From positions 6,362-41,117 of the IMG/VR virus record IMGVR_UViG_3300037847_005930: DNA of 34,756 nucleotides, one strand, 5' to 3'. The translations under genes were made by a program, and so were the position numbers. Positions 1-34,756 of the stretch are shown here, piece after piece. Origin of the DNA: a virus. How positions within the stretch are numbered: the first letter of the stretch is position 1; each line of letters starts with the position of its first letter. Under the pieces are notes generated by a model. That model did not search any database, was not told the origin of the DNA, and worked only from the letters and a program-made list of their open reading frames with translations.

Positions 1-2631
1 TTCTGCAATCCTTATATCACCATTAATATCTATAATCTCATCATTTATATCAAAAATTATAGAATCTATTTCATCTAATTCTTCTTTTAGTTTATTTATT
101 TCTTTTTGTATTTTTTCATTGTGATGTACCGATTCTTTTTGTTTTATAGAGGCCTCTATGTTTGAATCTATAATATTTAATTTACTTTCTAAATCAGATA
201 GTTCTAAGTTACAAGATTTATTTGTTAACTCTAATTTATCTATATCAATAGTTAAACTATCTATTTTAGATTTTATTTCTGATACTTCTTCTAAAACATC
301 CGTTACATCATATTTGAATTTATCTATATTTAATTGACCACATTCTTTTTTTCTATGTGATACTTCATTCTGTAGTTGTATTATTTCAGATTGTAATAAA
401 TGTGCTTTTTTAGCAAACGGTGTATTTTTGTTTTTAACACAATGTTCACAATTATCATCAAATGTTAAAGAACCAATTCCATCTAAGTGTTCTTGTGAAT
501 GTTGTATTTTACTTTCTGCAGTAACTACCTCTGATTCTAAGTTTTCTAACCGTTCAACAATTGTTTTCCATTGTAGGTGTTTTGATTGTAATTCTAACAA
601 ATCATAACCATTATATAAATTTGTTAATTTATCTCTCTTAGATTTATATAACTTTATATCTTTAGCATATGAACCACATTCTTCTTTTTTATTTTTTAGT
701 TGAACTGTAATTTGTTCTTTATTTTTTATCAAAGATTCTGTATCTATAATTGTATCATCTACAGATTTTAAGTCAGATGTTAAATCATATATATCAGACC
801 TAACTTTAACTCTCTTATTATTATATTCATCAAATCGTTTTTGTGTAGATTCCAATACATCTTTATTAGATTTTAATTGTTCCTTTGCATCTACTAACTT
901 ATCGGTAAAGTTTTGATTTTTGTAATCTTTTAGTAAAGCACTTAATTCTCTAATTTCTTCATTGGCGATTTGATATAATTCTTCAAATACATTCATATCT
1001 AAAAATTGAGCAAGAAGTTCTTTCTTTTCTCTTTGTGATTTTTCAATGAACCCACCACTATTAGATTGATTAGACATTGCAGTAAGAATAAAATCTTCAT
1101 ATGAACCAACATACTTTCTAATTATAGAGTTTGTATCTCTACGTTCCTCACCATTCAACGAATGAGTTGCACCATCTACAATACAATAGAAGTTTACATC
1201 AACTTTTACAGTTCCCCTCTTAGGTGATTTCTTACCAACTCGTTCAATGTAATAATCAACCCCATTAATCTCAAAGTTAAACTTACAGTTAAATGATGAT
1301 TTAGAATAATTCAATACATCTAACGCTTTGTTTGTACGAGAACACTTATCAAATAAACAGAATGATAGAGCATCCCATAATGATGATTTACCACTAGCGT
1401 TTGGAGCAAAGATTCCGTATGCTCCTTTCATTTGAGTGAAATCAACTACATTGTTTGTACCATATGAAAACATATTAGAAAACTCAAACTTCTTTGGTTT
1501 CCATATAATATTTTTTAATCCCTCTGGCCCACCTAACTTATTATTTATATCCTGATTGATACCTCTGATTATATCCAACTCTTCATTTCCAATAATGTAT
1601 TTATCAGAAAGATATTTTTCTATTAACTGATTTTGAAAAGCGATATCTCTTACATTTTGTAATGTTATTGTAGAATTACCTTTAGAATCTTTTGTATCTG
1701 TTAATACTTTTTGGATTGTTAATTCTTGTACTTTTCTACCAACCTTAACTTCTGATATGATTTTCTTTAGTTGTGATTGAGTTGTATCTTTTACCCTAAC
1801 TCTCATACGAGGTTTGTTAGGTATCGTTGGATTTCCAATCAACTTTCCGTTCTCAACATCTAAGGTTACATAACCATAATCGTTGTGAATCGGAACAAAC
1901 TCTGATTCTTTGGTTTCAACATCCCATACCAAAATACCATGTTCAGGATATTTAGCTTCTGCATGATTCTGCATAATCGTAGAACCACAATACTTAATCG
2001 TACCCTCATCATTAAGTGTTTGATTTGGAACGTGAATATCACCCAATAGAACTAAATCGTATCCATCGAAGGAATCAACTTTTACATTTTTGTTTTCTAA
2101 TTGGAATCCGTATTCTGTTTTTACCTTATCTACAGGTGCATGATATAATGCTACTTTATAATCACCATGTACTTCTTCAGATGGAATAATTTCTTTTGAA
2201 TCACCAAAAACAGATGAGTGTGAAAAGGAAATGCCTCCCATTTTCCAAACTCCATCATCTTTCAGATAATGTAGATTTGGATGTCTTAAAGCGTTTACAA
2301 TTGGTGATAATGCATCTAATCTATTTGGATTGTTTAGATTAGCATCGTGATTACCTGGTATCATAATTGTTGGTAATAAATCCGATAGGTTTTTTAGAAA
2401 TGTTTGAGTCATTTCTACAACCTCAGGAGTCATATCCGTTTTTGCGTGAACAATATCACCACATAATACAATGATGGAATCTTCCGTCTTTGTAGTGGAA
2501 ATATAATCATAAAGACGGGAAAATACTTCTCTGTATTCTTTATGTCTTTTTAAATTTCTGATATGTACATCAGCAATGTGGTAAATCTTTTTGATTGTAC
2601 CATCATACTTTATTCTCTTTGATTTTCTCAT
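1..2631 (-). CDS. Mre11-Rad50 (gp47-gp46) fusion, partial at left edge
   Basis: I read one uninterrupted frame of 877 codons from the ATG at 2631 to the window edge. The N-terminal part is an Mre11/SbcD/T4 gp47-type metallophosphoesterase: ADVH (D21, H23), CGDIVH (58-62), GNHD (93-96), YHAP (H164) and GDIH (197-200). From about residue 375 it continues as Rad50/SbcC/T4 gp46: Walker A APNASGKSS (G414, K415), a Q-loop region (YEDFILTAMSNQS), a long charged coiled coil and a zinc-hook CEHC (C728, C731). The second coiled-coil arm, signature motif and Walker B lie beyond position 1. The family makes a nuclease-ATPase complex that resects DNA ends for recombination-dependent replication; in T4 the two subunits are separate genes in this same order. 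The start overlaps the upstream primase stop as ATGA, suggesting translational coupling. Fusion rather than two genes is seen directly, because no in-frame stop separates the halves. Confidence 0.93.
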   Translation of the reverse strand, partial: MRKSKRIKYDGTIKKIYHIADVHIRNLKRHKEYREVFSRLYDYISTTKTEDSIIVLCGDIVHAKTDMTPEVVEMTQTFLKNLSDLLPTIMIPGNHDANLNNPNRLDALSPIVNALRHPNLHYLKDDGVWKMGGISFSHSSVFGDSKEIIPSEEVHGDYKVALYHAPVDKVKTEYGFQLENKNVKVDSFDGYDLVLLGDIHVPNQTLNDEGTIKYCGSTIMQNHAEAKYPEHGILVWDVETKESEFVPIHNDYGYVTLDVENGKLIGNPTIPNKPRMRVRVKDTTQSQLKKIISEVKVGRKVQELTIQKVLTDTKDSKGNSTITLQNVRDIAFQNQLIEKYLSDKYIIGNEELDIIRGINQDINNKLGGPEGLKNIIWKPKKFEFSNMFSYGTNNVVDFTQMKGAYGIFAPNASGKSSLWDALSFCLFDKCSRTNKALDVLNYSKSSFNCKFNFEINGVDYYIERVGKKSPKRGTVKVDVNFYCIVDGATHSLNGEERRDTNSIIRKYVGSYEDFILTAMSNQSNSGGFIEKSQREKKELLAQFLDMNVFEELYQIANEEIRELSALLKDYKNQNFTDKLVDAKEQLKSNKDVLESTQKRFDEYNNKRVKVRSDIYDLTSDLKSVDDTIIDTESLIKNKEQITVQLKNKKEECGSYAKDIKLYKSKRDKLTNLYNGYDLLELQSKHLQWKTIVERLENLESEVVTAESKIQHSQEHLDGIGSLTFDDNCEHCVKNKNTPFAKKAHLLQSEIIQLQNEVSHRKKECGQLNIDKFKYDVTDVLEEVSEIKSKIDSLTIDIDKLELTNKSCNLELSDLESKLNIIDSNIEASIKQKESVHHNEKIQKEINKLKEELDEIDSIIFDINDEIIDINGDIRIAE

Positions 2632-3560
2632 ACACCTAATAACTTATACTCCATTAACTTTCTTAGTGAAAGTAATTCAGTATTTTCTATCTTTTTATAA
2701 ATTTTTTCAAAACCTAATTCGGATGGGTCTGAATCTCCTAATTCAACAATATAAACATCTACACCGTTGTTCATTAATACTTCAGCAAATCTAAGTGAAT
2801 TACTAAATGCATCTGAATCTAATGCTAAATACACTTTCTTTACACCCTTCCCTAATATTTTCTTTTGTAGTTCCGATTGTGGTGATTTTCCAAATAGTGG
2901 AATACTATTCATTCGAATCGCCATAGCATCAAAAACTCCCTCACATATTACAATTGGCAAATCCCAATTGATTAACATTTCAAACCCAACAACATCTTTT
3001 GATACGTTTGGATTTTTATGTTTAAAATTACTTTCATAAAAACTTCTACCTACAAAATAATTTAAAATACCATTTTCATCATACGATGGAATTATTACTT
3101 TATGTTTATATGGGCCCTCTTCACAATACCCAATCTGATATTTAATTATCTCAGCTGGTTTTACTCCCCTTTCATCCAAATAACCCAATGCGTGTTTTCT
3201 AATTACCGATGTAGATGATTTCCAAAGTGGAATATATTCTTTTGGAAGTTGTACAACTTTACTTTCCTCTACAACCGTATCTGTTCTGTATCTATATTTT
3301 CTACTGAATATAGAATTATGTTCATCCCATATTTCTTTTGATACTTTTAGTTTTCTAAATAAAGTACGAATTGATTTACCTTTTTCATCAGAAATCCAAC
3401 AATGCCAAGGGTTATCACCATTAGAGTTTAACTTTATGTTTATCTCTAATTTAGGTTTATAGTGATTCACAAATGGAGAGAAAAAGGCGTAGTTATCCCC
3501 ACTTGTTTTCTTAGACTTTCCTAAGACGGTTTCTAGTAATGATAAGAGTCTTTCTTCCAT
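2628..3560 (-). CDS. DnaG-type primase-like TOPRIM protein (T4 gp61-like)
   Basis: A 310-residue protein with a TOPRIM domain at about residues 205-265: the acidic motif VICEGVFDA and the downstream DxD in ALDSDAF, which in DnaG-type primases bind metal for RNA primer synthesis. The N-terminus has the layout of a primase zinc domain (FFSPFVNHYKPKL, then NPWHCWISDEKGKS) but keeps only one cysteine (C54), so a normal CHC2 zinc site seems to be lost. I chose the ATG at 3560 (MEERLL); the ATG at 3578 would add six residues encoded inside a promoter-like element. It lies 30 bases after the endonuclease I gene and overlaps the Mre11-Rad50 start by four bases, a replication/recombination neighbourhood. 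Primase is the best call; another TOPRIM protein is possible. No helicase domain is attached. Confidence 0.8.
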   Translation of the reverse strand: MEERLLSLLETVLGKSKKTSGDNYAFFSPFVNHYKPKLEINIKLNSNGDNPWHCWISDEKGKSIRTLFRKLKVSKEIWDEHNSIFSRKYRYRTDTVVEESKVVQLPKEYIPLWKSSTSVIRKHALGYLDERGVKPAEIIKYQIGYCEEGPYKHKVIIPSYDENGILNYFVGRSFYESNFKHKNPNVSKDVVGFEMLINWDLPIVICEGVFDAMAIRMNSIPLFGKSPQSELQKKILGKGVKKVYLALDSDAFSNSLRFAEVLMNNGVDVYIVELGDSDPSELGFEKIYKKIENTELLSLRKLMEYKLLGV

Positions 3561-3567
3561 ATTAGAG

Positions 3568-3599
3568 TAAATATACAAAAAATATTTGAATTATCCAAA
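3568..3599 (-). promoter_or_regulatory. Candidate Bacteroidetes-type promoter before the primase gene
   Basis: On the minus strand the -33 TTTG (3599-3596) is followed by exactly 20 bases and TATATTTA (3575-3568), against the consensus TAnnTTTG. The spacing equals that of the other promoters in this window. It overlaps the 3' end of the endonuclease I gene and lies only 7 bases before the primase ATG at 3560, so the transcript would be almost leaderless. That, and the last-base mismatch, make it weaker than the others. Confidence 0.45.
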
Positions 3600-4016
3600 A
3601 AATTTCTTAGTTGGTTTTTCATCTATCCATTCTTGTGGGATTTCCTTCTTTGCCCATTTGAATCCGTTCTTTTCACACCATTGAGCATATGTGGTTTTAG
3701 AACCTTTGTATATTTTTCCATTTGGAGATTGTAATACGAATCGTAAATCCATATCAGGATTTTGTTCTTTGATTAATAAATGTTTTTTTCTATCTTCTGG
3801 TAAGAACCACCCTTTTGATTCTATAAAGATTCCATTTGGTAGTTTAAAATCAGGTTTGTAAGTGTGATGAGTTGCTGGTATTGTATATTCTACTTCATGC
3901 TTTTCATACTCACCATCGATACCTTTTGATTTGAGTTGTTCATCTATACGAGTTTCCAACCCACTTTTATGTCCCTTCATCTTTTGAATGTGAGACCAGT
4001 TTCCTTTTGTATTCAT
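3591..4016 (-). CDS. Endonuclease I (T7 gp3-like Holliday junction resolvase)
   Basis: A 141-residue protein matching the phage T7 endonuclease I family in length and catalytic residues. Visible are SGLE (E21), YKPDF (D56) and FIESKG (E66, K68), equivalent in order and spacing to E20, D55, E65 and K67 of T7 gp3. The family is a dimeric PD-(D/E)XK nuclease that cleaves four-way junctions and branched DNA, clearing recombination intermediates before packaging. T4 uses gp49 (endonuclease VII) for this job, so a T7-type enzyme here would be a functional substitute. It sits at the junction between the tail genes and the primase/Mre11-Rad50 genes. It starts 15 bases after the 695-residue structural gene ends. 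Confidence 0.9.
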   Translation of the reverse strand: MNTKGNWSHIQKMKGHKSGLETRIDEQLKSKGIDGEYEKHEVEYTIPATHHTYKPDFKLPNGIFIESKGWFLPEDRKKHLLIKEQNPDMDLRFVLQSPNGKIYKGSKTTYAQWCEKNGFKWAKKEIPQEWIDEKPTKKFFG

Positions 4017-4031
4017 AACTTATTACTTTTT

Positions 4032-6119
4032 TTATTTACTATATCCACCATAATTTACGTTAGGGTTTTTTGGACTTTCACTCGGTGGTGTATTTGTAGG
4101 TACATCTGCCGGTAATGTAGGTGGTGGTGGTGTGATAACATCAGGTGAATCTACACTTGATGTATCATCAGGTTTAGGTTCATACGCTTCACCAAAATCA
4201 CCCCCAACTAAAATATCAGGTCTATCCAATTTACCCCAAACAAATTTACCAGGTGATGTTTCGGTGATTGTTGCGGTATTACCAGTCATTAATGAGCCTG
4301 TACCAGGTGCACCAAATGGCCCATCTAAATCCATTCTAACTTTTACAGTTATATCAACATCACTTCTGTTTTGTATTGCCGATGCTAATTTTCCAATGGC
4401 AACTAAATCACCATTTGGATTATATAATCCGATTGTTGTGAAATAATTTCTAAAATCTGAACCTGTTACGAATGATTTTAGTATTGGACTATCAACATCA
4501 TTATTTCTTTTTAGTGTTGGGTTTTGAGATACATTAAACTCATTAGCACCCACTTCACATAATATATTTAATTCATGTAATTGTTTTGTTGATTTGTATC
4601 TTGTTTTCCAACCGTATTTAGATACAGTACCTTCGGCTGTTTCATCACCATAATCCCAATTACCATTTTCACCAGTCCAAATATATTTGTATAATGGTCT
4701 TGGGTCTGATACAATCATTAATCCATGATGATAGAATACCTCACCGATTGTGTGAGTTTGATATGCCGAACCTGATACAAAGTGGTTGTTTGATAATCCT
4801 TCTATCTCAGATTGTGTTAATCCTTTATTATAAAAACGAACTTCATCTAATGAACCACTTAATACATTGTGTGATGATACTACATCTTCAAACCAACCAT
4901 CAGATAAAGTTTTACTTCCTAATACTATATCGTATCTATTAGAGATTCCTCTCATTGTTATATTATCAATACTACCACTTGTTGGTAAAGAACCTGTTTG
5001 TTCTTTAACACCATCAACCCATAACTCTAAGTGAGAACCCGTTTTATTAAAACATATATGATGAGCTGTATTATCGTTGATTGCAGTTGTAGATGATGCC
5101 GTTACTGTTGTTAATCCATTCGATAATGAAATGTGAATCTTACCATTATCAGCACCAGCATTTTGATTGTTCACCTGTATATCTAACGGATAGATAGGTG
5201 ATACAATATTTCTTCTTCTTAGAACTGAGTTTCTTAATCCATCTTCACCATAATCTCTACTACTACCCCTTTTAGATACTAATGAATTATAGTTAGCGGT
5301 ATCATCTGATTGTGAGGTTGGTAGAACCGCCCATAATGAAACAGAGTAATCATTTGTTTCAAAAAACTTATATTGGTTTTGATGATTTATTCTAATGTAT
5401 GAATCAGAACCATTAAAGGTTGCTTTAGTACCAGATGGTAATCTTTCAGATGCGGTGGCACCTGTTGTATTTATTCCTGGTGTATAATTTATATTTAAAC
5501 CGTACCCATTATTAATGTACCCACTTCTATCCTCTACTATCTCATCAATTGTAGAATCTCTACTAACTACCTCATCGTTGAATCCCCAATAACCAATTAG
5601 ATTTCCAAATGGAACATATGAACCAGTATCTAAACTATCATCAATTAGATTACCATTGTGTTCATTTACTTTTATATCTTTTATGGAGATTTGTGATGTA
5701 CTTCCAGTCATCGAAGTATCTGTAACAGTAATACTTCCTGGTCTTAACCCATCACCCATTCTGTTATGTGGAACTGAAAATATAGATGCTGATGCAAATA
5801 AATCCCTTTCGATTCGAGGTCTATGTTTGTAAAACATCTGATTCAAACCAGACCAAACAACTTTCTGATGTTTTGATTTTAAAAATTCTGTTGAGTTAGA
5901 ATTAGAGTTATCTATCTGGTCAGTTTCTCTATATGCCGGAAGTCCGATTGATTCTGAAACATTTATCTTTTCACCAAAGTTTGGGGATATACCTTTTATT
6001 ACCGATATTTGATATCCATCTGTTCGGAAATTCAAATCAGTCGCAACCCAACGTTTATGGGTGTTGAATGGTCTTAATTGAGTACCACCGCCATTGATTG
6101 GTTTGTAAGCTTCTGCCAT
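4032..6119 (-). CDS. Virion structural protein with LamG-like domain
   Basis: A 695-residue Ser/Thr/Asn/Gly-rich protein. Residues about 170-435 look like a LamG/concanavalin-like jelly roll: LIGYWGFND, ATFNGSDSYIRI, YSVSLWAVLP, HHICFNKTGSHLELWVDGV and GSLDEVRFYNKGLTQSEI, the usual order for this fold, which in phage fibres often binds glycans. The C-terminal part (about 540-630: NEFNVSQNPTL, TTIGLYNPNGDLVAIGKL, VKVRMDLD) resembles the C-terminus of the next upstream gene, so the two share a duplicated domain. The tail end is a Pro/Thr/Asp-rich linker ending in NVNYGGYSK. It is the last gene of the tail block, where an adsorption or fibre-attached protein is plausible; the exact position in the virion is not known. 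Confidence 0.75.
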   Translation of the reverse strand: MAEAYKPINGGGTQLRPFNTHKRWVATDLNFRTDGYQISVIKGISPNFGEKINVSESIGLPAYRETDQIDNSNSNSTEFLKSKHQKVVWSGLNQMFYKHRPRIERDLFASASIFSVPHNRMGDGLRPGSITVTDTSMTGSTSQISIKDIKVNEHNGNLIDDSLDTGSYVPFGNLIGYWGFNDEVVSRDSTIDEIVEDRSGYINNGYGLNINYTPGINTTGATASERLPSGTKATFNGSDSYIRINHQNQYKFFETNDYSVSLWAVLPTSQSDDTANYNSLVSKRGSSRDYGEDGLRNSVLRRRNIVSPIYPLDIQVNNQNAGADNGKIHISLSNGLTTVTASSTTAINDNTAHHICFNKTGSHLELWVDGVKEQTGSLPTSGSIDNITMRGISNRYDIVLGSKTLSDGWFEDVVSSHNVLSGSLDEVRFYNKGLTQSEIEGLSNNHFVSGSAYQTHTIGEVFYHHGLMIVSDPRPLYKYIWTGENGNWDYGDETAEGTVSKYGWKTRYKSTKQLHELNILCEVGANEFNVSQNPTLKRNNDVDSPILKSFVTGSDFRNYFTTIGLYNPNGDLVAIGKLASAIQNRSDVDITVKVRMDLDGPFGAPGTGSLMTGNTATITETSPGKFVWGKLDRPDILVGGDFGEAYEPKPDDTSSVDSPDVITPPPPTLPADVPTNTPPSESPKNPNVNYGGYSK

Positions 6120-6154
6120 GCGTAATCATTATCGTTATCGTTCTTAAATATTAC

Positions 6155-7255
6155 TTAAAAATCTAACTTAACCTTAACTAACACTTCATTTGAGAATGAT
6201 TTAAGAATTGGTTTAGATAACTTAGCAACGGCCAATAATTGTTGTGAACTATTGTATAATCCAACAGTTGTAATATACGATTTAGGATTGTTAGCAAATG
6301 TTGGTTGTCTAAACGCTCCATTTGAACCTGATGTATATGATGGGTTGTTTGAGAAGTTATACTCACCATTCTTAGCTCTTACAAAATAGAATGTTGATTG
6401 TACTCTTTCTTCGTTTCTTGCGGCAAAACCATAATTTGAATTAATAACTGCAGCTCCACTAATAGATGTAAATAGTTTAAATGCGTTATCACCATTAAGG
6501 TTTGAACCAGTAACAGTACCAAAGTTAACATTAGTGTTTAATGTATCGGCGTTAAGTACTATAACACCTTGTTCAGGATAAACCTGTCCATAATAAGTTT
6601 TAGGTGAATAAACACCATTTAAAATAGAACCTGATACTAAGTTGTAAACTCTACCTATTTGAGTAGCTGCTTGTTGTGTATCACCACTATCATCAATTAA
6701 CTGAATAACTTCATTAGAACCAGAAATACTTATATTAGAACCTGTGTGTACGTTGTTTGGTACAACTGAACCTGAACCAACTCCATTTCCTGCTAACTTA
6801 GCTAAACCTAATTCGAAGTTACCAGGGTCTAATCTATCTTTTAATCTAGCTCTGTTAAGGTTAACTGCGTAAATGTGTTGAGAAGCAACATCATTAAAAC
6901 TGAACACTCTCTGATTGTCTGGTAGTAGGATTTGTGCATATTGAGAATAGATAGCGTTAGAAGGTGAATCTTCATTCTGTCCTAATGAACCACTACCTGC
7001 GTTGTGTCCGTATGTTACTGAAAACTGAGATTCAGATGTTGAATCAGTTGATACACCGTTAAAAATCTCATAATAATATTGTTTCTGAGTAGCTGATTGT
7101 GCAGAAGATGTATGGAATGTAGTTAGTGTTCCTACGTTACCACTCCATAAACCTCTGGTCACTTTTTCTACACCACCCTCTACAACATCTCCTACTTTGA
7201 ATGCCGTATATACTCTCTTTGATGTATTAAACGAACCTGCTGGTAAAATTGCCAT
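6155..7255 (-). CDS. Virion structural protein sharing C-terminal domain with neighbour
   Basis: A 366-residue protein, rich in Ser, Asn, Gly and Val and predicted to be mostly beta. Its last 80 residues (GEYNFSNNPSY, ITTVGLYNSSQQLLAVAKL, VLVKVKLDF) match in order and spacing the C-terminal domain of the 695-residue protein downstream. The N-terminus (MAILPAGSFNTSKRVYTAFK) has no signal peptide. The start is preceded by AAAAGGGAATAAGAT, one of the few purine-rich leaders here. It lies between two other structural genes in the same orientation. It is probably a tail or baseplate-associated component; function is otherwise unknown. Confidence 0.7.
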   Translation of the reverse strand: MAILPAGSFNTSKRVYTAFKVGDVVEGGVEKVTRGLWSGNVGTLTTFHTSSAQSATQKQYYYEIFNGVSTDSTSESQFSVTYGHNAGSGSLGQNEDSPSNAIYSQYAQILLPDNQRVFSFNDVASQHIYAVNLNRARLKDRLDPGNFELGLAKLAGNGVGSGSVVPNNVHTGSNISISGSNEVIQLIDDSGDTQQAATQIGRVYNLVSGSILNGVYSPKTYYGQVYPEQGVIVLNADTLNTNVNFGTVTGSNLNGDNAFKLFTSISGAAVINSNYGFAARNEERVQSTFYFVRAKNGEYNFSNNPSYTSGSNGAFRQPTFANNPKSYITTVGLYNSSQQLLAVAKLSKPILKSFSNEVLVKVKLDF

Positions 7256-7279
7256 ATCTTATTCCCTTTTAAATTATCC

Positions 7280-7942
7280 TTATAATGTTGAATCTAAAGT
7301 GTTACCTACTGAGATATCAGGATTATTAGTAACAGTTAAATCAATCTCCGTACGTCCACCTGTCTCATTACCAATAACAAATATTTTAGTTGATATATCT
7401 GTATTATCAGATAATACTTTAGTTGTAATTGTAAATGTTTTATTAGTACTGATAGTAACACTTCTTCTATCTTCGTTAGCACCAACTGCATCATCGTTAT
7501 TTGCGATACCACTTCCATCACCAATGATAGATGCCGCATCAGAATTTAATAATGTAACAGTATAACCAAGAGTTTCGTTACCACCATTTTTAGTTTCTAA
7601 AGTTACTACTTGTTGTTTTGAACCTTCTTCTAAACTAATTGAACTTGGGTTAGATTGTATAATAGGGATTCTAATAGTGTTCTTCGGAAGAGTTAACAAC
7701 TTGTATCTTAATGAGTAGTTCTCATCAGTTACTGCCTCAACTACTGGCATGTTTTCAATAATGATTCCATAATAATCAGAACCTAGCGGATGTGCTGGAT
7801 TCCATAGTTCATAATCTACTTCATCATCAGCCAATGCGAATTGACTAATCACAAAGAAATCTCTACCTTTTGCCAATAACTCCCTACCCTTTTTCGTAAG
7901 AATAGCATCTACCGTAATTGACGAATTATCTAAATATCCCAT
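7280..7942 (-). CDS. Virion structural protein, T4-like marine phage type
   Basis: A 220-residue protein beginning MGYLDNSSITVDAILTKKGR, a start I associate with structural proteins of marine T4-like phages. Residues 1-115 look like a compact domain (KKGRELLAKGRDFFVISQFALADDEVDYELW). Residues about 115-220 are beta-rich with immunoglobulin-like character (QQVVTLETKNGGNETLGYTV, TISTNKTFTITTKVLSDN), which suggests a surface-exposed decoration domain. It lies in the tail gene block, 24 bases before the 366-residue gene, and its start follows AAAAGGGTAATATT. Its precise role is unknown. Confidence 0.7.
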   Translation of the reverse strand: MGYLDNSSITVDAILTKKGRELLAKGRDFFVISQFALADDEVDYELWNPAHPLGSDYYGIIIENMPVVEAVTDENYSLRYKLLTLPKNTIRIPIIQSNPSSISLEEGSKQQVVTLETKNGGNETLGYTVTLLNSDAASIIGDGSGIANNDDAVGANEDRRSVTISTNKTFTITTKVLSDNTDISTKIFVIGNETGGRTEIDLTVTNNPDISVGNTLDSTL

Positions 7943-8018
7943 AATATTACCCTTTTACAATTTTGTTTTCTTATATAAATATGAAAAAATATATTTTTAC
8001 ACTAACTTTTGTAATTTT

Positions 8019-9077
8019 CTATTTTCTTCCGTTTTTTCTATCTGTTTTATCTAACGCCACAATGAAATCATCTTCACCTTTATCATTTGATAAGGTTCTT
8101 CTAAGTTGTTCCAAAGTATCCCTTCTATCTTCATAATTTTCAAAAGGACTTTCATTATTTGGTTTGATTAAAATATCAACTGATGTTGTAGAAGCTTCTG
8201 AATCAAAATCTGATTCTTCGGATTCAACAATATCTCTATGTGGAACTATAGGTCTACCTAAACGTAATTCCATATCGTTTACTTCCTTTATAGTTCGTTG
8301 AACATCATTCAATCCATCTAATTGTGGATTCCTTCCAATTTTTTCTTTCTGTTCTATAATTATCTCTTCTTCTAAAAAAGTAGATAATTCAACCTCACTG
8401 GGTCTATTTAAAACTAAATCTTTTTCTTTTTGTTTTCTTTCTTTTTCGTTTTCAACTCTTTTGACTTGTTCAAGTTGTAATCTTTCTTTTTCCAACTTAA
8501 AAGTTTCTTTATCCTTTTTTATTTTATCTGTAATTGAATCTACTTCTGTATCTTTTACATTTTTTTCACCTACAATATCAGGATACTTTTTCTTTAAGTA
8601 TAAATCAAACTCAACTTTCATTATTTCTAATTCTTTTTTGAAAGCGTTTCTTCTCTTAATCTCATCATCAAATGCTTGTAAGATTTCATTGTATCTTTCA
8701 TCTGATATAGCCCTTCTTTCCTTTTCTTCGATTAGTAATCTACGTCTGTTTTCTTCATCTAATTCTTTTGAATCTATAACAGGTAGTGCTGGTTTAAGGT
8801 TTTCAAGTGGTAGTGGTTTTAATGCATCAACTAACTCACTTGGTTTTGCTTTATCAAAATTATCTAATACTTTATTTTCCTCTAAAGGTTTACCAACGTT
8901 TGGTAATTCTTGTGGTTCTTTGATTATCTTACTAATTTCAGTAGCAGGTGAAATAGGTTTCTTAGGTGATTTAATCAAAGGCTTATTTGCACGTTCTGAT
9001 AATCTAAGTTCTATTACTCGATTTAACCTATCAGCTGATTTAGGGTTTGATTTATTTCTATTTCTTCTAATTCTCAT
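8019..9077 (-). CDS. Highly charged coiled-coil protein, tail block
   Basis: A 352-residue protein dominated by Lys, Glu, Asp and Arg. The N-terminus is strongly basic (RIRRNRNKSNPKSADRLNR), followed by a Pro/Lys-rich stretch to about residue 110, then a long predicted coiled coil (about 105-245, many EExxRR and KEKER patterns), and a more acidic C-terminus that ends basic (TDRKNGRK). No enzymatic motif is visible. It is encoded directly after the 1499-residue wedge-like protein, which itself ends in a charged coiled coil, so the two might interact; that is inference. Candidates are a structural linker, an assembly chaperone or a scaffold-like tail factor. Confidence 0.6.
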   Translation of the reverse strand: MRIRRNRNKSNPKSADRLNRVIELRLSERANKPLIKSPKKPISPATEISKIIKEPQELPNVGKPLEENKVLDNFDKAKPSELVDALKPLPLENLKPALPVIDSKELDEENRRRLLIEEKERRAISDERYNEILQAFDDEIKRRNAFKKELEIMKVEFDLYLKKKYPDIVGEKNVKDTEVDSITDKIKKDKETFKLEKERLQLEQVKRVENEKERKQKEKDLVLNRPSEVELSTFLEEEIIIEQKEKIGRNPQLDGLNDVQRTIKEVNDMELRLGRPIVPHRDIVESEESDFDSEASTTSVDILIKPNNESPFENYEDRRDTLEQLRRTLSNDKGEDDFIVALDKTDRKNGRK

Positions 9078-9085
9078 AATAATAA

Positions 9086-12000
9086 TTATTCGATTAAGCC
9101 GTTTTTGATATCAAATTCTTTTCTTCTATCTAACTCAAGTTTTCTTAATTTCTTTTGTTCTTCAAATCTTTCATCAAACTCATCGGCACGTACATCTTCT
9201 ATTTCAATCATCTTTTCGATTTTACGTCTAAATTCTCTAAGTTCTTTTCTGTACTCTTGTAACCTCTTAAAATAAATATCATCATCTACTACTAAATCTT
9301 TTATACTTAATGTATCCAATCCAGTCGCAGTATCTACATCTAAGTTACCTTCTTCAGCGGTTTGAGATGTTTTGATTAATACATTAGGGTCAGCCTTAAA
9401 TATTTCGATTACAGGTTTCCCATCTGGTGTTTGAGTGGAATTAGTAGTTAAGGAATCTGAACTTACTTTACACCCTAAATATCTTAAATTTAAAACCGAT
9501 AATGGTAATCCATCAGTTGATACCTCTGCCGGTACAAATGAAGATGAGTTTGGTAAGTTTAATGATGCCGATAATTCTGAGTTATAGAAAAATACTTCAC
9601 TCTTAGCGTGTTGAGATAATCTACTACTTGTTATATTTGTTCCAATCGGATTATAGTTCCAACTACCATTTGAACCAGTTGTCCAATTAATACCATATCC
9701 TAAATCTGCGGATTGTGAGTAGTTTAATACCACATATCTATATTGTGATGGTGCATACATATCACCTACTTGTGGATTACCCACATCTTCCAAATCATCT
9801 TTTTGAGATGTTATCACCAATAAGTTACTCACATCAATTGAATCACCATCATATAATATGTGTTCTCCATTCAACACATATGATTGAGAAATTTCAGTTT
9901 CATATTGTTTTCTTTCGGCACTTAATGAGTATGAGTTAGTAACCTCAGTTTCTAAGAAGTGGTGTGATGCTGTTACAGGTCTCGCCATGGCCGCAATATG
10001 TGCATCATATACAGGTCTTGTCTGAGTTACCTTAGTTAATGATTTAGCTTTAGGTCTCTCTAAGATATGTGGTTCAATCAAAATACCTGAGTTGTAATCA
10101 ACTCTAGCAGGCATGGTTTGTCTGATTTGTTCAAACACCGTCATATCATATTTAGCGAGAATATCAATTGTATTGTTGATTAAGTTTTTAGAACTATACT
10201 TTTTAAATACTTGCCTACGAACATAATCTAATTCTTCGTTTTGTTCGGTGTATCCACTTCGTTGGTCTGGATTACCAATGTAATCATCTATCTCAAAGTA
10301 ACCTGTATGATTGTAGATATCTTCATTATACATTCTTGTAGCCGCCAAATAAACACCTAAAACATTTGAATCTACAGGTGCAGAATCATATTGTGATTTT
10401 TCAACCTTATTATCAGGATTTAGAATTGATGTTAGTGGATTATCCTCTGTTCTAACTTTATTATTAAGAATATTGTTAGCACCAGCTGATGGTACTTTTG
10501 TATAATACTCTTCAGTAACACCAATCAAATCATCATTTTCAAAATTGAATAATGATGCCGTTAAATGAGAACCATTTTGTGAACCTGTTATTTGTTGGTT
10601 AGGATGTTGTGATGGGTGTGAATCAACACTATTAATTGTTTTCAAATTAGAATCAGGAATGAATCTAAACTTTAAATCAAAGTAAGATGAAGTTACTGCA
10701 TTACCATGATACGTTTCTCTTGATAGTGTGTGTTCATCAACTACAACATCTTTTAGTTGTTCAGCCCAATATCTAATTTCTTGTATTGAACCACTCATTG
10801 TATTTGTATCACCCCATAATGATGGAGCACCACTTACCGTTCCAAACGCTTTTCCAAATTGAACCACCCCACTACCAGTCCATGCGGCGTTATATGATGA
10901 TTCAGTTGAACCATCAATTGATATACTTGCGGAACGACTTACTGTTATCCTATCTTTTTTAGCTCTTCGGTATTGTAATTTATATACATTATCTTTTGTT
11001 ATATCATCAACTGAGTTTTCTCTTTCTATTAACAGAGTACTCATATTAGAATCAAACAATGGTACGTTATTTATGGATGCAGATTTATAACCACTACTAC
11101 CACTTAAATAGAAGTGAATATTTCCTTTTGTAAATGTAGCCGAGCTTGATGTTGATTCATATAATACTGCAAAATCACTACCCTTACGAATAATACCAGT
11201 ATCTCTATTTAGATTTTGTTGAACTTGTAATTCAATAACATCAATAGGATTTGGGTCATTGATAGCGTATGTGATTGGGTCTATATCTGTAACCTTATCC
11301 CAAGGTACTTCAATGTAATTATTATTATCCATTCTTAAATGGTAAACAAATCTATCATGTTCCCAATAAGGTCTTACATCATGTTCGATTACAGGCCCAC
11401 CGTATTCTCTGATTGATAAGAATGTTTGAGGAATACCATATGTAGCAATCAATGCTTTAACTGCTCTAGCTGAACCTTTTGTTTTTAGAAGATACGGAAT
11501 GTTGTTAACAATTCTTCTCCATACTTCGTAGTTAATCTGTTCATGTGATTTAGATGGTAGTGAACCACTATTAGGTACATTACCAAATTTATCAGTTCCC
11601 AATCCAAACTCCCAAAGGTTTGATGTATCTTTACCATGTGTTAATTTCCAACCCATAGATTTTGCTACATCATAAAGAAGTTCGTTTGGCATACCATCAT
11701 ACGGATGTTCTTGTCTTTCATTGATGGATGTTAATGCGTTTACATAAGACCAGGTAATATCAAAGTGATGTCCAATCATATCTACGAATAAAACATATTC
11801 TTTGTTTAACGGGTCCTCAACAATTGATGCCGGTACTACTTTAGTTAATCGTGCATCATTTAATGCATCGTGAATACTAGCAGAATCAATCAACCCATTG
11901 AAGAATGTTTCTGCTTGAGATGATGTTACACTATATAATACATTTGGATATTGACTACTCTTTGGCCAAGGTTCTAACGGATAGTTAGATGAACTATAAT

Positions 12001-13585
12001 GAGTATATAAAGAACCAGTTGTTTCATTATACATCCATCGTTCCCAACCATCCATACCACTAACTACAGCATCTCTTCTTGAGATAGATTGTGAAATGTT
12101 TGTAATGGCCTCAGAACCACTAACAGATTGTAGTGTTTTGATTCGGGCATCATAAGATTCTACTAATTCTAATTTGTATTTAAGATTGTTTGCTCTTTCA
12201 ACTGCTGATGAGTATTTAACAAAGTTACCAAAGTATGTATAATCAATATTTAGATTCACACCACCGAATGAACCACTAATGTACTTATCTATAATTTGTT
12301 GTGATGTAGATAAATTAGTATCTAATAAATCATTCCAACTTTTTAAATCAGTACCTTGTGATTTTCCATAGTTACCTAAATCAATTTTAAAGTTAGGTGA
12401 TGAGAAGTTTGGTTGTTCTTCAGGTTTAGCATCATTGTAAACTAAAATCCTATCAATGTAGGATTCCCTAGTCATTTCATTTATTCTACACCCTAATGGT
12501 TGTAATCCATCTTCTAATGGTTTATATAATTTTACTACAACATTTGTAACTGCACCATCAAATCGTTCATTGTAATATCTAACTCTTGAATATCTTTGAA
12601 TATTAGAACGTCTCCTAGTGTAATTACTTCGTGGTGGGTTATCGTAATACTCACCTGCAGGTAATGGATACTCTCTATCATCTGGTACATCGAAACCAGC
12701 AATCGCATCAGAATCATAGAAATAAATTGAATCACCATTACTATCAACTTCTATTTGATAGTATGCGTTTCCAACTTCATTTATTGCTAAATTAAATTTA
12801 GCACTTCTACCTGTGTTTTGATAAACGTTAAATCCAAATGCATTTGGTTTTTTACTACTATAAAATTCAATCCATTGATTTTGGTCTTTACTATCAAGTG
12901 AAGGGGCAAAAAATGTATTTTCATCATTGTAAGTATCAGTTGGGTGCATTACTGATGCAACTACTTCACCAACTCGTTTGTTATTATAGAAACTTAAATC
13001 AGTTATTGTTTGAATTTTATTATTACCAAAATTCAATCCTAAGTTTAGTTTATCTACTTCTGAATCGTTTTGTTCTATTCTCGCCAATAATTTAGATAAA
13101 GTACCACCCTTAACTTCTAACTCAACTTCAGTTAAATCAGCATTAACGTTTACAACCTTTAATTCAGGTGTTAGTGATTTAACAAAATTATAAACTATAC
13201 TATAATATCCTGTTTCTATATTAGATAATCTTACATCTCTTTCAGGATTAATTAAAATATCCGTTTTTACATTATCATCTGTAGTGTTTAATTCATATAC
13301 TAATTCTGATTCATTGGATAATAATAATTGGTCTGCGGAGTAAATGTGTGATTCTATTTTTGTTTTGTATTCAAAACCACCACCAGCTGGTGATTCGTAT
13401 AGTGTACTTCCAACATTTCTCGTAGCTTCAGTAGTACTAATACCACTTATAAGATTACTTGCTTCCAACTGAAGTGTTGTGACAGTAAGATTCGATTCAT
13501 CACTAAGTGAATAAACTTTTACATTATTTACTGGTACTTTTGATTCTACCAGAATATCTTTATTTTGAAATCTTTCTATCGCCAT
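9086..13585 (-). CDS. Giant baseplate wedge-like protein (P2 gpI / T4 gp7-type core) with LamG-like insert
   Basis: At 1499 residues this is the largest protein here. Around residues 635-725 there is a core resembling P2 gpI/contractile-injection tail proteins: ELLYDVAKSMGWKL, then YEVWRRIVNNIPYLLKTKGS and ARAVKALIATYGIPQTFLSI followed by REYGG, the GT/GS-rich turn plus short helix typical of that family. Residues about 755-965 look like a LamG/concanavalin-like domain (IHFYLSGSSGYKSASINNV, GSIQEIRYWAEQL). The C-terminal 60 residues form a charged coiled coil. The N-terminal half is beta-rich with a Tyr/Arg-rich patch (SNYTRRRSNIQRYSRVRYYN). It follows gp25 and gp6 with two structural genes between, about where T4 has gp7. 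The gp7/gpI assignment is inference from motif and order; structural protein is nearly certain. Confidence 0.8.
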   Translation of the reverse strand: MAIERFQNKDILVESKVPVNNVKVYSLSDESNLTVTTLQLEASNLISGISTTEATRNVGSTLYESPAGGGFEYKTKIESHIYSADQLLLSNESELVYELNTTDDNVKTDILINPERDVRLSNIETGYYSIVYNFVKSLTPELKVVNVNADLTEVELEVKGGTLSKLLARIEQNDSEVDKLNLGLNFGNNKIQTITDLSFYNNKRVGEVVASVMHPTDTYNDENTFFAPSLDSKDQNQWIEFYSSKKPNAFGFNVYQNTGRSAKFNLAINEVGNAYYQIEVDSNGDSIYFYDSDAIAGFDVPDDREYPLPAGEYYDNPPRSNYTRRRSNIQRYSRVRYYNERFDGAVTNVVVKLYKPLEDGLQPLGCRINEMTRESYIDRILVYNDAKPEEQPNFSSPNFKIDLGNYGKSQGTDLKSWNDLLDTNLSTSQQIIDKYISGSFGGVNLNIDYTYFGNFVKYSSAVERANNLKYKLELVESYDARIKTLQSVSGSEAITNISQSISRRDAVVSGMDGWERWMYNETTGSLYTHYSSSNYPLEPWPKSSQYPNVLYSVTSSQAETFFNGLIDSASIHDALNDARLTKVVPASIVEDPLNKEYVLFVDMIGHHFDITWSYVNALTSINERQEHPYDGMPNELLYDVAKSMGWKLTHGKDTSNLWEFGLGTDKFGNVPNSGSLPSKSHEQINYEVWRRIVNNIPYLLKTKGSARAVKALIATYGIPQTFLSIREYGGPVIEHDVRPYWEHDRFVYHLRMDNNNYIEVPWDKVTDIDPITYAINDPNPIDVIELQVQQNLNRDTGIIRKGSDFAVLYESTSSSATFTKGNIHFYLSGSSGYKSASINNVPLFDSNMSTLLIERENSVDDITKDNVYKLQYRRAKKDRITVSRSASISIDGSTESSYNAAWTGSGVVQFGKAFGTVSGAPSLWGDTNTMSGSIQEIRYWAEQLKDVVVDEHTLSRETYHGNAVTSSYFDLKFRFIPDSNLKTINSVDSHPSQHPNQQITGSQNGSHLTASLFNFENDDLIGVTEEYYTKVPSAGANNILNNKVRTEDNPLTSILNPDNKVEKSQYDSAPVDSNVLGVYLAATRMYNEDIYNHTGYFEIDDYIGNPDQRSGYTEQNEELDYVRRQVFKKYSSKNLINNTIDILAKYDMTVFEQIRQTMPARVDYNSGILIEPHILERPKAKSLTKVTQTRPVYDAHIAAMARPVTASHHFLETEVTNSYSLSAERKQYETEISQSYVLNGEHILYDGDSIDVSNLLVITSQKDDLEDVGNPQVGDMYAPSQYRYVVLNYSQSADLGYGINWTTGSNGSWNYNPIGTNITSSRLSQHAKSEVFFYNSELSASLNLPNSSSFVPAEVSTDGLPLSVLNLRYLGCKVSSDSLTTNSTQTPDGKPVIEIFKADPNVLIKTSQTAEEGNLDVDTATGLDTLSIKDLVVDDDIYFKRLQEYRKELREFRRKIEKMIEIEDVRADEFDERFEEQKKLRKLELDRRKEFDIKNGLIE

Positions 13586-13594
13586 AATTTACCT

Positions 13595-14572
13595 TTATGC
13601 TCCTGTACTCGTCGCATCATCTGAAGCTTCATCATTAGCGTTACCACCACTTGGTGCATCACCCAATGTTGATGTACCAGCATTTGGCCAAACAATTGGT
13701 TCTTCTTCAGGAAGTTGTGCCGTTACTTCAAATATACATTTATCACCCATTATGTGAACACCATCATCTCTTGAACCAACTACAGTTTGTACTTCGTATA
13801 TATCATTTTCTACTAAATCAGCGTTTGGTATATCGTGACTTAACTCTATCATTGGATATGCCGCGGCGTATGTTCCGTTGTTTACTTCCCTTACATTTGC
13901 AGGGTCACTCGGTATTCTTTTTCTAATAATTCTTACATTCGCATTTACGTTTGAATTACCTTTATTTATAGAAAATCCAATTACTGTTCTAAGATTAAGA
14001 TTTCTACCTGATTCTATTAGTTCTTTGGTAACTCTATATCCACCATTAGTAAGTGGTGGACCAAATACTGCGTTATCCCATAAAACTTCTTTGAATCCTG
14101 GAAACAGAATAAAATTATCGGTTGCATCTCTTACACCACCATTGTGGTAACTTATACCACTAAAGTGAGTATTATCAAACCAACCTGGTGATTCTTTACC
14201 TCTATAAGATGGAGCGTTTGGTGTTAACTCATATCTACCACTAAATACATCTTCTGGTATTACCTCTTCAACATCACTACCTTTTATACTGATACCTTGA
14301 ACATAAATGTTAGCCTCATCTACAAAAGTTTGACTTATAACTTCTAATGGGATATCAGGTAATGGTACAATTAACTCAGATGAGAGTTGAGGAATTGTTC
14401 TATTGTAAGAATCTTTTTCATATAAAGATGTAACGGCAGGAACTTTATGCGTACCATATTGTTTACCACTATCCTCTTCAAGAGTATAGGATACAATTTG
14501 GTTGGATGAGTTTCTTCTTACATCACGAAACTCAACTTGATTCTCTGTTGGTGTATTATTTTGTATTGCCAT
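13595..14572 (-). CDS. Baseplate/tail structural protein of unknown type
   Basis: A 325-residue, mainly beta protein with no transmembrane segment. The middle has a conserved-looking aromatic stretch (SPGWFDNTHFSGISYHNGG, FILFPGFKEVLWDNAVFG). The C-terminus is a low-complexity acidic/Gly/Ala/Thr tail (GDAPSGGNANDEASDDATST). Its start codon overlaps the stop of the 674-residue gene by one base (TAATG), and it precedes the giant wedge-like gene by 9 bases, so the three are likely co-translated. By position and length it could be a gp8-like wedge component, but I see no sequence match that would prove this. Confidence 0.7.
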   Translation of the reverse strand: MAIQNNTPTENQVEFRDVRRNSSNQIVSYTLEEDSGKQYGTHKVPAVTSLYEKDSYNRTIPQLSSELIVPLPDIPLEVISQTFVDEANIYVQGISIKGSDVEEVIPEDVFSGRYELTPNAPSYRGKESPGWFDNTHFSGISYHNGGVRDATDNFILFPGFKEVLWDNAVFGPPLTNGGYRVTKELIESGRNLNLRTVIGFSINKGNSNVNANVRIIRKRIPSDPANVREVNNGTYAAAYPMIELSHDIPNADLVENDIYEVQTVVGSRDDGVHIMGDKCIFEVTAQLPEEEPIVWPNAGTSTLGDAPSGGNANDEASDDATSTGA

Positions 14573-16596
14573 TATCTTACCACTTTAAATATAAACCCAT
14601 CAAAGTATTGTTTAGTACCACTTCTATCAACTCTGAATTCAAATTGATAAAATCTTTCAGGTTGTAATGTATTGAATCTAAAATTAAAGAAGTTACCAGT
14701 AGAATCACAACTTACTTTAGTATAAGTCGTATCGAATGGTACTATTACTAAATTTGTTTCAACATCTCTTACCTGATAATAAGTAGTTGCGGGTAGATAT
14801 TTAATAGTAGTATATGGATTAGAATCCGCAAAACTTCTTGATGGATATGTTTCTCTACCAACTACTCTTAACTTAGCTTCTGATAATTCTTTATATTCTG
14901 AATTTAAGTTTTTAACATATAGTGTTATATCATTTGCCGTAAGTTCATTAAGTGAACCTGTTACGAATGATGAATCATCCCATCTTGCCTCTAATGTAGG
15001 TACATATATTGTATGAGTATCATTTGAGAAAAATTTTGATGAACCATATTTAACAGAACCAGTTTCTTGTAATGCCGGTCTTTTAATTATAAACCCATCG
15101 TTAGGTCTTTGTTGTTCTAATATATCTCTAACATATTTAGTAACAGTTACATTCAAATCAGATGTTGATTTTGTGAATGTTTGAGAATATTTAGTATTAT
15201 CAATTGATGCAGTGTACCATGTTCCACCACCTGTATTTTTTAAGAATCCTGATTCACTAGTCGCCGGTGATTCTAAAGAACCTGAATAGAATAGTTTCCA
15301 ATCATCTATCGAACCACTTTGAGCCAACGATGAACTATTAAAATATGTATATGCAAATATGTAATCACCATCTTGTACAGGTGTAAATGATATTGATTGT
15401 GTTGCGTTAGTTGTATATGATGATGTTAGATTGGTGATACCTGTTCTTAGTGGTAATCCATTATTATCATATAGTGTAAAATCAATAGAATTAAAATCAC
15501 CTGGACTAATTGATGCCGTTAATTGATAGTTTAAACCTGCTTGTAAGGTTTGAGAAAATTGTGCATCAGCTCCACCTTCATCAGCGTATAAATTTAATTT
15601 AGATTGGGAAGCAAACATTCTAATACTATTAGTTGTTTCTTCGTTAACTCTGTTTCTTAATTTAAAATTACCCTCATTTAGAGTAAACGTTTCCCATGCA
15701 ATTAAACTACCCGCTTTTTGATAAACATATATTTCATCAAACGAACCTGTTGATGTTGTACCATCACCACTTCCATCAAAGAATGTAAATCTTAATTCGT
15801 GGTCACCTGTTTCAGTTGCAGTTATATCAAATGATTGAGTTGATGATGCGGTTATAGCACCAACCATCCCTTCGTAATCACCTTCAGTTTTAACAACTCC
15901 ACTTGGTGTTTTGATTCTAAAAGCTACATCATCAAATGATGCAGGGTCTATTTGAAATTGTACTCCATAGTTTATTTCATTCTGAAGATATGCTGGGAAC
16001 ACTAAGGTTGTTCCTGCGAAATTAGATGCTGATATAATTAGTGATTGATTTTGTAAGAAAGTGAATGGAACGTTACCATTAAAATCATTAATTGATTCAG
16101 TTAAGAATGCTGAACCACTACCTTCACTAAAACCTTCATATAATACAATACCTTCAGTTGGTAATCGTTCAGTTTCAACTCCGTTAAATACTTGTGTAGT
16201 TGATGTACTCCATAAATTATCGTTATCTCTTCGTTCCCAACTACAACCATCTGTATTTAGAGGTGTATCAAAAAACTGCCCACTTCCTTCAGACCAACTC
16301 TGAGATACAGGATATACTTCTAATGTGTATTCCGTTTTTACCTCATCGGCTTGAGTAGATGTTAAATTAAGTTTCCATTCGGCGTTAGTTGGTATATCAC
16401 CATTAACAATAGAAGATGATATATCAGTTAAATCAAATTGTGTTAGAATTCTACTATTACCTATGTGTATTTTTTCAGTATCTTCATCAAAGAACTTAGT
16501 TACTTCCAACACTTCATCTAAACCAGAGTTCTGTGCTTTACGAGTATTTTGTTCGTAGATAGTAGAATCTTTTTGTCCGTATATTCTATAAATCAT
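14572..16596 (-). CDS. Structural protein with DNRLRE-like and tandem carbohydrate-binding-like domains
   Basis: A 674-residue protein. Residues 1-115 resemble a DNRLRE-type domain (DSTIYEQN, NSGLDEVLEVTKF, NSRILTQFDLTDI, then YPVSQSWSEGSGQFFDTP). Two similar beta-sandwich units follow: about 200-310 (SASNFAGTTLVF, NYGVQFQIDPASFDDVAFRI, GDHELRFTFFDGSG, GSFDEIYVYQKAGS) and about 325-450 (FASQSKLNLYAD, NYQLTASISPGDFNSIDFTL, GDYIFAYTYFNSSS, GSIDDWKLFYSGS), reminiscent of CBM4/9-type carbohydrate-binding modules. The C-terminal 150 residues form another beta domain. It lies 13 bases after gp6, in the baseplate block. Such domains suggest host surface-glycan contact; this is inference from fold-like patterns. 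Confidence 0.75.
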   Translation of the reverse strand: MIYRIYGQKDSTIYEQNTRKAQNSGLDEVLEVTKFFDEDTEKIHIGNSRILTQFDLTDISSSIVNGDIPTNAEWKLNLTSTQADEVKTEYTLEVYPVSQSWSEGSGQFFDTPLNTDGCSWERRDNDNLWSTSTTQVFNGVETERLPTEGIVLYEGFSEGSGSAFLTESINDFNGNVPFTFLQNQSLIISASNFAGTTLVFPAYLQNEINYGVQFQIDPASFDDVAFRIKTPSGVVKTEGDYEGMVGAITASSTQSFDITATETGDHELRFTFFDGSGDGTTSTGSFDEIYVYQKAGSLIAWETFTLNEGNFKLRNRVNEETTNSIRMFASQSKLNLYADEGGADAQFSQTLQAGLNYQLTASISPGDFNSIDFTLYDNNGLPLRTGITNLTSSYTTNATQSISFTPVQDGDYIFAYTYFNSSSLAQSGSIDDWKLFYSGSLESPATSESGFLKNTGGGTWYTASIDNTKYSQTFTKSTSDLNVTVTKYVRDILEQQRPNDGFIIKRPALQETGSVKYGSSKFFSNDTHTIYVPTLEARWDDSSFVTGSLNELTANDITLYVKNLNSEYKELSEAKLRVVGRETYPSRSFADSNPYTTIKYLPATTYYQVRDVETNLVIVPFDTTYTKVSCDSTGNFFNFRFNTLQPERFYQFEFRVDRSGTKQYFDGFIFKVVR

Positions 16597-16609
16597 AATA
16601 TATCCTCAT

Positions 16610-18547
16610 TTAGAACTGTTGGGTTATTACCTGTCCTTTAATATCTGTATTTGGGAACTTCACTTCAAATATAGATGGGTCTTTAGGTGGATATATAATA
16701 CCACCTTTAGTTGCGTTTCTAATACTATATTTGTTTGGTGAATAGTTTCCGTTAAATTTATTTACAATCTGTAATCCACCCTTTCCTTCTTTATCAGGTC
16801 TTACTACAGTTTGTACACCATCTACTTTATCTATTTCTACATATATTTTAGATATATTAATTGGTTCATTAATTCTCCAATTATCTATATCAAAATATTC
16901 TCTTAATCTGTTGATAGCCCTTAATAGAACTTCATTTGAATTATATTCTGGAAGAACTACAATTTCAAAATTAATTCCTATGTTTACAATATGGGCATTT
17001 TTTATATTTACTGCATCAGTTAATAATCTATGATACGATATATAATTTTTTAAGTTATATTTAGTTGCAGGATTTAATGATGTTAAGTTTTTATTATTAT
17101 CATATCCACAAGTGTATAAATTTAAAGCCAGTGGATTTGGAATTTCAGTATTGATAAACTGTCCATCTACTTTAGAATATTCTGTTTGATAATCTTGTAC
17201 TAAATATGCTTTTGCTACAGAACCGAACTGAGGTGGAAGTGCGTAACATCTCATTACATAATCTTCTCTTGTTACGGTTCTATTTTGAGCGGCGAAGAAT
17301 GCCATTGCATTCTGTCTAATTTCTTCTTGAGTTTCTGTAGTTTTACCACCAATTGCTGGGCCTGGATTTGAACACGCTAAAGATTGTCTAACAAATCTAA
17401 CTAACGCATCATTAAGATTTATTTCATTTTTTATAGTTGTTGTACTTGATAATACATTAACTAAATCTTTAGCAGGTACATTATCTACAATACCATTACC
17501 TACTAAATAGGTTACAGTTAGTGTAGTATTTGAAGGAGCGACTCCATATGTTTTGGTATATAGAAAGTTTGATGGGTCTAATGATGAATCTAAATTCTGA
17601 TGTTCTGTATAAAGTGCTGAACCTACATTATCAGGATTAGGAATTATTTCTTCATCAGCATTTGATGAGATACCTGCACCAAAACAAATATTTAAAATTC
17701 CATCATCTTCAAACTTTGTTACATATCTTTTAGGAACTCTATTTAACTCTAATAAGTAAGGAGTATCACCACTATACTGATGTAAGTATGTGGAATTATC
17801 TTCGTTGTTATCTATTTGTTCGAATACCGTATCTTGTGCTAAGTATGGAACTCTTGTCCAAGTATCACCATCTGAATCTTTTATATTTTTTACTCTGATT
17901 AGATTATCATCTTCGATTTTTATTTTATCATAAATCTTTGGTGTACCAAATTCAAACGTTTTGGTTTTTTCTTTTCCACTTGTTGCCTTTACTTGTTTCT
18001 TTAAAAGATAATAAACAGGCTCATTTGTACTTTCATCTATTTGATAAACCGATACCTCAGTAGCATCAAATGATGATGAAAATGAAAAATCAACTGAAGA
18101 TATTGTAGTAAACTCCACATCTGAAAAATCTGTTGAACCAACTACCATGCCTTCATTTAAAGTCATAGCGTAATCATAATCAGGAGCTACATTATCACCA
18201 CTACCCTTTGCCGGTACTAATTGAAATACATCTAATGTTACTGATGCGGGTATAATATTTTTTGGTTTGTATCCTAATGAGTTTACAATATTAAATAGGT
18301 TTACATTTTCTTCTGCCGTAGTTAATAGTGATTCTCTTAATTGTGTATCTGTATAAAATGATAACACATCACCCACATATGATGCCATTTCCATAAACAT
18401 CATACCAGGAGATGATTCATTAAAATCGTTAAATGTATTTGGGAAATAATTTTTAGAAAACTCAATTAAGTTTTTTCTAAACTCACCAAAATCTCTACCG
18501 ATTAACGATACATCTTTTTGTACTAAATCTGATTTTACTTTCTTCAT
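16610..18547 (-). CDS. gp6: Baseplate wedge protein gp6 (baseplate J family)
   Basis: A 645-residue protein, close to T4 gp6 in size (660). The N-terminus has the family hallmark: FGEFRKNLIEFSKNYFPN, FNESSPGMMFMEMASYVGDV, LSFYTDTQLRESLL and NIVNSLGYKPK. The middle holds the baseplate-J-like pattern (TYLVGNGIVDNVPAKDLVNV, ETQEEIRQNAMAFFAAQNR, TVTREDYVMRCYALP, GSVAKAYLVQD), and the C-terminus has LRAINRLREYFDIDNWRINE. In T4 and related contractile systems gp6 dimerises around the hub, linking wedges into the ring with gp7 and gp53. It lies directly after gp25, the conserved order in contractile tails. Confidence 0.93.
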   Translation of the reverse strand: MKKVKSDLVQKDVSLIGRDFGEFRKNLIEFSKNYFPNTFNDFNESSPGMMFMEMASYVGDVLSFYTDTQLRESLLTTAEENVNLFNIVNSLGYKPKNIIPASVTLDVFQLVPAKGSGDNVAPDYDYAMTLNEGMVVGSTDFSDVEFTTISSVDFSFSSSFDATEVSVYQIDESTNEPVYYLLKKQVKATSGKEKTKTFEFGTPKIYDKIKIEDDNLIRVKNIKDSDGDTWTRVPYLAQDTVFEQIDNNEDNSTYLHQYSGDTPYLLELNRVPKRYVTKFEDDGILNICFGAGISSNADEEIIPNPDNVGSALYTEHQNLDSSLDPSNFLYTKTYGVAPSNTTLTVTYLVGNGIVDNVPAKDLVNVLSSTTTIKNEINLNDALVRFVRQSLACSNPGPAIGGKTTETQEEIRQNAMAFFAAQNRTVTREDYVMRCYALPPQFGSVAKAYLVQDYQTEYSKVDGQFINTEIPNPLALNLYTCGYDNNKNLTSLNPATKYNLKNYISYHRLLTDAVNIKNAHIVNIGINFEIVVLPEYNSNEVLLRAINRLREYFDIDNWRINEPINISKIYVEIDKVDGVQTVVRPDKEGKGGLQIVNKFNGNYSPNKYSIRNATKGGIIYPPKDPSIFEVKFPNTDIKGQVITQQF

Positions 18548-18556
18548 AATTTAAAC

Positions 18557-18994
18557 CTATTCTAAATAAGCCCCTTCAGAATCTATAAATAATATTATCT
18601 GTTCGTTTGCACCTTGTTCTGTAACTCTAAATCGTAACTGAATCTTAACACTATTTCTATCAGGATTCGTATCAATAGATATGTTATCAATAACTATATA
18701 AGGCAACCAAAATTTGATATCATCAGAAAGTGTTTTAGACATTCTTTCCTCAATATCTCTATCTATCAATTCAAAAAGTAAAGAATACACATCCGAACCA
18801 AACAAAGGTTGGAATGGTCTTTCACCCTTTCTAGTCAATAATAGATTTTTTAAATTAGATACTGCTTGTTCTTCAGTTGTAAAACTTTGAGCGAATAATC
18901 CATTGGGTTTACCAAATGGTAATTTTACTCCAACTGCAACATCAGGCCTAAAATCTATTGGGTTATAGAAATATTCTTTTCTTTCTTTGGCCAT
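18557..18994 (-). CDS. gp25: Baseplate wedge protein gp25
   Basis: A 145-residue protein with the gp25/GPW family signature: an N-terminal variable part (YNPIDFRPDVAVGVKLPFG), the family core NLKNLLLTRKGERPFQPLFG then SDVYSLLFELID, and the C-terminal beta strands (IDNISIDTNPDRNSVKIQLR, FRVTEQG). The GER triplet in the loop corresponds to the EPR-type motif that inserts into the wedge core and binds gp6 and the sheath initiator region. T4 gp25 is 132 residues. It lies 9 bases before gp6, which is the usual neighbour in T4-like phages and type VI secretion (TssE-TssF). Confidence 0.95.
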   Translation of the reverse strand: MAKERKEYFYNPIDFRPDVAVGVKLPFGKPNGLFAQSFTTEEQAVSNLKNLLLTRKGERPFQPLFGSDVYSLLFELIDRDIEERMSKTLSDDIKFWLPYIVIDNISIDTNPDRNSVKIQLRFRVTEQGANEQIILFIDSEGAYLE

Positions 18995-18998
18995 TTAA

Positions 18999-19472
18999 CT
19001 ATCTTCCTTTTTTCTTATCAATAGTTTTCATCAATTGAGAATAATCTTTATTGATAACATTCATTACACTAGCAACTTCTTGATTGTTCACATCAACAGG
19101 TCTACCATCTATATCCTGTGTTGGTGCTACCGTTGCAGAACCACCTCTCATAAATGATTGTGCTTGATTGGATGTATATGGATTTCCATCTAAATTTCTC
19201 CACTCACCACTTTGATGTGTTTCGTTTAACATCTCATTTAACATTTCGTTTTGTACAAACGTTTTTGGTTTAGATACTTTTTTATTTTCTTCTATTGCTA
19301 AAATCTTACCCATATCAATTTCTAATGGGTCTACTTTAACTTTTTTAGATTTTATTTCTTTTATAATCGGTTTTTGAGATTTCTTAACCTCAGACAAGAT
19401 AGGTTTTAGTTCCTCACGAACTACCTTTCTTACGATTACTTCTAATAATTGTGCTAAATCTTTTGCTTTCAT
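18999..19472 (-). CDS. Small helical protein between spike and gp25 genes
   Basis: A 157-residue protein with an N-terminal amphipathic helix (LLEVIVRKVVREELKPILSE), a Lys-rich segment (IIKEIKSKKVKVDP), the short repeat LNEMLNE, and a polar C-terminus ending in a basic helix (YSQLMKTIDKKKGR). No catalytic or membrane motif is visible. It lies 4 bases upstream of gp25, so it is probably a baseplate or assembly factor, but its function is not recognised. The leader holds an A/T-rich segment at 19481-19500. Confidence 0.65.
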   Translation of the reverse strand: MKAKDLAQLLEVIVRKVVREELKPILSEVKKSQKPIIKEIKSKKVKVDPLEIDMGKILAIEENKKVSKPKTFVQNEMLNEMLNETHQSGEWRNLDGNPYTSNQAQSFMRGGSATVAPTQDIDGRPVDVNNQEVASVMNVINKDYSQLMKTIDKKKGR

Positions 19473-19511
19473 AATTCCATACTTTATATATAAATATTAA
19501 AAACTTTTGTT

Positions 19512-20126
19512 TTATACTAACTGAATCCAAGGTATCGGTAACGTTGGGATTGGTATTGGTGAAACTGGTGTTCCACTTACAACTCCCATTGTATGTACAC
19601 CCCCTACAGTTAGTAAATGTGATTGAAATGCTATTTGTAATTTTGTTGCCATTGGAATCCCATATGGTACTGGTGATGTTGGATGAGTAAATGCATTTAA
19701 CAATCCTGCTTTAAGTGGTGCTATTGCCCCACCATTTGTAACAACATTCGTAATTGGTATAAATACTCCTGGTGCTCCAGTCGAAGATGCTATATGTAAT
19801 GGGTCTGGTACAAGTGGTGAGAATACAGTTGCTAACCAATATTGAGATACTGAAGTAGCCCATCCAGTAAAATGATTTAGTTTAGGTCTACTTTCTGAAT
19901 CATTAATATCTTTTAAACATTTTTCTATAGCATTTACCATTGGTTCAATTGGAGCCGGAGTTTGAATTCCATTTATTCCAGCCGGTGCAACAGTAAAAAC
20001 CGATGATACTGCAATGGCATATTCACCAGCTAGTTTCTGAGCGGTTTTTCTGTAAGTCTTACCTTCAGTTGCTGAGTTTAGGTATCCACCTACTTTTGTG
20101 ATATATGCGGGCCATACTGCTGCCAT
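19512..20126 (-). CDS. Virion-associated protein of unknown function, Pro/Ile-rich C-terminus
   Basis: A 204-residue protein rich in Ala, Pro, Val and Thr. It starts with a helical region (YITKVGGYLNSATEGKTYRK, TAQKLAGEYAIAVSSVF), has a central part with MVNAIEKCLKDINDSE, and ends in a hydrophobic, proline-patterned tail (GTPVSPIPIPTLPIPWIQLV). The tail recalls tip or plug regions of spike-associated proteins, but no PAAR repeat or metal ligands are visible. It is encoded 9 bases after the gp5/gpV-like spike gene and before gp25, so a hub or spike partner is plausible. Function is inferred from position only. Confidence 0.65.
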   Translation of the reverse strand: MAAVWPAYITKVGGYLNSATEGKTYRKTAQKLAGEYAIAVSSVFTVAPAGINGIQTPAPIEPMVNAIEKCLKDINDSESRPKLNHFTGWATSVSQYWLATVFSPLVPDPLHIASSTGAPGVFIPITNVVTNGGAIAPLKAGLLNAFTHPTSPVPYGIPMATKLQIAFQSHLLTVGGVHTMGVVSGTPVSPIPIPTLPIPWIQLV

Positions 20127-20135
20127 AACTTATTC

Positions 20136-21128
20136 TTACTGTTTCATTGCTTTTATATTACTTACGATAGTTGCCACTTTACTTGCATTAGTAGCCGGGC
20201 CTGTTGGTCCAACTCCGGTTGCGAAAGTAGCGGCGGCCGATGTTAGATTTTTTAACTCTGTTGCCAACTTTTCAATCTCTGTAAATAGTTTATCCATTTC
20301 CATTTGCCAGCCTGGTGTTGCATTTATAATATCTTGTTTAGCGGCTATAATAACTTTTTCATTTCTAGCGTTTAAGAATACCCTGTCCGAATTAAGGTAT
20401 ATAGATGAATTTGAATATGATGATGGGTTATCTGCTCCACCAATTCCGTTTTGAGCTGGTTTTAGTTTTATCTTTTGTGATGAACCCAACCATATAGATG
20501 AAAGGTCATCATTAACATCTTCTATAATAAACTTGTTGTAAGAACCACCACTCTTTCTACCGTTAGATATAATTGTAATTGGGTCGTTATCCGTAGATGA
20601 ACTCCACGATGGTTTCTCAGATGTTTTACTTCCTTTAGGAGTATATCCAAATCTCATTGAATGTCCAAACCTACCTTCTAAAAGAACATCACCGATAAAT
20701 GGTTGTACAGAACCTACATCAGTTCTTTCGGAAAACCCATCACCTAATTTTTTATCACTACTACTACCACCTACACCTGGAACTCCAGCAGCGGCGGCTT
20801 CATAACCCGATGCGGATGCTCCTGTCGATAATAATGTTTTAGATGTTGGTAATGAGTTATTATGTGGATTCCTTTGAATCGCTACTGGATTTAGATAATA
20901 AAAGGTTTGGTTAGATTCTCTTTTAGCTGGATTTGATTCGGGTTGTGAAGCTCTTATCAATACAACAGATTCCCCTATTAGTGGGATTCTTCTAAAAGAT
21001 AAATCATATGGATATGCCGTTATCTGTTGATTAGGATTTTTTTGATTGAAGCATTGGATTTCATAAACTTCATTTACATCATTATCCTTTAATATTATTT
21101 TTTGTACTGTAGCTACTGATACACTCAT
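20136..21128 (-). CDS. Baseplate hub/spike protein, gp5 (gpV)-like without lysozyme domain
   Basis: A 330-residue protein. The N-terminal region looks like an OB-fold spike base (YDLSFRRIPLIGESVVLIRA, then LEGRFGHSMRFGYTPKG and DPITIISNGRK). The region about 225-275 has the alternating pattern typical of spike beta-prism ends (SIYLNSDRVFLNARNEKVII, AAKQDIINATPG). The C-terminus is a helix followed by an Ala/Thr/Gly-rich segment. In T4 gp5 this scaffold carries a muramidase domain; I see no room or catalytic motif for one here. It starts on the stop codon of the 122-residue gene (TAATG) and precedes the 204-residue, gp25 and gp6 genes, the expected hub-wedge neighbourhood. Confidence 0.75.
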   Translation of the reverse strand: MSVSVATVQKIILKDNDVNEVYEIQCFNQKNPNQQITAYPYDLSFRRIPLIGESVVLIRASQPESNPAKRESNQTFYYLNPVAIQRNPHNNSLPTSKTLLSTGASASGYEAAAAGVPGVGGSSSDKKLGDGFSERTDVGSVQPFIGDVLLEGRFGHSMRFGYTPKGSKTSEKPSWSSSTDNDPITIISNGRKSGGSYNKFIIEDVNDDLSSIWLGSSQKIKLKPAQNGIGGADNPSSYSNSSIYLNSDRVFLNARNEKVIIAAKQDIINATPGWQMEMDKLFTEIEKLATELKNLTSAAATFATGVGPTGPATNASKVATIVSNIKAMKQ

Positions 21129-21496
21129 TACTCATCTCCCTCTGTATTACTAAGAGCATCAATCTTATTATCGATTGCTTTGGCGTTTTCTAAAAGTTGT
21201 TTTTTCTCTTCATCACTTAATCCAAGTCCACCACCTTCACCTGAGTTTTCATCCTTCATCATTCGTTGAATGATTGCCGCCAATTTAACAATCTGTTCAT
21301 CGTTTCTTACAGCCACTTCCATGTACTCTTTTATCAAAGGAACAATTACAGTAGCATCTTGTAGGTTTTTTACCAATGGTTCTAATTGTGCAATAAGAAG
21401 TTTTAGTTGTCTATCCTTCTTTTTAGAATTATGGTAAACATCCGACATGATATCAGCAAATGTTTTTCCTTTAAATAATTCAGTATCTTTATCCAT
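21128..21496 (-). CDS. Small helical protein upstream of the spike gene
   Basis: A 122-residue, mostly helical acidic protein (KKKDRQLKLLIAQLEPLVKN, VPLIKEYMEVAVRNDEQIVK, KLAAIIQRMMKDENS) with a Gly-rich hinge (GEGGGLGL) and a charged C-terminal helix. There is no signal peptide or membrane segment. It overlaps the gp55-like gene by 8 bases and the spike gene by 1 base, so it is translated between late sigma factor and baseplate hub. Candidates are a small assembly factor or a late-transcription co-factor; the sequence does not decide. Confidence 0.65.
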   Translation of the reverse strand: MDKDTELFKGKTFADIMSDVYHNSKKKDRQLKLLIAQLEPLVKNLQDATVIVPLIKEYMEVAVRNDEQIVKLAAIIQRMMKDENSGEGGGLGLSDEEKKQLLENAKAIDNKIDALSNTEGDE

Positions 21497-22211
21497 TACT
21501 ATCCTTTAATTTATATCTAAGTGATAAATATCCTTTTTGATTATATTCGGTGTACAATTCAACATAAATACCTTTTAGTTTACCAACTACTTTAGTTATG
21601 TATTGTGTATGTACACCTGTTCTCTCTCTAATAAGTATGTAGAGTGCTTTCTTATTGTACGAATATAAATCATATCTGGTCTTAAATAATTCATTTATTG
21701 AATCTGCGATAGCTCTATCTCTATCTTTTAAGAATAATTCATACAAATGATAATCTATATATTTTGTAAAATGGTCTACGAAATCTGATTTAGATTCTTT
21801 ATTATTCTGGTCTACAATTTCGTTTACAATATTACGAGATGTATCAATCGCTGATACTTTCTCTTTTGATTTCATCCTAGCGTAGTTTGCATTATTCTCA
21901 TTGAATAAATAATTTCTAGCTACTACTGTGAAGTAAGAGAAGGCTCTACCATTCTCACCATTGAACTTATGAATCTTTTCATTCAGAAATGCAACTACAC
22001 TTGCCTTTACATCTTCATATGGTACATCAAAGTAATATGTTTTGTAAGTGTGAATTACATTTTCAGCCAATTTATCAAATGGATAATGGATGAAACGATT
22101 ATATATTTTGTTCTTTAGTTTAATATCATCACAATTGTTATAAGCATTTATAGCAATCTCTGTGATTTTAGTAAAATATCTTTTACTTCTCTTTCTTCGT
22201 TTTCTAGGCAT
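21489..22211 (-). CDS. gp55: Late transcription sigma factor, gp55-like
   Basis: A 240-residue protein with a very basic N-terminus (MPRKRRKRSKRYF) and, at residues about 42-102, a divergent sigma-70 region 2: YPFDKLAENVIHTYKTYYFD, VPYEDVKASVVAFLNEKIHK and FNGENGRAFSYFTVVARNYL. This matches T4 gp55, the phage sigma factor that directs host RNA polymerase to late promoters together with the sliding clamp. It is longer than T4 gp55 (185 residues), with extra C-terminal sequence (KALYILIRERTGVHTQYITK) that could contain a small helix-turn-helix. It lies directly upstream of the baseplate genes, which are likely targets. The family call is strong; its promoter specificity is not visible. Confidence 0.85.
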   Translation of the reverse strand: MPRKRRKRSKRYFTKITEIAINAYNNCDDIKLKNKIYNRFIHYPFDKLAENVIHTYKTYYFDVPYEDVKASVVAFLNEKIHKFNGENGRAFSYFTVVARNYLFNENNANYARMKSKEKVSAIDTSRNIVNEIVDQNNKESKSDFVDHFTKYIDYHLYELFLKDRDRAIADSINELFKTRYDLYSYNKKALYILIRERTGVHTQYITKVVGKLKGIYVELYTEYNQKGYLSLRYKLKDSNG

Positions 22212-22485
22212 CTATGTTATATTCGTTTTTTAAATCATCTAATATAGATTTTATTTGATTCCAAATAAAACCACTCTCATCATCTGATTCAAATGAACCT
22301 AACCTATCCGCATCTTTCATCCTTTGATACGATTCAGATATTTTTGAATAGATTGATTCTATTTGTTCATCAGATTTTTCTATCTCATCTTCTAAACGTT
22401 CTACCTTACGAAGTAAATTCCATACTACATAAAGTAGAACTATTAGAATAGCAGGTGCTATGTAAATTATGTATTGTAATTCCAT
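22204..22485 (-). CDS. Small membrane-anchored coiled-coil protein
   Basis: I choose the ATG at 22485, one base after the stop of the HD gene, giving 93 residues (MELQYIIYIAPAILIVLLYV); an upstream ATG at 22524 would overlap the HD gene by 38 bases. Residues 3-23 form one transmembrane helix, followed by a basic stop-transfer patch (RKVERLEDEIEKSDEQIESI) and a coiled coil, then an acidic conserved-looking end (DADRLGSFESDDESGFIWNQ). Predicted topology is N-out, C-in or a simple anchor. It overlaps the gp55-like gene by 8 bases. Function is unknown; a spanin or holin role is not supported by any specific motif. Confidence 0.65.
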   Translation of the reverse strand: MELQYIIYIAPAILIVLLYVVWNLLRKVERLEDEIEKSDEQIESIYSKISESYQRMKDADRLGSFESDDESGFIWNQIKSILDDLKNEYNIDA

Positions 22486-22486
22486 A

Positions 22487-23251
22487 TTAAGCTTCCACAT
22501 CACCAAAGATAGATTTGAAATCAATCTTCTCTGGCATTGTTACATTTTCTAATTTTGTTTTCTTTGTAGGTCTACCACCCACATTTTTAGTTTGAACTTT
22601 TTTATCAGAGTTTATAACTCTATCTCTTTCGAAGTTAGCGGCACATAAATCAGCTTGATGCATGATAAATGGTAACTGAGTTTTAATTACATTATCTTTG
22701 TTATAAGTAATGTAATACTCTTTGTTGTTTTCATCGTACAATCCATCAGTTAATTTAATTCCGATATATTCTTCTTCAGTAAGTTTGATACCATAGTGAT
22801 TTAACAACCACATAGTTCTATCATTAAGATTCATCCAATGCATTTTGGAACTCGTCTTATAAATCTTTCCTTGATTCTCAATATGCCATTGTGAATCATT
22901 TGGGATGTACCAATTCTCTTCGTGATTACCTACCTTACCTAAATCATGATGAAGTGCTGTAAAGATTAGAGTATCCTTTTCAAAATCTAAAGGCATTCCT
23001 AACTCTTTATATAAATCATAAATCTTAACGGCGTTATATGTAACTCTAAGAATATGGTCAATATATCCACCAGCGAATGCGTTGTGGAAATGTTCTGTTG
23101 ATGATGCTGGAGTAAGGATAATTCTATCTTCTAACTCATCATACATCTTATTTAGTTTTTCTAATCTTTCACCTGTAAAAGTTTGGTTGATTAGTTTTCT
23201 AAACTTTTCGTAATTCTCTTTAATTTTATTTTCATCTAAAATGTGTACCAT
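22487..23251 (-). CDS. HD-domain phosphohydrolase
   Basis: A 254-residue protein with the metal-binding HD signature in the right order: H66 (GGYIDHILRV), the HD pair H102-D103 (LHHDLGKVGNH) and the distal D201 (MHQADLCAANFERDR). The family hydrolyses nucleotides or nucleotide second messengers; substrates range from dNTPs to (p)ppGpp and cyclic dinucleotides, and the sequence does not tell which. The C-terminal 40 residues are basic (GGRPTKKTKLENVTMPEKID) and lie outside the fold. It sits after groES with a 5-base gap, in the clpP-groES-HD cluster. Plausible roles are nucleotide-pool control or dampening a host signal. Confidence 0.85.
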   Translation of the reverse strand: MVHILDENKIKENYEKFRKLINQTFTGERLEKLNKMYDELEDRIILTPASSTEHFHNAFAGGYIDHILRVTYNAVKIYDLYKELGMPLDFEKDTLIFTALHHDLGKVGNHEENWYIPNDSQWHIENQGKIYKTSSKMHWMNLNDRTMWLLNHYGIKLTEEEYIGIKLTDGLYDENNKEYYITYNKDNVIKTQLPFIMHQADLCAANFERDRVINSDKKVQTKNVGGRPTKKTKLENVTMPEKIDFKSIFGDVEA

Positions 23252-23256
23252 AATTT

Positions 23257-23559
23257 TTAATCTTTATTTTCAAATAATACAGACAATAATTCACTCTCTC
23301 TAAATATGTGGTATGTCTTACCACCATTTTTGTGTTTGAATCCAGTCCCATCTAATAGAACCGTATCACCAACACTAACACTCATTGGTATTGAATCGCC
23401 TGTCTGTGTGAACAATCCATCACCAACTGAAATAACTTTACCCAACATTGTGGTTTCTGAACCTGATGGTTTGTATAAACCACCTTTGGTTTTTTCATCG
23501 TTTCTTTTTAGTATCTCTACTACTACTCTATCCCCTAAAGGTTTATAATTCCATTCCAT
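23257..23559 (-). CDS. groES: GroES-like co-chaperonin
   Basis: A 100-residue protein with full-length Cpn10 features: YKPLGDRVVVEILKRNDEKT, the mobile loop and following strand (TKGGLYKPSGSETTMLGKVI), SVGDTVLLDGTGFKHKNG and the C-terminal strand. Unlike T4 gp31 or the distant Cpn10 replacements of many phages, this copy is recognisably bacterial GroES-like. It would cap host GroEL, probably to fold the major capsid protein. It is 3 bases from the end of clpP and 5 bases from the HD gene, so the three form an operon, driven by the promoter at 24236-24267. The bacterial-like sequence suggests capture from a host. Confidence 0.93.
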   Translation of the reverse strand: MEWNYKPLGDRVVVEILKRNDEKTKGGLYKPSGSETTMLGKVISVGDGLFTQTGDSIPMSVSVGDTVLLDGTGFKHKNGGKTYHIFRESELLSVLFENKD

Positions 23560-23562
23560 AAC

Positions 23563-24204
23563 TTAAATAATTTTATCTATAATTCCTAATTCTAATGCTT
23601 CATTGGCAGATAAGAAGTAATCACTTCTTTGATTTTCTTTCCAAAACTCTTTATCTTTTTTTGTAACTTCAGCCATAAGTGTATTACAATCATCTTCTAA
23701 TTGTTCTGCGAACTTAGCGTTTGATTTAATATCTTCTAACTTTCCAAAATTCATTGTTGATAGTTGGTGAACCATAACCTTAGAATGTTTTGATGCGGCT
23801 CTAAGACCAGTTCCACAGGATAGTAATAATGCCGCGGCACTCATAGCAGAACCTCTACATACTATGTTAGTAGAGATATCTTCGTTATCTTTTAAAGTTC
23901 TAATGTAATCAATTAGTGCCAATGTTTCTACTACATCACCACCTGGTGAGTTTAACAATAGTGTTATAGATTTTAATTCTGGATTAATCTTTCTGAGTAA
24001 TCTAACCTTTGATATACAATCAAATACCATACCTTGTGATATTTCATCCTGTACTAAAATTATATTATCTTCTATATCTAATCCGTAATCAAACTCTCTA
24101 AACTCTTGAAAGTGTAATTCTCTTGCCGATACTTTTTCTTTTTCTTCGGTAACATCCGTTTGATTTGAAGTTGGATATCGTCCATCATTATATAAATCGC
24201 TCAT
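23563..24204 (-). CDS. clpP: ClpP-like serine protease
   Basis: A 213-residue protein of the S14/ClpP fold. The catalytic triad is visible with family spacing: Ser122 in GSAMSAAALLL, His146 in VMVHQLS and Asp195 in RSDYFLSANEAL (His-Asp distance 49, as in E. coli ClpP). Also present are LLLNSPGGDVVETLALIDYI and the C-terminal ELGIIDKII. The N-terminal 30 residues are charged and variable. No Clp ATPase is encoded nearby, so it would act with host ClpX, alone, or as a head-maturation protease (ClpP-fold proteases do this in some phages). It lies 3 bases before groES. Transcription likely starts at its own consensus promoter about 32 bases upstream. Confidence 0.92.
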   Translation of the reverse strand: MSDLYNDGRYPTSNQTDVTEEKEKVSARELHFQEFREFDYGLDIEDNIILVQDEISQGMVFDCISKVRLLRKINPELKSITLLLNSPGGDVVETLALIDYIRTLKDNEDISTNIVCRGSAMSAAALLLSCGTGLRAASKHSKVMVHQLSTMNFGKLEDIKSNAKFAEQLEDDCNTLMAEVTKKDKEFWKENQRSDYFLSANEALELGIIDKII

Positions 24205-24235
24205 CTATTATAACTTTTTTTTAGTTAAACTTAAT

Positions 24236-24267
24236 CAAATATACAACATTTTTTTTGAAATACCAAG
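24236..24267 (-). promoter_or_regulatory. Bacteroidetes-type promoter for clpP-groES-HD
   Basis: On the minus strand CTTG (24267-24264), exactly 20 bases, then TATATTTG (24243-24236): a full match to the Bacteroidetes -7 consensus TAnnTTTG with a -33 TTG. It ends 31 bases before the clpP ATG. Unlike four other promoters in this window it lacks the upstream TTAACA element. Confidence 0.8.
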
Positions 24268-24271
24268 TATT

Positions 24272-25417
24272 TTAATAAGTTTTTATATCATCCTCATCAG
24301 TAGTATCTTTTGATTCAGATTGAAAGTTTCTTAAATCTACACCATCAGAATAAGGTTTTGAAAATTCATTATATATTTGTTCGTTTTGTTCTTCAACATC
24401 AACAGGCTTTTCATCGTAAACTTCTACGTTACCATACACATCTTCTACTTCATACTTTGGTGTAGCAAGAATCTCTTCGTTCTTCTTAATCATTTCTTCT
24501 TGAGAAAGTTTATCTTTCACTTTCTTATGTTTCTCACCATTCATCATTGTATGTTTGTACATCATTTTATTTCTTTGTGTGAAATAATCATCCTCTTCTT
24601 CTCTTCTACCAATATATTTGTTTACTGCGATTACCATAGCGATTGCCATTGGGTCGAATACGAATACAATCATTAGAGTGAACCAATTCACAATTACATC
24701 CATCGGTCTACCTGTAATCTTAGCCATATATCTAAGTGGGCCAATCTCTGCCGCTACTTCGTTGTTGGATTCTAAATCCAAAATCTGTAAATCTAATTTT
24801 GTAATAGAATCGGTAACTGCTTCCATCTTAATCGAAACACTATTTCGTTGTTCCTTCATATCATCTAACTGAGCGTTTAAAACTCTACGAGTAGATGATG
24901 AGGTTGTAGTGATGATTTCACCAGTCTCTCTATCTTTGTATTGGATGGTATTATTTGATAATCCTTTTGTAAGTTCTGATATAGATTCACTAAGTTGAGC
25001 TCTTTCTACTTTGTATCCTTCCAACGATTCAGAGAATCTATCTCTTTTCATTTCAACCACAGCAACTTGTTTATCTACGATAGTTAATTGGTCGGCAGTA
25101 GTTTGATATGCTGATGTAAGGAATCCATAGATACCTGCTGAGGTTATAATCATTAAGATACCCACACCCAATGTAAGATATGATTTTAACATCCATCCTA
25201 ATTTCTTCCAATGGTTATGTAGATATGATGCTACGATTAATTTAGCTAACTCTAATGCTGAAGCCATTATGATTACTTCAAACCTTGCTCCAGCAAACAA
25301 AGAACTCAGTCCAAATACTGAATAATATGCAGCAGTTCCAGCTAAAGATAATGTTGAAAACACCATCAAAAACCCAAATCCTACCTTTTTTGAAAAAAAG
25401 TTTTTAACAATATCCAT
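24272..25417 (-). CDS. Membrane protein with periplasmic or cytoplasmic coiled coil
   Basis: A 381-residue protein with about four hydrophobic helices: 13-35, 45-66, 77-102 and 247-272 (NWFTLMIVFVFDPMAIAMVI). Between helices 3 and 4 lies a long coiled coil (about 105-235) broken by a short Thr/Ser-rich loop (TGEIITTTSSSTRR). The last 110 residues are acidic and charged, probably cytoplasmic (EEEDDYFTQRNKMMYKHTMM and QEEMIKKNEEIL). The fold recalls conserved marine T4-like phage membrane proteins of unknown function. No holin, spanin or channel signature is decisive. It is followed 31 bases downstream by the clpP promoter region and preceded by a 157-base gap holding a hairpin. Confidence 0.75.
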   Translation of the reverse strand: MDIVKNFFSKKVGFGFLMVFSTLSLAGTAAYYSVFGLSSLFAGARFEVIIMASALELAKLIVASYLHNHWKKLGWMLKSYLTLGVGILMIITSAGIYGFLTSAYQTTADQLTIVDKQVAVVEMKRDRFSESLEGYKVERAQLSESISELTKGLSNNTIQYKDRETGEIITTTSSSTRRVLNAQLDDMKEQRNSVSIKMEAVTDSITKLDLQILDLESNNEVAAEIGPLRYMAKITGRPMDVIVNWFTLMIVFVFDPMAIAMVIAVNKYIGRREEEDDYFTQRNKMMYKHTMMNGEKHKKVKDKLSQEEMIKKNEEILATPKYEVEDVYGNVEVYDEKPVDVEEQNEQIYNEFSKPYSDGVDLRNFQSESKDTTDEDDIKTY

Positions 25418-25477
25418 ATTTTTAGTTTTATTAAATTTGAGAATTGTATTTATTTACAAATTCATATTTTAAATATA

Positions 25478-25501
25478 AGAAAATAAGGATGTAAACATCC
25501 T
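25478..25501 (-). terminator. Candidate terminator after uvdE
   Basis: On the minus strand a perfect 6-bp stem AGGATG/CATCCT with a 4-base loop is followed by TATTTTCTT. It lies between uvdE (ending 25575) and the membrane-protein gene (starting 25417), so it would separate the two. The T tract is imperfect. Confidence 0.5.
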
Positions 25502-25517
25502 CATTGACTTAGTAATA

Positions 25518-25544
25518 AGTATTAAAATAATTAGAATTAATACT
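25518..25544. repeat. Perfect 8-bp inverted repeat in the uvdE downstream gap
   Basis: AGTATTAA (25518-25525) pairs with TTAATACT (25537-25544) around an 11-base loop. Being AT-only it is a weak hairpin; it could be an operator or a transcript-stabilising structure. A further 5-bp hairpin (25571-25584, CCTTC/GAAGG) covers the uvdE stop codon. The rest of the 157-base gap holds no gene. Confidence 0.5.
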
Positions 25545-25574
25545 AAAACATCCTAAAACGGAATACTATGCCTT

Positions 25575-26474
25575 CTACTGAAGGTAATCTAAAATAGCAA
25601 GTTCTTTAGCTTTAGATTCTACCATAATATCAACATCTAAACCATATGTATTAGGAATCTCATTGATATAATCTGAGTGTGCTTGAGGTTTCAGTTTCTC
25701 ATTATTCTCATGTAAAGCTTTAGATTCTGAATAGTGAACTACAGGTGTAATTCCATCAGGCCAAGTAGATACTGCTAACTTCAATGCTTCTTCCTCTGAT
25801 AAATCTCCAGTACAAAATTTGTGGTGGTGATAATCGAATACAATAGGAATACCAATACGTTCATGTATGTACATCAAATCTTTTACTGAATACATAGATG
25901 CCTTATCATCGTTCTCTACAGTAAGACGAGTTTGAACTGATTCAGGTAAACGTTCAAAGTTTTTACAGAATCTATCCATAGCAGATTGTTTATCACCATA
26001 CACACCGTTACAATGAATATTAAGTTTGTTGTAAGGTGTACGAGATAATCCCAACATATCAAACACCTCACCATGTATAGAAAGGTCTGTAATGGTGTTC
26101 TGTACTACTCTTTCGTTTGGAGATACCAACACATTGAATGGGCCAGGATGTGATGTAATACGTTGATTATACTTTTTGATAAGATTACCAGCACCTGCCA
26201 TAAGATTAGATATACGATGGTAATGAGGTAACTCTGATAAGTTGTACTCACTAGCCCAAGGGAACAACTCAGAACTCAACCTAAAGAAGTTGATACCATT
26301 CTGATGATTCCATTTGATAATCTCAATAAGGTCTCTGGTGTTTTGAATAGCCAACTCTGAAGCGTATGGAATACCTTTCTCTGTGAAGGTACGTTTTATC
26401 ATACTACGGTTGGTTGTGATTTTGGGTTTCTGTTTACCCAATGTCATATTGATACAGGCATATCCTAAATTCAT
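25575..26474 (-). CDS. uvsE: UV damage endonuclease UvdE/UvsE
   Basis: A 299-residue protein of full family length with its TIM-barrel metal-site motifs in order: MNLGYACINMTLG, FFRLSSELFPWASEY, SHPGPFNVL, HGEVFDMLG, HCNGVYGDK, RLTVENDDKASMYS, VFDYHHHKFCTGD, VVHYSESKA, QAHSDYI and VDIMVESKAKELA. The enzyme nicks DNA 5' to cyclobutane dimers, 6-4 photoproducts and other lesions, starting excision repair. T4 uses the unrelated DenV glycosylase for UV dimers, so UvdE is a functional alternative suited to sunlit water. It is transcribed from the promoter at 26498-26554 and is followed by a candidate terminator, so it is probably a single-gene unit. Confidence 0.96.
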   Translation of the reverse strand: MNLGYACINMTLGKQKPKITTNRSMIKRTFTEKGIPYASELAIQNTRDLIEIIKWNHQNGINFFRLSSELFPWASEYNLSELPHYHRISNLMAGAGNLIKKYNQRITSHPGPFNVLVSPNERVVQNTITDLSIHGEVFDMLGLSRTPYNKLNIHCNGVYGDKQSAMDRFCKNFERLPESVQTRLTVENDDKASMYSVKDLMYIHERIGIPIVFDYHHHKFCTGDLSEEEALKLAVSTWPDGITPVVHYSESKALHENNEKLKPQAHSDYINEIPNTYGLDVDIMVESKAKELAILDYLQ

Positions 26475-26497
26475 AATGTGTAATTTTTAATTCTATA

Positions 26498-26554
26498 CTA
26501 ATATACAAAAAAATAGGGGACTATACAAGCCCCCTATGTTAAGAAATTGTTAAA
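26498..26554 (-). promoter_or_regulatory. Promoter with upstream TTAACA element, for uvdE
   Basis: Minus strand: element TTTAACAATTTCTTAACAT (26554-26536), 7 bases, TTG (-33, 26528-26526), then TATATTAG (-7, 26505-26498); the spacer from CTTG to the -7 box is 20 bases. The same layout occurs before three other genes. The upstream element overlaps the stop codon of the preceding 61-residue gene. The -7 box ends 23 bases before the uvdE ATG. Confidence 0.85.
26507..26536 (-). terminator. Rho-independent terminator overlapping the uvdE promoter
   Basis: Minus strand TAGGGG (26536-26531), an 11-base loop, CCCCTA (26519-26514), then seven T. It ends the hsp20/61-residue gene transcript. The -33 TTG of the uvdE promoter lies in the loop and the T tract lies in the -33/-7 spacer, so terminator and promoter share the same bases. 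Confidence 0.8.
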
Positions 26555-26735
26555 TATCTTCCCACTCTACATCCGTAACTTCTTGACAAAAATAATAGTA
26601 AGGTTCTTTTTTAAATACTTTATCAGAACGTAAGTGTTCTTTCCAAGTAGATATAATAGGCATATGGTCTATTCGTATCTTCCTTTGAACTATCCATAGA
26701 GTGTTATTTACATTAACAACTTCTCTATTGAACAT
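26550..26735 (-). CDS. Small hypothetical protein after hsp20
   Basis: A 61-residue protein (VNVNNTLWIVQRKIRIDHMP, FKKEPYYYFCQEVTDVEWED) with no membrane segment or known motif. Its ATG overlaps the hsp20 stop as TAATG, so translation is probably coupled. It is the last gene before the terminator/promoter at 26507-26554. The function is not recognised. Confidence 0.6.
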   Translation of the reverse strand: MFNREVVNVNNTLWIVQRKIRIDHMPIISTWKEHLRSDKVFKKEPYYYFCQEVTDVEWEDI

Positions 26736-27070
26736 TATTTAACGGATACTTCAATTACTTTAGTCTTTTTTTCTTCTACCTTTGGAATCGATATAGTTAA
26801 TACACCATCCTTTACAACAGCAGTTGTTTTAGATACATCCCAATCTTCTTGAATGTTGTATCTTTTATTGAATGTTCTTTTTTCATTATCACCTTCAATA
26901 GAAAGAACTGTATCTTCTACTTTTACATTGATATCTTTTTTCGATAAGCCAGGTACATCAAACTCCATAGTGAGTACATCATCTTCGATTCTCATATTAC
27001 GAGTTTCTCTTTGAGGATGGTTAAACACTTCATCCATTAAGTTCCATGCGTTATTCATTGTTAAAATCAT
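26735..27070 (-). CDS. hsp20: Small heat-shock protein Hsp20 (alpha-crystallin family)
   Basis: A 111-residue protein with an alpha-crystallin domain: MRIEDDVLTMEFDVPGLSKK, DINVKVEDTVLSIEGDNE, KRYNIQEDWDVSKTTAVVKD, the family GVLTISIPK, and a C-terminal KVIEVSVK. The short N-terminus (MNNAWNLMDEVFNHPQ) suits a small phage version; the usual C-terminal IXI tail is essentially absent. It holds unfolding proteins as an ATP-independent chaperone. Hsp20 genes are common in marine T4-like phages. ATGs at 27070 and 27058 are both possible; the first follows AAAGGGAAAAA. The 120-base upstream gap carries direct and inverted repeats, which may regulate it. Confidence 0.92.
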   Translation of the reverse strand: MILTMNNAWNLMDEVFNHPQRETRNMRIEDDVLTMEFDVPGLSKKDINVKVEDTVLSIEGDNEKRTFNKRYNIQEDWDVSKTTAVVKDGVLTISIPKVEEKKTKVIEVSVK

Positions 27071-27120
27071 TTTTTCCCTTTTTAGTTTTAGTTAAACAAT
27101 TAATTTATATGATTGTTATA

Positions 27121-27202
27121 GTACCAATTATGTACCAAAGGATTTTTTAAGACTGTTTGTCAGTATTTCTTATTTGTGTATGACAAAATGTCAGTTAACT
27201 GA
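27121..27202. promoter_or_regulatory. Repeat-rich region upstream of hsp20
   Basis: The gap between hsp20 and the upstream gene contains two GTACCAA copies 11 bp apart (27121-27127, 27132-27138), a hairpin TGACA-AAA-TGTCA (27181-27193) and the 12-bp palindrome TCAGTTAACTGA (27191-27202), which overlaps the stop of the upstream gene. On the minus strand CTGACA occurs twice, 31 bases apart. No TTG-N20-TAnnTTxG promoter was found here. A regulator binding site is a guess. Confidence 0.4.
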
Positions 27203-27640
27203 AAATGGTGGAGTGTTTCCAATAATATCAAAGGTTAAAATTACTTGCCAAGGTTCGTACTTAGTGAATTCAACTTTACGATTCATTAAAATCATACCAT
27301 TCATTTGTAAATCATTGGCCACTTTCACTAATAAATCTAATGTGGGCCCGTAGATATTAATAATATCTCTATCATCACCTTTTACAAATTCGATTTTAAC
27401 TTCGTTTCTATCTCTTTCGAAATCATAGTTATCATCTACTTCACCTTCTAATTCTTCTGCGGCTTTCATTAAACGAGCTAACTCTCTTTCTTCCGCATCT
27501 AAACGTTCCATTTCTTCGTGAATAGGTAGATAGGCGAACTCACCAATCATCAAATCGTATAAGTACAATAACTTATCTTCATCTTCCAATGTTTCAAAGA
27601 ACTTGAATTCATTTTCATCCCAATATTCTACGGTAGCCAT
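27191..27640 (-). CDS. Acidic hypothetical protein
   Basis: I choose the ATG at 27640 (149 residues, MATVEYWDENEFKFFETLED) because GGGAG lies 6 bases upstream; the ATG at 27646 would overlap the preceding stop as ATGA, and a still earlier ATG at 27682 would overlap the neighbour by 40 bases. The protein is rich in Asp and Glu, helical in the middle (EEMERLDAEERELARLMKAA) and beta-like at the end (VKIEFVKGDDRDIINIYG, KYEPWQVILTFDIIG). The acidic character could suggest a DNA-mimic or inhibitor, but no family is recognised. It belongs to the small-gene cluster upstream of hsp20. Confidence 0.6.
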   Translation of the reverse strand: MATVEYWDENEFKFFETLEDEDKLLYLYDLMIGEFAYLPIHEEMERLDAEERELARLMKAAEELEGEVDDNYDFERDRNEVKIEFVKGDDRDIINIYGPTLDLLVKVANDLQMNGMILMNRKVEFTKYEPWQVILTFDIIGNTPPFSVN

Positions 27641-27642
27641 AC

Positions 27643-27828
27643 TCATCTCCCAAAGTCTTTTATAATTTCTTTTGTTAACCAAGATGGTTCTGATGTAAAG
27701 TGTTTGAAATAAGGTTCACTAATTAAATACAGTTTTAGTTTTTGATATTTTTTTTCATCACTATCATTGGTTGATAGTATATTAATTATCTTTTCTCTGT
27801 ACGGTTCTTCTATGTAGTTTAAACTCAT
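27643..27828 (-). CDS. Small hypothetical protein
   Basis: A 61-residue protein (MSLNYIEEPYREKIINILST, KLYLISEPYFKHFTSEPSWL) that is helical and rich in Tyr and Lys, with no known motif. It ends in the same bases where the acidic 149-residue protein may begin, so the pair is likely co-translated. The upstream leader is A/T-rich (AATATTTATAATTGAG). The function is not recognised. Confidence 0.55.
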   Translation of the reverse strand: MSLNYIEEPYREKIINILSTNDSDEKKYQKLKLYLISEPYFKHFTSEPSWLTKEIIKDFGR

Positions 27829-27849
27829 CTCAATTATAAATATTGGGGA

Positions 27850-28257
27850 TTATAACTTTCCCTTATAGATTTGGTTCATAAAGATTAAACAATCTTTAGA
27901 TAATGCTTTGTTTTCTTTTTGTACTGTATCAATACAAACGGCTAAAAATTTTACTATATGTGGTGGTGGGTTTTTTTCACCAATCTGTAGAATCCTATCT
28001 TGAAGTTTATGGATGTACTCATCTGTAATAAAGATATCTTCTAATAGATACTTTTCTTTCATATATCTTTCAGAGAACCATTGATGTGGTTTAGCATCTT
28101 TATCTACGGCGTGTTTATAAACCGTATTAACATACTCATCTAATTTAAGTACATCTGGTACGGATGATGCAAACTTTTTATAACTAACCCATTCACGAGC
28201 TTGTTGTAAATCATCATCACCTAAACCTAATTCTTTAAAAAAATCCTTCGGATTCAT
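27850..28257 (-). CDS. Helical hypothetical protein
   Basis: A 135-residue, mostly alpha-helical protein (MNPKDFFKELGLGDDDLQQA, KHAVDKDAKPHQWFSERYMK, IVKFLAVCIDTVQKENKAL). No membrane segment, nucleotide-binding or nuclease motif is visible. It lies 10 bases after the 97-residue gene at 28268 and 21 bases before the 61-residue gene, in a run of small minus-strand genes typical of phage early or host-takeover regions. The function is unknown. Confidence 0.6.
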   Translation of the reverse strand: MNPKDFFKELGLGDDDLQQAREWVSYKKFASSVPDVLKLDEYVNTVYKHAVDKDAKPHQWFSERYMKEKYLLEDIFITDEYIHKLQDRILQIGEKNPPPHIVKFLAVCIDTVQKENKALSKDCLIFMNQIYKGKL

Positions 28258-28267
28258 TCAGTTGTTT

Positions 28268-28561
28268 TTATTGAAACAACCCTAATTGAATTTTTCTTTT
28301 GTGTGAATTCTGTGCATCCATTAATGTAGTAAATACTTTATTACATTCGGACCAAGTTAAATCCACTCTTTGATTACCTACGATTAAAGTTCCAATTGGT
28401 TGACTTCTATCTTTATAATTTCCTTCAGTAATTCTATCACTTAATTCGAAATCAATTGAGTTGTAATTCTTACCTAATTTTTTTAATTTATCTCTATCTT
28501 TTTGATGAGTTGCCCCACCTAAGTTTACTCTACCTCTCGGCTTTCCTGAATATCTTTTCAT
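28268..28561 (-). CDS. Small basic hypothetical protein
   Basis: A 97-residue basic protein: N-terminal Gly/Arg/Lys-rich stretch (MKRYSGKPRGRVNLGGATHQ, KDRDKLKKLGKNYN), then a folded-looking part (TLIVGNQRVDLTWSECNKVF) and the end KRKIQLGLFQ. Nucleic-acid contact is possible from the charge, but no family is recognised. A 66-base gap separates it from the upstream gene; no consensus promoter was found there. Confidence 0.6.
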   Translation of the reverse strand: MKRYSGKPRGRVNLGGATHQKDRDKLKKLGKNYNSIDFELSDRITEGNYKDRSQPIGTLIVGNQRVDLTWSECNKVFTTLMDAQNSHKRKIQLGLFQ

Positions 28562-28627
28562 TTGAAGTGTATTTTAATTGTTTAACTATTTGTTAATAAA
28601 TATAAAATAAACTTTAATGAAACTATA

Positions 28628-28921
28628 TTACCTACGATTTCTTTTAGATAATCTAGCAAACTTAGCTTCAAACGATTTTAAATCCATTCTATTAGGGTGA
28701 GTTCTTTCTATGTTTTGATTTACTCTCATAGTTTCCGCCATCCAAAACCAAGCCGCGGCTACAGTCTTTTGTGGTGGTATCATATACTCATCTAATAGAA
28801 CATTACCTGTTCCATCTGATACAAAGAACTTTCCATCGGATGTTCGTTGTGTACTTGCTTTAGGGAACTTTCTTAAAACCTTTCTTTTTAACCTTTTAAA
28901 TTTATTTTTATCAATTTCCAT
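28628..28921 (-). CDS. Small basic hypothetical protein
   Basis: A 97-residue basic protein with a Lys/Arg-rich N-terminus (KNKFKRLKRKVLRKFPKAST), a central beta-like part (SDGKFFVSDGTGNVLLDEYM), then AAAWFWMAETMRVNQNIERT and a basic end (FARLSKRNRR). It overlaps the upstream 75-residue gene by 11 bases, which suggests coupled translation. Basic ends suggest nucleic-acid binding; this is inference. No family is recognised. Confidence 0.6.
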   Translation of the reverse strand: MEIDKNKFKRLKRKVLRKFPKASTQRTSDGKFFVSDGTGNVLLDEYMIPPQKTVAAAWFWMAETMRVNQNIERTHPNRMDLKSFEAKFARLSKRNRR

Positions 28922-29138
28922 TTTCTAAGTGTTTATTAAACGACCTTGTTAATCGGCTATCTATAAATGATGTTACACTATTATCATCCACATATAGTTC
29001 TTCAACTATTCTACCATCTTCAGTTGTAACAGTATAGCGATAACCCTTTACTGTTTTTTGTCTTTCTGTTATTTGGCCAACTTTATTCTTACCAAATACT
29101 GATACGATTACTGTTTCATTTGTACTATAGGATATCAT
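28911..29138 (-). CDS. Small beta-rich hypothetical protein
   Basis: A 75-residue protein with a short SH3-like strand pattern (ETVIVSVFGKNKVGQITERQ, YRYTVTTEDGRIVEELYVDD) and the end SRLTRSFNKHLENGN. No catalytic residues are visible. It lies 4 bases after the DUF4494-like gene and overlaps the next gene by 11 bases. The function is unknown. Confidence 0.55.
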   Translation of the reverse strand: MISYSTNETVIVSVFGKNKVGQITERQKTVKGYRYTVTTEDGRIVEELYVDDNSVTSFIDSRLTRSFNKHLENGN

Positions 29139-29142
29139 ATAT

Positions 29143-29343
29143 TTATTTTATAACCTTAATAATTTTGGTTTCTATTACAGAACCAACTTCAAACTCTACA
29201 GAATCATTTTTAAATTCTTCGTGAACTTTAGTTTCTGCATCGGTTACTGATACTGCGTGAACCAAATACTGTTCGATATTCTTTTTTTGTCTACCCTTAT
29301 CATCGGTAGAGATTACTTTTACTTTTGCGATATAATACTTCAT
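29143..29343 (-). CDS. DUF4494-like small protein
   Basis: A 66-residue protein whose pattern (KYYIAKVKVISTDDKGRQKK, IEQYLVHAVSVTDAETKVHE, VEFEVGSVIETKII) matches my memory of DUF4494: an N-terminal strand, a YLVdAlSfteAE motif and a final pair of strands. That family is found mainly in Bacteroidetes and their phages, and its function is unknown. The match is from pattern recognition only. It supports the host inference. Its start follows AAAAATACAATT, an A/T-rich leader without Shine-Dalgarno. Confidence 0.6.
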   Translation of the reverse strand: MKYYIAKVKVISTDDKGRQKKNIEQYLVHAVSVTDAETKVHEEFKNDSVEFEVGSVIETKIIKVIK

Positions 29344-29353
29344 AATTGTATTT

Positions 29354-29815
29354 TTAGTTATTAAAATTAATGTTATACTTTTCTGATAATTCGGTTTCTG
29401 TAATCAGTGCATATTCACCATTACATTCACCATGTGTTAAATCCTCTACAATAGTATGAAACCATTGAACTGATTTTTCACCATCGTGTTGTCTACCCGC
29501 TGGTATCACCATCAGTTGCATTGGTACTACTTTGTTTTGGAATGATTTCCATTGACGAGGTCCAATCTCATCTGGTCCCTTTTGGAATCGTTCTCTCAAA
29601 TGTTCGTAGAAATCATTATCCATTTCTTCCCACTCATCATAGTTGAGATATTCTTCTTGTGCTTCTTCTTGTGCTTTGTGAAGAGCTTCTTTTTCTGATT
29701 CCGATAACTCATCCCAAAAATCTGTAGGGATTGGGTTTTCAGAATCTACATTAGGATGTTTATAAACAGAATCTTTTACTTGTCGTAGTTCATCCATAGT
29801 TCTTTTTTTAGCCAT
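29354..29815 (-). CDS. Acidic hypothetical protein
   Basis: A 153-residue acidic protein: helical N-terminal half rich in Glu (SEKEALHKAQEEAQEEYLNY, DEWEEMDNDFYEHLRERFQK), then RQWKSFQNKVVPMQLMVIPA and a C-terminal part with His and Cys (WFHTIVEDLTHGECNGEYAL). No clear metal-site or enzyme motif can be assigned. It overlaps the upstream 103-residue gene by 8 bases. The function is unknown. Confidence 0.6.
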   Translation of the reverse strand: MAKKRTMDELRQVKDSVYKHPNVDSENPIPTDFWDELSESEKEALHKAQEEAQEEYLNYDEWEEMDNDFYEHLRERFQKGPDEIGPRQWKSFQNKVVPMQLMVIPAGRQHDGEKSVQWFHTIVEDLTHGECNGEYALITETELSEKYNINFNN

Positions 29816-30119
29816 TTGTTAATTGTTTACTTAATACAAAACCTGTTTCACCTTTATCATTGGTTACTTCTTCTACCAAACCCTTATCTATCAATCCATC
29901 AATTGTAGTATCTACATTCTCTTGTATAATACTTTTAGCTACTGTTTCAGCCAGATTAAATAGTGTTTCCATATCTTTACCTAAATCATCTGTAAAATTA
30001 ATTTTAGATGCAGAGTTGATAAAGCGAGGTCTAAATTTGTTTTCATCAATCCACTCATTATTGAAGAATCCATCTTCACTAAGAGTTTCAAGAATGATTT
30101 TTACGATATCTTTTTTCAT
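29808..30119 (-). CDS. Small hypothetical protein, first gene of the small-gene operon
   Basis: A 103-residue protein: MKKDIVKIILETLSEDGFFN, then LGKDMETLFNLAETVAKSII, and a final part resembling a short winged-helix-like tail (TIDGLIDKGLVEEVTNDKGE, TGFVLSKQ). That end, with a helix then a GLVE/GFVLS hairpin, is reminiscent of small DNA-binding regulators, but it is only suggestive. It is the first gene after the consensus promoter at 30138-30169 and probably heads the operon running down to hsp20. Confidence 0.6.
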   Translation of the reverse strand: MKKDIVKIILETLSEDGFFNNEWIDENKFRPRFINSASKINFTDDLGKDMETLFNLAETVAKSIIQENVDTTIDGLIDKGLVEEVTNDKGETGFVLSKQLTNG

Positions 30120-30137
30120 TTTAATATAATTTTTTAT

Positions 30138-30169
30138 CTAATATACAAAATTATTTCTTAACTTCCAAA
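30138..30169 (-). promoter_or_regulatory. Bacteroidetes-type promoter for the small-gene operon
   Basis: Minus strand TTTG (30169-30166), exactly 20 bases, then TATATTAG (30145-30138), 18 bases before the ATG at 30119. The -33 box lies in the T-rich tail of the terminator just upstream. It has no TTAACA upstream element; the terminator stem occupies that position. Confidence 0.8.
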
Positions 30170-30196
30170 TAAACCCCCCACTATTTTAGTGGGAGG
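30166..30196 (-). terminator. Terminator after the AAA+ ATPase gene
   Basis: Minus strand CCTCCCACT, a short A-rich loop, AGTGGGGGG, then TTTATTTG: a strong GC-rich hairpin (nine positions with one mismatch) with a short U-rich tail, located 26 bases after the stop of the ATPase gene at 30222. Confidence 0.75.
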
Positions 30197-30221
30197 TCAT
30201 TTGATGAGTAATAATTAATAA

Positions 30222-31505
30222 TTAAAATGGGTTCGATAAATCAACATCATCTGAAGTTTCATCTTCTACATTGAAGAGATTTTCTTCTTCAGTAGAACCA
30301 ACAAACTTTTGAACGAATTGTTTGATGAAAGTTCTTTCAGATTGTGCTCCACCCGCATCATCGAACAATGGGTAGATAGTAATTTCAGCGGCCTCAGCCA
30401 GATTGAATCCATCATAAAGTAGTGAACCAATCTCAACAGCCGTTCTAGTCGATAGTGAGTTTGAAAGAGTAGGAACTTCTTTCTTTACATCACTTCTAGT
30501 CATCGAAGTAATCTTAGCAACATTGTTAAGAACAGTTTCATCAACCGATGGGTACATCATTTGAAGTAGTGATGTTTCTTCATCAACATTCAAAGTATCC
30601 ATTTCGATGATTGTGAACCTGTCAACAATCGCTCTATCCAACTGTCTAGTCGATGTGTACTCATTACCGATGTTAGCGGAAGCGATGAACGAAACACCAT
30701 CAGCAACTTTCACTACTGGTGAATCAGCGGCTTCATCCAACCTCAAGTATCTTTGACCGGCATCCAACACAGTCATTAGGATGTTGTGAGCCTCAGGATG
30801 TGCTCTGGAGATTTCATCCAATACGATTACAGTATTTGGAGTTTGGATAGCCTTCACAAAAGGTGATGGTGAGAACACCGTACCCTTCTTAGTATCGAAC
30901 TGAGTATTTCCGATTAGAGTGGCTCTTGGGTCTTGTGTAGAACCTAAGTTGAAGATTTCCATAGAGTAACCATCAATGGAATTAGCGGCGGCTTTAGCGG
31001 CCATAGTTTTACCACAACCAGCCGGACCAGTCATCATAATATTTTTACCTCTCAGAATGTTTCTGATTAGGTACTTCCACTTTAGTGGATTCATAAACAA
31101 CATCTGTGGTTTCAAACCATCAGCTTCGGTATGAATAAACTTTAGGAAATCTTCTTCCATTGGTTTTTCAGCAACTTCCATAGTTGGTTTTTGTTTCATT
31201 TGATATTGTTCCAAACCACCATTAGGTTTGTTAAAGTTAGTTACAGGTTCAGAACCATTGAACTTCTCACCAGGTACTCTGTTGAACTCAACAGAACCAT
31301 TGGTAAGATTACCTTTGATTCTTGCTTTGATACAATACTTAGTTGGATTGTTACAAGCAGATACACACCTCTTATAAAGTGATGAACCTTTTTCATTTAT
31401 TTGGGGAACGAAGAATTCCACTCCCGCTGAATCTGTAAGGATGATTTCCTTACTTTCGTTTCTCTTCGCTTGAAGGAAAACTGCTCTTTGTGATTTGTTA
31501 CTCAT
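30222..31505 (-). CDS. MoxR/CobS-like AAA+ ATPase
   Basis: A 427-residue protein. Residues about 145-390 form a MoxR-type AAA+ module: Walker A GPAGCGKT (160-167), Walker B VIVLDE (226-231), sensor 1 FIASANIGNEYTST, an arginine-finger region QLDRAIVDRF, and a helical lid. The N-terminal 110 residues are a separate domain with three Cys (RCVSACNNPTKYC) and no known family; the C-terminus is acidic (EEENLFNVEDETSDDVDLSN). MoxR proteins act with VWA proteins as chaperone-like remodelling machines; CobS/CobT insert cobalt into the corrin ring. The partner VWA gene lies directly upstream (31612-33774). CobS-like genes are common in marine T4-like phages, but true cobalamin synthesis is unlikely here. 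It has its own promoter and a terminator after it. Confidence 0.88.
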   Translation of the reverse strand: MSNKSQRAVFLQAKRNESKEIILTDSAGVEFFVPQINEKGSSLYKRCVSACNNPTKYCIKARIKGNLTNGSVEFNRVPGEKFNGSEPVTNFNKPNGGLEQYQMKQKPTMEVAEKPMEEDFLKFIHTEADGLKPQMLFMNPLKWKYLIRNILRGKNIMMTGPAGCGKTMAAKAAANSIDGYSMEIFNLGSTQDPRATLIGNTQFDTKKGTVFSPSPFVKAIQTPNTVIVLDEISRAHPEAHNILMTVLDAGQRYLRLDEAADSPVVKVADGVSFIASANIGNEYTSTRQLDRAIVDRFTIIEMDTLNVDEETSLLQMMYPSVDETVLNNVAKITSMTRSDVKKEVPTLSNSLSTRTAVEIGSLLYDGFNLAEAAEITIYPLFDDAGGAQSERTFIKQFVQKFVGSTEEENLFNVEDETSDDVDLSNPF

Positions 31506-31551
31506 AAATTTTAAATTTTAATTATTAATACTCTTAACTCTTATTACTCTA

Positions 31552-31608
31552 CTAAAGTACGACTTTTATTTTGATTTTCCAAATTTCTAATGTTAAGAAA
31601 TTGTTAAA
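31552..31608 (-). promoter_or_regulatory. Promoter with upstream TTAACA element, for the AAA+ ATPase
   Basis: Minus strand: TTTAACAATTTCTTAACAT (31608-31590), 7 bases, TTG (-33, 31582-31580), 20 bases, TACTTTAG (-7, 31559-31552). It lies between the VWA stop (31612) and the ATPase ATG (31505), 46 bases before it. Confidence 0.85.
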
Positions 31609-31611
31609 TCT

Positions 31612-33774
31612 TTATTGAAACAATTTGTTCAATGTTTTAGTCAACGCCATCAGATTCGTACAATCTACTGATGTTGCTGATTTACCATACATTCTTTTGA
31701 AGTTATCGATACCACCTTCGTAACCATCATACACAAAGTATGAAAGAACCTTAACTCCCGCTTGTTGGATTTTCTTAACCTGAGAGGCGGTGTGTTCAAC
31801 CGCGGCGTTTCCACCATAATCGATATCTCTGTTAGAGAAACCTGGCCACCCATCTGAGAAGTTGATGAAGTAAGAATCAACACCTTTGTTAGTTTTGATG
31901 ATGTCATCTAAAACAGTTTCAAAACATAAACCTTCAGGAGTAGTTCCACAAGGATTAAGATATTTGAACAATTGTTGAATCTTAGAGAACTTATCTTTTC
32001 TACTATCGTATGCAATCAACATAAGTGGTTGTGTATTCCCATCATGTTGAATACTTCTGTAAGATATAACCACATCTAAGTTAGAAGTCATTGAAGCGGC
32101 CTTAGCGATAGCAACTGCCGATGTTTGAGTTTGTTTCCACTTTGAACCACCCATTGATGAACTAGCATCGATAGAGATGTGAACCAAAGCGGGATTGTGT
32201 TTGTTAATTGAAATCTGGTCAAAGATTTGAACATTACCCATTCCCAATTCATGTAACAATCTACCGGCGATTTTACCATTCTTCATTCTTGGAGTAACCA
32301 AACTTCTTTCCTCATTTCTAAGTTTAAGTTTCTTACCTAATACAGTACCCAAAATAATACCTTTGTTAATTGCTTCAGAGTTTCTATCAACACTCCAAGA
32401 GTAAGTAGATAACATACTAATCATACCAGAATCGGCTAATTGTTTAGTGTAGTTTTTCACAAGCATTACAGGAGTTTGTTTACTGTTTCTGTAGTAACTT
32501 GGATTGTGATAATCTTTACCAGCCAACTTTTCTTCAACACCACTCTTATCTAAAGTTTCCATCTTCTTAGATTCAGTTTTGGAAACTTTCTTCTTTTGAA
32601 TATCACCATTCTGAAACTTCTTTTGTTTCTCAATAGCGTTATCCAATTGTTTCTTTTGTCTATCTGATAACTTACCGTTACCTTCAGAACAATGTGTTTT
32701 TTCATCGGTGATTTGAGAATCAGAACCACTACCACCAGCACCATTAGGATTGTAAGAACCTCTACTTCCACTCTTTACATCATCACCTTCTGCATCACCT
32801 TTGGAATCATCAGTACCGTTAGAACCATCTTTTGATTCACCACCATTACCTTCGGTATTATCAGTACCATTGGTTTCAGAGTTATCTCCACCACCACCGT
32901 TACCACTACCTTCAGATTGTTCATCACTATCACCTTCACCATCACACTCACCATCATTCTTTTGGTTAGGTGATTGAATTGGTTTTTCTGATGGTGGGAG
33001 TGAATTCTCAATTACTTTGAAAATCTGTGAAGCCAACACCAACGAACCATTGGTATCTTTTATCATATCGATGTTTTTCAAATCCATCAGATTCCATACA
33101 CTTCTCAACATTGGAAGAGCATCTAAATCTCTATTCTTATTAGTGATGTTGATGATTCTAAACATATAAGATTCCCAATCGTTATCTCTATACTCAGAGG
33201 ATTGTAATCCCTTATCAACTATCTTAGAGTTGAAGTACTTATCGTACATAGCGTGGTAGTAACCTTTGTAACCAGGTGATGTACTATAAATGTAGTAATC
33301 GATTCTCCTATCTTCGATTACATTCAACAAATCTTTTACAACTTTTGAAACCCAATTTTGACAGTCCCACTCAGTCATATTGTGTTTATCCATCAGATGA
33401 GTAATGTAATCTTTACCAACAACCAATCCGATGTTGTTGTTGATTGTATCTAATGTATTGAAATCGGTTAACTTAATGTGAGAACCTTCGTGCAGTGCCA
33501 ACCCAACAGTTGAATCAAAATCTTTATCATCCATCTTAGATGAAATCACAACCGATTTACCATCGGTATAAGAATCACCCCTTACACTAAAGGTGACTGG
33601 AATATGTTCACCAGTAACAATATCAACGAAGTTACCGATTGATTTCTTATAAGAGGCAAGAGCCATAAGGTTATTGTGTTTAGATTCTATAGGATTCAAA
33701 TCCAAAGAATCATCATCATCGAACAACCCATCTCTCAACCAATAAGAACTGTATTTTGTGTTATCTCTATTCAT
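31612..33774 (-). CDS. CobT/VWA-like protein with HEXXH motif, partner of the AAA+ ATPase
   Basis: A 720-residue protein in three parts. The N-terminal region (about 1-260) holds an HEXXH motif, HEGSH at 95-99, in a helix (TVGLALHEGSHIKLTDF), as in the putative metallopeptidase domains that accompany some VWA proteins. Residues about 260-365 are a low-complexity acidic Gly/Ser/Asp/Glu/Asn linker. The C-terminal third (about 530-720) is a VWA domain with a complete MIDAS: DASSS (D536, S538, S540), a Thr in NPCGTTPEG and an Asp in FINFSDGWPG. This matches the CobT/MoxR-associated VWA layout. It is probably the substrate-binding partner of the ATPase encoded just downstream. Protease activity is inferred only from HEXXH; the third zinc ligand is not identified. 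Confidence 0.85.
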   Translation of the reverse strand: MNRDNTKYSSYWLRDGLFDDDDSLDLNPIESKHNNLMALASYKKSIGNFVDIVTGEHIPVTFSVRGDSYTDGKSVVISSKMDDKDFDSTVGLALHEGSHIKLTDFNTLDTINNNIGLVVGKDYITHLMDKHNMTEWDCQNWVSKVVKDLLNVIEDRRIDYYIYSTSPGYKGYYHAMYDKYFNSKIVDKGLQSSEYRDNDWESYMFRIINITNKNRDLDALPMLRSVWNLMDLKNIDMIKDTNGSLVLASQIFKVIENSLPPSEKPIQSPNQKNDGECDGEGDSDEQSEGSGNGGGGDNSETNGTDNTEGNGGESKDGSNGTDDSKGDAEGDDVKSGSRGSYNPNGAGGSGSDSQITDEKTHCSEGNGKLSDRQKKQLDNAIEKQKKFQNGDIQKKKVSKTESKKMETLDKSGVEEKLAGKDYHNPSYYRNSKQTPVMLVKNYTKQLADSGMISMLSTYSWSVDRNSEAINKGIILGTVLGKKLKLRNEERSLVTPRMKNGKIAGRLLHELGMGNVQIFDQISINKHNPALVHISIDASSSMGGSKWKQTQTSAVAIAKAASMTSNLDVVISYRSIQHDGNTQPLMLIAYDSRKDKFSKIQQLFKYLNPCGTTPEGLCFETVLDDIIKTNKGVDSYFINFSDGWPGFSNRDIDYGGNAAVEHTASQVKKIQQAGVKVLSYFVYDGYEGGIDNFKRMYGKSATSVDCTNLMALTKTLNKLFQ

Positions 33775-33807
33775 ATATTATAATTATCATTTCTTAATCT
33801 TACACTA

Positions 33808-33864
33808 CTAAAGTAGTGATTTTTTTGCAATTATCCAAGTATTAAATGTTAAATTTTTGTTAAA
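33808..33864 (-). promoter_or_regulatory. Promoter with upstream TTAACA element, for the VWA gene
   Basis: Minus strand: TTTAACAAAAATTTAACAT (33864-33846), 7 bases, TTG (-33, 33838-33836), 20 bases, TACTTTAG (-7, 33815-33808). The -7 box lies in a perfect 6-bp dyad CACTAC-TTTA-GTAGTG (33818-33803). It ends 33 bases before the VWA ATG at 33774. Confidence 0.85.
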
Positions 33865-33886
33865 GTTATTAACAAGTTATTAACAA
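33843..33886 (-). repeat. Four tandem 11-bp units upstream of the VWA promoter
   Basis: Read on the minus strand: TTGTTAATAAC (33886-33876) twice in a row, then TTTAACAAAAA and TTTAACATTTA. The first two are identical. The period of 11 bp is close to one DNA turn, so TTAA/TTAACA boxes lie on one face of the helix. The last two units are the upstream element of the promoter. Confidence 0.8.
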
Positions 33887-33887
33887 T

Positions 33888-34085
33888 TTAAAGTAACCCT
33901 TTTAGTAGTTTCTTATAATCTATCGATAGTAAACCCATTCCGCCTAACATTAGACCCATAACAGAGAATACTATTTCATTAAGAACATCTTCAAACTGAA
34001 TAAGGTTCTGAATCGTTCCGTTCATAGTAAGATAGGAAGCTCCCAACCCTACTATCGTTAATAAAATTGCTTGGTAATTTTTCAT
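33888..34085 (-). CDS. Small two-helix membrane protein
   Basis: I choose the ATG at 34085 (65 residues, MKNYQAILLTIVGLGASYLT) because the upstream ATG at 34103 would leave only 11 bases after the -7 box, less than the 18-46 seen for the other well-supported promoters. Two hydrophobic segments (about 6-24 and 36-54, EIVFSVMGLMLGGMGLLSID) are joined by a short polar loop, and the end is basic (YKKLLKGLL). The size and two-helix shape would suit a holin or other small inner-membrane protein, but no lysis gene lies nearby. It has its own promoter with the TTAACA element. The function is unknown. Confidence 0.65.
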   Translation of the reverse strand: MKNYQAILLTIVGLGASYLTMNGTIQNLIQFEDVLNEIVFSVMGLMLGGMGLLSIDYKKLLKGLL

Positions 34086-34114
34086 ATTGTATATCTTTAT
34101 CAATTATTACAGTA

Positions 34115-34171
34115 CTAAAGTACGAAAAATATTTGATATATACAAGCCGCCAATGTTAAGAAATTGTTAAA
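34115..34171 (-). promoter_or_regulatory. Promoter with upstream TTAACA element, for the small membrane protein
   Basis: Minus strand: TTTAACAATTTCTTAACAT (34171-34153), 7 bases, TTG (-33, 34145-34143), 20 bases, TACTTTAG (-7, 34122-34115). The -7 box lies in the dyad GTAC-TTTA-GTAC (34123-34112). It lies between the thyA stop (34178) and the membrane-protein start. Confidence 0.85.
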
Positions 34172-34177
34172 TCTTTG

Positions 34178-34756
34178 CTAGTTACTTAGTGGAGCTTTAA
34201 TTGTAGGATGTGATTCGTAGTCTAAAAGAGCGTATCCAAATTCACCTTTTAATATATTTACATTAATTAAATCAATAGTTGGTAATGGATATGGCTCATT
34301 CCTTAGTTGTTGTTTTACTTGTTCGATATGATTATTGTATATGTGTGTATCACCTAAAGAACCAACCAACTGGTCAGGTACCATATTTACTTCTCTGGCA
34401 ATTAGGTGTAATAATAATCCATACGATGATATATTAAATGGTAAACCTAAGAACGTATCTACAGAACGTTGATTCCACATTAGGGATAACTTTCTTTTAG
34501 GTACATTCTTTTCATCTAAATCAGAATCACTTAATCTTTTAGCATAGTGAATACTTTTACCAATTGAGTGAGTCCAATACTCAGCCCTTTCTTCCCAACT
34601 CATCTCTGTAGTGTAACATTGGAATCCGTAGTGGCATGGTGGTAAAGTCATCTTAGATAGTTCACCAACATTCCATGCACTAACCATCAACCTTCTACTA
34701 TCAGGATTGTGTTTCAATAAATGTATTAGAGTTGATATTTGGTCGATGGAATCATC
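34178..34756 (-). CDS. thyA: Thymidylate synthase ThyA, 5' end beyond right edge
   Basis: 192 residues of the C-terminal part of ThyA are in the window, continuing to the right edge (the frame is open at 34756, reading DDSIDQISTLIHLLKHNPDS there), so about 90-100 N-terminal residues are missing. Seen are RRLMVSAWNVGEL, the catalytic Cys in LPPCHYGFQCY, WNQRSVDTFLGLPFNISSYG, LLLHLIAREVN, GDTHIYNNHIEQV and a C-terminal HPTIKAPLS. The enzyme makes dTMP from dUMP with methylene-tetrahydrofolate. Between FQCY and MWNQRSVD there are about 40 extra residues (TEMSWEERAEYWTHSIGKSI and following) compared with the short hairpin of E. coli ThyA. It supplies dTMP for phage DNA synthesis. Confidence 0.95.
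   Translation of the reverse strand, partial: DDSIDQISTLIHLLKHNPDSRRLMVSAWNVGELSKMTLPPCHYGFQCYTTEMSWEERAEYWTHSIGKSIHYAKRLSDSDLDEKNVPKRKLSLMWNQRSVDTFLGLPFNISSYGLLLHLIAREVNMVPDQLVGSLGDTHIYNNHIEQVKQQLRNEPYPLPTIDLINVNILKGEFGYALLDYESHPTIKAPLSN

Follow-up and report, generated by a model that had tools for sequence, protein, structure and literature searches.

A probable host Pho box on the promoters of Bacteroidota phages

Introduction

Which protein reads a direct repeat that stands at the same distance from four promoters of a phage? This question is raised by a stretch of viral DNA of 34,756 nucleotides (the window; positions 6,362 to 41,117 of IMG/VR record IMGVR_UViG_3300037847_005930). A reading of its sequence alone had described four minus-strand promoters sharing one 19-base element, and had proposed either an UP element for the RNA polymerase alpha subunit or the site of a phage activator or repressor. 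The possibility of a host regulator was not considered at that stage. The window phage is a Bacteroidota phage, and its element has been compared here with related phages and with the promoters of Bacteroidota hosts.

Four promoters of one design

The motif TTTAACA-N5-TTAACAT-N7-TTG is present as four exact minus-strand sites (26526-26554, 31580-31608, 33836-33864 and 34143-34171). With up to three mismatches allowed, the window still contains only these four sites, each with 0 mismatches, as against a mean of 0.99 in shuffled sequences. The 20-nt spacer and the TA(C/T)(T/A)TTAG -7 boxes are found at all four sites, as had been read from the sequence. Three copies of the 19-base element are indeed identical (TTTAACAATTTCTTAACAT), the fourth one, in the promoter of the VWA-like gene, having AAAAT as its N5. 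The sites are thus real, but the four gene contexts, which had been called unrelated, are not independent because a segment of 4 kb contains three of them.

All features described below are on the minus strand. The repeat before the UV-endonuclease gene uvdE (25575..26474; Pfam PF03851, E 9.6e-68) is an exact match at 26536..26554. It is followed by a core promoter at 26498..26528, with the -33 TTG at 26526-26528, the 20-nt spacer and the -7 box TATATTAG at 26498-26505; this promoter scores 25.3 bits with a promoter position weight matrix (PWM). A box is also found upstream of uvdE in related phages. An Hsp20 small heat-shock protein is encoded by the phage at 26735-27070. The gene of the AAA (MoxR-type) ATPase (30222..31505; Pfam AAA_5, E 5.3e-18) lies behind an exact repeat at 31590..31608 and a core promoter at 31552..31582 (TTG 31580-31582, -7 box TACTTTAG 31552-31559; PWM 32.3 bits). 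The next repeat, also exact, is at 33846..33864, with a core promoter at 33808..33838 (TTG 33836-33838, TACTTTAG 33808-33815; PWM 31.3 bits). It serves an open reading frame of 720 amino acids (31612..33774) that had been named VWA. A DxSxS-type motif, DASSSM, can be recognized by eye in this protein but a Pfam search gave no match, hence the term VWA-like only. The fourth exact repeat, at 34153..34171, and its core promoter at 34115..34145 (TTG 34143-34145, TACTTTAG 34115-34122; PWM 36.9 bits) precede the gene of a small hydrophobic protein of 71 amino acids (33888..34103), the small membrane protein.

Two additional features are seen close to these promoters. A GTAA is conserved in most viral sites (34107-34114, 33800-33807 and 31544-31551 in the window). 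It is located shortly 3' of the -7 box, at or close to the position where transcription is expected to start, and is followed by purines; it would be an initial transcribed sequence under conservation. At 33865-33886, immediately upstream of the box of the VWA-like promoter, TTGTTAATAAC is present as a tandem pair with an 11-bp period. In viral loci this 11-mer is mostly located 15, 24-26 or 36-37 nt before the core-promoter TTG, a phasing of about 11 bp, and several of the promoters that lack a box in G029, a distant phage, are marked by it. It is perhaps the site of a second regulator, or the box read in the opposite orientation.

The element across phage genomes

A search of the whole parent record (G000, 53,099 bp), as the sequence-only reading had suggested, revealed six sites, the four of the window and two more, all on one strand, with 0 matches for the reversed-pattern controls. 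A scan of IMG/VR returned at least 120 stretches, and the element is present in dozens of phage contigs. Thirty-three element-bearing records were analysed further; since they had been selected for having the element, unbiased information comes only from the additional copies and the strand on which these lie. Nearly all of the additional copies share one strand. The highest number of elements, 27, was found in a record of 266 kb, and 0 matches to the reversed pattern were obtained across the 33 records.

The two direct repeats TTAACA-N5-TTAACA, with their 11-bp period, are found in all sites. Although it was not part of the viral search pattern, TAnnTT is positioned exactly 20 nt after TTG in 168 of the 191 de-duplicated viral sites. 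The core is thus of the Bacteroidota sigma-A type, TTG and a TAnnTTTG-like box lying about 20 nt apart. Other letters conserved among the 191 sites are an A-rich segment before the first repeat, a G after TTG and the GTAA after the -7 box. The sites are mostly 5-60 nt upstream of an open reading frame.

The genes most often found behind the element in viral contigs are those of the VWA-like protein (17), the MoxR-type ATPase (17), UvdE (10) and the small membrane protein (10). A comparison of related phages, which had been proposed as a check, was run on the upstream regions of 56 distinct MoxR-type orthologues, picked through the protein and not through the motif: 31 of them carry the exact TTAACA-N5-TTAACA, and many of the others have one- or two-letter variants of it. 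No phosphate-uptake genes were found in the phages tested. In G001 the nine strict sites are all outside the structural regions. The distant phage lineage G029 has 11 elements, one box preceding a relative of the 71-amino-acid small membrane protein.

The element is not a universal Bacteroidota phage promoter, which was ruled out by the T4-like Flavobacterium phage immuto. The T4-like window clade (G000, G001, G004, G008 and G009) has dozens of genes in common with immuto, where the element is absent even at two mismatches. In element-bearing genomes, roughly one strong core promoter in two lacks the element, and two promoter classes therefore coexist. In the window phage, the second class is that of the -33/-7 core promoters with no clear box (30130-30194, 24228-24292 and 3560-3624, minus strand). 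A separate observation concerns the baseplate protein of the Microcystis phage Mel-JY01 (PP395634.1), a phage recorded from a cyanobacterial host. This protein shows 52% identity to the window homologue over 99% of the latter, and is closer to it than that of the Flavobacterium phage. No exact element was found in the Mel-JY01 genome.

The same repeat before host phosphate genes

Host pstS genes were inspected because 11-bp direct repeats are a hallmark of PhoB-type regulators (PMC4415409). When the best match to TTAACA-N5-TTAACA was scored within 250 nt upstream of Flavobacteriales pstS genes, 16 of 21 reached at least 11/12 and seven of 21 the full 12/12, as compared to 0 of 30 gyrB genes and 1.2% of shuffled sequences at the 11/12 level. 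Only the N5 spacing is enriched (16/21, versus 0-4/21 for other spacings). High-scoring pstS genes of Bacteroidales behave likewise, all five readable ones scoring 11-12, and no box was found upstream of low-scoring PstS matches. Where a -7 box is present, the pstS repeats are mostly 20, 31 or 42 nt from it. Two of these promoters have TTTACA-N5-TTAATA at 31 nt, which is the phage distance, followed by TATGTTTG.

A genome-wide scan of 396 Flavobacteriales, in which no gene was named, looked for TTAACA-N5-TTAACA followed after 18-46 nt by TAnnTTTG. Matches were obtained in 143 of the 396 genomes, as against about 16 matches to the reversed pattern. Among the matches listed, 73 sites remained after near-duplicates had been removed by hand (family thinning). 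The gap to TAnnTTTG is exactly 20, 31 or 42 nt in 39 of these 73 sites and within 1 nt of these values in 61, a phasing with a binomial P of about 1e-20 when the remaining relatedness is ignored. The genes behind the sampled sites include those of PstS, PstC (TIGR02138), a Na/Pi cotransporter with a PhoU domain, DUF47/PhoU_div proteins, and porins of the Porin_O_P or BBP2 type. For each of these, a single representative was confirmed through Pfam or NCBIfam. The commonest phage 17-mer, TTAACAATTTCTTAACA, found in 56 of the 191 viral sites and three of the four window sites, is identical letter for letter in four host promoters of this Flavobacteriales set. The host gaps of 20, 31 or 42 nt and the phage gap, nearly always 31 nt, correspond to the same helix face. 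The sequence, the period and the helical phase of the phage element are thus identical to those of the element before host phosphate genes.

The two layouts nevertheless differ in one respect: the phage promoters keep a full -33 TTG, which host promoters with the repeat rarely have. The strict pattern gave few and mixed host matches across 84,980 species (67 stretches, including HU-like genes of Prevotella and TetR genes). These initially spoke against a link with phosphate, which emerged only once the TTG was dropped.

Not every host site need be a Pho box, since some of those in phase are found before genes without a known function in phosphate metabolism, such as those of DUF1573 proteins, a MarR-type regulator and unnamed families. 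In the DUF1573 cases (Flavobacteriales loci L586, L592-L594 and L602) the TTAACA direct repeat is in phase, 41-42 nt from the -7 box. The commonest gene behind the host Pho-box-like sites (11 sites; L555, L557, L562, L565, L566, L569-L573 and L596) encodes a Flavobacteriales membrane protein of 380 amino acids, unmatched in Pfam, NCBIfam and PDB, which is a candidate new phosphate transporter. The HU-like DNA-binding protein gene, mostly in rumen Prevotella, also has TTAACA-N5-TTAACA upstream at the same distances, with several copies in some genomes (loci including L139, L150, L164, L173, L177, L190, L191 and L193).

Which regulator binds the repeat?

The proposal that the repeat is a functional element has been borne out. 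Both of the regulators initially put forward now look doubtful. An UP element contacted by the C-terminal domain of the host RNA polymerase alpha subunit would make these promoters strong and constitutive. The position of the A+T-rich box, about -59 to -41, and its 11-bp period would suit two alpha-CTD subsites. However, at the rRNA promoters of Flavobacteriales the TTG is preceded by A-tracts and not by TTAACA repeats, an observation on which this candidate was dropped. The host sites cluster before phosphate genes, and the conserved C and TpA step would rather suggest a base-specific reading. The pattern with TTG is also not enriched in 246 Flavobacteriales genomes (8 matches versus 7 in controls), which ruled out a common host promoter type and, together with the rRNA A-tracts, argues against the UP element; we regard the latter as scarcely credible.

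An activator encoded by the phage itself would play a role similar to that of T4 MotA at middle promoters, an early protein binding the repeat to turn the whole class on. Such a scheme would fit with the density of the TTG-bearing layout in phages, as opposed to hosts, with the coexistence of boxed and box-less promoters, and with the lack of the element in the T4-like relative immuto. It is difficult to reconcile with a repeat, a period and a phase which are those of host phosphate-gene promoters. Moreover, no Trans_reg_C (PhoB-type DNA-binding) domain was detected in 18 element-bearing phage records; these phages therefore do not seem to carry a PhoB of their own. A profile search of the G001 families against G029 retrieved no recognizable regulator common to these distant lineages, although small or diverged proteins could be missed; the candidates in common are DNA polymerase, clamp loader, UvdE, a HAD-like phosphatase and small proteins. 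A phage activator or repressor is thus unlikely. Given the in-phase host sites before DUF1573, MarR-type and unnamed genes, the motif may also be shared by another host regulator of the OmpR family, whose half-site would resemble the Pho box. Phosphate uptake is nonetheless the best identified gene set behind the element, and the N5 enrichment is specific at pstS, so that we hold this variant to be very unlikely.

The phage element is, with high probability, a host Pho box, that is a PhoB site, and phosphate shortage would raise the expression of the boxed phage genes. This assignment comes from sequence comparison; PhoB is most likely the protein involved, acting as an activator, and phosphate shortage the signal. 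The two head-to-tail 11-bp half-sites would be the target of this response regulator of the OmpR/PhoB family. They precede the -7 box by 31 nt, and the promoter that bears them is in other respects a complete Bacteroidota -33/-7 promoter. Under phosphate shortage in the infected cell, PhoB in its phosphorylated form would occupy the box and assist the host RNA polymerase in starting at the phage promoters. The set of genes raised would be non-structural, with the VWA-like protein, the MoxR-type ATPase, UvdE, the small membrane protein and many small unknown genes, and the box-less promoters would remain independent of PhoB. Co-regulation of the genes served, as formerly proposed, is probable. 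Since host promoters rarely have the -33 TTG, the phage layout is not an exact host copy and may fire without PhoB. Some basal activity is likely, with PhoB maybe acting as a booster, because the phage keeps the TTG where hosts often have further repeats. The host of the window phage probably belongs to the bacteria carrying the same tag before phosphate-uptake genes.

Comparison with known systems

Bacteroidota promoters of the -33/-7 type (TTG ... TAnnTTTG) were reportedly described by Bayley et al. in 2000, a paper cited in PMC3547664. The phage promoters resemble them by their TTG, 20-nt spacer and TAnnTT(T/A)(G/A), and differ from the ordinary ones by the upstream direct repeat at a fixed distance and the GTAA just after the -7 box. 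In T4 middle promoters, the MotA box replaces the -35 element and MotA is phage-encoded. The promoters described here likewise form a phage class with its own activator site on a host-type core, but the -33 element is kept and the likely regulator is that of the host. A TTAACA-type half-site is also that of Bacillus subtilis PhoP. Pho boxes bound by PhoB or PhoP consist, in many bacteria, of two 11-nt direct repeats arranged head to tail ahead of the promoter (PMC4415409), as here; what differs is their location in phage genomes, on promoters retaining the -33 TTG. Among Bacteroidota, the pst promoter of B. fragilis is bound by PhoB of the same species (PMC3547664). F. johnsoniae, for its part, possesses a PhoBR operon, and its phosphate regulon is large (PMC8115612). 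We found neither a published consensus for the Bacteroidota Pho box nor a report of Pho boxes in Bacteroidota phages in the open-access literature.

Control of cyanophage genes by the host PhoBR system is already known. Host PhoB binds cyanophage promoters, as demonstrated for three promoters of Synechococcus phage S-PM2d, and several such genes rise under phosphorus depletion (PMC10976474). These genes, which include pstS of Prochlorococcus phage P-SSM2, offer the closest parallel, with phage promoters carrying boxes for a host regulator and with targets that include genes without an obvious phosphate role (PMC10976474). The host phylum and the box are different, the cyanophage box being PyTTAAPyPyT/A, and putative, variable boxes were found at 7 of 14 induced cyanophage genes; the authors of that study warn that predicting phage Pho boxes by sequence alone is unreliable (PMC10976474). 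The boxes described here are known from their sequence only; unlike in cyanophages, they are near-identical, as many as 27 occur in a genome, and they are set at a single fixed distance on complete -33/-7 promoters.

Biological implications

What is new here is probably a phage regulon that is wired to the host phosphate sensor and serves many targets through promoters of standard geometry. We consider it rather more probable than not, judging from the promoters compared, that several unrelated lytic Bacteroidota phage lineages have brought a large part of their non-structural promoters, as many as 27 in one genome, under the control of host PhoB. Phosphate shortage would then reprogram the infection, and the conserved targets would be the MoxR/VWA pair, UvdE and small unknown proteins rather than phosphate-uptake genes. 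If this is true, host phosphate control of phage genes would extend to another phylum, with many promoters per genome and one standard geometry, and the phage genes that are responsive to phosphate stress of the host could be predicted by a sequence rule. It would also place the Bacteroidota Pho box on a comparative footing and tie a widespread phage MoxR/VWA module to the nutrient state. The phage thus seems to read the phosphate-starvation alarm of its host, and to time some of its own genes by it.
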